DNA of 37,962 nucleotides from a virus. The stretch spans positions 1 through 37,962 of the IMG/VR virus record IMGVR_UViG_3300043437_000121. One strand, given 5' to 3'. The translations under genes and the position numbers were made by a program. Positions 1-37,962 of this stretch are shown here, piece after piece; the stretch's first letter is position 1; every line of letters starts with the position of its first letter. The notes beneath the pieces were generated by a model. It worked only from the letters and a program-made list of their open reading frames with translations. It did no database searches and had not been told where the DNA came from.

Positions 1-1
1 T

Positions 2-1762
2 TTTGAGAAGAATCTTGAGGAGATGGGTGTTGATACGGAGCAGTTTGAGCAGCGTATTTATCAGGGTGATATTAAGGTTGATGTGTTGTCTCCGTTTGAT
101 GTGTTGTTGGATGATTCGGCTCAGGTGTTTGAGGATTGTAAGTATGCGTTTTGTGTGCATCCTATGAGTCCTGATGAGATTCAGGAGCGTTATGGTGTGC
201 GTCTTCCGGCGAATGCTATTAATCGTTATCCTGATGAGCAGTTGCCGGGTTCGTTTGGTAATATGGAGTCTAAGACGACTGAGAATGTTCGTGTTGTGTA
301 TTATGGGTATTTTCTTCCGGGTCCTAAGTATCCGGAGGGTCGTTTTGTGGTGTTTACGAAGAATCCTAGTATTGTTTTGTATGATGCTCCGTGGCCTTAT
401 CCGTTTGAGAAGTTGCCTCTTGTGAAGTTTCCGGGTATTCGTGTGCCGGGTCAGTTGTGGGATGGTAGTGTTGTGGAGAATGCGATTCCTCTTCAGAAGG
501 AGTTGAATCGTTCGTTGTCGCAGATTATTGAGTATAAGAATTTGACGTTGAAGCCGCAGATGTTGGCTCCGGTTGGTTCTTTGCGTCAGCGTATTACTGA
601 TGAGCCGGGTGCTATTTTTGAGTATAATCCGGTTGCTGGTAAGGTTCCTGAGGCTATTCCTGTGCCTAGTATGCCTGCGTATGTGTTTGATCATTTGCAG
701 GATCTTGGTGCTCGTTTGAAGGATACGTTTGGTTTGAATGAGATTATGGAGGGTAGTGTTCCTCCTAATGTTGAGGCTGGTGTTGCTATTGATCTTCTTC
801 AGGAGGCTGCTACGGATCGTTTGGCTCCGCAGATTATGCTTATGGAGAAGGCGTTGGAACGTGCGGGTAATATGATGCTTGAGTTGGCTCAGCAGTATTA
901 TCAGGAGCCGCGTACTATGATTATTATGGGTTCTGGTTCTAAGCCTAAGGTTGAGCGGTTTGAGGATGCTGATCTTATTCAGGGTGTTACTGTTAAGGTT
1001 GAGGCTGGTTCTGGTTTGCCTCGTACTCGTGCGGGTCGTCAGGCTCGTGTGATGCAGATGCTTCAGATGGGTATTCTTAGTCCTACTAAGGCTTATAAGT
1101 ATCTTGATATGGCTGATTTTAAGGGTGTTCAGATGCAGTTTGAGGCTGATGAGGAGCAGGCTATGCGTGAGCATGATCGGCTTCTTGATGGTGAGACTAT
1201 TAATGAGCAGGCGGCTAAGCAGGCTCAGGATGCTCTTATGATGCAGATGCTTCAGGATCCTCAGGCTCCTATTGATCCGCAGATGCTTCAGCAGAGTGTG
1301 GAGGCTGGTTTGTCTCCGCTTCCTTATGAGAATAAGGCTGTGCATTTGGAGACTCATGGTTCGTATATGAAGAGTGCTGAGTTTGAGTCGTTGCCGTTTG
1401 ATGTGAAGGAACAGTTTTATAAGCATTATGAGTTGACGCAGCAGGCTGTTCAGGCTGAGAGTTCGCCGCAGGGTGATGCTCCGAAGGTTAGTCTTCAGTT
1501 GCGTGGTGCTGTTGGTCCGACGGTTGGTTCTAAGATGCTTAATCAGAGTGGTGTTAAGGATGTTACTCCGCAAGAGTTGTTGGAGCCGCCGCTTGATACT
1601 GTGGTTATTGATAATAAGGATAAGCCTAATGCTGAGGGTGGTGCTGGCGGTGCTCAGGATCAGTATCAGATGGAGTTGTTGCAGAAGTTGCAGGGTAATC
1701 AGGCTTTGGCTGATCAGAAGATTGCTAATAGTATGGCAGAGCAGGCGGTAACTAATGGCTAA
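2..1762 (+). CDS. Portal (head-tail connector) protein, 5' end cut off
   Basis: The reading frame is open from base 2, before the first ATG at 23, so the gene very probably begins outside the window; at least 586 codons are visible. It should form the dodecameric ring at the capsid vertex through which DNA is packaged and ejected. Family-like stretches include PLQKELNRSLSQIIEYKNLT (from about residue 154, counting from the ATG), a following segment of the type LKPQMLAPVGS, and PNVEAGVAIDLLQEAATDR (about 249-267), as in P22-like/podovirus portals. The C-terminal third is Gln-rich and probably helical (barrel-like). It overlaps the next gene by 8 bases. Its place before scaffold and capsid fits. 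The function is inferred from motifs and order. Confidence 0.85.
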   Translation, partial: FEKNLEEMGVDTEQFEQRIYQGDIKVDVLSPFDVLLDDSAQVFEDCKYAFCVHPMSPDEIQERYGVRLPANAINRYPDEQLPGSFGNMESKTTENVRVVYYGYFLPGPKYPEGRFVVFTKNPSIVLYDAPWPYPFEKLPLVKFPGIRVPGQLWDGSVVENAIPLQKELNRSLSQIIEYKNLTLKPQMLAPVGSLRQRITDEPGAIFEYNPVAGKVPEAIPVPSMPAYVFDHLQDLGARLKDTFGLNEIMEGSVPPNVEAGVAIDLLQEAATDRLAPQIMLMEKALERAGNMMLELAQQYYQEPRTMIIMGSGSKPKVERFEDADLIQGVTVKVEAGSGLPRTRAGRQARVMQMLQMGILSPTKAYKYLDMADFKGVQMQFEADEEQAMREHDRLLDGETINEQAAKQAQDALMMQMLQDPQAPIDPQMLQQSVEAGLSPLPYENKAVHLETHGSYMKSAEFESLPFDVKEQFYKHYELTQQAVQAESSPQGDAPKVSLQLRGAVGPTVGSKMLNQSGVKDVTPQELLEPPLDTVVIDNKDKPNAEGGAGGAQDQYQMELLQKLQGNQALADQKIANSMAEQAVTNG

Positions 1763-2267
1763 GACTCGTGTTGAATGGGACGATGATGCTAAGGCTGCCG
1801 TTTATGTTCAATGGGTGAGTAATGATAAGAATGTGAGGCAGACGAGTCGTGAGACTGGTGTTCCTCATACTACTGTGGCTTATTGGGCTAGGCAGTGGGA
1901 GAAGGATGGGCCTCCGGCTAAGATTGATGATAAGATTCGTGCTAATGCGTACGAGTTTGTTCATCATGCTACGCTTATTCGTGAGAAGGCAATGAAGAAG
2001 TTGGAGGAGTTGATTCCTGATGCTGAGGTTAAGCAGTTGAGTACGTTGGCGACTGTGGTTGGTATTATGGATGATAAACTACGGTTGGCTCAGGGTCTTG
2101 CTACTAAGCGTACTGAGACTGTGCATACGCTTCCTAGTAAGGAGGATATGAAAGAGTTAATGAGTGGTTTTAGTGAGGGCTTAGTGGCTGCTGCTGAGGA
2201 TCGTGCGTCTGAGGTTGTGGTTGTTGAGGCTACTAGTGTTGTTGTTAATAGCGACCAACCAGAATAA
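1755..2267 (+). CDS. Helix-turn-helix protein, candidate terminase small subunit
   Basis: A 170-residue protein whose ATG lies inside the end of the portal gene, implying translational coupling. Residues about 28-50 read as a helix-turn-helix (RQTSRETGVPHTTVAYWARQ), the type used by many small terminases and transposase-like DNA binders. The middle (about 60-125) is helical and could oligomerise, and the C-terminus is acidic and Val-rich. A small terminase recognises packaging sites and normally sits before the large terminase; here it follows the portal, an unusual place. It could instead be a late transcription regulator. The DNA-binding call is reasonable; the terminase role is inference from context. 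Confidence 0.5.
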   Translation: MAKTRVEWDDDAKAAVYVQWVSNDKNVRQTSRETGVPHTTVAYWARQWEKDGPPAKIDDKIRANAYEFVHHATLIREKAMKKLEELIPDAEVKQLSTLATVVGIMDDKLRLAQGLATKRTETVHTLPSKEDMKELMSGFSEGLVAAAEDRASEVVVVEATSVVVNSDQPE

Positions 2268-2297
2268 ACTGGAGTCGTTTGTTTGTAAGGAGTCACG

Positions 2298-3116
2298 ATG
2301 AGTGATATTGATATGGAAAGTGCCGTTGCAGCACTTACGGGCGAGTTGCCGGACGAGATTGATGTTCCGAGTAACGAGTCTTTTGAGGCGGTTGATTCGC
2401 CGGTTGAGGATAATCCTAGTGTGGAATCCTTTACTGGTTTTGATCCGTCTACTCTTCCTGAGGATATGCAGCAGGTATATCGGTCTATGCAGGCTGATTA
2501 TACTCGTAAGACTCAGGAAATTGCGGAAACTCGTAAGCAGTATGAGGCGTTTTCGCAGAACGGAGTTGATCCGAACGAGGCGTTGGAGGCCGTTAGTCTC
2601 TTGCAGAGGATGAATACTGATCCTGAGTTTGCCATGGGCATTAGTCAGGAAATTCAGAGTCGCTTAGAGGAACTTGGTTATACTAATGATCCTATTGTTG
2701 AGGATACTCCGGTTAATAATGGTTACGAAGGGCTTCCGCCTGAGGTTGCTAAAGAGTTGCATGAGATGCGTCAGTTCCGTGAGGAGATGGTGCAGCAACA
2801 GGAGCAACAGCAGGTACTTATGGAGATTGAGGCTGCTGAACAGACTATTCGGACGACTAATCCGAATTATACTGATTCTGATATGGATGCTATTTATTCG
2901 TTGGCGTATTCTACGCAGGGCGATTTGATTGCTGCTCAGGAGATGTATCATCAGATTCAGCAGAATCTTCTTGGCTCGTATTTGCAGGCTAAAGCGGTGC
3001 CGCATGGTGCTACGCCTGCTCCGGGTGGTCCGTCTAGTGTTCCTCCTAAGGACTTTGGTTCTAATTTGGATGAGGCGCATAAGGCGGCGATGGAGGCTGT
3101 TCGTAACATTTCCTAA
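2298..3116 (+). CDS. Capsid scaffolding protein
   Basis: A 272-residue acidic, Gln/Glu-rich protein preceded by AAGGAG at 2287-2292. The N-terminal 60 residues are strongly acidic. Residues about 145-185 look like a coiled coil with a Gln-rich run (EEMVQQQEQQQVLMEIEAAE), and the C-terminus has a Pro/Gly-rich linker followed by a short helix with Lys, the usual capsid-contacting end of scaffolds. It lies directly before the major capsid gene, the standard position. Scaffolds guide procapsid assembly and leave before or during packaging. The call rests on composition and position, not on a sequence signature. Confidence 0.75.
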   Translation: MSDIDMESAVAALTGELPDEIDVPSNESFEAVDSPVEDNPSVESFTGFDPSTLPEDMQQVYRSMQADYTRKTQEIAETRKQYEAFSQNGVDPNEALEAVSLLQRMNTDPEFAMGISQEIQSRLEELGYTNDPIVEDTPVNNGYEGLPPEVAKELHEMRQFREEMVQQQEQQQVLMEIEAAEQTIRTTNPNYTDSDMDAIYSLAYSTQGDLIAAQEMYHQIQQNLLGSYLQAKAVPHGATPAPGGPSSVPPKDFGSNLDEAHKAAMEAVRNIS

Positions 3117-3141
3117 AAAATTAATTTGGAGGTGTTAAGAT

Positions 3142-4416
3142 ATGGCTGGTGCTAATCTTGGTACGCTGAGCACGATTCTCAAGGAGTATTACCTTGGGCC
3201 GGTTGCTGAGCAGTTGAATAATGAGGTTCTTCTTCTTTCGCGTCTTGAGGCGAAGTCGGAGGATCTGGTCGGTAAGCGCGCGTATGTGCCGCTTCATTGG
3301 GGTCGTTCTTCGGGCGTTGGTGCTCGTAGTGAGGCCGCTGCCCTTCCTGCGGCTGGTAATCAGCAGTACGAGAAGGCTGTCTATGACCTGAAGTACCTGT
3401 ATGGTCGCGTTGAGGTCACGGGTCCGTCCATGGCTAAGACGAAGAATGAGGCTGGTGCTTTCCTTCAGGCCCTTAAGGCTGAGTTGGATGGTGTTCGTAA
3501 CGATCTTAAGAAGGATCTTGCGCGTCAGGTGTATGGTGCTGGTAATGGTCAGATCGCTGTTGGTACTGCTGGTTCGACCACGACGTTGACGGTTCCCGTT
3601 GAGTCTATTCGCAAGGGTCAGGTCTATCCGGGTATGGTTGTTGATATCTTTGATATTACGGCTTCTACGTCGGCTGCTACCTACACGGGTATTGTTGTTG
3701 ATTCGGTCGTTCTTTCGACGGGTGTCATCACGTTTACCACGACGCTGGCTGCTGCGCTTGCTTCGGGCGATTACATCGTCCGCGCTGGTGTGACGGTTAA
3801 GACGGCGGCTGAAGGTAACACGTACTCCTTGTCGGATGAGGTTGATGGTCTTCAGCGTATCGTGGCTTCGGCTACGGGTTCGTCCCTTGGTGGTATTACC
3901 GCTACGGGTACGGCTACGTGGTGGGACAATCAGCGCATCACGGCTTCGGGTGCTAGTGGTTCCAGTTCGACGTTTGCCCTCACGCTTGAGGACATTCAGA
4001 AGGGCCTGAACCTTGCTCGTATCGCTGGCGGAATGCCGACTTCGGTCATCACTTCGCTCGGCGTTCAGCGCGAGTTCTACGGCTTGCTGGCTCAGGACGT
4101 TCGGTACGTTGAGCCGGACAGTCTGTCGTACTCCTCGGGCTTCAAGGCTCTGTCGTACAACGGCATGCCGATCATCGCGGACATTGATGCTCCGTATGGC
4201 AAGATGTACATTCTTGACGAGTCCACCATTCAGGTGTTCTCGGATCAGGACTGGCATTTCCTTGATGCTGATGGTATGACGCTGCGTCAGGTCACTGGCT
4301 ACGACAAGTTCGAGGCGGTCATGGCTCGTTACATGAACCTCGGCGCTAATCGTCGTAACAATCAGGTCGTCATTAACAGCATCGCTGTTGATGGTGCTCC
4401 GGACGCTGGTTTCTAA
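3142..4416 (+). CDS. Major capsid protein (HK97-type fold expected)
   Basis: A 424-residue protein starting at an ATG preceded by GGAGGTG at 3128-3134. The N-terminus (LSTILKEYYLGPVAEQLNNE) and the later SMAKTKNEAGAFLQALKAE and GGMPTSVITSLGVQREFYGL segments resemble major capsid proteins of short-tailed and related phages. No protease domain is fused, consistent with the separate scaffold upstream. Codon choice differs from neighbours: Phe TTC, Tyr TAC, Asn AAC and Ile ATC are common here, especially after about 3950, whereas flanking genes use mostly T-ending codons. Bases 4201-4260 are 53% T+G against 75% at 61-120. A strong terminator follows at once, which fits very high expression. Confidence 0.88.
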   Translation: MAGANLGTLSTILKEYYLGPVAEQLNNEVLLLSRLEAKSEDLVGKRAYVPLHWGRSSGVGARSEAAALPAAGNQQYEKAVYDLKYLYGRVEVTGPSMAKTKNEAGAFLQALKAELDGVRNDLKKDLARQVYGAGNGQIAVGTAGSTTTLTVPVESIRKGQVYPGMVVDIFDITASTSAATYTGIVVDSVVLSTGVITFTTTLAAALASGDYIVRAGVTVKTAAEGNTYSLSDEVDGLQRIVASATGSSLGGITATGTATWWDNQRITASGASGSSSTFALTLEDIQKGLNLARIAGGMPTSVITSLGVQREFYGLLAQDVRYVEPDSLSYSSGFKALSYNGMPIIADIDAPYGKMYILDESTIQVFSDQDWHFLDADGMTLRQVTGYDKFEAVMARYMNLGANRRNNQVVINSIAVDGAPDAGF

Positions 4417-4425
4417 TAATGGTTT

Positions 4426-4459
4426 GGGTGGGGGGCTTCGGCTCTCCACCCATTCTTTT
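4426..4459 (+). terminator. Rho-independent terminator with UUCG tetraloop after the capsid gene
   Basis: An 11-base arm at 4426-4436 pairs with 4441-4451 around the loop TTCG (4437-4440), closed by C-G, the exceptionally stable cUUCGg tetraloop. All 11 pairs form, two of them G-U. The T-rich run ATTCTTTTA follows. It lies 10 bases after the capsid stop codon and before the ribosome site of the next gene, so it probably ends or attenuates transcripts and raises capsid mRNA over downstream genes. I see no clear sigma-70 promoter between it and the next gene, so downstream genes probably depend on read-through. Confidence 0.88.
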
Positions 4460-4476
4460 ACTGAGAGGAGGTAATT

Positions 4477-4875
4477 GTGGCTGGACGTACAGATGAGCCT
4501 AAGTGGAAGCGTATTGTTGCTAGTGTTAAGGCTGGTAGTAAGGGTGGTAAGCCGGGTCAGTGGAGTGCTCGTAAGGCACAATTAGCAACTTTGAGGTATA
4601 AGAAGTCTGGTGGGGGTTATTCTGGGCCTAAGACTGCGGCGCAGAAGAGTCTTACTAAGTGGGGTAAGGAGAAGTGGCGTACTAGTGATGGTAAGCCTGC
4701 TGCTCGTAAGGGCGGTACTACTAGGTATTTGCCTAATGCGGCTTGGAAGAAGTTGAGTGCTGCTGAGAAGGCTGCTACTAATCGTAAGAAGTTGGCTGGT
4801 GATCGTTCTGGTCGTCAGTTTGTTCCTAATACTAAGGCGGCTAAGGCTGCTAGTAAGTCTGCTAGGGGGAAGTAA
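4477..4875 (+). CDS. Basic phage protein, DUF5872-like
   Basis: A 132-residue protein with a GTG start preceded by GAGAGGAGG (4463-4471). It is extremely rich in Lys, Arg, Gly and Ser. GGKPGQWSARKAQLATLRYK followed by KKSGGGY and SLTKWGKEKW matches my recollection of the DUF5872 pattern of phages and other large viruses. The C-terminal part repeats an aromatic/basic theme (RYLPNAAWKKLSAAEKAATN). No enzymatic motif is visible. Position among head genes and strong positive charge suggest a DNA-associated virion protein, but that is inference. Confidence 0.7.
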   Translation: MAGRTDEPKWKRIVASVKAGSKGGKPGQWSARKAQLATLRYKKSGGGYSGPKTAAQKSLTKWGKEKWRTSDGKPAARKGGTTRYLPNAAWKKLSAAEKAATNRKKLAGDRSGRQFVPNTKAAKAASKSARGK

Positions 4876-4994
4876 TGCCTAAGAAGGTTGATGAGATTGT
4901 TAGTGCTTTAGAGCGTGATCATCCTAATTGGTCTAAGTCTAAGGTGTATGCTATTGCTAATGCTGCTTATAATAAGATGAAGAAGCGGGGGTAG
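4875..4994 (+). CDS. Small basic protein of 39 residues
   Basis: The start ATG shares its first base with the TAA of the previous gene (TAATG), implying re-initiation. The product begins MPKKVDEIVSALERDHPNWS and continues with a KSKVYAIANAAYNK helix. The combination of a Pro/Trp bend with SKSKxYAIAxA is a pattern I recall from many small phage head-region proteins with no assigned function. Codon use is the T+G-rich type of the neighbours, supporting real coding. Confidence 0.65.
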   Translation: MPKKVDEIVSALERDHPNWSKSKVYAIANAAYNKMKKRG

Positions 4995-4997
4995 GTT

Positions 4998-5264
4998 ATG
5001 ACCGAGGCGTGGACTCGTAAAGAGGGTAAAAATCCTGAGGGTGGTTTGAATGCTAAGGGTCGCGCTTCGTATAATCGGGCGCATGGTGCTAATTTAAAGC
5101 CGCCTGTGAGCGCAAAAGAGGCTGCTAGTTCGCCTAAGAGTGCTGCTCGGCGTAAGAGTTTTTGTGCGCGAATGATGGGTATGAAGCGGCGTAATACGTC
5201 TGCTAAGACTGCTAATGATCCTAATAGTCGTATTAATAAGAGTCTTCGAAAGTGGGATTGTTGA
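4998..5264 (+). CDS. DUF6321-like phage protein
   Basis: An 88-residue basic protein. AWTRKEGKNPEGGLNAKGRA near the N-terminus, KSFCARMMGMKRR in the middle and NDPNSRINKSLRKWDC at the end form the pattern I recall as DUF6321, common in podoviruses and marine phages. No catalytic site is known. It sits in a run of three small basic proteins between capsid and tail adaptor genes, so a virion or packaging role is plausible. Its TGA overlaps the ATG of the next gene (TGATG). Confidence 0.72.
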   Translation: MTEAWTRKEGKNPEGGLNAKGRASYNRAHGANLKPPVSAKEAASSPKSAARRKSFCARMMGMKRRNTSAKTANDPNSRINKSLRKWDC

Positions 5265-5686
5265 TGACTAGTTTGTTTATTCCGGGTCGTGGTACTGTTG
5301 ATACTAGGGCTTGGCGTGTTGATCAGGCTGTTAATGAGTATGATGAGCGTTTGTTGTTCGCTAAGAATGAGGAGACTGGTGATTGGTGCGTGTTTGTGCG
5401 TATGCCGGGTGCTGAGCCTCCTTATCCTGTGTGCGGATTTGGGCGTGACATTCCTAATGTTGATGATGTTATGGTTCGCATTCGTAGGTCGGATACTATG
5501 CGTAATGGTGATGCTATTTATAAGGATCTTATTCGTTCGCAGGAAAAGTATCGTGCTGAGTTAAAGTATAATGGTGATCAGGCGACGGATGAGAGTGTTG
5601 AAGTTGTGGAGCATTTTATGCGTAAGCATAATAAGTCTCCGATTATTAAGAGTTTGCCTAAGGAGGTGAGTAATGACGCTGGATGA
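5264..5686 (+). CDS. Conserved-type structural-region protein, unknown function
   Basis: A 140-residue protein. I choose the ATG at 5264, which overlaps the stop of the gene before; a GTG four codons earlier (5252) is also open but lies inside that gene. The product begins MTSLFIPGRGTVDTRAWRVD and contains a small beta-rich part (about 25-60) and a charged helical C-terminal half. I do not recognise a family. Its place just before the adaptor suggests a head-completion or head-tail joining role. The 3' end overlaps the adaptor gene by 14 bases. Confidence 0.6.
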   Translation: MTSLFIPGRGTVDTRAWRVDQAVNEYDERLLFAKNEETGDWCVFVRMPGAEPPYPVCGFGRDIPNVDDVMVRIRRSDTMRNGDAIYKDLIRSQEKYRAELKYNGDQATDESVEVVEHFMRKHNKSPIIKSLPKEVSNDAG

Positions 5687-6329
5687 TATGTATACTGAGA
5701 TGGATTTGTATGGTTTTGATGATTTTGAGGATTCTCAGAAGTTATTGTTGCTTAATGAGGCATATTTTGATATTGTTACTCGTGAGCCTTGGCCTTTTAT
5801 GGAGAAGGTTATTGAGTTGACTGTGCCTTCTGGTACTACTAAGATTACGAATAATTCGTTTGCTAATTCGCCTAGTGATCTTAATGCTGTGTTGTCGTTT
5901 ACTGATATTACGCATGATGTTATTATGATTCCTGAGCGTGGGGATGTAGTTGAGAAGAATTATAAGATTAATAATCTTAATGTGTATCCTGAGCGTTATT
6001 ATTTTGTTGGTGAGGATTTGTATTTGTATCCGGCTCCGACTGGTAATACGACGTATCGTTTGTATTATGTGCGTGTGCCGATTGCGGCTACGGATACTGG
6101 TCAGGATACGGATTCTAATACGTTTTTTATTCCTTCGCGTCATCATAGTATTATTGTGTATGGTGCGCTTGTGAAGGCGTTTCTTGTTAATGATGATCCG
6201 CAGGCTGCGGCTTTTCAGAATATGTTTGAGCAGCGTTATCAGCAGATGCGTAATGATGCTTGGATGCAGCAGTATGATCGTACTGATCGTATTCATATTT
6301 TGACGGATTCTTACGATTGGAATTACTAA
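5673..6329 (+). CDS. Head-tail adaptor / tail tubular A-like protein
   Basis: A 218-residue protein with a perfect AGGAGGTGA at 5661-5669 before its ATG. Features typical of podovirus adaptors are an N-terminal helical part ending in DIVTREPWPFMEK, a beta sandwich with YYFVGEDLYLYPAPTGNTTY (about 110-130), and a C-terminal helix with repeated Gln and Asp (FEQRYQQMRNDAWMQQYD). Adaptors of this kind bind the portal ring and carry the nozzle. It lies directly before the large nozzle-like gene, the same order as T7 genes 11 and 12. Confidence 0.75.
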   Translation: MTLDDMYTEMDLYGFDDFEDSQKLLLLNEAYFDIVTREPWPFMEKVIELTVPSGTTKITNNSFANSPSDLNAVLSFTDITHDVIMIPERGDVVEKNYKINNLNVYPERYYFVGEDLYLYPAPTGNTTYRLYYVRVPIAATDTGQDTDSNTFFIPSRHHSIIVYGALVKAFLVNDDPQAAAFQNMFEQRYQQMRNDAWMQQYDRTDRIHILTDSYDWNY

Positions 6330-6344
6330 GAAGGGGGTGATCCG

Positions 6345-9300
6345 GTGGCGGGTTTGACTTTTGTTAATCAGATTGGTGCTATTGAGGGTATGAATCAGGC
6401 TGCTCCGGGTACGCTTATTCCTGATACGTTTGTTCGTTGGTCGCAGGATGTGTTGTTTGATCGTGCTGGTTTGATGCGTCGTCGTGGACCGTTTTCTAAG
6501 TTTACTATGTATAATAGTGATGGTACTGAGAATACGGATGCGTTTGTTGAGTCTGGTGCTAGTAATGAGCGCGTGTTGGGTGTGTTTTCGACGTATGATC
6601 CTAATGGTTTGCCTCGTGTGGCTATGATTGTTAATTCGACTGCTGGTGTTACTACGCAGACTATTATGCGTGTGTTTGATAATCAGTTGAAGTTGCTTGG
6701 TGAAGAGGTTCTTTTTGGTGGTGTGGTTGATATTGAGAATCTTAGTATTGTGAGTGCTAAGCCTGCGCTTGGTGGTGGTTTGTGGATTAGTTTTGCTGGT
6801 GATCCGGCTAGTGCTGAGTCGCATTATCAATTGTTTTGGCGTGGTGGTGCTGGTTCTGTTACGGCTAGTAAGACTGGTGTTTTTAGTGTAAGTGAAAATG
6901 TTCAGGGTTTTAATGGTGAGCATGGTGTGCTTGATGAGACTATTACGATGAATAATGTTACGAGTATTACTAAGGGCCAATTTGTTTTTGCTACGTTGTC
7001 TGGGTCTGATTATTATGTTGGTACTGTTAAGGATATTAATCCTCTTACTAATGTTGTTACGCTTGATAAGAAGCCTAATGTGTGGGATCCTAATGTTGAT
7101 AATAGTCATAGTAAGTTTTTTAGTGGTTGTACTGCTACTTCGACTAGTACGCATGTTACGGTTACGTTGCCTTCGGCGTGTCCTTTTATTGTTGGTGATA
7201 GTCTTAAGTTAACGAATTTTAGTAAGTCAGCGTATAATATTATTGTTACTGTTACTAGTGTTGCTGGTAATACGTTTAATTTTGCTTTGGGTGGTAATGC
7301 TGGTGCGGCTAGTGGTGGCGTGGTTCGTATGGATAAGGATCTTAGTAATCTTATTAAGGATGCTGCTGGTGTTGATCTTAATGTTTCTCTTAAGTTTACT
7401 AGTGTTCGTCCTTATATTCATAATCATGGTCGCGGTTTAATGACTATTGAAGATGCTTCTACTAATGTTATTATTAGTGGTACTATTGGTACTAGTGGTG
7501 AGGGTCATTGGAAGTCTGCTGATGTTGCTGGTTGGAATGTTTATCGTGCTAGTGATAATGCTTATGTTGGTAAAATTGAGACTGTTATTGATAATCGTGA
7601 GGTTCGTACTTATGCGGATACTGGTGTTCGTATGGCTGGTGATGAGTATGTTATGAGTCCTATTAGTAGTGGTATTAATATTGGTTCTACTAATAATGAT
7701 ATGATTGTTAATAATCGTGAGGCTAGCGAGTTTGCTGGTTTGTATACGGCTGTGTATGCTGGTTATCAGTGGTATGGTAATTTTGCTAAGGAAGATATTA
7801 ATGTTAATCGTGTGGTGTTTAGTGCTCCGCATGATCGTGAAGCAGTTGATTTGTCTAAGGATTCTGCTGATAGTATTATTTTTCCGGGTAAGAGTCAGTT
7901 CCGAGGTTTGGGCGCTTCGTCGGCGGGTCTTCTAGTTTTTCTTGAGGATCGTACTTATATTCTGCGTGGTAATGATCGTACTAACTTTTCGGTTGAGCAA
8001 CTTGTTCCTGATGGGTGTTTGTGCGCGTCTAGTATCGTAGAGTATGGTGGTGGTGTGTTCTGGGCTGCTAAGGCTGGTATCATGTTCTTTGATGGGGCTA
8101 GTGTGCGTAATCTTACTAAGGATAATCTTGGTTTGTATTATACTGATAGTCTTGATGTGTTTAATCCTGAGCAGGATCGTGTAATGGGTTTTATTCATAA
8201 GAATAATCTTATTATGTCGTATACGGCTTGGAAGTCTCCGTTTGATCCGATTCGTTATGAACCTATTTATGCTGCTGATTGGCAGAATACTGAGGGTATT
8301 GCGGATCGTACTTGGGACGAGTTTGATTCTGATTTTGAGTATGATGATTTTTTTACGCAGAATAATACGCCTATTTTTTGGGATCGTAAGATTCTTAATA
8401 ATCCTGAAGAGTCGGCTAGTACTGGTCTAGGGTTTAAGTGGCCTACGCGATACGCGGTTACTAATAAGGCATTAACTTCTAATGTTGCTACTCTTACTTT
8501 TGCTTCTCATCCTTTTAGTGTGGGTGATAGTATTTGGGTGTCTGGTGTTGATGCTACGTTTAATGGTCGTTATACTGTTACTGCGATTACTAGTACTACG
8601 GTGTCTTATGCTAAGACTGCTTCTAATGTTACTAGTGTTGCGGCGACTGGTAAGGTTAATGCGTCGAATGTGGCTTGGAAGCAGACTACGAGTGAGTATA
8701 AGTGGGGTCCTCTTCGTAAGAATACGAGTATGACGTTTTGTTTGTATTTGCCTACGAATGCTATTACTACGCTTAGTAATATGGATTATCGTGGTGTTGC
8801 TAATATTGAGACTACGAATGGTTTGAAGACTATTGTTGGTGTTAATAGTGTTGAGAGTAATGCTCTTAAGACGCGGCTTATTGATATTCATCCCGTGTTT
8901 GATACTAACACTAATGGTACTGATGATTTGCTTGTAGAAAAACTTAATATTCCTTATACGGATCTTGTGCTTGGTCCTGATTTTTATATGCAGACAAAGC
9001 ATTTTACTGTTGGTGATCCTATTCTTCGGAAGTGGTTCCAGCGTATTATGGTTAGTATGCTCTTATATGATGGTGCTATTCGTATGGATTTTGTTGACGA
9101 TGATGATAATGATGAAGTTGATATTAATAAGAAGAAGCATAAGTATTGGGAGGTTTTTACTGAAACGGGTTATGATTGGAATTATCTTACGGATATTCAG
9201 TTCCCGAAGATTGTTTCTCCTAATAAGGCTTCTTGGAAGCGTGTTGAGGATGCTTTGTATTCTTGGGACGAGTTGTTTACGAGTGATTTTAATCGGTATT

Positions 9301-9458
9301 CTAAGCGGTTTGCTTGGCGTAAGGCGAGTATTGGTTTTCGTTTGTATCAGATGAATGATTATAAGAAGCCGTTTAATGGTGTTACTACGGTTCCTAATCG
9401 TGTTGAGATTCAAGGTTTTAGTGTTGGGTTTAAACCTATGCGGTCGGGGAGGGTTTAG
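6345..9458 (+). CDS. Tail nozzle / tubular B-like protein (1037 residues)
   Basis: It starts at a GTG after GGGGGTGAT (6332-6340). The protein is large and mostly beta, with a central block typical of phage nozzle or stabilisation proteins: NREASEFAGLYTAVYAGYQW, then VVFSAPHDREAVDLS, a propeller-like FRGLGASSAGLLVFLEDRTY, and SSIVEYGGGVFWAAKAGIMF. Two related small beta-barrel inserts are visible at residues about 262-328 and 702-775 (shared CPFIVGDSLKLT / HPFSVGDSIWVS and VTSVAGNTFNF / TAITSTTVSYA). T7 gp12 is about 794 residues, so the extra length is largely these inserts. It should form the distal channel through which DNA leaves the particle. Confidence 0.72.
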   Translation: MAGLTFVNQIGAIEGMNQAAPGTLIPDTFVRWSQDVLFDRAGLMRRRGPFSKFTMYNSDGTENTDAFVESGASNERVLGVFSTYDPNGLPRVAMIVNSTAGVTTQTIMRVFDNQLKLLGEEVLFGGVVDIENLSIVSAKPALGGGLWISFAGDPASAESHYQLFWRGGAGSVTASKTGVFSVSENVQGFNGEHGVLDETITMNNVTSITKGQFVFATLSGSDYYVGTVKDINPLTNVVTLDKKPNVWDPNVDNSHSKFFSGCTATSTSTHVTVTLPSACPFIVGDSLKLTNFSKSAYNIIVTVTSVAGNTFNFALGGNAGAASGGVVRMDKDLSNLIKDAAGVDLNVSLKFTSVRPYIHNHGRGLMTIEDASTNVIISGTIGTSGEGHWKSADVAGWNVYRASDNAYVGKIETVIDNREVRTYADTGVRMAGDEYVMSPISSGINIGSTNNDMIVNNREASEFAGLYTAVYAGYQWYGNFAKEDINVNRVVFSAPHDREAVDLSKDSADSIIFPGKSQFRGLGASSAGLLVFLEDRTYILRGNDRTNFSVEQLVPDGCLCASSIVEYGGGVFWAAKAGIMFFDGASVRNLTKDNLGLYYTDSLDVFNPEQDRVMGFIHKNNLIMSYTAWKSPFDPIRYEPIYAADWQNTEGIADRTWDEFDSDFEYDDFFTQNNTPIFWDRKILNNPEESASTGLGFKWPTRYAVTNKALTSNVATLTFASHPFSVGDSIWVSGVDATFNGRYTVTAITSTTVSYAKTASNVTSVAATGKVNASNVAWKQTTSEYKWGPLRKNTSMTFCLYLPTNAITTLSNMDYRGVANIETTNGLKTIVGVNSVESNALKTRLIDIHPVFDTNTNGTDDLLVEKLNIPYTDLVLGPDFYMQTKHFTVGDPILRKWFQRIMVSMLLYDGAIRMDFVDDDDNDEVDINKKKHKYWEVFTETGYDWNYLTDIQFPKIVSPNKASWKRVEDALYSWDELFTSDFNRYSKRFAWRKASIGFRLYQMNDYKKPFNGVTTVPNRVEIQGFSVGFKPMRSGRV

Positions 9459-9459
9459 T

Positions 9460-9633
9460 ATGGATACTATGCCTGATTTTGATTTGAGTACGCCGAAGGG
9501 TAAGCAAGAGTTTCAGTCTTGGTTGACTATGATTATTCGTAAGGAAGTTAACTCGTATACTCGTCAGGTTCTTGGCGTGGCTAGTACGGGTGAAACTGTT
9601 GCTGGTGGTAATATTAAGATTCCTGTTAATTAA
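9460..9633 (+). CDS. Small virion-region protein of 57 residues
   Basis: The ATG at 9460 follows GGGGAGGG (9446-9453) and the TAG of the nozzle gene. A longer frame opens further upstream, but that part overlaps the nozzle coding sequence, so the short form is preferred. The product begins [20 protein letters not shown] and has a helix with [13 protein letters not shown]. Small proteins of this shape often precede tail-fibre genes, but I recognise no family. Confidence 0.6.
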
Positions 9634-9650
9634 TTTGTGAGGGGGTGCGT

Positions 9651-11825
9651 GTGGCTGATTTAAAGGCTTATACTAGTATTTATAGTTTTCCGTATCCTCT
9701 TGATGGGGACGACCTTAGTAATACTCCAAAAAGAATTAAAGAGTTGGCTGATCAGATTGTAGTTGTTCTTGAAACTCTTGGTTTGTCTGGCTTTTCGTAT
9801 TCTATTCTAACTACTAATTCTACTTTTAGTGGTGATGTTGAAGGTGTTTATAATGCTTTGACTATTAAGTCTAGTGTTAATCTTACTGGTAGTCCTACGA
9901 CTACTACGCCTAGTACTGGTGATAATACTACTCGTATTCCTACGACTGGTTGGGTTCGTAGCGAGTTTGTTGGTAATCTTCCTACGGGTCCTACGGGTCC
10001 GATTGGGCCTACGGGTCCTACTGGTCCTCAGGGTATTACTGGTCCGACGGGTGCAACTGGTGCTGCTAGTACCGTAACTGGGCCTATTGGTCCTACTGGT
10101 CCGCTTGGTCCGACTGGGCCTACGGGAGCGACTGGACCGGCAGGAACTACTAATGCGCATGATGCTTGTAATTTTGTTACTATTGCTGTACTTGCTAATT
10201 CGCCTACTTATACTGCTGGTACTCTTGGTGCTGATGGTGGTTATGGTGTTGGCGCTTATTTAGAGGCTGGTACTAATGGTGCGCTTAGTGTTGATGGTGT
10301 AACGCCTAGTTTTGGTGATCGTATCCTTGTTAAGAATCAGGCTACGGCTACTCAGAATGGTATTTATACTGTTAGTGTTGTTGGTGATGCTGGTTCTAAG
10401 TGGAAACTTATTCGTGCTACTGATTATGATAATCATGTTGCTGGTCAGGTTGATGCTGGTGATTTTACGATTATTCAGGGTGGTGATACGCAGGCTGGTT
10501 CTACGTTTATGATGAATTCGTCTGGTACTATTGTTATTGGTGTTGATAATATTAATTGGACTCTTGTTGGTGGTGTTGGTCCTACGGGTCCTTTGGGTCC
10601 GACTGGTCCTACTGGTGCTGCGTCTACTGTGACGGGTCCGACTGGGGCTATTGGCGCTACGGGTCCGACTGGTGCTGAGGGTATTCAGGGTCCTACTGGG
10701 CCTACTGGTGCGGCTAGTACTGTTACTGGTCCTACGGGTGCGCAGGGTGTAACGGGTCCTACAGGGCCTACAGGACCCACGGGTGCTGCAAGTATGGTTA
10801 CTGGTCCTACGGGTCCTACGGGCGCTACGGGGCCTGCTAGTACTGTTACAGGGCCTACTGGGCCTCAGGGTCCAACTGGTAGTGCTGGTGCTAATGGTGC
10901 TAATGGTATTGCTGGTGCTACTGGCGCGACTGGTCCTACCGGTCCTACTGGGCCTACTGGTGCGGCTGGTTATATTGGTGCGGATGGTGCTACTGGACCT
11001 ACTGGTCCTACTGGTTCGTATATTATTAGTGATACTGCTCCTAGTGCTACTGGTGCTGGTACTACTTGGTTTGATTCTACTACGGCTAAGACGTATATTC
11101 GTTATAATGATGGGTCTAGTTCTCAGTGGGTTGAGGAGGGTAATCCTACCAGTATTGTTGTGCCGGGGCATGGTTCTAGTCATGTGCGTGGTGGTAGTGA
11201 TGTTATTGATGGTGATCGTTTGACTGTTGATTATGTTCCTACTAATTATACTCGTAATGCTGCTGCTAGTGGTGCTGGTGATGTTACTGATTTAACTGCA
11301 CATCTTGCGGGTATTGATCTTATTCTTCCTGCTGGTATTCTTATGCCTTATGCTGGTACTAGTGAGCCTACTGGGTGGGTGTTTTGTTATGGGCAAACAG
11401 TAGATAGCGTTACTAATACTATTTATGCTCGTTTGTTTGCGGCTATTGGTACTACTTATGGTGGTAGTGGTGCTTCTAGTTTTATTCTTCCTGATCTTCG
11501 TGGTCGTATTCCTGCTGGTAAGGATAATATGGGGGGTACTACGGCTAGTCGTCTTACTGTAGGTGGTTCTGGAATTACTGGTACTACACTTGGTAATACG
11601 GGCGGTACTGAGACACATACTCTTACTGTTGCTCAAATGCCTAGTCACTCACATCAATGGATTCCAAAATATGGAGGATCCCGTGGAACAACTCAAAATA
11701 TGGATATAAATGGCTTTGGTAATGACTATGGTCTTGATAGTTCTTTTATTGGCGCTACTGGTGGTAATGGAGCACATCAAAATACACAACCAACTATTAT
11801 TACTAACTATCTTATTAAACTTTAG
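9651..11825 (+). CDS. Collagen-like tail fibre with C-terminal tail-collar domain
   Basis: A 724-residue fibre. I choose the GTG at 9651, five bases after GAGGGGG; an in-frame GTG two codons earlier lies within the ribosome site. Order: N-terminal attachment part (1-110), Gly-Pro-Thr collagen-like segment (about 111-165), a globular beta domain ([20 protein letters not shown], about 224-243), a longer collagen-like segment (about 310-455), a linker with [20 protein letters not shown], and a tail-collar domain ([19 protein letters not shown] to the C-terminal [10 protein letters not shown]). It should form a trimeric host-binding fibre. After about 11640 the codon use changes abruptly to A-rich, inside the collar domain, a sign of exchange at the receptor-binding tip. 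Confidence 0.88.
9981..10146 (+). repeat. First collagen-like Gly-X-Y repeat tract
   Basis: Coding repeats of the 9-base kind GGTCCTACG, giving Gly-Pro-Thr triplets mixed with Gly-Pro-Ile, Gly-Pro-Leu and Gly-Ala-Thr. The Gly-X-Y period is interrupted once, by a short AASTV segment that recurs in the second tract. Such tracts form triple-helical stalks in phage fibres and are prone to length change by recombination. Confidence 0.9.
10578..11015 (+). repeat. Second, longer collagen-like Gly-X-Y repeat tract
   Basis: About 146 codons of Gly-X-Y repeats, dominated by Gly-Pro-Thr and Gly-Ala-Thr, interrupted by [10 protein letters not shown] or a close variant several times (for example near 10615, 10712 and 10785). 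The repeated interruptions suggest growth by duplication of a unit made of collagen triplets plus AASTV. Thr is the common Y residue instead of hydroxyproline, as is usual in bacterial and phage collagens. Confidence 0.9.
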
Positions 11826-11834
11826 GAGGTGTGA

Positions 11835-13016
11835 ATGGCTATTAATTTTCCAGACAGTCCAACAAACGGACAAGTATTTACAAGCGGCACCTCCTCGTGG
11901 ACATACGATGGAGTAAAATGGAATCTCAATACTAACACTACTACGTCTAATGATAGTATGCCTGTTGGTAGTATTCTCTGGTTTGCTAATACAACTACTA
12001 CTCCTCCGGGTTGGGTTGTTGCGGATGGTAGTGCTATTAGTCGTACGACGTATGCTACTCTTTTTTCTAGTATTGGTACGACGTATGGTAGTGGTGATGG
12101 TAGCACGACGTTTAACGTGCCTAGCGTGGCTGCTACGACGGGTAAGTATTTTATTCGATATACTACTAGTGTTGGTACGGTGACGACTACGAGTCTTGCT
12201 ACGAGTCCTGTGGGAACTATGCTTGATTGGCCTACTACGTCTAGTTATCCTACTGGTTATCTTCGCGCTGATGGTAGTGCTGTTAGTCGCACTAGTTATG
12301 CAGACTTGTTTGCTTTGATTGGTACTACTTATGGTAGTGGTGATGGTTCTACTACGTTTAATCTTCCTAATCTTGTTGCTGCTGGGTCTGGTAGTCCGGT
12401 TAAGATTATTAAGGCTAGTCTTGGTGGTACGGTTGAGCCTAGTACTGTTGCTCATGCGGCTAGTCATATTCGTAGCGGTTCGGATATTATTGATGGTGAT
12501 CGTGTTCAAGTTGATTATGTTCCCTCGTACTATACTCGGAATAGTGGCGCTACTGGTGCAGGTGCTAATACGGATCTTACTGCTCATCTTGCTGGTATTG
12601 ATACTAAACTTAATGTTCCTTCTTATCTTACGGTAAGTAGAGATATGAATTGGACTGCGACTATTAATAATCCTTCTAATTATCAGTTACCTTCTGGTGC
12701 TGGATTAAATAGTACTTTTACTAAGCGTTCTGCTTCTTCTGTTTTGTTGTGTACTGTTCGTGCACAATTGTATATTACTAGTGGTTCTGTTGGTGGTTTT
12801 GATTTTGGTTTAAATATTAATGGTACAACGTACTATTCTTATGCGCCAACGCCAGCGGCTACAAATAGTTGGTTTATTAATAATACGTTTGTGTTTACTG
12901 GTTTGCCTGCGGGTTCTTTGAGTACTTCTATTTATATTAGTGCTTGGAATGCTTGTCAGATTACTTTTCAGGCATATGCTCAGCCCGTTTCTTATAATAT
13001 TGTTGAGTTAGGTTAG
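11835..13016 (+). CDS. Tail fibre protein with two tandem collar-like domains
   Basis: A 393-residue protein after GGAGGTG (11825-11831). It opens with INFPDSPTNGQVFTSGTSSW, a common phage fibre N-terminal motif. Two successive collar-type domains follow, starting PVGSILWFANTTTTPPGW (about residue 43) and PVGTMLDWPTTSSYPTGY (about 125), both containing GTTYGSGDGSTTFN. A linker with SHIRSGSDIIDGDRVQVDYV and [11 protein letters not shown] matches the linker of the previous fibre, so the two genes are partly paralogous. The C-terminal 130 residues look like a separate beta sandwich and may bind receptor. The first 30 codons are A-rich, continuing the composition island at the end of the previous gene. 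Confidence 0.8.
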   Translation: MAINFPDSPTNGQVFTSGTSSWTYDGVKWNLNTNTTTSNDSMPVGSILWFANTTTTPPGWVVADGSAISRTTYATLFSSIGTTYGSGDGSTTFNVPSVAATTGKYFIRYTTSVGTVTTTSLATSPVGTMLDWPTTSSYPTGYLRADGSAVSRTSYADLFALIGTTYGSGDGSTTFNLPNLVAAGSGSPVKIIKASLGGTVEPSTVAHAASHIRSGSDIIDGDRVQVDYVPSYYTRNSGATGAGANTDLTAHLAGIDTKLNVPSYLTVSRDMNWTATINNPSNYQLPSGAGLNSTFTKRSASSVLLCTVRAQLYITSGSVGGFDFGLNINGTTYYSYAPTPAATNSWFINNTFVFTGLPAGSLSTSIYISAWNACQITFQAYAQPVSYNIVELG

Positions 13017-13024
13017 GAGGTGTT

Positions 13025-13735
13025 ATGACTGTTATCGGACATGGTGTAGACTTATGCACAAGCAGTACTCGTCCTAGTACTGGAATTATTAAAGGTACTA
13101 TGATCTTTGAGACTGATACTAATCGTCTTGTTATTTATAATGGCACTAGTTGGGTTTATGTTGCTGATACGGACTCGCCGCCTGCTATGGAACTTATTAG
13201 TCCTACAAGTGTTGCGGGTACTGGTGTAACAAACTCTAGCGGGAATATTACTTTTTCTGGCTCTTCCACTGTAAGTGTTAATGGTATTTTTAGTAGCACA
13301 TACGATAATTATAAACTTATAATTAATATGACTAATAATTCTGTTAATGGTTCTCTATGGCTTAGAATGCGCACAGCGGGTACAGATAATAGTAGTTCTA
13401 ATTATACTTATGCTGGTTTAAATAGTTATAGTGGTAGTAGTATTACGAATGCTATTACTTCTGGTGGTACGCAAACGTTTTTTATTGCTTCTAATATGGA
13501 TACTGTTTATTATCCTAATATGCCAGTAACGTTTGATATTTTTCAGCCGTTTCTAACATATAGAACGGCATATTATGGATTTATTCCTAATCCTGTTAAT
13601 CCTCAATCATATTTTTCTTATGTTGGTGGTGCGATGTCTGTTACTACTTCTTATGATGGATTTAGTATCTTTAATGGTAATGGTGGTACAATTAGTGGTA
13701 GTATGCGTGTTTATGGTTATCGGAATAGTATTTAA
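13025..13735 (+). CDS. Putative tail fibre / receptor-binding beta-sandwich protein
   Basis: A 236-residue protein after GGAGGTG (13016-13022). The N-terminal 50 residues (STRPSTGIIKGTMIFETDTN followed by RLVIYNGTSWVYV) are the short beta motif widely found at the start of phage minor tail and fibre proteins. The rest (YDNYKLIINMTNNSVNGSLW, later LRMRTAGTDNSSSNYTYAG) is the Ser/Asn/Thr-rich beta pattern common in receptor-binding tips. Codon use is mixed, less T+G-biased than neighbours. The binding role is inferred from position and composition. Confidence 0.68.
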   Translation: MTVIGHGVDLCTSSTRPSTGIIKGTMIFETDTNRLVIYNGTSWVYVADTDSPPAMELISPTSVAGTGVTNSSGNITFSGSSTVSVNGIFSSTYDNYKLIINMTNNSVNGSLWLRMRTAGTDNSSSNYTYAGLNSYSGSSITNAITSGGTQTFFIASNMDTVYYPNMPVTFDIFQPFLTYRTAYYGFIPNPVNPQSYFSYVGGAMSVTTSYDGFSIFNGNGGTISGSMRVYGYRNSI

Positions 13736-13744
13736 GGAGTAGAA

Positions 13745-14809
13745 TTGAAAGTAGCAGTCTATAGTATCAGCAAAAACGAAGAACAATTCGTAGAACGTTG
13801 GGTAGAATCCGCAAAAGAAGCGGACATGATCCTTCTCGCTGATACAGGATCAACAGACAATACAGTACAAATCGCTAAGGATCTTGGCATTAGTGTCGTT
13901 GAGATTGAGGTTAAGCCTTGGCGTTTTGATGTAGCACGTAACAAGAGTCTTGATGCTATTCCTCAGGATTATGATTATTGTATTGCTCTTGATTTGGATG
14001 AGATTCTTGTGCCGGGTTGGCGAAAGCATCTTGAACTTATGCATGAGATGCGAGTTACTCGTCCACGATACAAGTATGTATGGTCTTGGAATGATAATGG
14101 TACCGAAGGCTTAGTATATGGTGGTGATAAGATTCATGCTCGTAAGTTTTATACTTGGAAGCATCCTGTTCACGAGGCGCTTAAACCTACTAATCATCAA
14201 GAAAAAGCAGTGTGGTGTGATATTGAGATTCATCATCATCCTGATAAGTCTAAGCCTCGTTCTCAGTACTTGCCGCTTCTTAAGCAGAGTGTTGAGGAGG
14301 ATCCGCATGATGATCGTAATGCTCATTATTATGCGCGTGAACTTCTTATTTATGGTCGTAAAGATGAGGCTCTTGTAGAGTTTAAGCGGCATCTTAGTTT
14401 GCCTACTGCTACTTGGAAGGCTGAACGCGCTAATTCGTATCGTTATATGAGTATGTGTTGTACTGATCGTGATGAAATTGAGTCTTATTTGTTTAAGTCT
14501 GTGGCTGAGTATCCTGAGGGTCGTGAGGGTTGGGTCGCGCTTGCTAATCATTATTATGTTGTTGAGGATTGGCATGGATGCTATTTTGCGGCTAAGAAGG
14601 CTACTGCTATTATTGATAAGCCGCTTCATTATTTTAATGAGGCTTGGGCTTGGGATAGTTTTATTTGGGATATTGGTAGTATTGCTGCGTTTCGTTTGGG
14701 TCAGGATGTTGAGGCTATTGAGTGGTGTGAGAAGGCGTTAGAGTTTTTGCCTGATGATGATCGTATTTTAAATAATTTGAGAGAGTTTAAGGGGGTTATT
14801 GATGGCTGA
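13745..14809 (+). CDS. Family 2-type glycosyltransferase with TPR-like C-terminus
   Basis: A 354-residue protein with a TTG start eight bases after AAGGAG. The GT-A fold is indicated by the opening VAVYSISKNEEQFVERWVES, the nucleotide-binding LLADTGSTDNT (30-40) and the metal-binding ALDLDEIL (DxD at 83-85). The C-terminal half is helical with TPR-like elements (EGWVALANHYYVVEDWHGC, AFRLGQDVEAIEWCEKALEF), as in many bacterial and phage GT2 proteins. It lies between fibre genes, so a virion protein such as the Thr-rich collagen fibre is a plausible substrate; modification of host surface glycans is the alternative. The first 45 codons are A-rich, the rest T+G-rich, suggesting a mosaic joint. 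Confidence 0.82.
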   Translation: MKVAVYSISKNEEQFVERWVESAKEADMILLADTGSTDNTVQIAKDLGISVVEIEVKPWRFDVARNKSLDAIPQDYDYCIALDLDEILVPGWRKHLELMHEMRVTRPRYKYVWSWNDNGTEGLVYGGDKIHARKFYTWKHPVHEALKPTNHQEKAVWCDIEIHHHPDKSKPRSQYLPLLKQSVEEDPHDDRNAHYYARELLIYGRKDEALVEFKRHLSLPTATWKAERANSYRYMSMCCTDRDEIESYLFKSVAEYPEGREGWVALANHYYVVEDWHGCYFAAKKATAIIDKPLHYFNEAWAWDSFIWDIGSIAAFRLGQDVEAIEWCEKALEFLPDDDRILNNLREFKGVIDG

Positions 14810-15050
14810 TGCTACTGGTACGCCGACTACTAATTATAGTTTTAAGACTATTGATGGTACGGATACGGCGGGGTTTACGAGTATTAATAGTGTGATTACT
14901 AGTATTGATACTCAGTTACAAGATAAGGCTTTTAAGCCTAATATGGTTGTGCTTTATGCTGGTGCTGCGGCTCCTAGTGGTTGGACAATTGATTCTACTG
15001 CTGGTTTGGCTGCTAAGCCTAGTGGTTATATTTGGATTAAAAAGAATTAA
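14802..15050 (+). CDS. Small fibre-module protein with partial collar-like motif
   Basis: An 82-residue protein. The ATG at 14802 follows AAGGGGG (14789-14795) and overlaps the end of the glycosyltransferase gene. The first half is polar (NYSFKTIDGTDTAGFTSINS); the second half contains VVLYAGAAAPSGW, which resembles the opening strand of collar domains in the two fibre genes upstream ([13 protein letters not shown]). It ends IWIKKN. It may be a short fibre cap or a degraded collar domain; I cannot tell which. Confidence 0.62.
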   Translation: MADATGTPTTNYSFKTIDGTDTAGFTSINSVITSIDTQLQDKAFKPNMVVLYAGAAAPSGWTIDSTAGLAAKPSGYIWIKKN

Positions 15051-15061
15051 GGGGGTGAAAC

Positions 15062-15748
15062 TTGGCTGGTGAAGACTTATTAACTTATACTGGACAAGCA
15101 ACTATTGCGTATCAGGATGCCCTTAATCAGGCACGAAATACGCAGAATGCGTTGCTTCGTCAGTATGGTTTTATTGCGCCTAATAGTACTGGTGGTTATA
15201 GTACTGAGGCTGCTCAGGCAGCGTTTGATCCTAACAGTCTTTTTGATAAGGCTACTGGCGGTGTTGATCAGGCCAAGTTGGCTCAGGCTATGAGTAGTAT
15301 TGGTATTGGTGGCGGTGGTTTGTTTGGTCAGATTGGTAGTGCGGGTGCGGGGGCTGAGGCTGAGGCTATTCAAGAGGCTGCTAGTCGTGGTTTTGGTGGT
15401 GAGATCGGTGGTGGTCTTATGAATCAGCGTAGGCAGTTGGCTGAAGCACAGACTAGGGGACAGTTGAGTCAGGCTAAGAACGAGTTTATTAGTGCTCTTG
15501 GTCAGAGTCTTAGTCCTATTGGTACTTCTTATCAACAGTTGCAGACTGCGCAGACTATGGATACGGCTGATCGTCTTGCTGCCGAGGCTGCTAAGAATAG
15601 CATTGTGAATGCTAGTATGCCTACTGAGGCTCCGGCTGGTAGTGCTGCTAGTAGTCCGCCTAAGAATGCTAAGAATTATCAGCGTTGGACTAATCCGGTG
15701 AATGGGCAGAAAATGCAGTATCTTAATGGTAAATGGAAAAAGGCTTAG
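15062..15748 (+). CDS. Putative internal virion protein (Ala/Gln/Gly-rich)
   Basis: A 228-residue protein with a TTG start after AAGGGGGTGA. It is mostly helical and rich in Ala, Gln, Gly and Ser, with a flexible Gly-rich stretch (about 80-95) and a C-terminal basic aromatic end (YQRWTNPVNGQKMQYLNGKW). In podoviruses, small helical Ala-rich proteins between tail genes and the giant ejection protein are usually internal core proteins released into the host at infection. No enzyme motif is visible. The role is inferred from position and composition. Confidence 0.55.
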   Translation: MAGEDLLTYTGQATIAYQDALNQARNTQNALLRQYGFIAPNSTGGYSTEAAQAAFDPNSLFDKATGGVDQAKLAQAMSSIGIGGGGLFGQIGSAGAGAEAEAIQEAASRGFGGEIGGGLMNQRRQLAEAQTRGQLSQAKNEFISALGQSLSPIGTSYQQLQTAQTMDTADRLAAEAAKNSIVNASMPTEAPAGSAASSPPKNAKNYQRWTNPVNGQKMQYLNGKWKKA

Positions 15749-15756
15749 GAGGCAGT

Positions 15757-16614
15757 ATGGCTAAGGACAAGAATGCTTGGATGAGTGGATATACTAATCC
15801 TTCTAAGAAGCAGTTTATGAATTGGATGAAGACTCAGAAGGGTCAGTTTAATCCTATGTTGAGTACGCTTACTAATCAGATGGCTTTGTTGAAGCCTGAG
15901 AATAGTGAGGTTGTTAAGCAGTATCAGAGTATTCTGGGTCGCATTCCGGGTGCTGATCAGGTTACTGCTGCGTATAAGGGTAAGGGTACTGAGTTTGCTA
16001 ATGCTCTTAGTGGTATGGATTTTGCTAGGGCTGGTCAGGGTGTTTCTGATATTGTGAAGTCTGCTGCTGGTGCTATTGGTGCTGATACTGGTACTGCTGC
16101 GGATACGGCGCTTGCTGCTGGTACTGTTAGTGGTATGGGTGGTCAGGGTGGTGATGTGTATTCTAAGGCACTGCTTGGTGGTGCTGCGGCTCGGTTTGCT
16201 GGTTTGGAGGCTGATACTCTTAAGGCTAATGAGGCTAATCGTCAGGCTATGATGCTTGGTATTGGTGAGGCTACGGATGCTGCGCGTATGAAGCGTATGG
16301 AGTTAGGTCAGATGCTTGCTGAGACTAAGGGTAAGAAGATTGGGTTTAATCAGAATCCGTTTGATGTTGCTAGTATGATTATGCAGTATCAGGCTGCTCA
16401 GAAGGCTCTTAAGGGTTCTGGTGGTAGTTCTGGCCGTCGTTCTTCTAGTACTACTACCCCAACCACTACTCCTTCTGCTACGGATAGTGATGAGTATACG
16501 GCATTATCTGCTGCTATGGGTAATATTGCTGGTTTGAATAATATGTTTGGTAATGCGATTACTTATGGTAATCGTGGGAGTCAGGGTCGTCCCGCCCCTC
16601 GTTCGTCTAGATAA
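15757..16614 (+). CDS. Putative internal virion / ejection protein
   Basis: A 285-residue protein. The ATG at 15757 follows AGGAGG (15747-15752); an in-frame ATG at 15733 lies inside the gene before. The N-terminus (MAKDKNAWMSGYTNPSKKQF) is basic; residues 90-160 are Ala/Gly-rich and could associate with membranes; the C-terminus has a Ser/Thr/Pro linker and a basic tail (RGSQGRPAPRSSR). With the genes on both sides it makes a likely set of three core proteins, as with T7 gp14, gp15 and gp16, though no sequence similarity to those is visible. A 58-base gap follows, among the longest non-coding stretches of this operon. Confidence 0.55.
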   Translation: MAKDKNAWMSGYTNPSKKQFMNWMKTQKGQFNPMLSTLTNQMALLKPENSEVVKQYQSILGRIPGADQVTAAYKGKGTEFANALSGMDFARAGQGVSDIVKSAAGAIGADTGTAADTALAAGTVSGMGGQGGDVYSKALLGGAAARFAGLEADTLKANEANRQAMMLGIGEATDAARMKRMELGQMLAETKGKKIGFNQNPFDVASMIMQYQAAQKALKGSGGSSGRRSSSTTTPTTTPSATDSDEYTALSAAMGNIAGLNNMFGNAITYGNRGSQGRPAPRSSR

Positions 16615-16672
16615 TAATTTTATAGTACTTAGGCCACTTTTGTGATGTTCCGGTGTACTGGATTGGAGTTTT

Positions 16673-19600
16673 ATGGCTACTTTTATGGATAATTGGCGTA
16701 AGCAGATGGGTGTTAAGCCTGTGCAGAATACGCCTGATAATGCTAATACGGTTTCGCAGGCTCCTGTGAAGTATAATCCTAATGCTTTTCAGGATTTTAT
16801 GCGACAGGTGCGGCCTAAGGTTGTTAAGGCTAATAAGTATTTTGCTAAGCAAGAGCGTCTGATTGGTGATCGTAATCAATTCTACTCTTCGTATAATTCG
16901 CAGACTAGTGAGCCTAAGTATAATTTTAGTGATGCTATGCGCTTGTCAGAGTATGGTTATACTGGTTTGTATGGTCGTTCTGATACTAAGAAGACTCTTG
17001 GTTTGTATGGTGATGAGTGGCAGCAGGCTTATGCGCTTGATCGTCTTCGTAAGAATAAGGAAATGCTTGCGTTTAGTGTGATGAATAATACGGATCCGGG
17101 TACGCTTAAGGATCTTGCTGCGGCTACTCCGCTTGTTCCGGGTAAAAGTAATTATAATAATCTTCTTACATTATCTAGTAAGTTTGGTGAGAAGTATGGC
17201 GTTGAGGGCGAGAAGTATGCTTCTCGTTATGGTGCTCTTCCTAAGGTCGGCTCTAAGTATGGTATTCTTTTTAATACTAATAATCAGAAAATTCGTCGTG
17301 ACGATGTTAATGTAACGTATCAGAATGATCTTGTTCGTCAGGCTGTTGGTGTGGCTAAGGATCTTAATAAGATTGGTGTTGATGTTAATAGTGATGTTCT
17401 TAAGGCGCAGGCTCTTGAGTATGCTGGACTTAAGGATTATCGTATTGATTCTACTCGTGCTAAGTATAGTCCTGAAAAGACTAAGGAGTTAGAGCAGAAG
17501 TTATCGCAGGTTCCTAGTATTGTTGGGAGTGTTGCTAAGGCTCTTGGTGGTGAGGAGCAGTCTGCGTATTCGCGTGTGGCGACGAGTACTATTGGTGGTA
17601 TGCTGGGTGGTTTGGCTCTTGGGCCTACTGCTGGTATGCTTGGTAGTGTTTTTGGTGCTGATGCTGAGGGTTCTAAGAAGGTTGCTAAGGCGTTGGATTA
17701 TATGAATGGTCTGGCTGATGATGATCTTCTTAAGGCTCGTAAGACGTATTGGACTGGTAAAGAGAATGTGCCTTGGAGTCAGTATGGTCTTGTTGGTTTA
17801 ACTGGTAATGCTCTTCGTGGTATTGGTCGTATGGGTTTGGGTTTGCCTGCTGGTCTTGCGCTTGCTAATGATGAGGCTTATCTTGCTGGTAAGGAAACGG
17901 CTAAGTGGGCTACTAGTGGTGGAGATTATGATTGGGGCAATAAGATTGATTTTAAGTTAGGTGATGCTATTTGGCAGGATTATGCTAATCGGTATTATGA
18001 TCCTTTTGCTACTCGTGCTGATGGTACGAAGCAGTCTTGGTGGCAGGGTCTTGATGATTCTGCTAATTGGGATGCTATGGGTGAGAAGATTAATAGTGAT
18101 CCTACTGCGTATGCTCTTGATATTCTTGATGTTGCTCCTATTGTTGGTTGGGGTGCTAAGGCTGGTGCTGTTGCTAGTGTTGCTGCTAGGACTGGGCGTG
18201 TGTTTGGTAAGGTTGGTGTGACTGCTGCTGATGAGGCTGCGTTACGTCTTGCTAAGACTCGTGCGCGTGGTGGTGTGTATTCTGAGTATGATGTGCCAGA
18301 GTATGTTAAGGTTGCTCCGGGTTGGATGGATTTTGCTGCGCTTAAAAATATTCAGGATCTTGCTGAGATTGAGACTAAGATTAATCAGGCTCCTAGTGCT
18401 CGTACGTTTAGGCGTACTATGCGTGGTGCTATTAATGGTGATGCGCTTAATCAGGCAGAATTGAATCGTTGGCAGGCTATGGGTTACGAATTTAATGGTG
18501 CTGATAAGTCGTTTAGTATTCGTGCTAGTGCTTTGTTTGAGCCGCGTACTAAGGTTCTTGCTAAGCCTGAGAGTGTTCTTGAGGCTAGTGATAGGGCCAT
18601 TATTCGTCTTCCTGCTTCGCCTATTATGCGTGGCATGAAGGAAGCGTTTTTCTGGGTTGGTCGTGGTGTTGATAAGGCGGCTATTGGTGCTAGTGAGAAG
18701 CCGGGTGTTGTTGGTCGCGTGGGGACTAAGTTCCTTGATATGCCTCTTTTTTCGTATCGGTATAATTATACTAAGGCTGTTAAGAATGAGGCTGTGTATG
18801 AGTGGGGTGATGTTGCGACTGAGTTGAGTCGTGCTAAGACGTTGTTGGAGATTGATAATGAGGCTGATCTTACGCCTACTATGAGTCGTGCTGTTGAGGC
18901 GCAACTTGTTGGTGGCGCTGGCGAGGTTCCTCTTAATTTTCCGGCTATTCAGCGTCAACAGTTGCAGGATAAAATCGCTACTCTTCGTAAAGAATTTGCT
19001 GATAAGAATACGGGAGAGGTTGTTCCTCAGGCTCGTAAGGATCTGGCTAATTTAGAGTTAGAGTTGTCTAAGTTGCTTGATGATGAGATTGTTGATATTC
19101 AAAAGGCTGCTGCGTCGTTTGATGAGGCGTTTAATGAGGATTTGTCTAATCTTCGTCAGCGTCTTTCTGATGCTACGTTTAATGCGGATGATCCTATACT
19201 TGATAAGGCTGAGGCTTTGTATCGTCGTTTGGATCGTCAGGATCAGGCTGTGCGTTCGCGTATTGTGCATGAGGATACTAATCCTACTAGTATTGCACAT
19301 CTTAAGTTGTTGTATCGTGAGGCTATGGATGGTTTACGTTTGAGTGCTACTCACTTGTTTGGTGAGGATGGTAAGACTGGTCGTGTTGGTCGTTATGCTT
19401 CTAGGGTGCTTCGTGTTAATACTAATTTATTATTGACTGGTATGGCTAAGAAGGGTGATCGTCAGGCGCTTATTAATCTTGCTCAGAGGGCTGATGAGGA
19501 TGGTACTGTTTTTGATACTATTACTGATCCTGCTTTGCGTAAGCAGCGTGAGGATGAGATGGTTCAGGCTGTGGCTGCTCTTGATCGTGCTGGAATGTTT

Positions 19601-22195
19601 GTGGATGGTATGGGGTCGTTTGGTGTTCCGGGTCGTCCTGTACTTATTCGTGCTGCGGATAATGTTGGTGATGATTTTGTTGCTTTTCATATTCCTACGC
19701 TTCGTCATGAGATGTATAATGGTAAGGTTAAGAATGGTAAAATCATTGATACTAATGAGACTTTTGTTCTTCCTAAGGTATTTTTTGCTGCTCGTAATAA
19801 GGGTAAGGGCGCTCCTGTTGTTGAGTCGGCTAAGGTTGGTAAGGAGTTATTGTATCAGGGCGCTTTGAATGCGATGAGTAATGTGTATCCTAAGGCTCGT
19901 TTTTATTCTGAGAAGATTAATGATACGGGTCAGCGTGGGGTTCGTATGAATGAGCAGATGATTGCTAATGAAGGTCGTGTTGCTGAGTCTGGTATGCGTC
20001 AGCATGCTTTGTCTCGTCTTATTCAGTCTCAGGTCCATTATATGAAGAATCGTGTTGAGCGTGATCTTCGTAGTCTTGCAGAGTCGCAGGCTGTTCTTGT
20101 TCCTGCTAAACTTGTTAATGGTAAGACTCCTAAGGAGTCTGGTTATCATGTGCTTCATAATATTAGGCCGTTTGATAGTGCTGCTGAGGCGCTTGATTTT
20201 GCTCGTTTGCGTGGTGTAAGTAGTGAAGTTGAGAAGGCTCTTATGGCGTATGCTGATGGGTCGCTTACTCCTATGCAGACTACTCTTGATATTGATACTG
20301 GTCTTGGTATTATTATTAAGGAGAATGGTGAGCCACAGTTTATTGTGCGTGGTGGTACGCATGATTGGGTTAGTGAGGCTAATCAGGAGAGTTTGGCTGA
20401 GCATTCTACTACTAAGGCTTGGATTGCTCGAGAGTTTAGTGATCCTAGTGAGATTCCTGATAATGGTTTTGTGTTTGCTGTTCCGGATCAAGCGTTTAAG
20501 GATCTTGCTGAGATGACGATTCAGTCTGATAATCTTAGTCAGCGTCTTCTTAGTAGTGCTGGTGTTCGGGGTTGGGGTAATTTGTTTAAGTTCTTTGTCC
20601 TTAATGCTAATCCGGCGTTTATTGCTAATAATGTTATTGGTGGTTTGGCGATGATGTTGATGTATAATCCTCATGTTGCTCCGCGCCTTATGAGTACTGT
20701 TATTCAGAAGATTGCTCGTGATAGTATTCGTAGGGGCATTAATAATGATGCGTTTACGCTTCAACTTACTCATTTTAAGAATGATAGTGAGGCTGTTGCT
20801 CGTAGTATTGCTTATGAGAATGAGCATAATATTTATAAGCAGGATGCTGGTCTTGTTGGTGCTACTAAGCCTGAGCCGTTCTTTAAGAAATATGTGTGGC
20901 ATGGTGGTTATACGGTTGTGTCTACTTGGGAAGAGATGATGCGTCGTAATGTGGCTATGGAGTTCTTGCGGAATGATGCTGGTTTCCAATCGTTTATGCG
21001 TGGTCCTGAGGTGCGTAAGTATATTGAGGACGGCGTTGATTGGCATGGTAATGTGCGTCAGGGCGATGAGGCTATTACTCCGTTTGAGGCTGCTACTGAT
21101 CTTCTTCTTGATCGTGGTTCGCCATATTTTAATGCTAATCTTAAGCATCGTATGCGGTATACTACTAATACGGTATCTGGTAATTATCATAATTTTAGTG
21201 CTGCTGAGCAGTTGATGCGTAATGTTGTTATGCCGTTTTATGCTTGGCAGCGTCATTCGGCTACGTTCTCGTATCGTATGCTTGTTGATAAGCCTATTAC
21301 GACTAATGTGTTGTATAATCTTGGTCAGCAAGGGTATTTGCAGAATGCTGAGCAGGGTGTTCCTGATTGGATGATGGGTAGTATTCCTCCTCCTCAGGCT
21401 ATTAAGGATATGTTTGGTATTGAGGATACGGATTTTCGTATTGATGGTAATGCGTTGACTCCGTTTGGTACTACTGGTGAGATGGGTATGGCTGCGTTTA
21501 GTCTCCTTACTGGTGCTGAGTCTAATAGTAGTATTTGGGATTTTACTAATCCTTATCTTAATCAGATGATTAAGGATACGCTTCATGTTAATCCTCAGAC
21601 TGGTGCTATTGATTGGAAGGCTCTTCAGGAAGATTCTACTAGCACTAGTGGTGTTCTTGATATGGGTAAGAATATGTTTAGTAATATTTATAAGGCTACT
21701 TATCCTTATAAGTTGGGTGAGTTGGCTAAGTATCAAGAGTATGAGCAGGATTCGCTTCGTAATAAGTATGCTGAGATTGATAATGCTCCTGAGATTCTTA
21801 AGAATTATGATCCTATGGATCCTGAGGGTACTTGGAAACTTAGTATTCCTAAGATGCGTACTACTGAGGCTCTTGATCCTACTCAGCGTGTGTTAAGTGC
21901 GTTGGGTGTTAGGTCGTATCGGCTTAATCCTAGTACTCTTCCAATGAGTTCTCGTCAGGATGCTGTGGGTGCTATGGTACTTCAGGTGCTTAATGAGGAT
22001 GGTAAGAAGTCTAAGGCTGAGAAGGCTGTTACTGCGGCTACTGAGTGGCAGCGTCGTTATGATTATGTTACTCAGGTTTGGTTGCCTGCTGCTGAGGCTC
22101 AGGGTATGGATCCTAATCAGATTCAGTTAGTTCTTTCTAAAATTAGGGACGAGCGCCCTAAGACTGGCATTGCTAAACAATTAACAGGGGGTTAG
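16673..22195 (+). CDS. Giant internal virion / DNA ejection protein (1840 residues)
   Basis: The largest gene in the window, with ATG at 16673 after a weak GGAG. Most of it is helical. Visible parts: a glycine-rich hydrophobic stretch at about 308-333 (GGMLGGLALGPTAGMLGSVF), long charged helices at about 730-860, a hydrophobic stretch at about 1307-1332 (LNANPAFIANNVIGGLAMML), and MPFYAWQRHSATFSYRML near 1519-1536, close to the PFYTWTR-type motif of large polyvalent and ejection proteins of podoviruses. Length and position match T7 gp16 (1318 residues), but I see no transglycosylase active site. It probably forms part of the periplasm-spanning or wall-crossing ejection channel. Confidence 0.7.
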   Translation: MATFMDNWRKQMGVKPVQNTPDNANTVSQAPVKYNPNAFQDFMRQVRPKVVKANKYFAKQERLIGDRNQFYSSYNSQTSEPKYNFSDAMRLSEYGYTGLYGRSDTKKTLGLYGDEWQQAYALDRLRKNKEMLAFSVMNNTDPGTLKDLAAATPLVPGKSNYNNLLTLSSKFGEKYGVEGEKYASRYGALPKVGSKYGILFNTNNQKIRRDDVNVTYQNDLVRQAVGVAKDLNKIGVDVNSDVLKAQALEYAGLKDYRIDSTRAKYSPEKTKELEQKLSQVPSIVGSVAKALGGEEQSAYSRVATSTIGGMLGGLALGPTAGMLGSVFGADAEGSKKVAKALDYMNGLADDDLLKARKTYWTGKENVPWSQYGLVGLTGNALRGIGRMGLGLPAGLALANDEAYLAGKETAKWATSGGDYDWGNKIDFKLGDAIWQDYANRYYDPFATRADGTKQSWWQGLDDSANWDAMGEKINSDPTAYALDILDVAPIVGWGAKAGAVASVAARTGRVFGKVGVTAADEAALRLAKTRARGGVYSEYDVPEYVKVAPGWMDFAALKNIQDLAEIETKINQAPSARTFRRTMRGAINGDALNQAELNRWQAMGYEFNGADKSFSIRASALFEPRTKVLAKPESVLEASDRAIIRLPASPIMRGMKEAFFWVGRGVDKAAIGASEKPGVVGRVGTKFLDMPLFSYRYNYTKAVKNEAVYEWGDVATELSRAKTLLEIDNEADLTPTMSRAVEAQLVGGAGEVPLNFPAIQRQQLQDKIATLRKEFADKNTGEVVPQARKDLANLELELSKLLDDEIVDIQKAAASFDEAFNEDLSNLRQRLSDATFNADDPILDKAEALYRRLDRQDQAVRSRIVHEDTNPTSIAHLKLLYREAMDGLRLSATHLFGEDGKTGRVGRYASRVLRVNTNLLLTGMAKKGDRQALINLAQRADEDGTVFDTITDPALRKQREDEMVQAVAALDRAGMFVDGMGSFGVPGRPVLIRAADNVGDDFVAFHIPTLRHEMYNGKVKNGKIIDTNETFVLPKVFFAARNKGKGAPVVESAKVGKELLYQGALNAMSNVYPKARFYSEKINDTGQRGVRMNEQMIANEGRVAESGMRQHALSRLIQSQVHYMKNRVERDLRSLAESQAVLVPAKLVNGKTPKESGYHVLHNIRPFDSAAEALDFARLRGVSSEVEKALMAYADGSLTPMQTTLDIDTGLGIIIKENGEPQFIVRGGTHDWVSEANQESLAEHSTTKAWIAREFSDPSEIPDNGFVFAVPDQAFKDLAEMTIQSDNLSQRLLSSAGVRGWGNLFKFFVLNANPAFIANNVIGGLAMMLMYNPHVAPRLMSTVIQKIARDSIRRGINNDAFTLQLTHFKNDSEAVARSIAYENEHNIYKQDAGLVGATKPEPFFKKYVWHGGYTVVSTWEEMMRRNVAMEFLRNDAGFQSFMRGPEVRKYIEDGVDWHGNVRQGDEAITPFEAATDLLLDRGSPYFNANLKHRMRYTTNTVSGNYHNFSAAEQLMRNVVMPFYAWQRHSATFSYRMLVDKPITTNVLYNLGQQGYLQNAEQGVPDWMMGSIPPPQAIKDMFGIEDTDFRIDGNALTPFGTTGEMGMAAFSLLTGAESNSSIWDFTNPYLNQMIKDTLHVNPQTGAIDWKALQEDSTSTSGVLDMGKNMFSNIYKATYPYKLGELAKYQEYEQDSLRNKYAEIDNAPEILKNYDPMDPEGTWKLSIPKMRTTEALDPTQRVLSALGVRSYRLNPSTLPMSSRQDAVGAMVLQVLNEDGKKSKAEKAVTAATEWQRRYDYVTQVWLPAAEAQGMDPNQIQLVLSKIRDERPKTGIAKQLTGG

Positions 22196-22201
22196 TATGT
22201 A

Positions 22202-22438
22202 ATGAGTGAGAGTGATATTAATGTGATCCTTCATAGGTTGGATGAGATGAAGGATAGGCTTGATCAGATTCATGCTGAGGTTAAGCGTACTAATGGTCGT
22301 GTTACTGAACTTGAGATGGAGAATGCTAAGTGGGATGGTGTAGCAGAGGGTAAGCGTATGCAGACTGTGATTGCTACTAGTGTTATTAGTGGCGGTATTC
22401 TTGCTGCTGTTGTTTGGTTTGTTACTCAGGCTATTTAA
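22202..22438 (+). CDS. XhlA-like membrane protein, possible holin accessory
   Basis: A 78-residue protein. Residues 1-45 form a charged coiled coil (VILHRLDEMKDRLDQIHAEV), and residues about 53-78 form one transmembrane helix (TVIATSVISGGILAAVVWFV). This layout is that of the XhlA/haemolysin family, which acts with a holin in lysis of Gram-positive hosts. A true holin-like gene follows two genes later. It could instead be a spanin-like or virion membrane protein. Confidence 0.65.
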   Translation: MSESDINVILHRLDEMKDRLDQIHAEVKRTNGRVTELEMENAKWDGVAEGKRMQTVIATSVISGGILAAVVWFVTQAI

Positions 22439-22449
22439 AGGAGATTATT

Positions 22450-22596
22450 GTGCCGTATAAGAATGGTAAGGTTGATATGAAGGGTTATGGTGCTACGACT
22501 GGTAGCATGAATCCTGTTATGAAGGAGTCTTCTAAGGAGAAGTTAGTTAAGAAGATTGCTAAGGCTAAGATGGCTAAGAAGCGGGGTATGCGATGA
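22450..22596 (+). CDS. Small basic protein of 48 residues
   Basis: A GTG start at 22450 follows AAGGAG (22438-22443). The product (MPYKNGKVDMKGYGATTGSM at the start, Lys-rich at the end) has no membrane segment. Small proteins of similar composition, with a short YG-rich head and a Lys tail, are found near late phage genes, but I recognise no family. The TGA overlaps the ATG of the holin gene by three bases. Confidence 0.6.
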   Translation: MPYKNGKVDMKGYGATTGSMNPVMKESSKEKLVKKIAKAKMAKKRGMR

Positions 22597-22787
22597 ACTG
22601 GCGACAGGTAATCACCCGTGCGGTGTTAACGTTTGTGCAGGCGTTTCTTGCTGTGCTTATTGTTACTGGTATTGAGAATGTGGATTCGTGGGATGCTCTT
22701 AAGCCTGCTGTTGTGGCTGCTGTTGCTTCTTTGTTGTCGTTTGTGTATAATGTTGTTAAGGAATTGGCGGCTAAGGAAGGTATCTGA
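22593..22787 (+). CDS. Holin, two membrane helices
   Basis: A 64-residue protein with two predicted membrane segments, about 10-27 (AVLTFVQAFLAVLIVTGI) and 35-55 (ALKPAVVAAVASLLSFVYNV), a short loop with Trp/Asp, and a charged C-terminus (KELAAKEGI). This is the layout of small class II phage holins. It opens the membrane so that endolysin without a signal peptide can reach the wall. The endolysin itself is encoded on the other strand (30389-31129). Confidence 0.8.
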   Translation: MNWRQVITRAVLTFVQAFLAVLIVTGIENVDSWDALKPAVVAAVASLLSFVYNVVKELAAKEGI

Positions 22788-22789
22788 TT

Positions 22790-24346
22790 ATGCCGTTGAC
22801 TCCGCGTTCTCGTGTATACGAGCAAAAACTTGCTAATAGTCAGAAGAAGGCTAGGATGCGAGATGAGATGGCTAAGTCTCGTTTTAAGGGTAATGCTAAG
22901 CCAGTTGAGTCTTTTTCTACTTCTGTTGTTGAAGAGCCTATGATTAATGCGGGACTTCGGGGTGCTAATTTTCAACGTGGTGGTTTAGCAGTTGAGGGCG
23001 CTAAGACTCTTTTGGATTGGGATACTCTTAAGAGTGCCGCTCAGGAGCCTGCTAATACGGCTAAGGGTTTTGGTAAACTTGCTTTGTTGAGTATGGGTCC
23101 GGGTGCTGCGGCTGGAGTGCTTGGTCCTAAGGAAGCGTTGGCTGCTATGCTTATGCAGGATACTGATGTTCAGAAGGCTAGTGCTGTTACTGGTATTCTT
23201 CCTATGGGCAGTGCTCAGAGGCTTGCTGCGAGGGGCGCTTCTAAGGCTATGTATGCTTTTGAGCCTAGTGTTATGGGCTTTGCAGATGATGCAACAGAAA
23301 ACCTGCTTAAAAGTGTTTTAAAACGTTCGGCTCCACGTGAAACACAAGCAAGTAGAGAGGCATTGGCTAGAGAACAAGCGGATATTGTTATGCCAAAATT
23401 TGAGCCGGTTACATTTACTGGTTCGGAGTGGCAAGATATTGCTACTGGTGGCCCTACTGGTATTGTAGACGAAGCGTTTAAAAAGTTTTTTGGAAGGAAA
23501 TCTAGGGTTGCTAATGTCCCTTCTGGGAATGCTAGTCAGCAACGTGCGGGAGTTGAAAAAACTATTGCTAAGAGTATTGAGTCTACTAATGTAGATACTA
23601 TTTCTAATAGACAGGCTCAAGCGCTTAAAGCGCTTAATGATGAGATAGAAAGTGAAGGCTTAGATCCTTTGCCGGGAGTTATGGAACTTAGAATGAAGGG
23701 ACACGCTGATACAATGGCTAGTCCGGGTAGTCCTAGTACTTATGATCCTGCTACGGTTAGTAGAAATACTGATGTTGCAATGTCAACGCATGGTATTGCT
23801 GCTGGTTTTGATAGTCCTTCTTTGCTTAGAGGGGATAGTAAAGCACCGCAGCATATTATGGAAAATGATCATTTAGTAGGTACTGGATTTGCTGCTTGGT
23901 TTCTTAATAAAACTAAGCCTAAAAAAATTACGCAAGATTGGCGTGATGAGGCTGCTGGATTTATTGATTGGATTAATAGTGGAGACAATATGCAGCGTGT
24001 GGGTAGAATGTGGAATCAAGTTAAAAATGGGCAAGATTTTGAAACTGCTATGCAACAATTTAAAGCACAATATCAGGATGCTGCTAGTGGACAATTTACA
24101 GACCCCTATATGAGTTATGTTTCTAGTGCGTTTGATTCACTTAAACAAACTATGGGTACTAAAAAGGGTAAAGAGATTCTTAACGAATGGGGATCCTCTG
24201 ATTATGCTCAATATAACGCTAAGGTTCAACAGGATCGTGCGGCTTATATTAAAGCAGCAAAAAGTATGAAGGATAAAGAGCAAGCAGTTAAAGCACTTAT
24301 TAGTCAGGGTTTTTCTGAAGATGAGGCTTATGGATATATTTATTAG
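22790..24346 (+). CDS. Late protein of unknown function, compositionally chimeric
   Basis: A 518-residue protein after AAGGAAGG (22773-22780). Residues 1-160 share the T+G-rich codon use of the operon and hold an Ala/Gly/Leu-rich hydrophobic stretch (LALLSMGPGAAAGVLGPKEA). From about residue 163 (base 23280) codon use becomes A-rich (T+G falls from 67% at 23101-23160 to 47% at 23281-23340). The second part is polar and helical and contains QHIMENDHLVGTGFAAWFLN and a C-terminal KALISQGFSEDEAYGYIY. I recognise no family; a virion-associated effector or an ejection-protein relative are possibilities. It ends the operon. Confidence 0.6.
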   Translation: MPLTPRSRVYEQKLANSQKKARMRDEMAKSRFKGNAKPVESFSTSVVEEPMINAGLRGANFQRGGLAVEGAKTLLDWDTLKSAAQEPANTAKGFGKLALLSMGPGAAAGVLGPKEALAAMLMQDTDVQKASAVTGILPMGSAQRLAARGASKAMYAFEPSVMGFADDATENLLKSVLKRSAPRETQASREALAREQADIVMPKFEPVTFTGSEWQDIATGGPTGIVDEAFKKFFGRKSRVANVPSGNASQQRAGVEKTIAKSIESTNVDTISNRQAQALKALNDEIESEGLDPLPGVMELRMKGHADTMASPGSPSTYDPATVSRNTDVAMSTHGIAAGFDSPSLLRGDSKAPQHIMENDHLVGTGFAAWFLNKTKPKKITQDWRDEAAGFIDWINSGDNMQRVGRMWNQVKNGQDFETAMQQFKAQYQDAASGQFTDPYMSYVSSAFDSLKQTMGTKKGKEILNEWGSSDYAQYNAKVQQDRAAYIKAAKSMKDKEQAVKALISQGFSEDEAYGYIY

Positions 24347-24350
24347 TATT

Positions 24351-24388
24351 AAGGGGAGAGGCCATAGGCCTCTCCCCTTTTTTTTATT
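24351..24388 (+). terminator. Rho-independent terminator between convergent operons
   Basis: A perfect 13-bp stem, 24351-24363 paired with 24367-24379, with the three-base loop ATA, followed on the plus strand by a long T-run and TATTTT. It lies 5 bases after the last plus-strand gene and just before the stop codon of the last minus-strand gene. The T-run favours the plus direction. For minus-strand transcripts the same hairpin is followed only by TTAATACT, so it would be weaker there. Confidence 0.93.
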
Positions 24389-24656
24389 TTAAATTACCTT
24401 TGGTGTAACAATCCCAAGCAAGCCAAGGATTACCATACTCTTTTTTGACCCACATTGCTAGCCTATGAGCAGCCCATAATTGTTCTTTAATACTAGCATG
24501 ATGCATACTATCAGGCTGACCCTTGCGTTTAAAATCATCCCAGTTACGAGTTGTCATTCCCATTCCTCCAGCAAAACTATAATTATAATTCTGCTTCCAA
24601 GCAATACCCATCCAACCCTTACCGGGCTGCTCGCACTGCCCAATCTTAACTAGCAT
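24384..24656 (-). CDS. Rpf/transglycosylase-like wall-degrading domain
   Basis: A 90-residue domain of the resuscitation-promoting-factor (transglycosylase-like) type. IGQCEQPGKGWMGIAW has the catalytic Glu9 next to Cys8, and Cys83 (LAWDCYT) would close the usual disulfide; SFAGGMGMTTRNWDDFK and the QLWAAHRLAMWVKKEYG helix complete the fold. Such domains cut the glycan of peptidoglycan and are characteristic of Actinobacteria and their phages. The annotated start is weak (only GAAAG upstream). The same frame continues upstream, through one TGA, into a hydrophobic leader with its own good ribosome site (24660-24740). It may be read through, re-initiated or broken. Confidence 0.7.
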   Translation of the reverse strand: MLVKIGQCEQPGKGWMGIAWKQNYNYSFAGGMGMTTRNWDDFKRKGQPDSMHHASIKEQLWAAHRLAMWVKKEYGNPWLAWDCYTKGNLK

Positions 24657-24659
24657 CTT

Positions 24660-24740
24660 TCAAGTCGGCGGATACTCAGCATACCTAGGCATAGGAAACA
24701 ATAGTAGTCCTGCAATGATTACACTACTAAGAGTTGCCAA
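24660..24740 (-). CDS. 26-residue hydrophobic leader in frame with the Rpf-like domain
   Basis: TTG start at 24740 preceded by GAGGTGG with proper spacing, overlapping the end of the reductase gene. The product begins MATLSSVIIAGLLLFPMPRY and ends AEYPPT before a TGA. The hydrophobic core followed by a small/Pro-rich region resembles a signal peptide. The TGA is followed in the same frame by AAG and then the ATG of the Rpf-like gene, so replacing one base (TGA to TGG) would give a secreted enzyme. Other genes here end normally with TGA (for example at 14807-14809), so TGA is not generally recoded. Confidence 0.55.
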   Translation of the reverse strand: MATLSSVIIAGLLLFPMPRYAEYPPT

Positions 24741-26646
24741 TATTCACCACCTCACAACCATCAGCAGTACAAGCAAGAGTCTGACTAGAATCAGTATTAT
24801 CCTCTAATTCGTACTCACTCAACTTACTCCAATCAATACTCTCAGGACTCATCTCAATGATCGTATGATAATCCTCTTCTGTGATCTCCTCATAGGGAGC
24901 CTGACGATAAGTATGATCAGACTTAGGAAGGAACGAGATACCAGATACATCATCAAAGTTCTCGTATACCCAAGCACCAACACTCATCCACTCGTCCTCT
25001 TCAACACTAACCGTAATACTAGGCTTGTGCTCACACCACGAGTCCTGATAAGCCTTCCACAACTCTAGATGATCAATAGCCGTGAGAGCCTTTTTACGGG
25101 TCATAGGAGCCTTCTGTGGGAAGTCGAACACCATGATCTCATTATTAGTCACATCAGCCTCACAAGGCACTCCAGCGTCCATTAGGAAGCGTGTGAGAGG
25201 ATCCTTGATATCTCCACGGACACGCCTAATGTAATAAGGAGCGTAGCGAGGATGAATACCACTAGCGGAATCCACAAGTTGCGACACAGTTCCACTAGGC
25301 TTGACACAAGTAATCGCAGTAGACTGTTGAATCTTGAGAGTCTTAGCAAAATCCTTGTTTGTTCGAATAGCAACTTCACGCATCTCCTTAAGGTTAGGAG
25401 CGATCTGCATGCTACCGTTCCCAGTCATCCACTTAGAGTCGAAGATACCTGTGAGCGACACGCCGAGCAGACGTTCCTCTTCCGTGTTCTGCCGCCACAC
25501 CTTACGCAGATACTTAAAATCAGTAAGGGTAGCCTGAAACGTGCCAAGAATTGTAGCGAGCCGAACCTTACGCTTAAGATCATCAAGACTATCTGATGCG
25601 CGAACCACAACCTCAGTAAGATTACAAAACTGGTGCGGACGTAGAATAATCTCAGAGCATGGATTAGTGCCAAACGCATACTCTGTATCACGCCTCCCAT
25701 TCTTTGCAGCCTGCTTGATTGCAGCCTCACGATTAAAGATACCACGCTCACCACTCTTGGACTGGTATAGGCTTAGCCATTCTTCCATGAACGCATCCAT
25801 ACCCGGCTTTTCAGAGTAGGCGACCGAATTGTTAGCAAGAGAACGTTGAACATTGTCCTCCCACCACTGACCGGACTTAGCGTTTCGCATGCGCCCATCA
25901 GAGAGGTTAGAAAGACTAATAAGTGCTGATCGCCGTACGCCACCAACCACGACCACTTCAGCAATCTTACATACAAGATCATGACACTCCAAACTTGTCA
26001 ACTTACGACCAGCAGCATTCTCAAACAACTTGGTAGTAAAGATAAACAAATCCTCTAGAGGAGCAGGACCAGACGCACGACCACCAAACGTCTTAAGGCG
26101 ACTACCAGCAGGACGAACCAGAAAGTAATCAATGCTAGGCTTCTGACCAGCATACAACATAGCAATCAACTCTCGTAGTGCTCGTGCCCAACCAGCCTTA
26201 GAATCAGCAACAGTAATAATAGTAGTACTATCCTCAAAGTGCTCATTCACAATCGGCAACTGATTAATCTCATCACGCTCAACAGAGAAACCAACACCCA
26301 CACCATTCATCAAGATATACAGGATCTCGTCAAAGCAACGAGGATGATTAATAGGCGTATACGAACAATTATACCCAGCCACATTCTCACGCTGCAACGC
26401 AGGACCAGCAGTCATAAGTGCTCGCATACTAGGCATAACCTCAAGCCCAATAATAGCATCAAGCAACTCTGCCTTCAACTCGGCAGGCATCTTATAATTA
26501 TTATTAACCTTAAGATGCTGCTCCATAAACTCTACATAACGATTAACCGTTTCAGGCCAGTACTCTCTACGATTCTCAGACTCTAGCCAGCGAGCATAAC
26601 GACTCGTAGCAATAAATGTCTGATAATCAGTTGGCAAACTCATCAT
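24727..26646 (-). CDS. nrdJ: Class II (B12-dependent) ribonucleotide reductase, monomeric type
   Basis: A 639-residue enzyme that should reduce ribonucleoside triphosphates to deoxy forms with adenosylcobalamin. Key residues: Cys94 (YNCSYTPINHPRCFDE), thiyl Cys330 in NPCSE, Cys341 in QFCNLTEVV, and the C-terminal redox pair Cys626/Cys631 (LACTADGCEV). The spacings of 11 and 5 equal those of the Lactobacillus leichmannii enzyme (C408/C419, C731/C736). An in-frame ATG at 26760 would read through the tRNA gene and give the well-known artefact MAELVDATDLKSG; I choose the ATG at 26646, six bases after GGAAAGG. Related monomeric enzymes are common in cyanophages and actinophages. Confidence 0.9.
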   Translation of the reverse strand: MMSLPTDYQTFIATSRYARWLESENRREYWPETVNRYVEFMEQHLKVNNNYKMPAELKAELLDAIIGLEVMPSMRALMTAGPALQRENVAGYNCSYTPINHPRCFDEILYILMNGVGVGFSVERDEINQLPIVNEHFEDSTTIITVADSKAGWARALRELIAMLYAGQKPSIDYFLVRPAGSRLKTFGGRASGPAPLEDLFIFTTKLFENAAGRKLTSLECHDLVCKIAEVVVVGGVRRSALISLSNLSDGRMRNAKSGQWWEDNVQRSLANNSVAYSEKPGMDAFMEEWLSLYQSKSGERGIFNREAAIKQAAKNGRRDTEYAFGTNPCSEIILRPHQFCNLTEVVVRASDSLDDLKRKVRLATILGTFQATLTDFKYLRKVWRQNTEEERLLGVSLTGIFDSKWMTGNGSMQIAPNLKEMREVAIRTNKDFAKTLKIQQSTAITCVKPSGTVSQLVDSASGIHPRYAPYYIRRVRGDIKDPLTRFLMDAGVPCEADVTNNEIMVFDFPQKAPMTRKKALTAIDHLELWKAYQDSWCEHKPSITVSVEEDEWMSVGAWVYENFDDVSGISFLPKSDHTYRQAPYEEITEEDYHTIIEMSPESIDWSKLSEYELEDNTDSSQTLACTADGCEVVNIGNS

Positions 26647-26684
26647 ATCTAACCTTTCCATAAACTCTTTAAAATTATAACTAG

Positions 26685-26766
26685 TAGGGCTGGAGGGAAT
26701 CGAACCCTCACACCCAAGGGTACCGGATTTTAAGTCCGTTGCGTCTACCAATTCCGCCACAGCCCC
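26685..26766 (-). tRNA. tRNA-Leu, anticodon UAA
   Basis: The reverse complement folds as a class II tRNA: acceptor GGGGCTG with CAGCCCT (one G-U pair), D arm with GGCGGAATTGGTAGACGC, anticodon stem-loop CGGA-CTTAAAA-TCCG giving anticodon TAA, a long variable arm, and a T arm GAGGGTTCGATTCCCTC. The discriminator is A; CCA is not encoded (CTA follows). It decodes UUA, and by wobble UUG. It lies in the operon between the phosphoesterase and reductase genes. Confidence 0.95.
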
Positions 26767-26773
26767 ATTAGTA

Positions 26774-27544
26774 TCAGCGACTCTTACTTGTCATACGAAG
26801 CATACGAGCACCATACGACACCATCTGAGCCTTACCATTATTAATAAACCAATACCCATTACACCAATTAGGATACGTCGTAGTGCCCTGCAAATACTCC
26901 GTCTGAGGAATATTAAAGAAACCACCCAACTCTCCAATAACATACTCGCCACAAGGCGACCAACCCATAGCACAATGATGCGTATGAGCAGTAAGGGTAT
27001 GACACTTCTGAACATCAGAGATAGCCAACGGATTATTAAGAGGATTCTTAGAATACGTCGTAGGATGAGCAATAAAATACTTCTGCTTATTACTCGTCAA
27101 ATAACAATGATCAAGATTAGAGAACACCAACTTGGATCCGCTCTTATCAATACCATCAAACACCTGCTTCATACTATCAACAAACGACTCACGATACTCA
27201 GCACTCTTAGTATACCGATAATCATGATTACCCTTAATAAACACAATGTTCTTAAAGTTAGCACACAGAATCTCCATAAGATCCCGAGCCTCACTCAACT
27301 CCTTCTCAATACCAGCACTCTTCTGCTTAGGATAATACTGACTCAACGAATCACCATTAAGAAAATCACCAGCAATCAGCAGATTAGAATACGACTCTGC
27401 CTCCTGAAGAAACTCGTTAACAAGCCCAGCATCATACAATGGCACATGCCAATCAGCAGTCACAGCCCAATCACCCTTCAACTGCAACGGCTTATCCAAA
27501 CCATACTCAAACCGACTCTTATCCTTAGTATCAACCAGCCTCAT
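26774..27544 (-). CDS. Calcineurin-like metallophosphoesterase
   Basis: A 256-residue enzyme with all signature motifs: D31-x-H33 (TADWHVPL), GD at 59-60 (LLIAGDFLNGD), GNHD at 105-108 (FIKGNHDYRY), H160 (FIAHPTTY) and H187-x-H189 (LTAHTHHCAMG). These residues bind two metal ions. Phage members of this family are found beside replication genes and may act on nucleic acid ends or nucleotides; the substrate cannot be read from sequence. The start overlaps the stop of the gene before (ATGA type). Confidence 0.85.
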   Translation of the reverse strand: MRLVDTKDKSRFEYGLDKPLQLKGDWAVTADWHVPLYDAGLVNEFLQEAESYSNLLIAGDFLNGDSLSQYYPKQKSAGIEKELSEARDLMEILCANFKNIVFIKGNHDYRYTKSAEYRESFVDSMKQVFDGIDKSGSKLVFSNLDHCYLTSNKQKYFIAHPTTYSKNPLNNPLAISDVQKCHTLTAHTHHCAMGWSPCGEYVIGELGGFFNIPQTEYLQGTTTYPNWCNGYWFINNGKAQMVSYGARMLRMTSKSR

Positions 27545-27828
27545 AGACCGCCTCCATTCATAATTAGTGTCAAAGCATGCAACCCATCATGCAACCTACG
27601 ATTAACCTGACGAGTCGTCACACCATCTTTATATGCTTGGTCTTGAATAGGCACACCATTCACAAACACATTTACCACGGTGAAATACAAGACTTCACTC
27701 TGCCGCTTTAAGGCTTTTAAACTATTATCAAGATCCAACTTGTAATAAGAAAAAGTAGAATCAGGATGCTGTTGTAGAGTATAATAACTGCGTAGCAGAT
27801 TTTCTACAACCTCAGTAGTATAACCCAT
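27541..27828 (-). CDS. Sigma region 4-like HTH protein (second half of a split sigma-like factor)
   Basis: A 95-residue protein. I choose the ATG at 27828, nine bases after GGAGG; two in-frame GTG codons just upstream are possible. Residues about 68-90 (GVTTRQVNRRLHDGLHALTL) match the recognition helix pattern of sigma-70 region 4, preceded by helical DSTFSYYKLDLDNSLKALKR. It overlaps by 17 bases the gene coding for a region 2-like protein, in the +1 frame. Together the two would make an ECF-sized factor of about 196 residues. It may direct host RNA polymerase to phage promoters. Confidence 0.6.
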   Translation of the reverse strand: MGYTTEVVENLLRSYYTLQQHPDSTFSYYKLDLDNSLKALKRQSEVLYFTVVNVFVNGVPIQDQAYKDGVTTRQVNRRLHDGLHALTLIMNGGGL

Positions 27829-28117
27829 CACCACTCACCTCCTCATCATTCTTATCTTTTTCTACACCATCAACGATCTCTTCATAATCAACAGAATGTT
27901 GATGACGTAGACGCTTAACAAATCGAACCCAATTTTTTAATCTATTATACACAGCCTGACTAACGTACTGTGGATCTGCGTCAGGAGGACACAACCAAAC
28001 AGCGATCATGCCCTCCTGATACAAATCATCATATTCTGCCGCTTTGCGAAAACGATACGCAGCAGTAGCGACAACTTTCTCGTATTCCCCGACTCGTGTA
28101 TTATCGGGGTCAATCAT
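27812..28117 (-). CDS. Sigma region 2-like protein (first half of a split sigma-like factor)
   Basis: A 101-residue protein starting at an ATG just after the SSB stop; the longer in-frame opening overlaps SSB coding and gives a low-complexity Leu/Arg N-terminus, so it is rejected. VVATAAYRFRKAAEYDDLYQ followed by EGMIAVWLCP and YNRLKNWVRFVKRLRHQ has the DLxQEGxxAxW pattern and basic helix of sigma-70 region 2, which binds RNA polymerase and the -10 element. The C-terminus is acidic (VDGVEKDKNDEEVSGDG), like the linker between regions 2 and 4 of ECF factors. It stops where the region 4-like gene begins. Confidence 0.65.
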   Translation of the reverse strand: MIDPDNTRVGEYEKVVATAAYRFRKAAEYDDLYQEGMIAVWLCPPDADPQYVSQAVYNRLKNWVRFVKRLRHQHSVDYEEIVDGVEKDKNDEEVSGDGLYY

Positions 28118-28118
28118 A

Positions 28119-28469
28119 TTAGAAGGGGAAGTCGTCGCCCGTAGCAGCCGGTGCCGAAGCAACAGGAGCAGCAGCAGCCGTAGCCGTGCCCTCACCAGCG
28201 ATACGAATCACAGTAGTGGCAGACAAATTATTATACGTCACCTGCTCACCATCCTTGTTCTGACCAACACTCTGCGAGTGCTTGCCGTCACACACAAGGA
28301 AGTCACCCTTGCTGATCGGGATGTTAGCCTTCTCGGGCCATAGCGTAACACTAAAGTTCTTGTTAGAACCAATAGCGCGAATTACAACGTCACGAACCTG
28401 CTTATCACCAGCCTGACGCTGACGAGGATCAAACTGAACAATACCAGCAATAGTAACATACTCACTCAT
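28119..28469 (-). CDS. ssb: Single-stranded DNA-binding protein
   Basis: A 116-residue protein with an OB-fold-like beta pattern (YVTIAGIVQFDPRQRQAGDK, VVIRAIGSNKNFSVTLWP, FLVCDGKHSQSVG), an Ala/Pro linker and the C-terminal DDFPF typical of SSB tails that recruit partner proteins. It is shorter than bacterial SSB (about 170). It lies between the resolvase and sigma-like genes in the replication operon. It should cover single strands during replication and Rad52-type annealing. Confidence 0.82.
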   Translation of the reverse strand: MSEYVTIAGIVQFDPRQRQAGDKQVRDVVIRAIGSNKNFSVTLWPEKANIPISKGDFLVCDGKHSQSVGQNKDGEQVTYNNLSATTVIRIAGEGTATAAAAPVASAPAATGDDFPF

Positions 28470-28798
28470 TAAATATTCTCCTTAGTATACGCATCCCACA
28501 TTTTGAGGAATGTCTTATATGGTACAACTACGAACCTTCGACCAGTACGCGCTTCTCGTAAAAAAAGACTCCACTCCTTGCCTCTAGCATTGTGATCGGC
28601 TTGTTTAAGATCCGCATCTTTCAATGATAGGCGCTTCTGATACTTACATTCCGGAGCAAACTCTCCGGGTAGATCAATCACATCAGGAACATCAAACCCT
28701 CTTGGTCCTGTGCGTGTACCTCCAAGATCACGAGCAACTTCTCGCTCCCAATCCTTCCACTGTTTACTACGATTAGGTGGTAGGCTCATTCTGCTCAT
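28469..28798 (-). CDS. PD-(D/E)XK nuclease, Holliday-junction-resolvase-like
   Basis: A 109-residue protein. KDWEREVARDLGGTRTG supplies the N-terminal Glu helix, VPDVIDL the Asp and FAPECKYQKRL the E-x-K of the nuclease core; the following helix (DADLKQADHNARG) carries the usual Gln. This arrangement is that of small archaeal/phage Holliday junction resolvases and related endonucleases. A second start at 28789 is possible because the G-run that could serve as a ribosome site directly abuts the first ATG. Its role would be to cut recombination intermediates before packaging. Confidence 0.68.
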   Translation of the reverse strand: MSRMSLPPNRSKQWKDWEREVARDLGGTRTGPRGFDVPDVIDLPGEFAPECKYQKRLSLKDADLKQADHNARGKEWSLFLREARTGRRFVVVPYKTFLKMWDAYTKENI

Positions 28799-29081
28799 CC
28801 CCCGGATCAGCGTTGGTCAGAAACTCTGGCTCATCCATATCATCCTCCCAAGACTTATACGACTCGGGAAGCGATGCCTTCAGAGCCTTAGCGTCATCTT
28901 CAGCAGCAAAAACTGCCAAAGCAGACTCATCATCAGTCGTGATGTAATACGCCCCATCAACAACAGCGCGAGCCGTAAGGAACTCTAACACACCAGCAAT
29001 ACGACGACCAAGCATCTCTTCATCAGTCGTAGCAACCAACTCGTGCATAGCAGACTCATACTCAATATTCTCTTCACTCAT
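28773..29081 (-). CDS. Acidic protein of unknown function
   Basis: A 102-residue, strongly acidic protein after AGGAGGTGA, one of the best ribosome sites of the operon. Residues about 16-55 look helical (DEEMLGRRIAGVLEFLTARA), and the tail is disordered and acidic (WEDDMDEPEFLTNADPGDEQ). No family is recognised. Its position next to primase-helicase and the resolvase suggests a small replication accessory protein, without direct evidence. It overlaps the resolvase start. Confidence 0.6.
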   Translation of the reverse strand: MSEENIEYESAMHELVATTDEEMLGRRIAGVLEFLTARAVVDGAYYITTDDESALAVFAAEDDAKALKASLPESYKSWEDDMDEPEFLTNADPGDEQNEPTT

Positions 29082-29095
29082 ACTTATTCACCTCC

Positions 29096-30379
29096 TTAGA
29101 ATACTACATCGGTTGTGGTTACAAGTTCAACCTTACCGTCCATTGTATCAAGGATCTGTACTTTTGTCAAGCCACCGGCTTGTGTACGACGACTCTTGTA
29201 ATGAACAAGGTTGAATGTGTTGTCACCAGTCTTTCGGGCTTCGATGCCACAATCAACTGCTGCTCCAATGTCAGACGATCCACGAGTACGAACATAACTA
29301 CTAGTGGACTCGCTCTTGTTTGTGTGATGTAGGATGATGACTGCTGCGCCTGTCTCACGACACAACACATTAATACTATCATTAAATAGTCCAGCCATCT
29401 CTCCAGCATTATTCTCGTCACGAGTATGAAAACGGGTAAGAGAATCTAGCACGATCATGTCGGGCTGATACGTGATAGCCTCGTCAAGAATCTTATCAAA
29501 GTTACGATCTAGTCGTACGCCCTGACGATGCAAGTAACGTAGATTATCAAACTTTTCCATGCCCAACTTGTGTAGACGATTATACACAACGTCGTGAGGA
29601 TTCTCCTCATCAATATACAAGACCTTGCCATGAGTATGCATAGGCATACCAAGCCAGTTCTGCTTACCATTTGCCATGCTAACGGCTAGGCTCAGACTAA
29701 TCCAAGACTTACCAACATTCGGCTCGCCAACAAGTAGCGTGGTATCTCCACGACAAATCAATCCCTCTACAAGCCAATCATACGGCGGAGGAGGAACAGC
29801 AAGATCAAGACTATTATAATGATAAGTACCACCACTAGCATCCTTGACTACATCACGAAACGTATCAATACTATACTCGTCAAAGAATTCTACAATGTCC
29901 TTAACATTATCGGGGAGGACGACACGACGCGCCTTGCTACCAAGCAGGCTACGGATCTTCTGCCACGACTTCTCAGCCTTTGCCGCAACATTATAATCCG
30001 CATCATTATCAAGTACAACAAACACCTTGTCGTACTGGTTTAGAATGTCAGTCTCAGCCTTGTCCACACCAAACAAGCCCGGAGTACCATAAACATTCTG
30101 AATGCCCTCTTGCCAGAGTCGCATCGTGTCTGTCTCTCCCTCAACAAGAAACGTGTACGCCTTGCTATCGTCAAGGGGTCCATGATACAAGCCCAACTTC
30201 AAACCCGACTTTGAAGCAAACTTGCGCTTACCGGGACCAATGTAACGCTTCTTGTCTCCGGCTTCGTATGGGAACACAACCCAGTCTGCGTCCTCACTAC
30301 GAATACCGAAGGCGGTTAGAGTCTCACCTGTGATACCTTTTTCTGTTTCGAACCAATTCTTATGAGCCTCTGTAATCAT
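29096..30379 (-). CDS. Primase-helicase (Toprim plus RecA-like ATPase)
   Basis: A 427-residue protein after AAAGGAG. Toprim: FLVEGETDTMRL with Glu80 and VVLDNDAD with D124/D126. Then a RecA-like motor: Walker A GEPNVGKS (218-225), Walker B MIVLDSL (308-314), and a downstream AAVIILHHTNKSE switch. This matches RepA/T7 gp4-like bifunctional proteins, but no N-terminal zinc-binding motif is seen and the protein is shorter than T7 gp4 (566). Expected roles are unwinding at the fork and possibly primer synthesis; the latter is uncertain without the zinc domain. Confidence 0.85.
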   Translation of the reverse strand: MITEAHKNWFETEKGITGETLTAFGIRSEDADWVVFPYEAGDKKRYIGPGKRKFASKSGLKLGLYHGPLDDSKAYTFLVEGETDTMRLWQEGIQNVYGTPGLFGVDKAETDILNQYDKVFVVLDNDADYNVAAKAEKSWQKIRSLLGSKARRVVLPDNVKDIVEFFDEYSIDTFRDVVKDASGGTYHYNSLDLAVPPPPYDWLVEGLICRGDTTLLVGEPNVGKSWISLSLAVSMANGKQNWLGMPMHTHGKVLYIDEENPHDVVYNRLHKLGMEKFDNLRYLHRQGVRLDRNFDKILDEAITYQPDMIVLDSLTRFHTRDENNAGEMAGLFNDSINVLCRETGAAVIILHHTNKSESTSSYVRTRGSSDIGAAVDCGIEARKTGDNTFNLVHYKSRRTQAGGLTKVQILDTMDGKVELVTTTDVVF

Positions 30380-30388
30380 TATTCTCCT

Positions 30389-31129
30389 TTAGTTAAGCAC
30401 ACGAATGAAAGCAGCAACGTCAGTAACGCGACGTTCCATAAGAGCAACCATGCCACCATCCGACGGATTAGTACCACTAGTGTTGCCCTCAATACTAGTG
30501 AACGTCTTTTTCTTGCCCGGAGGAACATTCACAATACCAACATGGTCAGGCACACCATCGCCCTTCCAATCAAATAGGACAACATCACCAACCTGAGCAT
30601 CAGCAGCCTTAACAATCTTAAGACCATTACGCATAGCCTTAGCATCAGCAAGGATATACGGACAATAAGCGTACTTGCTGCCCTTAACGAACGACTTGCT
30701 CTTTGCCTGAGTGAAACAATACGTCACGAACATAGCGCACCACGGTCCACGCATACCATACCAATTAGAGAACATAACAATGTTAGAACCAGCAGGCTGC
30801 TCACTCACACCAATAAAACGACTAGCAATGTCAAGAGCATCAGCACCAATGTACTTATTCTTGTTACGAGACTTGGCTCGCTGTCGCATGATTAGACTAG
30901 GCTTAGCCTTACCAGCAAGGAACTGGAACAACTGATCGTCAAACTGACTATTAATATTCTTCTCAGCATAACCAAGATCCCACTTAGCAGCCTTCGTAGC
31001 AGCCGCAGTAATAGGACCATACAATGCATCAATCTTATCATTATAATAACCATGATGCTTTAGCGCACCTTGTGCCGCACTAACATCAGCGCCCTTCATA
31101 TTTGGACTAGTCAACACTAACGTTCTCAT
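30389..31129 (-). CDS. Endolysin: peptidoglycan-binding domain plus CHAP amidase/endopeptidase
   Basis: A 246-residue enzyme. Residues 10-72 resemble the PG_binding_1 helical fold (VSAAQGALKHHGYYNDKIDA). Residues about 98-240 form a CHAP domain with Cys131 (GPWCAMFVTYC), His196 (VPDHVGIV) and Glu214/Asn216 (TSIEGNTS) as the active-site set. There is no signal peptide, so export needs the holin of the opposite strand. The gene sits between primase-helicase and polymerase, an unusual place for a lysis gene, but T7 gene 3.5 (amidase) is also placed among replication genes. Confidence 0.87.
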   Translation of the reverse strand: MRTLVLTSPNMKGADVSAAQGALKHHGYYNDKIDALYGPITAAATKAAKWDLGYAEKNINSQFDDQLFQFLAGKAKPSLIMRQRAKSRNKNKYIGADALDIASRFIGVSEQPAGSNIVMFSNWYGMRGPWCAMFVTYCFTQAKSKSFVKGSKYAYCPYILADAKAMRNGLKIVKAADAQVGDVVLFDWKGDGVPDHVGIVNVPPGKKKTFTSIEGNTSGTNPSDGGMVALMERRVTDVAAFIRVLN

Positions 31130-31362
31130 ACCATACTCCTTTGATTTTGGATTACTCGCTGCTCTTCAATATAGATCAGCCTATCAATATACCACTTAGC
31201 CTTACGAAGATCCTCAATACCATTCTTATAACGATACCGACTCACATACTTTAGCACATTGCCCTGATGATAGTCAAGTGCCAAACCCTCAATGGCTGTA
31301 ATAACTTCCATATCGCCCTGAGTATAATGTTTAGGACTATTTACGGGATCATCAATTGCCAT
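31126..31362 (-). CDS. DUF3310 protein (T7 gp1.7-like)
   Basis: A 78-residue protein. The start is the ATG at 31362 after GGAGGAA; upstream in-frame codons overlap polymerase coding. DPVNSPKHYTQGDMEVITAI and GNVLKYVSRYRYKNGIEDLR carry the DUF3310 pattern with conserved Pro-Lys-His-Tyr and Lys-Tyr-x-x-Arg. The T7 member gp1.7 is reported as a nucleotide kinase; whether this short version has that activity is unknown. It overlaps the polymerase end by 11 bases and the endolysin start by 4. Confidence 0.85.
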   Translation of the reverse strand: MAIDDPVNSPKHYTQGDMEVITAIEGLALDYHQGNVLKYVSRYRYKNGIEDLRKAKWYIDRLIYIEEQRVIQNQRSMV

Positions 31363-32095
31363 TGTATTCCTCCTTATCAGCCCAATTAGTAGTAGACCAT
31401 TCGCAGTCTGTTTCAATACTAACGAATTGTTCTACGATTTTATTCCCCATCAAGTAGGGAACATGTGTAACAAGATGGCTAATCTCTGCCTTATCTGCAT
31501 CAATAATAATTTCGTCATGCACGATATTGACAATGTGACTAGCACAATGCTTGTCTAGAAATGTGCTGACCTTAACTACGGCATCCCGCATAAGATCAGC
31601 AGCGGAACCCTGAATGAGCGCGTTGAGTGCTTTATGGTGCTCTTCGACATGTAGCCGACGACCATACAAATTACTGATATACCCACGGCTATTCAGAGTT
31701 TCGCTAATTTGATTGTTTAGTTTTGCAATGCCCGGACGAGTCTCATGATAAGCCTTAAGCAATCGTTTGGCTTCTTTAAAGTCTACGCCTAGTTGTCGCA
31801 TAATTGTAGGAGTACCACCACCATAGATGATACTAAAGTTTAGTGTTTTACCAACTTGCCGCTGGTCGTCTGTGATGCGTTCCGATGCGTATAGTCCTTG
31901 GGCGGTAACAAGGTGCGGATCTGCTCCATTGTTAATTTCGTTTGCAAGCGAATTATCGTTGATCCCTCGTGACAAGTAGTAAGCGAGTAGACGGACTTCG
32001 ATGGCTTTATAGTCAAAGAATAAGAATGCATCCAACTTGGGTTCAAATGCTCGTTTAACATCTTTTTGACTCCTTGGAATATTCTGTACGTTCAT
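31352..32095 (-). CDS. polA: DNA polymerase family A, C-terminal piece (motifs A, B, C)
   Basis: A 247-residue protein beginning MNVQNIPRS, the middle of the conserved PolA segment SSxxPNxQNIP. It holds motif A (FFDYKAIEVRLLAYY, Asp28), motif B (RQVGKTLNFSIIYGG, Lys83/Tyr91) and motif C (IVHDEIIID, His193-Asp194-Glu195), thus all catalytic aspartates. It starts in an ATGA overlap with the stop of the N-terminal piece, in the -1 frame. A GGAG lies about 10 bases upstream. Activity would require re-initiation and assembly of the two chains, -1 frameshifting, or the split could be an error. Confidence 0.85.
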   Translation of the reverse strand: MNVQNIPRSQKDVKRAFEPKLDAFLFFDYKAIEVRLLAYYLSRGINDNSLANEINNGADPHLVTAQGLYASERITDDQRQVGKTLNFSIIYGGGTPTIMRQLGVDFKEAKRLLKAYHETRPGIAKLNNQISETLNSRGYISNLYGRRLHVEEHHKALNALIQGSAADLMRDAVVKVSTFLDKHCASHIVNIVHDEIIIDADKAEISHLVTHVPYLMGNKIVEQFVSIETDCEWSTTNWADKEEYNGN

Positions 32096-33051
32096 GCTTC
32101 TGCTGCTCCACTGCTCATCCGACCAGTCCTAGTTCCATGCTGTCGAAAGTTTGGATGTAGTATACCATCTTTTGCTTCATTGTCAAGTCCATCAAAGTAA
32201 GTGGTCTTGATCTTGTTGGCTTCTCGCAACTCTACAATTAGCGATGCAAGTTCGTCATCCATGCTGGCAAGCGTAGCCTTGTCGGTCTTTTTAATCCGAA
32301 TTCCTCGCTCTTCAAATGCCGCAATGATCTGCGCTGGCGACTGAGGGTTGAATTCTGCCCCGGATATTTCTGCAATCCGCGCTTTCGTTTTATAAATCTT
32401 ATCACCATACTCCTGACGCTGCTTCTTTACATAACTACGATTGATCTTTAATCCTTTGGCTTCGATGCCGAGGAGGGATTGTGTAAGTGCTTTCTCAATG
32501 GCATACAACGGTTGCAAATCTTTGGGCATTCTATTCCAAAGTAATTCGTATAACCGCAATGTGAATTCTGCGTCTTTCTTAGCGTACGGCGCAAGAATCT
32601 CATGGGGGATAGGCTCATAACCTTCTTCCTTTTTAATTTTGTTTTGTCGTCGCCAGACCTTTAGTACCTCATCCTCGTCAGTTTCTTCACCAAGGATAGT
32701 ACGAGCAAGATACTTAAGGCTAGTAGATTGCTGCTCATTAATAAGATGTGCCAGTGCTTGTGTGTCTTCAAACTTGTTTTCAAATACGCTAAACGGAATA
32801 CCTAGCCGACACAATTTTTGAATATCAAACTTAGCATTATGCATGATGATCTTCTTGCTGTTTTCTAGCAAGCCTAGGATACCACCATATTCGCACTGCC
32901 ATTTCTCTTCATCACAGATACGACGATCATACACTTCACTGCGCAAAGAACCATCATCAGGATCATAAGATGCAATACTAATCATGAAGGCTTCATCATG
33001 CCAACCAACACCCGTTGTCTCAGTATCAATAGCCAGTAGATCCAAAGCCAC
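32092..33051 (-). CDS. polA: DNA polymerase family A, N-terminal piece (3'-5' exonuclease and thumb)
   Basis: A 319-residue protein with GTG start overlapping the dUTPase end. Exonuclease motifs: DTETTG (9-14), HNAKFDI (71-77) and YAKKDAEF near 157, giving proofreading. The thumb region follows, with FNPQSPAQI and KTDKATLASM, ending at the palm motif TRTGRMSSGAAEA, where a TGA stops it. The sequence would continue without a gap into the downstream piece after a -1 shift. Together they have 566 residues, normal for a phage PolA with exonuclease. Confidence 0.87.
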   Translation of the reverse strand: MALDLLAIDTETTGVGWHDEAFMISIASYDPDDGSLRSEVYDRRICDEEKWQCEYGGILGLLENSKKIIMHNAKFDIQKLCRLGIPFSVFENKFEDTQALAHLINEQQSTSLKYLARTILGEETDEDEVLKVWRRQNKIKKEEGYEPIPHEILAPYAKKDAEFTLRLYELLWNRMPKDLQPLYAIEKALTQSLLGIEAKGLKINRSYVKKQRQEYGDKIYKTKARIAEISGAEFNPQSPAQIIAAFEERGIRIKKTDKATLASMDDELASLIVELREANKIKTTYFDGLDNEAKDGILHPNFRQHGTRTGRMSSGAAEA

Positions 33052-33457
33052 GGTCGCCCCTCATCCCACTCCATACCATATTATCACCACGCAACAAATT
33101 AGTTTGCATAAGAGGCTGCACCATGAACTGTGCAATCTTATCGCCACGCTCAATCAGGTAATTAAAATCATCCATATTACCAAGCACAACCTTGATCTCA
33201 CCACTATACTCAGCATCAATAATACCCGGAGCATTCAATACAAACACACCATGCTTAGATGCCAAGCCACTACGACTCATAATAAAACCTACATGCCCAG
33301 CAGGAATACGAATAGCCAACTCCGTACGAGCAGTACCATAACCATGAGCAGGAATAGTAACGGATTCACTAGCCCGTAAATCAAAACAAGCATCAGCCTT
33401 ATGCCCCTTAACAGGAGCATGAGCATACTTAGTAAGGTGCTTATAATTAATAATCAT
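33026..33457 (-). CDS. dut: dUTP pyrophosphatase (trimeric dUTPase)
   Basis: A 143-residue enzyme with all five motifs: DACFDLRA (22-29), MSRSGLASKHG (60-70), NAPGIIDAEYSGE (75-87, with the catalytic Asp81), RGDKIAQFM (104-112) and the C-terminal RGDRGFGSTG (133-142). It hydrolyses dUTP to dUMP and pyrophosphate, keeping uracil out of DNA and feeding thymidylate synthesis. Length is typical. It overlaps the polymerase start, suggesting co-translation with replication genes. Confidence 0.95.
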   Translation of the reverse strand: MIINYKHLTKYAHAPVKGHKADACFDLRASESVTIPAHGYGTARTELAIRIPAGHVGFIMSRSGLASKHGVFVLNAPGIIDAEYSGEIKVVLGNMDDFNYLIERGDKIAQFMVQPLMQTNLLRGDNMVWSGMRGDRGFGSTGY

Positions 33458-33759
33458 TAATCTATCCGATGCTCATACTTGTCAGAAGGAACACCCCAAC
33501 AAGAATCACACATGCACTCCTTCTCACGAGGAACAACCTTATCATCACTCCACATACGATAATCATAACCCGACTGCCAAGCATCATCAATCATAAGATC
33601 AAAAGTTTCATCTTCTTTCTGATCAAACTGCATAGCAAGCATACCTTCCATCTCTTCAAGACGCATACACATATCATCAGAAATACTCTGAATCATACGA
33701 CGCTGCTCTTGAAGAACAGAAATTGTACTCATATAATAATCACGATCAGTCGAACGCAT
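33457..33759 (-). CDS. Small protein with CxxC motif, unknown function
   Basis: A 100-residue protein. The ATG at 33759 lies in a TGATG overlap with the previous gene, seven bases after GGGAG. Residues 1-50 look helical and Met/Gln/Glu-rich; the C-terminal part has KECMCDSCWGVPS with C-x-C-x2-C, possibly binding a metal. No family is recognised. It sits between the annealing protein and dUTPase. Confidence 0.6.
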   Translation of the reverse strand: MRSTDRDYYMSTISVLQEQRRMIQSISDDMCMRLEEMEGMLAMQFDQKEDETFDLMIDDAWQSGYDYRMWSDDKVVPREKECMCDSCWGVPSDKYEHRID

Positions 33760-34400
33760 CACAGAACTCCCTTGTTAGACAACGACTCACGAATAGCATC
33801 AATACTAAGATCCTCAATACCAAGAACCTCACACATCTGATCCTTCTCGGGAACAGTACCCGGCTCCAACTCTAGCACACGCTGAGTATAAGCCACAACC
33901 AACTGCTTAAGAGCAATATCATTATTAGCAGCAGACTTCTGCAAAGCAACAAAATCACGCTCTGCTTCCTTCCACAAGTATAGTGCAATACCATACTGAT
34001 GACAAGCCTTCTTAAGAGCCTCAGCCTGAGCAGACTTTACAGCAGTATCAGGATCAAAATTAATATTAGAACCAATACCATCACGAACAACGACAGCCTT
34101 CTGAGTAGTCAAGAACGCATCATCATCATCCTCAGCACCAATACTAATAACACCAATGTCACTCAGAAAAATACTAAGTGAACCCTGCACAACGGCAAGA
34201 TACTGTGGCTTACCATTCTTCGTAGTAGGAGCCGCATCAGGATACAACTTCCAATCATTAATCTGCCACGCCCAAGCATGACCAAGAACCACATTCAGCC
34301 TATTAATATAATCATCAATAGCCACATAATCCTGACCACTCTGATTCTTTTTAATAAGACTAGGATGAAACTTTGCTGTAAGATCCTTAGGGATCATCAT
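33759..34400 (-). CDS. Rad52-like single-strand annealing protein
   Basis: A 213-residue protein after AAGGAG. YVAIDDYINRLNVVLGHAW (25-43) is the Rad52/Rad22 (Sak-type) signature, followed by the expected strands (YLAVVQGSLSIFL) and FDPDTAVKSAQAEALKKACH, which is the conserved helix with Ala-Lys-Ser-Ala-x2-Ala-x2-Lys-Ala. The C-terminal 50 residues are likely disordered or partner-binding. It should anneal complementary strands exposed by the exonuclease encoded directly upstream, forming the phage recombination pair with SSB. Confidence 0.85.
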   Translation of the reverse strand: MMIPKDLTAKFHPSLIKKNQSGQDYVAIDDYINRLNVVLGHAWAWQINDWKLYPDAAPTTKNGKPQYLAVVQGSLSIFLSDIGVISIGAEDDDDAFLTTQKAVVVRDGIGSNINFDPDTAVKSAQAEALKKACHQYGIALYLWKEAERDFVALQKSAANNDIALKQLVVAYTQRVLELEPGTVPEKDQMCEVLGIEDLSIDAIRESLSNKGVL

Positions 34401-35212
34401 TACTCCTTCTCGTTTTCTTTCATTGTATCATAATCTAGCGATTCGTCAATGTCAATAACCTCCATAAGTTCAGGCTTCTGTGTGGAACAACCACACAAGT
34501 CAATCTCCTGATCTTTCCAAGGACAGAACATACTAGAGTAATGTGGTTTATACCACAACTCCATAGTTTTATTACGCTTATTCTTCTTCCAAACATTGTC
34601 ACCCATAATAGGATCAGGCAGAATATTATTAACAGTATAATTAGTAATTGCCTGCTCAACATCTAGCATACGCTGAGTAACCTCGTCCTTACTCAAGGGT
34701 TCGATCTCATAGAACCTAGGCTCCTCCCAACGCCGCTTATAGTCCGGGCTACTAGGTAGATAGAGAATGCCAACACGAAGATTAGAAATCGCAATACCAT
34801 AATGATAATACGCTGAAACTTGTAGGACATGCTCACTCTTTGCCTCCTCCATAAACGACAGGCTAACACCACTAGCCGTTTTATAATCAATCAACCATAA
34901 ATCATCATCAGTCTCAAGATAAGCATCAGCCGTACCCTTCCAAGGATAATCACGATCCTCAACAAAGATAGGTTGCTCACTAATATACTTAATGTCAGTC
35001 TGATTATGCATCACCGTGTGTAGGTATTCGTGGATTGCTGTACCCTGTAGCAGAGGAAACGTATTCATCCACGGACGATCAACCATAGGATAACCATTCA
35101 CCCAACTAAGACAAGTGTGGCGAGGATTCTGCAAATCAGTAGAGAAATGCAAGTATCCATCAGCCCGTGGACGATTCACTTCCCACTTGATTGTATCAAT
35201 CAGACTCTTCAA
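34400..35212 (-). CDS. RecB/Cas4-like PD-(D/E)XK exonuclease
   Basis: A 270-residue enzyme. I choose the TTG at 35212, six bases after GGGAGG; the longer frame overlaps the gene before and has an implausible N-terminus. Core motifs: GTAIHEYLHTV (His), GTADAYLE (Asp), LWLIDYKTAS (Asp-x-Lys) and VLQVSAYYHYG (Gln). One Cys near the N-terminus (NPRHTCLSW) and a C-terminal set (MFCPWKDQEIDLCGC) could hold an iron-sulfur cluster as in Cas4/AddB. Next to Rad52, it is the likely 5'-3' exonuclease of the recombination pair; no CRISPR array is present. Confidence 0.82.
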   Translation of the reverse strand: MKSLIDTIKWEVNRPRADGYLHFSTDLQNPRHTCLSWVNGYPMVDRPWMNTFPLLQGTAIHEYLHTVMHNQTDIKYISEQPIFVEDRDYPWKGTADAYLETDDDLWLIDYKTASGVSLSFMEEAKSEHVLQVSAYYHYGIAISNLRVGILYLPSSPDYKRRWEEPRFYEIEPLSKDEVTQRMLDVEQAITNYTVNNILPDPIMGDNVWKKNKRNKTMELWYKPHYSSMFCPWKDQEIDLCGCSTQKPELMEVIDIDESLDYDTMKENEKE

Positions 35213-35378
35213 GAAAATCCTCCCACTCACTAACAAGCCGACTACTACCATCCTCAACCTGAACCATAATCTCGCCACCAACAGTCACAGTAGCATACAA
35301 AGTAGCAATACGCTGACCATTATAGAATAGTGCCGACTCATTATCATGAGCATCCCCCTTACTAACAAACTTAAACAC
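35196..35378 (-). CDS. Small beta-rich protein of 60 residues
   Basis: GTG start at 35378, eight bases after GGAG; a longer frame overlaps the neighbour. It begins MFKFVSKGDAHDNESALFYN and continues with alternating hydrophobics (ATLYATVTVGGEIMVQV), an expected small beta fold, ending in an acidic tail (SEWEDFLEESD). No family is recognised. It overlaps the exonuclease start by 17 bases, so the two are probably translated together. Confidence 0.58.
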   Translation of the reverse strand: MFKFVSKGDAHDNESALFYNGQRIATLYATVTVGGEIMVQVEDGSSRLVSEWEDFLEESD

Positions 35379-35505
35379 GCTGCTTCTCCTTAAGTTTACG
35401 CTCAGCACGAATAGCCTTAGCCTTCATCTTCTTAGCGCCTTTCTCCTCACGCTTAGCCTTATTAGCAGCCAACTTATTCTTCTTAATACTAGACGGAACA
35501 GCCAT
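35371..35505 (-). CDS. Highly basic 44-residue protein
   Basis: ATG at 35505 (TAATG overlap with the preceding gene) to TAA at 35371. It begins MAVPSSIKKNKLAANKAKRE and is nearly half Lys/Arg, likely one long helix. It resembles short Lys-rich phage peptides that bind nucleic acid, without an assigned family. Overlaps on both sides and the T/G-ending codons support real coding. Confidence 0.6.
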   Translation of the reverse strand: MAVPSSIKKNKLAANKAKREEKGAKKMKAKAIRAERKLKEKQRV

Positions 35506-35732
35506 TAATCTTCTTCCTTTGGAGTGAAACACAACACAGTAGCATCAAATTTAACCTTATCAGAATCAGTCTTAGCCCTACGATAAGTATGAACCTTATA
35601 CCCGTGCTCATACAACATCTCAGTAGCAAACGCTAAACTAGGACTACGACCAATAACATTACCATCAACAGAAACAGTCCATGCACCCTTCTTATACACA
35701 ATACTAGCCTCTGCTAACTTCTTCTCCTTCAT
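35505..35732 (-). CDS. Small protein of 75 residues, unknown function
   Basis: The ATG at 35732 shares its first base with the stop of the gene before. The product begins MKEKKLAEASIVYKKGAWTV and contains VDGNVIGRSPSLAFATEMLY and a basic strand near the C-terminus. The beta-beta-alpha pattern suggests a small fold, but I recognise no family. A TTG six codons upstream is open but less likely. Confidence 0.58.
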   Translation of the reverse strand: MKEKKLAEASIVYKKGAWTVSVDGNVIGRSPSLAFATEMLYEHGYKVHTYRRAKTDSDKVKFDATVLCFTPKEED

Positions 35733-35887
35733 TAAATACCACTTTCCCAATCCATAGGAGGATAATCCATATCATCCTTATCAATACTATCAATATACTT
35801 AGTAGTAAGTTCCATAAGATCCTCATACATCCTATACTCTACATCCCAAATGATATAATCATCATAAGTCATAGGAGTATTATTCAT
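35732..35887 (-). CDS. Small acidic protein of 51 residues, first gene after the promoter
   Basis: ATG at 35887, eight bases after GAAAGG. Product MNNTPMTYDDYIIWDVEYRM and onward is rich in Asp, Tyr, Met and Glu. Its start lies about 25 bases after the expected transcription start of the strong promoter at 35920-35948, so it is the leader gene of the replication operon and probably made early. Early small acidic proteins of phages often inhibit host proteins; that is speculation here. Confidence 0.58.
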   Translation of the reverse strand: MNNTPMTYDDYIIWDVEYRMYEDLMELTTKYIDSIDKDDMDYPPMDWESGI

Positions 35888-35919
35888 AGTACTAACCTTT
35901 CTTAGTAGTTTATAACGAT

Positions 35920-35948
35920 AGTATATCATACTTGATTCCTTATGTCAA
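35920..35948 (-). promoter_or_regulatory. Consensus sigma-70 promoter for the replication operon
   Basis: On the minus strand TTGACA (35943-35948) is separated by exactly 17 bases from TATACT (35920-35925), a near-perfect host housekeeping promoter (5 of 6 at the -10). It lies in the largest gap of the minus operon, between a tRNA gene and the first small gene. Transcription would start near 35912 and read all genes down to 24384, about 11.5 kb, without an evident terminator. Confidence 0.92.
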
Positions 35949-35964
35949 GTAAATTGTTTGTAAA

Positions 35965-36045
35965 TACCAGAGGAGAGATTCGAACTCTCACGCATTGCTG
36001 CGCCTGATTTTGAGTCAGGTGTGTCTACCATTCCACCACTCTGGC
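35965..36045 (-). tRNA. tRNA-Leu, anticodon CAA
   Basis: The reverse complement folds as a class II tRNA: acceptor GCCAGAG with CTCTGGT, D arm with GGTGGAATGGTAGACAC, anticodon stem-loop CCTGA-CTCAAAA-TCAGG giving anticodon CAA, a long variable arm, and a T arm with GAGAGTTCGAATCTCTC. The discriminator is A; CCA is not encoded. It decodes UUG, a leucine codon used very often in this phage's T+G-rich genes. It lies just upstream of the consensus promoter. Confidence 0.95.
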
Positions 36046-36056
36046 AATACGATCAA

Positions 36057-36614
36057 CTAGTTTGCACTGCCCCTATAAGCAATCCAAATAGCAGCCTGAG
36101 CATCACGATTCGAAATATCGAACACTTGCGCGATATGTCGAACACCCTTCTCAATCTCAGCACGAACACTATTACTAATATCATTACCAAAACCAGCAGC
36201 ATAAGCCATGATACTATCAACCGTGATAGGATCCTTATGACCAATGATATTCAGGTAGAAGTTACCAACCTTCGGACCTGTGACATGCTTAGAATAATAA
36301 TGACTGTTAGCCACGGTGAAGCCCTTACGAACGTTAGCACCAATGATACCATACGAAGGGCGGCGCATATGATCCGGCTTAAAAGAATCCTCAACGATCT
36401 TGTAGGTAGCGGCTACATTCGACGACCAACGAGCACGAGGCGACGTAACAGCAAGGATAGCAGCAACACGCTGCGGAGTAATCTTATACTCCTTCGATAC
36501 GTCAAGGCAATGCTGCCATGCGCCCGGATACCAAGCCTCGCCCTCAGCGATAGCCCAATCAACACCATGCTCATAATTGTTGAGCACATTGTAAAACTTG
36601 TTAGCAGTAGTCAT
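36057..36614 (-). CDS. Conserved phage protein (DUF7178-like?), unknown function
   Basis: A 185-residue protein. The pattern EGEAWYPGAWQHCLDVSKEY, then AAILAVTSPRARWSSNV, VTGPKVGNFYLNIIG and DPITVDSIMAYAAGFG is one I recall from conserved actinophage and cyanophage proteins; the helical arrangement with Gly-Pro-Lys-Val and a conserved Asp recalls helix-hairpin-helix DNA glycosylases, but catalytic residues are not evident. I leave the function open. It lies immediately upstream of tRNA-Leu(CAA). Confidence 0.6.
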   Translation of the reverse strand: MTTANKFYNVLNNYEHGVDWAIAEGEAWYPGAWQHCLDVSKEYKITPQRVAAILAVTSPRARWSSNVAATYKIVEDSFKPDHMRRPSYGIIGANVRKGFTVANSHYYSKHVTGPKVGNFYLNIIGHKDPITVDSIMAYAAGFGNDISNSVRAEIEKGVRHIAQVFDISNRDAQAAIWIAYRGSAN

Positions 36615-36616
36615 AA

Positions 36617-37066
36617 TTATACCTCATTCACTTCGTAGTCAACACCATAATGCAAATCATAATCCATGTAATAAGAATCAACACCATTACACTCTACTTC
36701 ATCAGCAGCAATCTCCTCCGCCTGATCCTCATTACTAGCAGTAACCTTCACAGTAATAGTAACAGGAATAGTCATGCTAACTTCGTACTCTCGCTGAAGA
36801 AGGTTACTAGGGATAGCCTCATGAAACTGTAGAACACTAAGAATTTTATCAGTATCCTCAGGAACATAAGCAACAGCATCGTCAAGGTGATGCTGCTCTA
36901 GCCCAAAAGAATCATAAGTATAATGTAGAATACCAGCAAGGATATTAGTATCCTTCAGATAACGCGCATTAGCATTCTCATACATACGCATCACACCAGC
37001 ATGATTCTCCTGAGCCTTCTCTAGCAGATGCTCAAGTTCAGCCACACGCTCATCGTACATCGTCAC
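36617..37066 (-). CDS. Protein with coiled-coil N-terminus and beta C-terminus, unknown function
   Basis: I choose the GTG at 37066, six bases after AAGGAG; an in-frame ATG at 37105 overlapping the previous stop gives a 162-residue form. Residues 1-40 are a helix or coiled coil (DERVAELEHLLEKAQENHAG). The C-terminal 60 residues carry SMTIPVTITVKVTASNEDQA and AEEIAADEVE, a strand-helix pattern seen in small phage proteins without known function. Tyr/Asp-rich end. Confidence 0.6.
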   Translation of the reverse strand: MTMYDERVAELEHLLEKAQENHAGVMRMYENANARYLKDTNILAGILHYTYDSFGLEQHHLDDAVAYVPEDTDKILSVLQFHEAIPSNLLQREYEVSMTIPVTITVKVTASNEDQAEEIAADEVECNGVDSYYMDYDLHYGVDYEVNEV

Positions 37067-37104
37067 AATATTCTCCTTCTTGATTTGCTTACACATATAC
37101 ATCA

Positions 37105-37308
37105 TTACTCAAAGTCCTCATCATTATCATAGTCACTAGTCCAATCATGCGACTCCCAAGGGGGCTGCTCAGGCAGCCGATCATACTCAGGATCAACTAC
37201 ATACCAACTCACATGCAGATCATCAGCAGACTCAAAGGGCAGATCATTATCATCATCCATAGGATACGTCACACTCATTGTAGTTAGGCTTACTCTTTCT
37301 TTCATCAT
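37105..37308 (-). CDS. Small acidic protein of 67 residues
   Basis: ATG at 37308 overlaps the stop of the ArdC-like gene (ATGA). The product is rich in Asp, Trp, Pro and Glu (SYVTYPMDDD-type start after a short basic head; C-terminal HDWTSDYDNDEDFE). A later start at 37278 (MSVTYPMDDDNDLPF) is possible. It may be a DNA-mimic-like early protein, but there is no direct evidence; I recognise no family. Confidence 0.5.
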   Translation of the reverse strand: MMKERVSLTTMSVTYPMDDDNDLPFESADDLHVSWYVVDPEYDRLPEQPPWESHDWTSDYDNDEDFE

Positions 37309-37962
37309 GCAACCATTGCGTAGGTGTTCTCCATTACCATGTTAGCAGCGTACTGTGCTGCATTCGCTGCACTATACAGCAACTTCGGCTCATCCTTACA
37401 CTTCTTCGCCCATCCTTTCAGGTAAGCCGCAGACTGCGACTCATTCAGTGGTACTTCAGTGTTAGCACACAAGAAGGCAGCAGCAAACTCCGCAACCAAC
37501 TCTTCCTTAGCATACTTATCAGTACCAAAACTCGTAGTCTCAATACGATCAGCACGAGACTTATGCCCTGTGCTATGTGCAATCTCATGAAAAAGAGTCT
37601 GATAATAAGCAGACAGTTCCTTAAACTGTGCCGTGTCAGGCATCGTGATGCTATCCATGCTAGGTGTGTAGTAGGCACGATCACTACCATGATGCAGCCC
37701 ACCACGCAGCGTATCACACCACTCAGTAGCAATCAAGTCAGCCTCAGGATAACCCTCATCCTCGTGCTCATACTCATCAGTGTTAGGCTCAGGCATAACA
37801 AAGGGATCAATACCCTCAATCTGCGAGCCATTAAACACACGATAGTACTTCTGAAACCAAGAAGCCTGAGTCTCAACCTCACCCGTAGACTCATCCTCAA
37901 CCTCACGTTCAGTCTTTTTATTGTAGATAACAATCGTAGACTTGCTACCCTTGATAACCTTA
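37305..37962 (-). CDS. ardC: ArdC-like protein: ssDNA-binding N-part and zincin metallopeptidase, 5' end cut off
   Basis: The frame stays open to the window edge. The visible N-part (KVIKGSKSTIVIYNKK, later WFQKYYRVFNGSQIEGI) matches the N-terminal domain of ArdC/plasmid antirestriction proteins. The C-part holds the zinc-binding HEIAHSTGH with the downstream EELVAEFAAAFLC, as in the MPTase-PolyVal domain. ArdC of plasmid pSa protects incoming DNA from restriction and binds single strands. As the first gene seen in this operon, an early anti-defence role is plausible. An internal GTG at 37838 is not the real start. Confidence 0.82.
   Translation of the reverse strand, partial: KVIKGSKSTIVIYNKKTEREVEDESTGEVETQASWFQKYYRVFNGSQIEGIDPFVMPEPNTDEYEHEDEGYPEADLIATEWCDTLRGGLHHGSDRAYYTPSMDSITMPDTAQFKELSAYYQTLFHEIAHSTGHKSRADRIETTSFGTDKYAKEELVAEFAAAFLCANTEVPLNESQSAAYLKGWAKKCKDEPKLLYSAANAAQYAANMVMENTYAMVA

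Follow-up and report, generated by a model that had tools for sequence, protein, structure and literature searches.

The family A DNA polymerase of an uncultured phage, represented by a 37,962-bp IMG/VR virus record (hereafter the window, the whole stretch of DNA that was analysed), is encoded by two overlapping frames on the minus strand that share an ATGA at 32095..32092. In this phage and in the clade to which it belongs, the enzyme very probably consists of two subunits, that is, two stable polypeptides produced by termination-reinitiation. By homology to Taq polymerase, the loop that is naturally cut touches the primer-template close to the end of the primer; the cut persists throughout a diverse clade of phages and has apparently been repeated independently 20 residues away. 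The case offers a clean test of how an active site is put together again from two chains and of why phage replication genes break so often at the same spots, and it bears on polA-based surveys of viral communities, which may call such genes fragments or discard them.

The polymerase gene of the window

Re-reading of the open reading frames reproduced the ATGA split at 32092-32095 and both frames as described in the original prediction. The features of the region are the following:

32092..33051, minus strand: polA N piece, from GTG at 33051 to the TGA ending at 32092; 319 aa, ending ..TRTGRMSSGAAEA; 3'-5' exonuclease (DTET, HNAKFD, YAKKDAE), thumb and start of the palm, with the tail TGRMSSGAAEA-TGA
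31352..32095, minus strand: polA C piece, from ATG at 32095 to the TAA ending at 31352; 247 aa, beginning MNVQNIPR; palm and fingers, with motif A (DYKAIEVR), motif B (RQVGKTLNFSIIYG), QGSAADL and motif C (VHDE)
32092..32095, minus strand: ATGA shared by the stop and the start; this is the split junction in its empty form, and in relatives it is the site of gene insertion
32104..32110, minus strand: AGTGGAGC-type stretch that precedes the C-piece ATG by about 9-15 nt and weakly resembles a Shine-Dalgarno sequence; weak evidence
33026..33457, minus strand: dUTPase gene directly upstream of the N piece, overlapping its start by 26 nt; replication operon context

In Pfam, the N piece matches DNA_pol_A_exo1 (PF01612, E 1.9e-17) and the start of DNA_pol_A (profile positions 2-123), and the C piece matches DNA_pol_A (PF00476, profile positions 127-380, E 2.3e-46), so that almost no profile positions are lost between the two. 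The exonuclease and polymerase motifs had been described as intact, and these matches bear this out together with the conservation of the catalytic residues. Across 27 sequences, the polymerase residues D28, E33, R79, K83, F87, Y91 and H193-D194-E195 are invariant, motifs A, B and C being present with their catalytic residues, and the exonuclease retains its DEDD signature (D9/E11 nearly invariant, D76 and D160 invariant). Both halves are under purifying selection, with dN/dS values of 0.05-0.19 in pairs with measurable divergence, except for the N piece of one near-identical pair (L009/L011, 0.41).

Profile alignment places the split point between S577 and N580 of Taq polymerase. In the Taq and Bst structures, R573 and N580/Q582 touch the primer-template close to the primer end. 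A cut through this conserved substrate-contact loop is mechanically awkward, which counts against a functional two-chain enzyme. The remark that the position is unusual is a fair one, but a second split about 20 residues downstream has been published and an intein is found in the same loop (see below). The predicted fold of the C piece (pLDDT 85) corresponds to the palm and fingers of Bst and KlenTaq polymerases (TM 0.70-0.82, normalised to the query), and the split ends are predicted to be disordered in isolation (residues 300-319 of the N piece and 1-4 of the C piece). The broken ends TGRMSSG and NVQNIPR are nonetheless invariant, a combination that would fit segments folding only upon meeting the other chain.

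Conservation of the split

The clade was sampled as about 40 IMG/VR contigs, all uncultured and metagenomic; both halves are visible in 37 of them, which have amino acid identities of 60-99%. The original prediction had allowed for a single unbroken frame in close relatives; all 37 are instead split, at the same codon, a recurrence beyond what chance would give. The direct ATGA or GTGA overlap, for which it had proposed a search in other genomes, recurs in three contigs from other metagenomes (L006, L008 and L021). Throughout the clade, the N piece ends in TGRMSSG followed by a few variable residues (SSG plus 3-5 aa), and the C piece starts with M/V-NVQNIPR, its first codon being ATG or GTG at the split codon in every distinct relative examined except L023. 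There the codon is ATT, an ATG in the same frame stands nine codons upstream, and an HNH-like ORF comes immediately before. The tail of the N chain differs with the insert that follows it (AAEV, QAGV, AAKE, AAEES). The two halves are always adjacent and in the same order, and they are separately encoded, each with its own start and stop, and kept together, as are 43A and 43B of the two-chain gp43 polymerases.

One continuous polypeptide through the palm, a usual although not a catalytic feature of family A, is accordingly absent from the window and its 37 relatives. Distant relatives (37% identity or less) that are readable across the split point are single-chain there. Searches for close cultured relatives yielded none, the best matches in the phage collection being about 33% identical for the C piece and about 29% for the N piece, and a scan of genome contigs recovered only single-chain polA genes of acidobacterial MAGs, up to 33% identical. 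Most simply, the split represents a single ancestral event.

Proposed translation and assembly of the two chains

Three options had been put forward at the outset, namely a two-chain polymerase made by termination-reinitiation, a programmed frameshift, and a one-base error. The first is now strongly supported, the last is excluded, and frameshifting is excluded in most of the clade and unsupported in the members with an overlap. The simplest reading would be that the window relies on termination-reinitiation at its ATGA, and the relatives with filled junctions on ordinary polycistronic translation. Both cistrons would lie on one message and, in the window, the ribosome would terminate the first cistron at the TGA and restart at the overlapping ATG. 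The Shine-Dalgarno-like duplex before the C start of the window has an energy of -5.6 kcal/mol, compared with a background mean of -3.2 and with 27% of random positions reaching -5; a strong Shine-Dalgarno sequence as proof of reinitiation was considered and rejected, the window signal being weak, and with so modest an energy reinitiation is a step that we infer.

The first chain would comprise the exonuclease and thumb and end just after ..TGRMSSG, and the second would comprise the palm and fingers and begin at the conserved NVQNIP. These chains would associate non-covalently and so rebuild the primer-binding site and the active site, because the equivalents of Taq R573-S577 are on one chain and those of N580-Q582 on the other. 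A precedent for such an assembly may be seen in the split family B polymerase gp43 (43A/43B) of Aeromonas phage 25, the chains of which co-purify and are active as a polymerase (PMC2988022).

Alternative explanations

The frames overlap in the -1 direction, and a ribosome shifting at the last GCA would read on into an open fused frame; programmed -1 ribosomal frameshifting might in this way fuse the halves, if not in all forms then in those with an overlap. This is excluded for the greater part of the clade, where other genes separate the halves: a frameshift cannot bridge the 169-1942 bp that lie between them in the filled relatives. At the overlap itself (GCAGAAGCATGA), no slippery heptamer is apparent by eye, RNA structure is no stronger than in shuffled sequences (z = +0.39), and the combination of slippery site, stimulator and conserved overlap was not found. 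Nor is the -1 join length-neutral, although it had been described as being without loss. The product, SSGAAEAM-NVQNIP, has 9 residues from GR to the conserved N, compared with 6-7 in most single-chain relatives, such that the fused loop would exceed that of most single-chain polymerases and the additional residues resemble a genuine C-terminus plus a start codon and not a decoded linker; the variation of the N-chain tail with the insert also speaks against decoding through the junction. We consider frameshifting highly improbable. The chance of a sequencing or assembly error, or of a recent one-base deletion inactivating polA in the window genome, is smaller still and practically negligible. 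Changing a single base would be enough to join the frames, and an ATGA is easily formed, but independent assemblies share the split, which excludes an error: the same overlap is present in L006, L008 and L021, with N pieces 68-84% and C pieces 76-95% identical, and in about 30 further contigs the two halves of the split gene have whole genes between them. Unrelated genes inside the cut in most relatives indicate an old, preserved arrangement, and the low dN/dS argues against recent inactivation as well as error.

Restoration of a single polypeptide by an intron or a (split) intein, with the inserts being introns that carry ORFs, is also very unlikely. Group I introns are possible in phage polA genes (PMC10580990 and references therein), a real HNH-bearing intein occupies the same loop in one bacterial polymerase, and an HNH-like ORF stands at the L023 junction, but the window has no insert whatsoever and no intein sequence is present where the halves end and begin. 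Rfam covariance models run at gathering thresholds on eight sources (the window, L003, L017, L023, L037, L040, MEP401 and an Alcaligenes phage) matched only tRNAs and no intron family, a search that intron types of an unknown kind could escape. The inserted ORFs behave as ordinary cistrons in overlapping neighbouring starts and stops, and they take up the gap so fully that a ribozyme would have little space. Somewhat less remote, and still unlikely, is that the halves do separate jobs without reassembly, the N piece as a free-standing 3'-5' exonuclease and the C piece as a partial polymerase. Both halves are recognisable sets of domains that are under selection, and a recombination breakpoint is seen near the junction; against this, TGRMSSG and NVQNIPR, whose meaning depends on a joint primer-binding site, show no variation in their respective pieces, the C piece is without a thumb, and the halves are never separated in order or adjacency. 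A two-subunit polymerase that is assembled from both chains therefore remains the preferred explanation.

Comparison with other split and interrupted polymerases

A split family A DNA polymerase was reported in the phages MEP401 and MEP402 of OM43 (Methylophilales) bacteria, which belong to the Zobellviridae (PMC10580990; OP830906), and the authors suggested a possible intron there (PMC10580990). These OM43 phages were the only other case of split PolA found in the literature that was searched. In MEP401 and 76 IMG/VR relatives, every one of the 77 loci in which both halves can be seen is split, and Alcaligenes phage vB_Af_QDWS535 (OK172329) groups with this type. As in the window clade, there are two adjacent genes, the first encoding the exonuclease and the start of the polymerase and the second its C-terminal part, with small inserted ORFs or a direct overlap at the junction. 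The MEP401-type split, however, follows QNFDGEIKxLFxSRY and directly precedes motif A (..LFxSRY / M-L-ADAKxLE), about 20 residues downstream of the SSG/NVQNIP site at which the window is cut, and most junctions of the window clade contain a 255-aa GT2 gene by which they differ from the MEP401 type. A split shared by descent was rejected on the basis of the site and an AU test (p = 3.8e-6), a test limited by the long single-chain branches; the single-chain polymerase of HMO-2011 is sister to the MEP401 group (100/99). The two split groups are separate clades, and family A phage polymerases have thus apparently been cut at least twice in one short segment.

Single-chain family A phage polymerases (Microbacterium phage Shocker gp43, RedRock gp46, and the contigs L182 and L184, 37% and 35% identical to the window in the C part) have the same domains and motifs but one continuous frame through ..TGRxSSxxPNxQNxP... 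The gp43 genes of Aeromonas phages 25 and 44RR likewise encode a replicative polymerase as a pair of cistrons separated by other DNA or by a homing endonuclease, and differ in belonging to family B, with another fold and split site and with a seg endonuclease or an untranslated spacer in between (PMC2988022). The PolA of an acidobacterial MAG of the Pyrinomonadaceae (L138) is interrupted in the same loop, at TGRFS|CSKPNIQQIP, by an intein within one open frame, whereas the phage split is without an intein:

2982-5693 of L138: full intein, Hint/Intein_splicing and HNH_3 (Pfam)

This intein and the second split about 20 residues on point to the loop segment as a recurrent insertion site, and an origin of the split through insertion of a mobile element at the loop is plausible.

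Two further kinds of interruption were observed. In L105 and L106 (~2180-2547 and ~5819-6186), about 230-370 bp separate the parts of a polA that is broken at motif A (..GGDFS / QQEPRLLAHF); this may be a small intron that has gone unrecognised or a split of a third type, and no Rfam intron matched in L105. In L120 (1558-2765), the polA N and C matches are about 1.2 kb apart and the N frame runs into unrelated sequence, an arrangement that appears intein- or intron-like.

Contents of the junction

Four genomes (the window, L006, L008 and L021) have the empty junction with its direct ATGA or GTGA overlap, and the remaining clade members carry other genes between the halves. The commonest insert is the 255-aa GT2 glycosyltransferase (PF00535, E 7.3e-14); an acidic ORF of about 60 aa is often present and other small ORFs less often, and the HNH-like ORF, with a PF01844 score below the cut-off of that profile, occurs at the L023 junction alone. 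In nearly all filled junctions, the C-piece start lies in a stop/start overlap with the final inserted ORF, one exception being L033, in which no inserted ORF of at least 25 aa does so. The acidic ORF (WxWYYVSM..WPVFAxxFxxAMxxY) is fast-evolving and lies just before the C piece in L025, L028, L034, L017, L019, L035, L037 and L040; neither of the two tested had a Pfam match. Relocation of the GT2 gene elsewhere in the overlap-form genomes was considered, and none was found in the window or in the examined stretches of L006, L008 and L021.

A copy of GCATGA marks each end of the insert in most of the GT2-filled forms that have an ATG start, and clean recombination between the copies would yield the empty form. 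An unrooted tree built from 28 concatenated polymerases nests the empty form with filled forms in a well-supported clade (100/99). Junction content changed at least 15 times on it, gain and loss of inserts being indistinguishable because the tree is unrooted; with midpoint rooting, every outermost row is filled. The C genes of the window and L003 are nearly identical (dS 0.07) and their N genes diverged (dS 0.87), and L003 agrees with L007 in its N end and GT2 insert (both at ~97-98%) as well as in the opening ~60 nt of its C gene. Comparison of these three sequences places a recombination breakpoint just inside the C gene.

The polymerase junction is best read as an insertion hot spot. It would tolerate and exchange inserted genes because each chain carries its own start and stop there, with homologous recombination in the conserved flanks swapping empty and filled junctions. 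Possible, although we regard it as rather doubtful, is the stronger view that the junction is a conserved cassette-exchange site at which the split is used and not merely tolerated, with accessory genes (GT2 and others) held between essential half-genes, translationally coupled to the polymerase and swapped by recombination, the same having evolved independently in the MEP401 lineage.

Genome context

The portal protein of the window matches those of Microbacterium, Arthrobacter and Cellulosimicrobium phages (26-29%), from which an actinobacterial host may be guessed. The largest ORF of the window (16673-22195, plus strand; 1840 aa) matched nothing in Pfam or PHROG. A CHAP-domain endolysin with a peptidoglycan-binding domain (30389-31129, minus strand) lies inside the replication module, with the polymerase on one side and the primase/helicase on the other. 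A ribonucleotide reductase (24727-26760, minus strand; phrog_367) is about 63% identical to enzymes of Streptomyces phages, HMO-2011, and Sinorhizobium and Roseobacter phages, and its relatives are annotated as B12-dependent.
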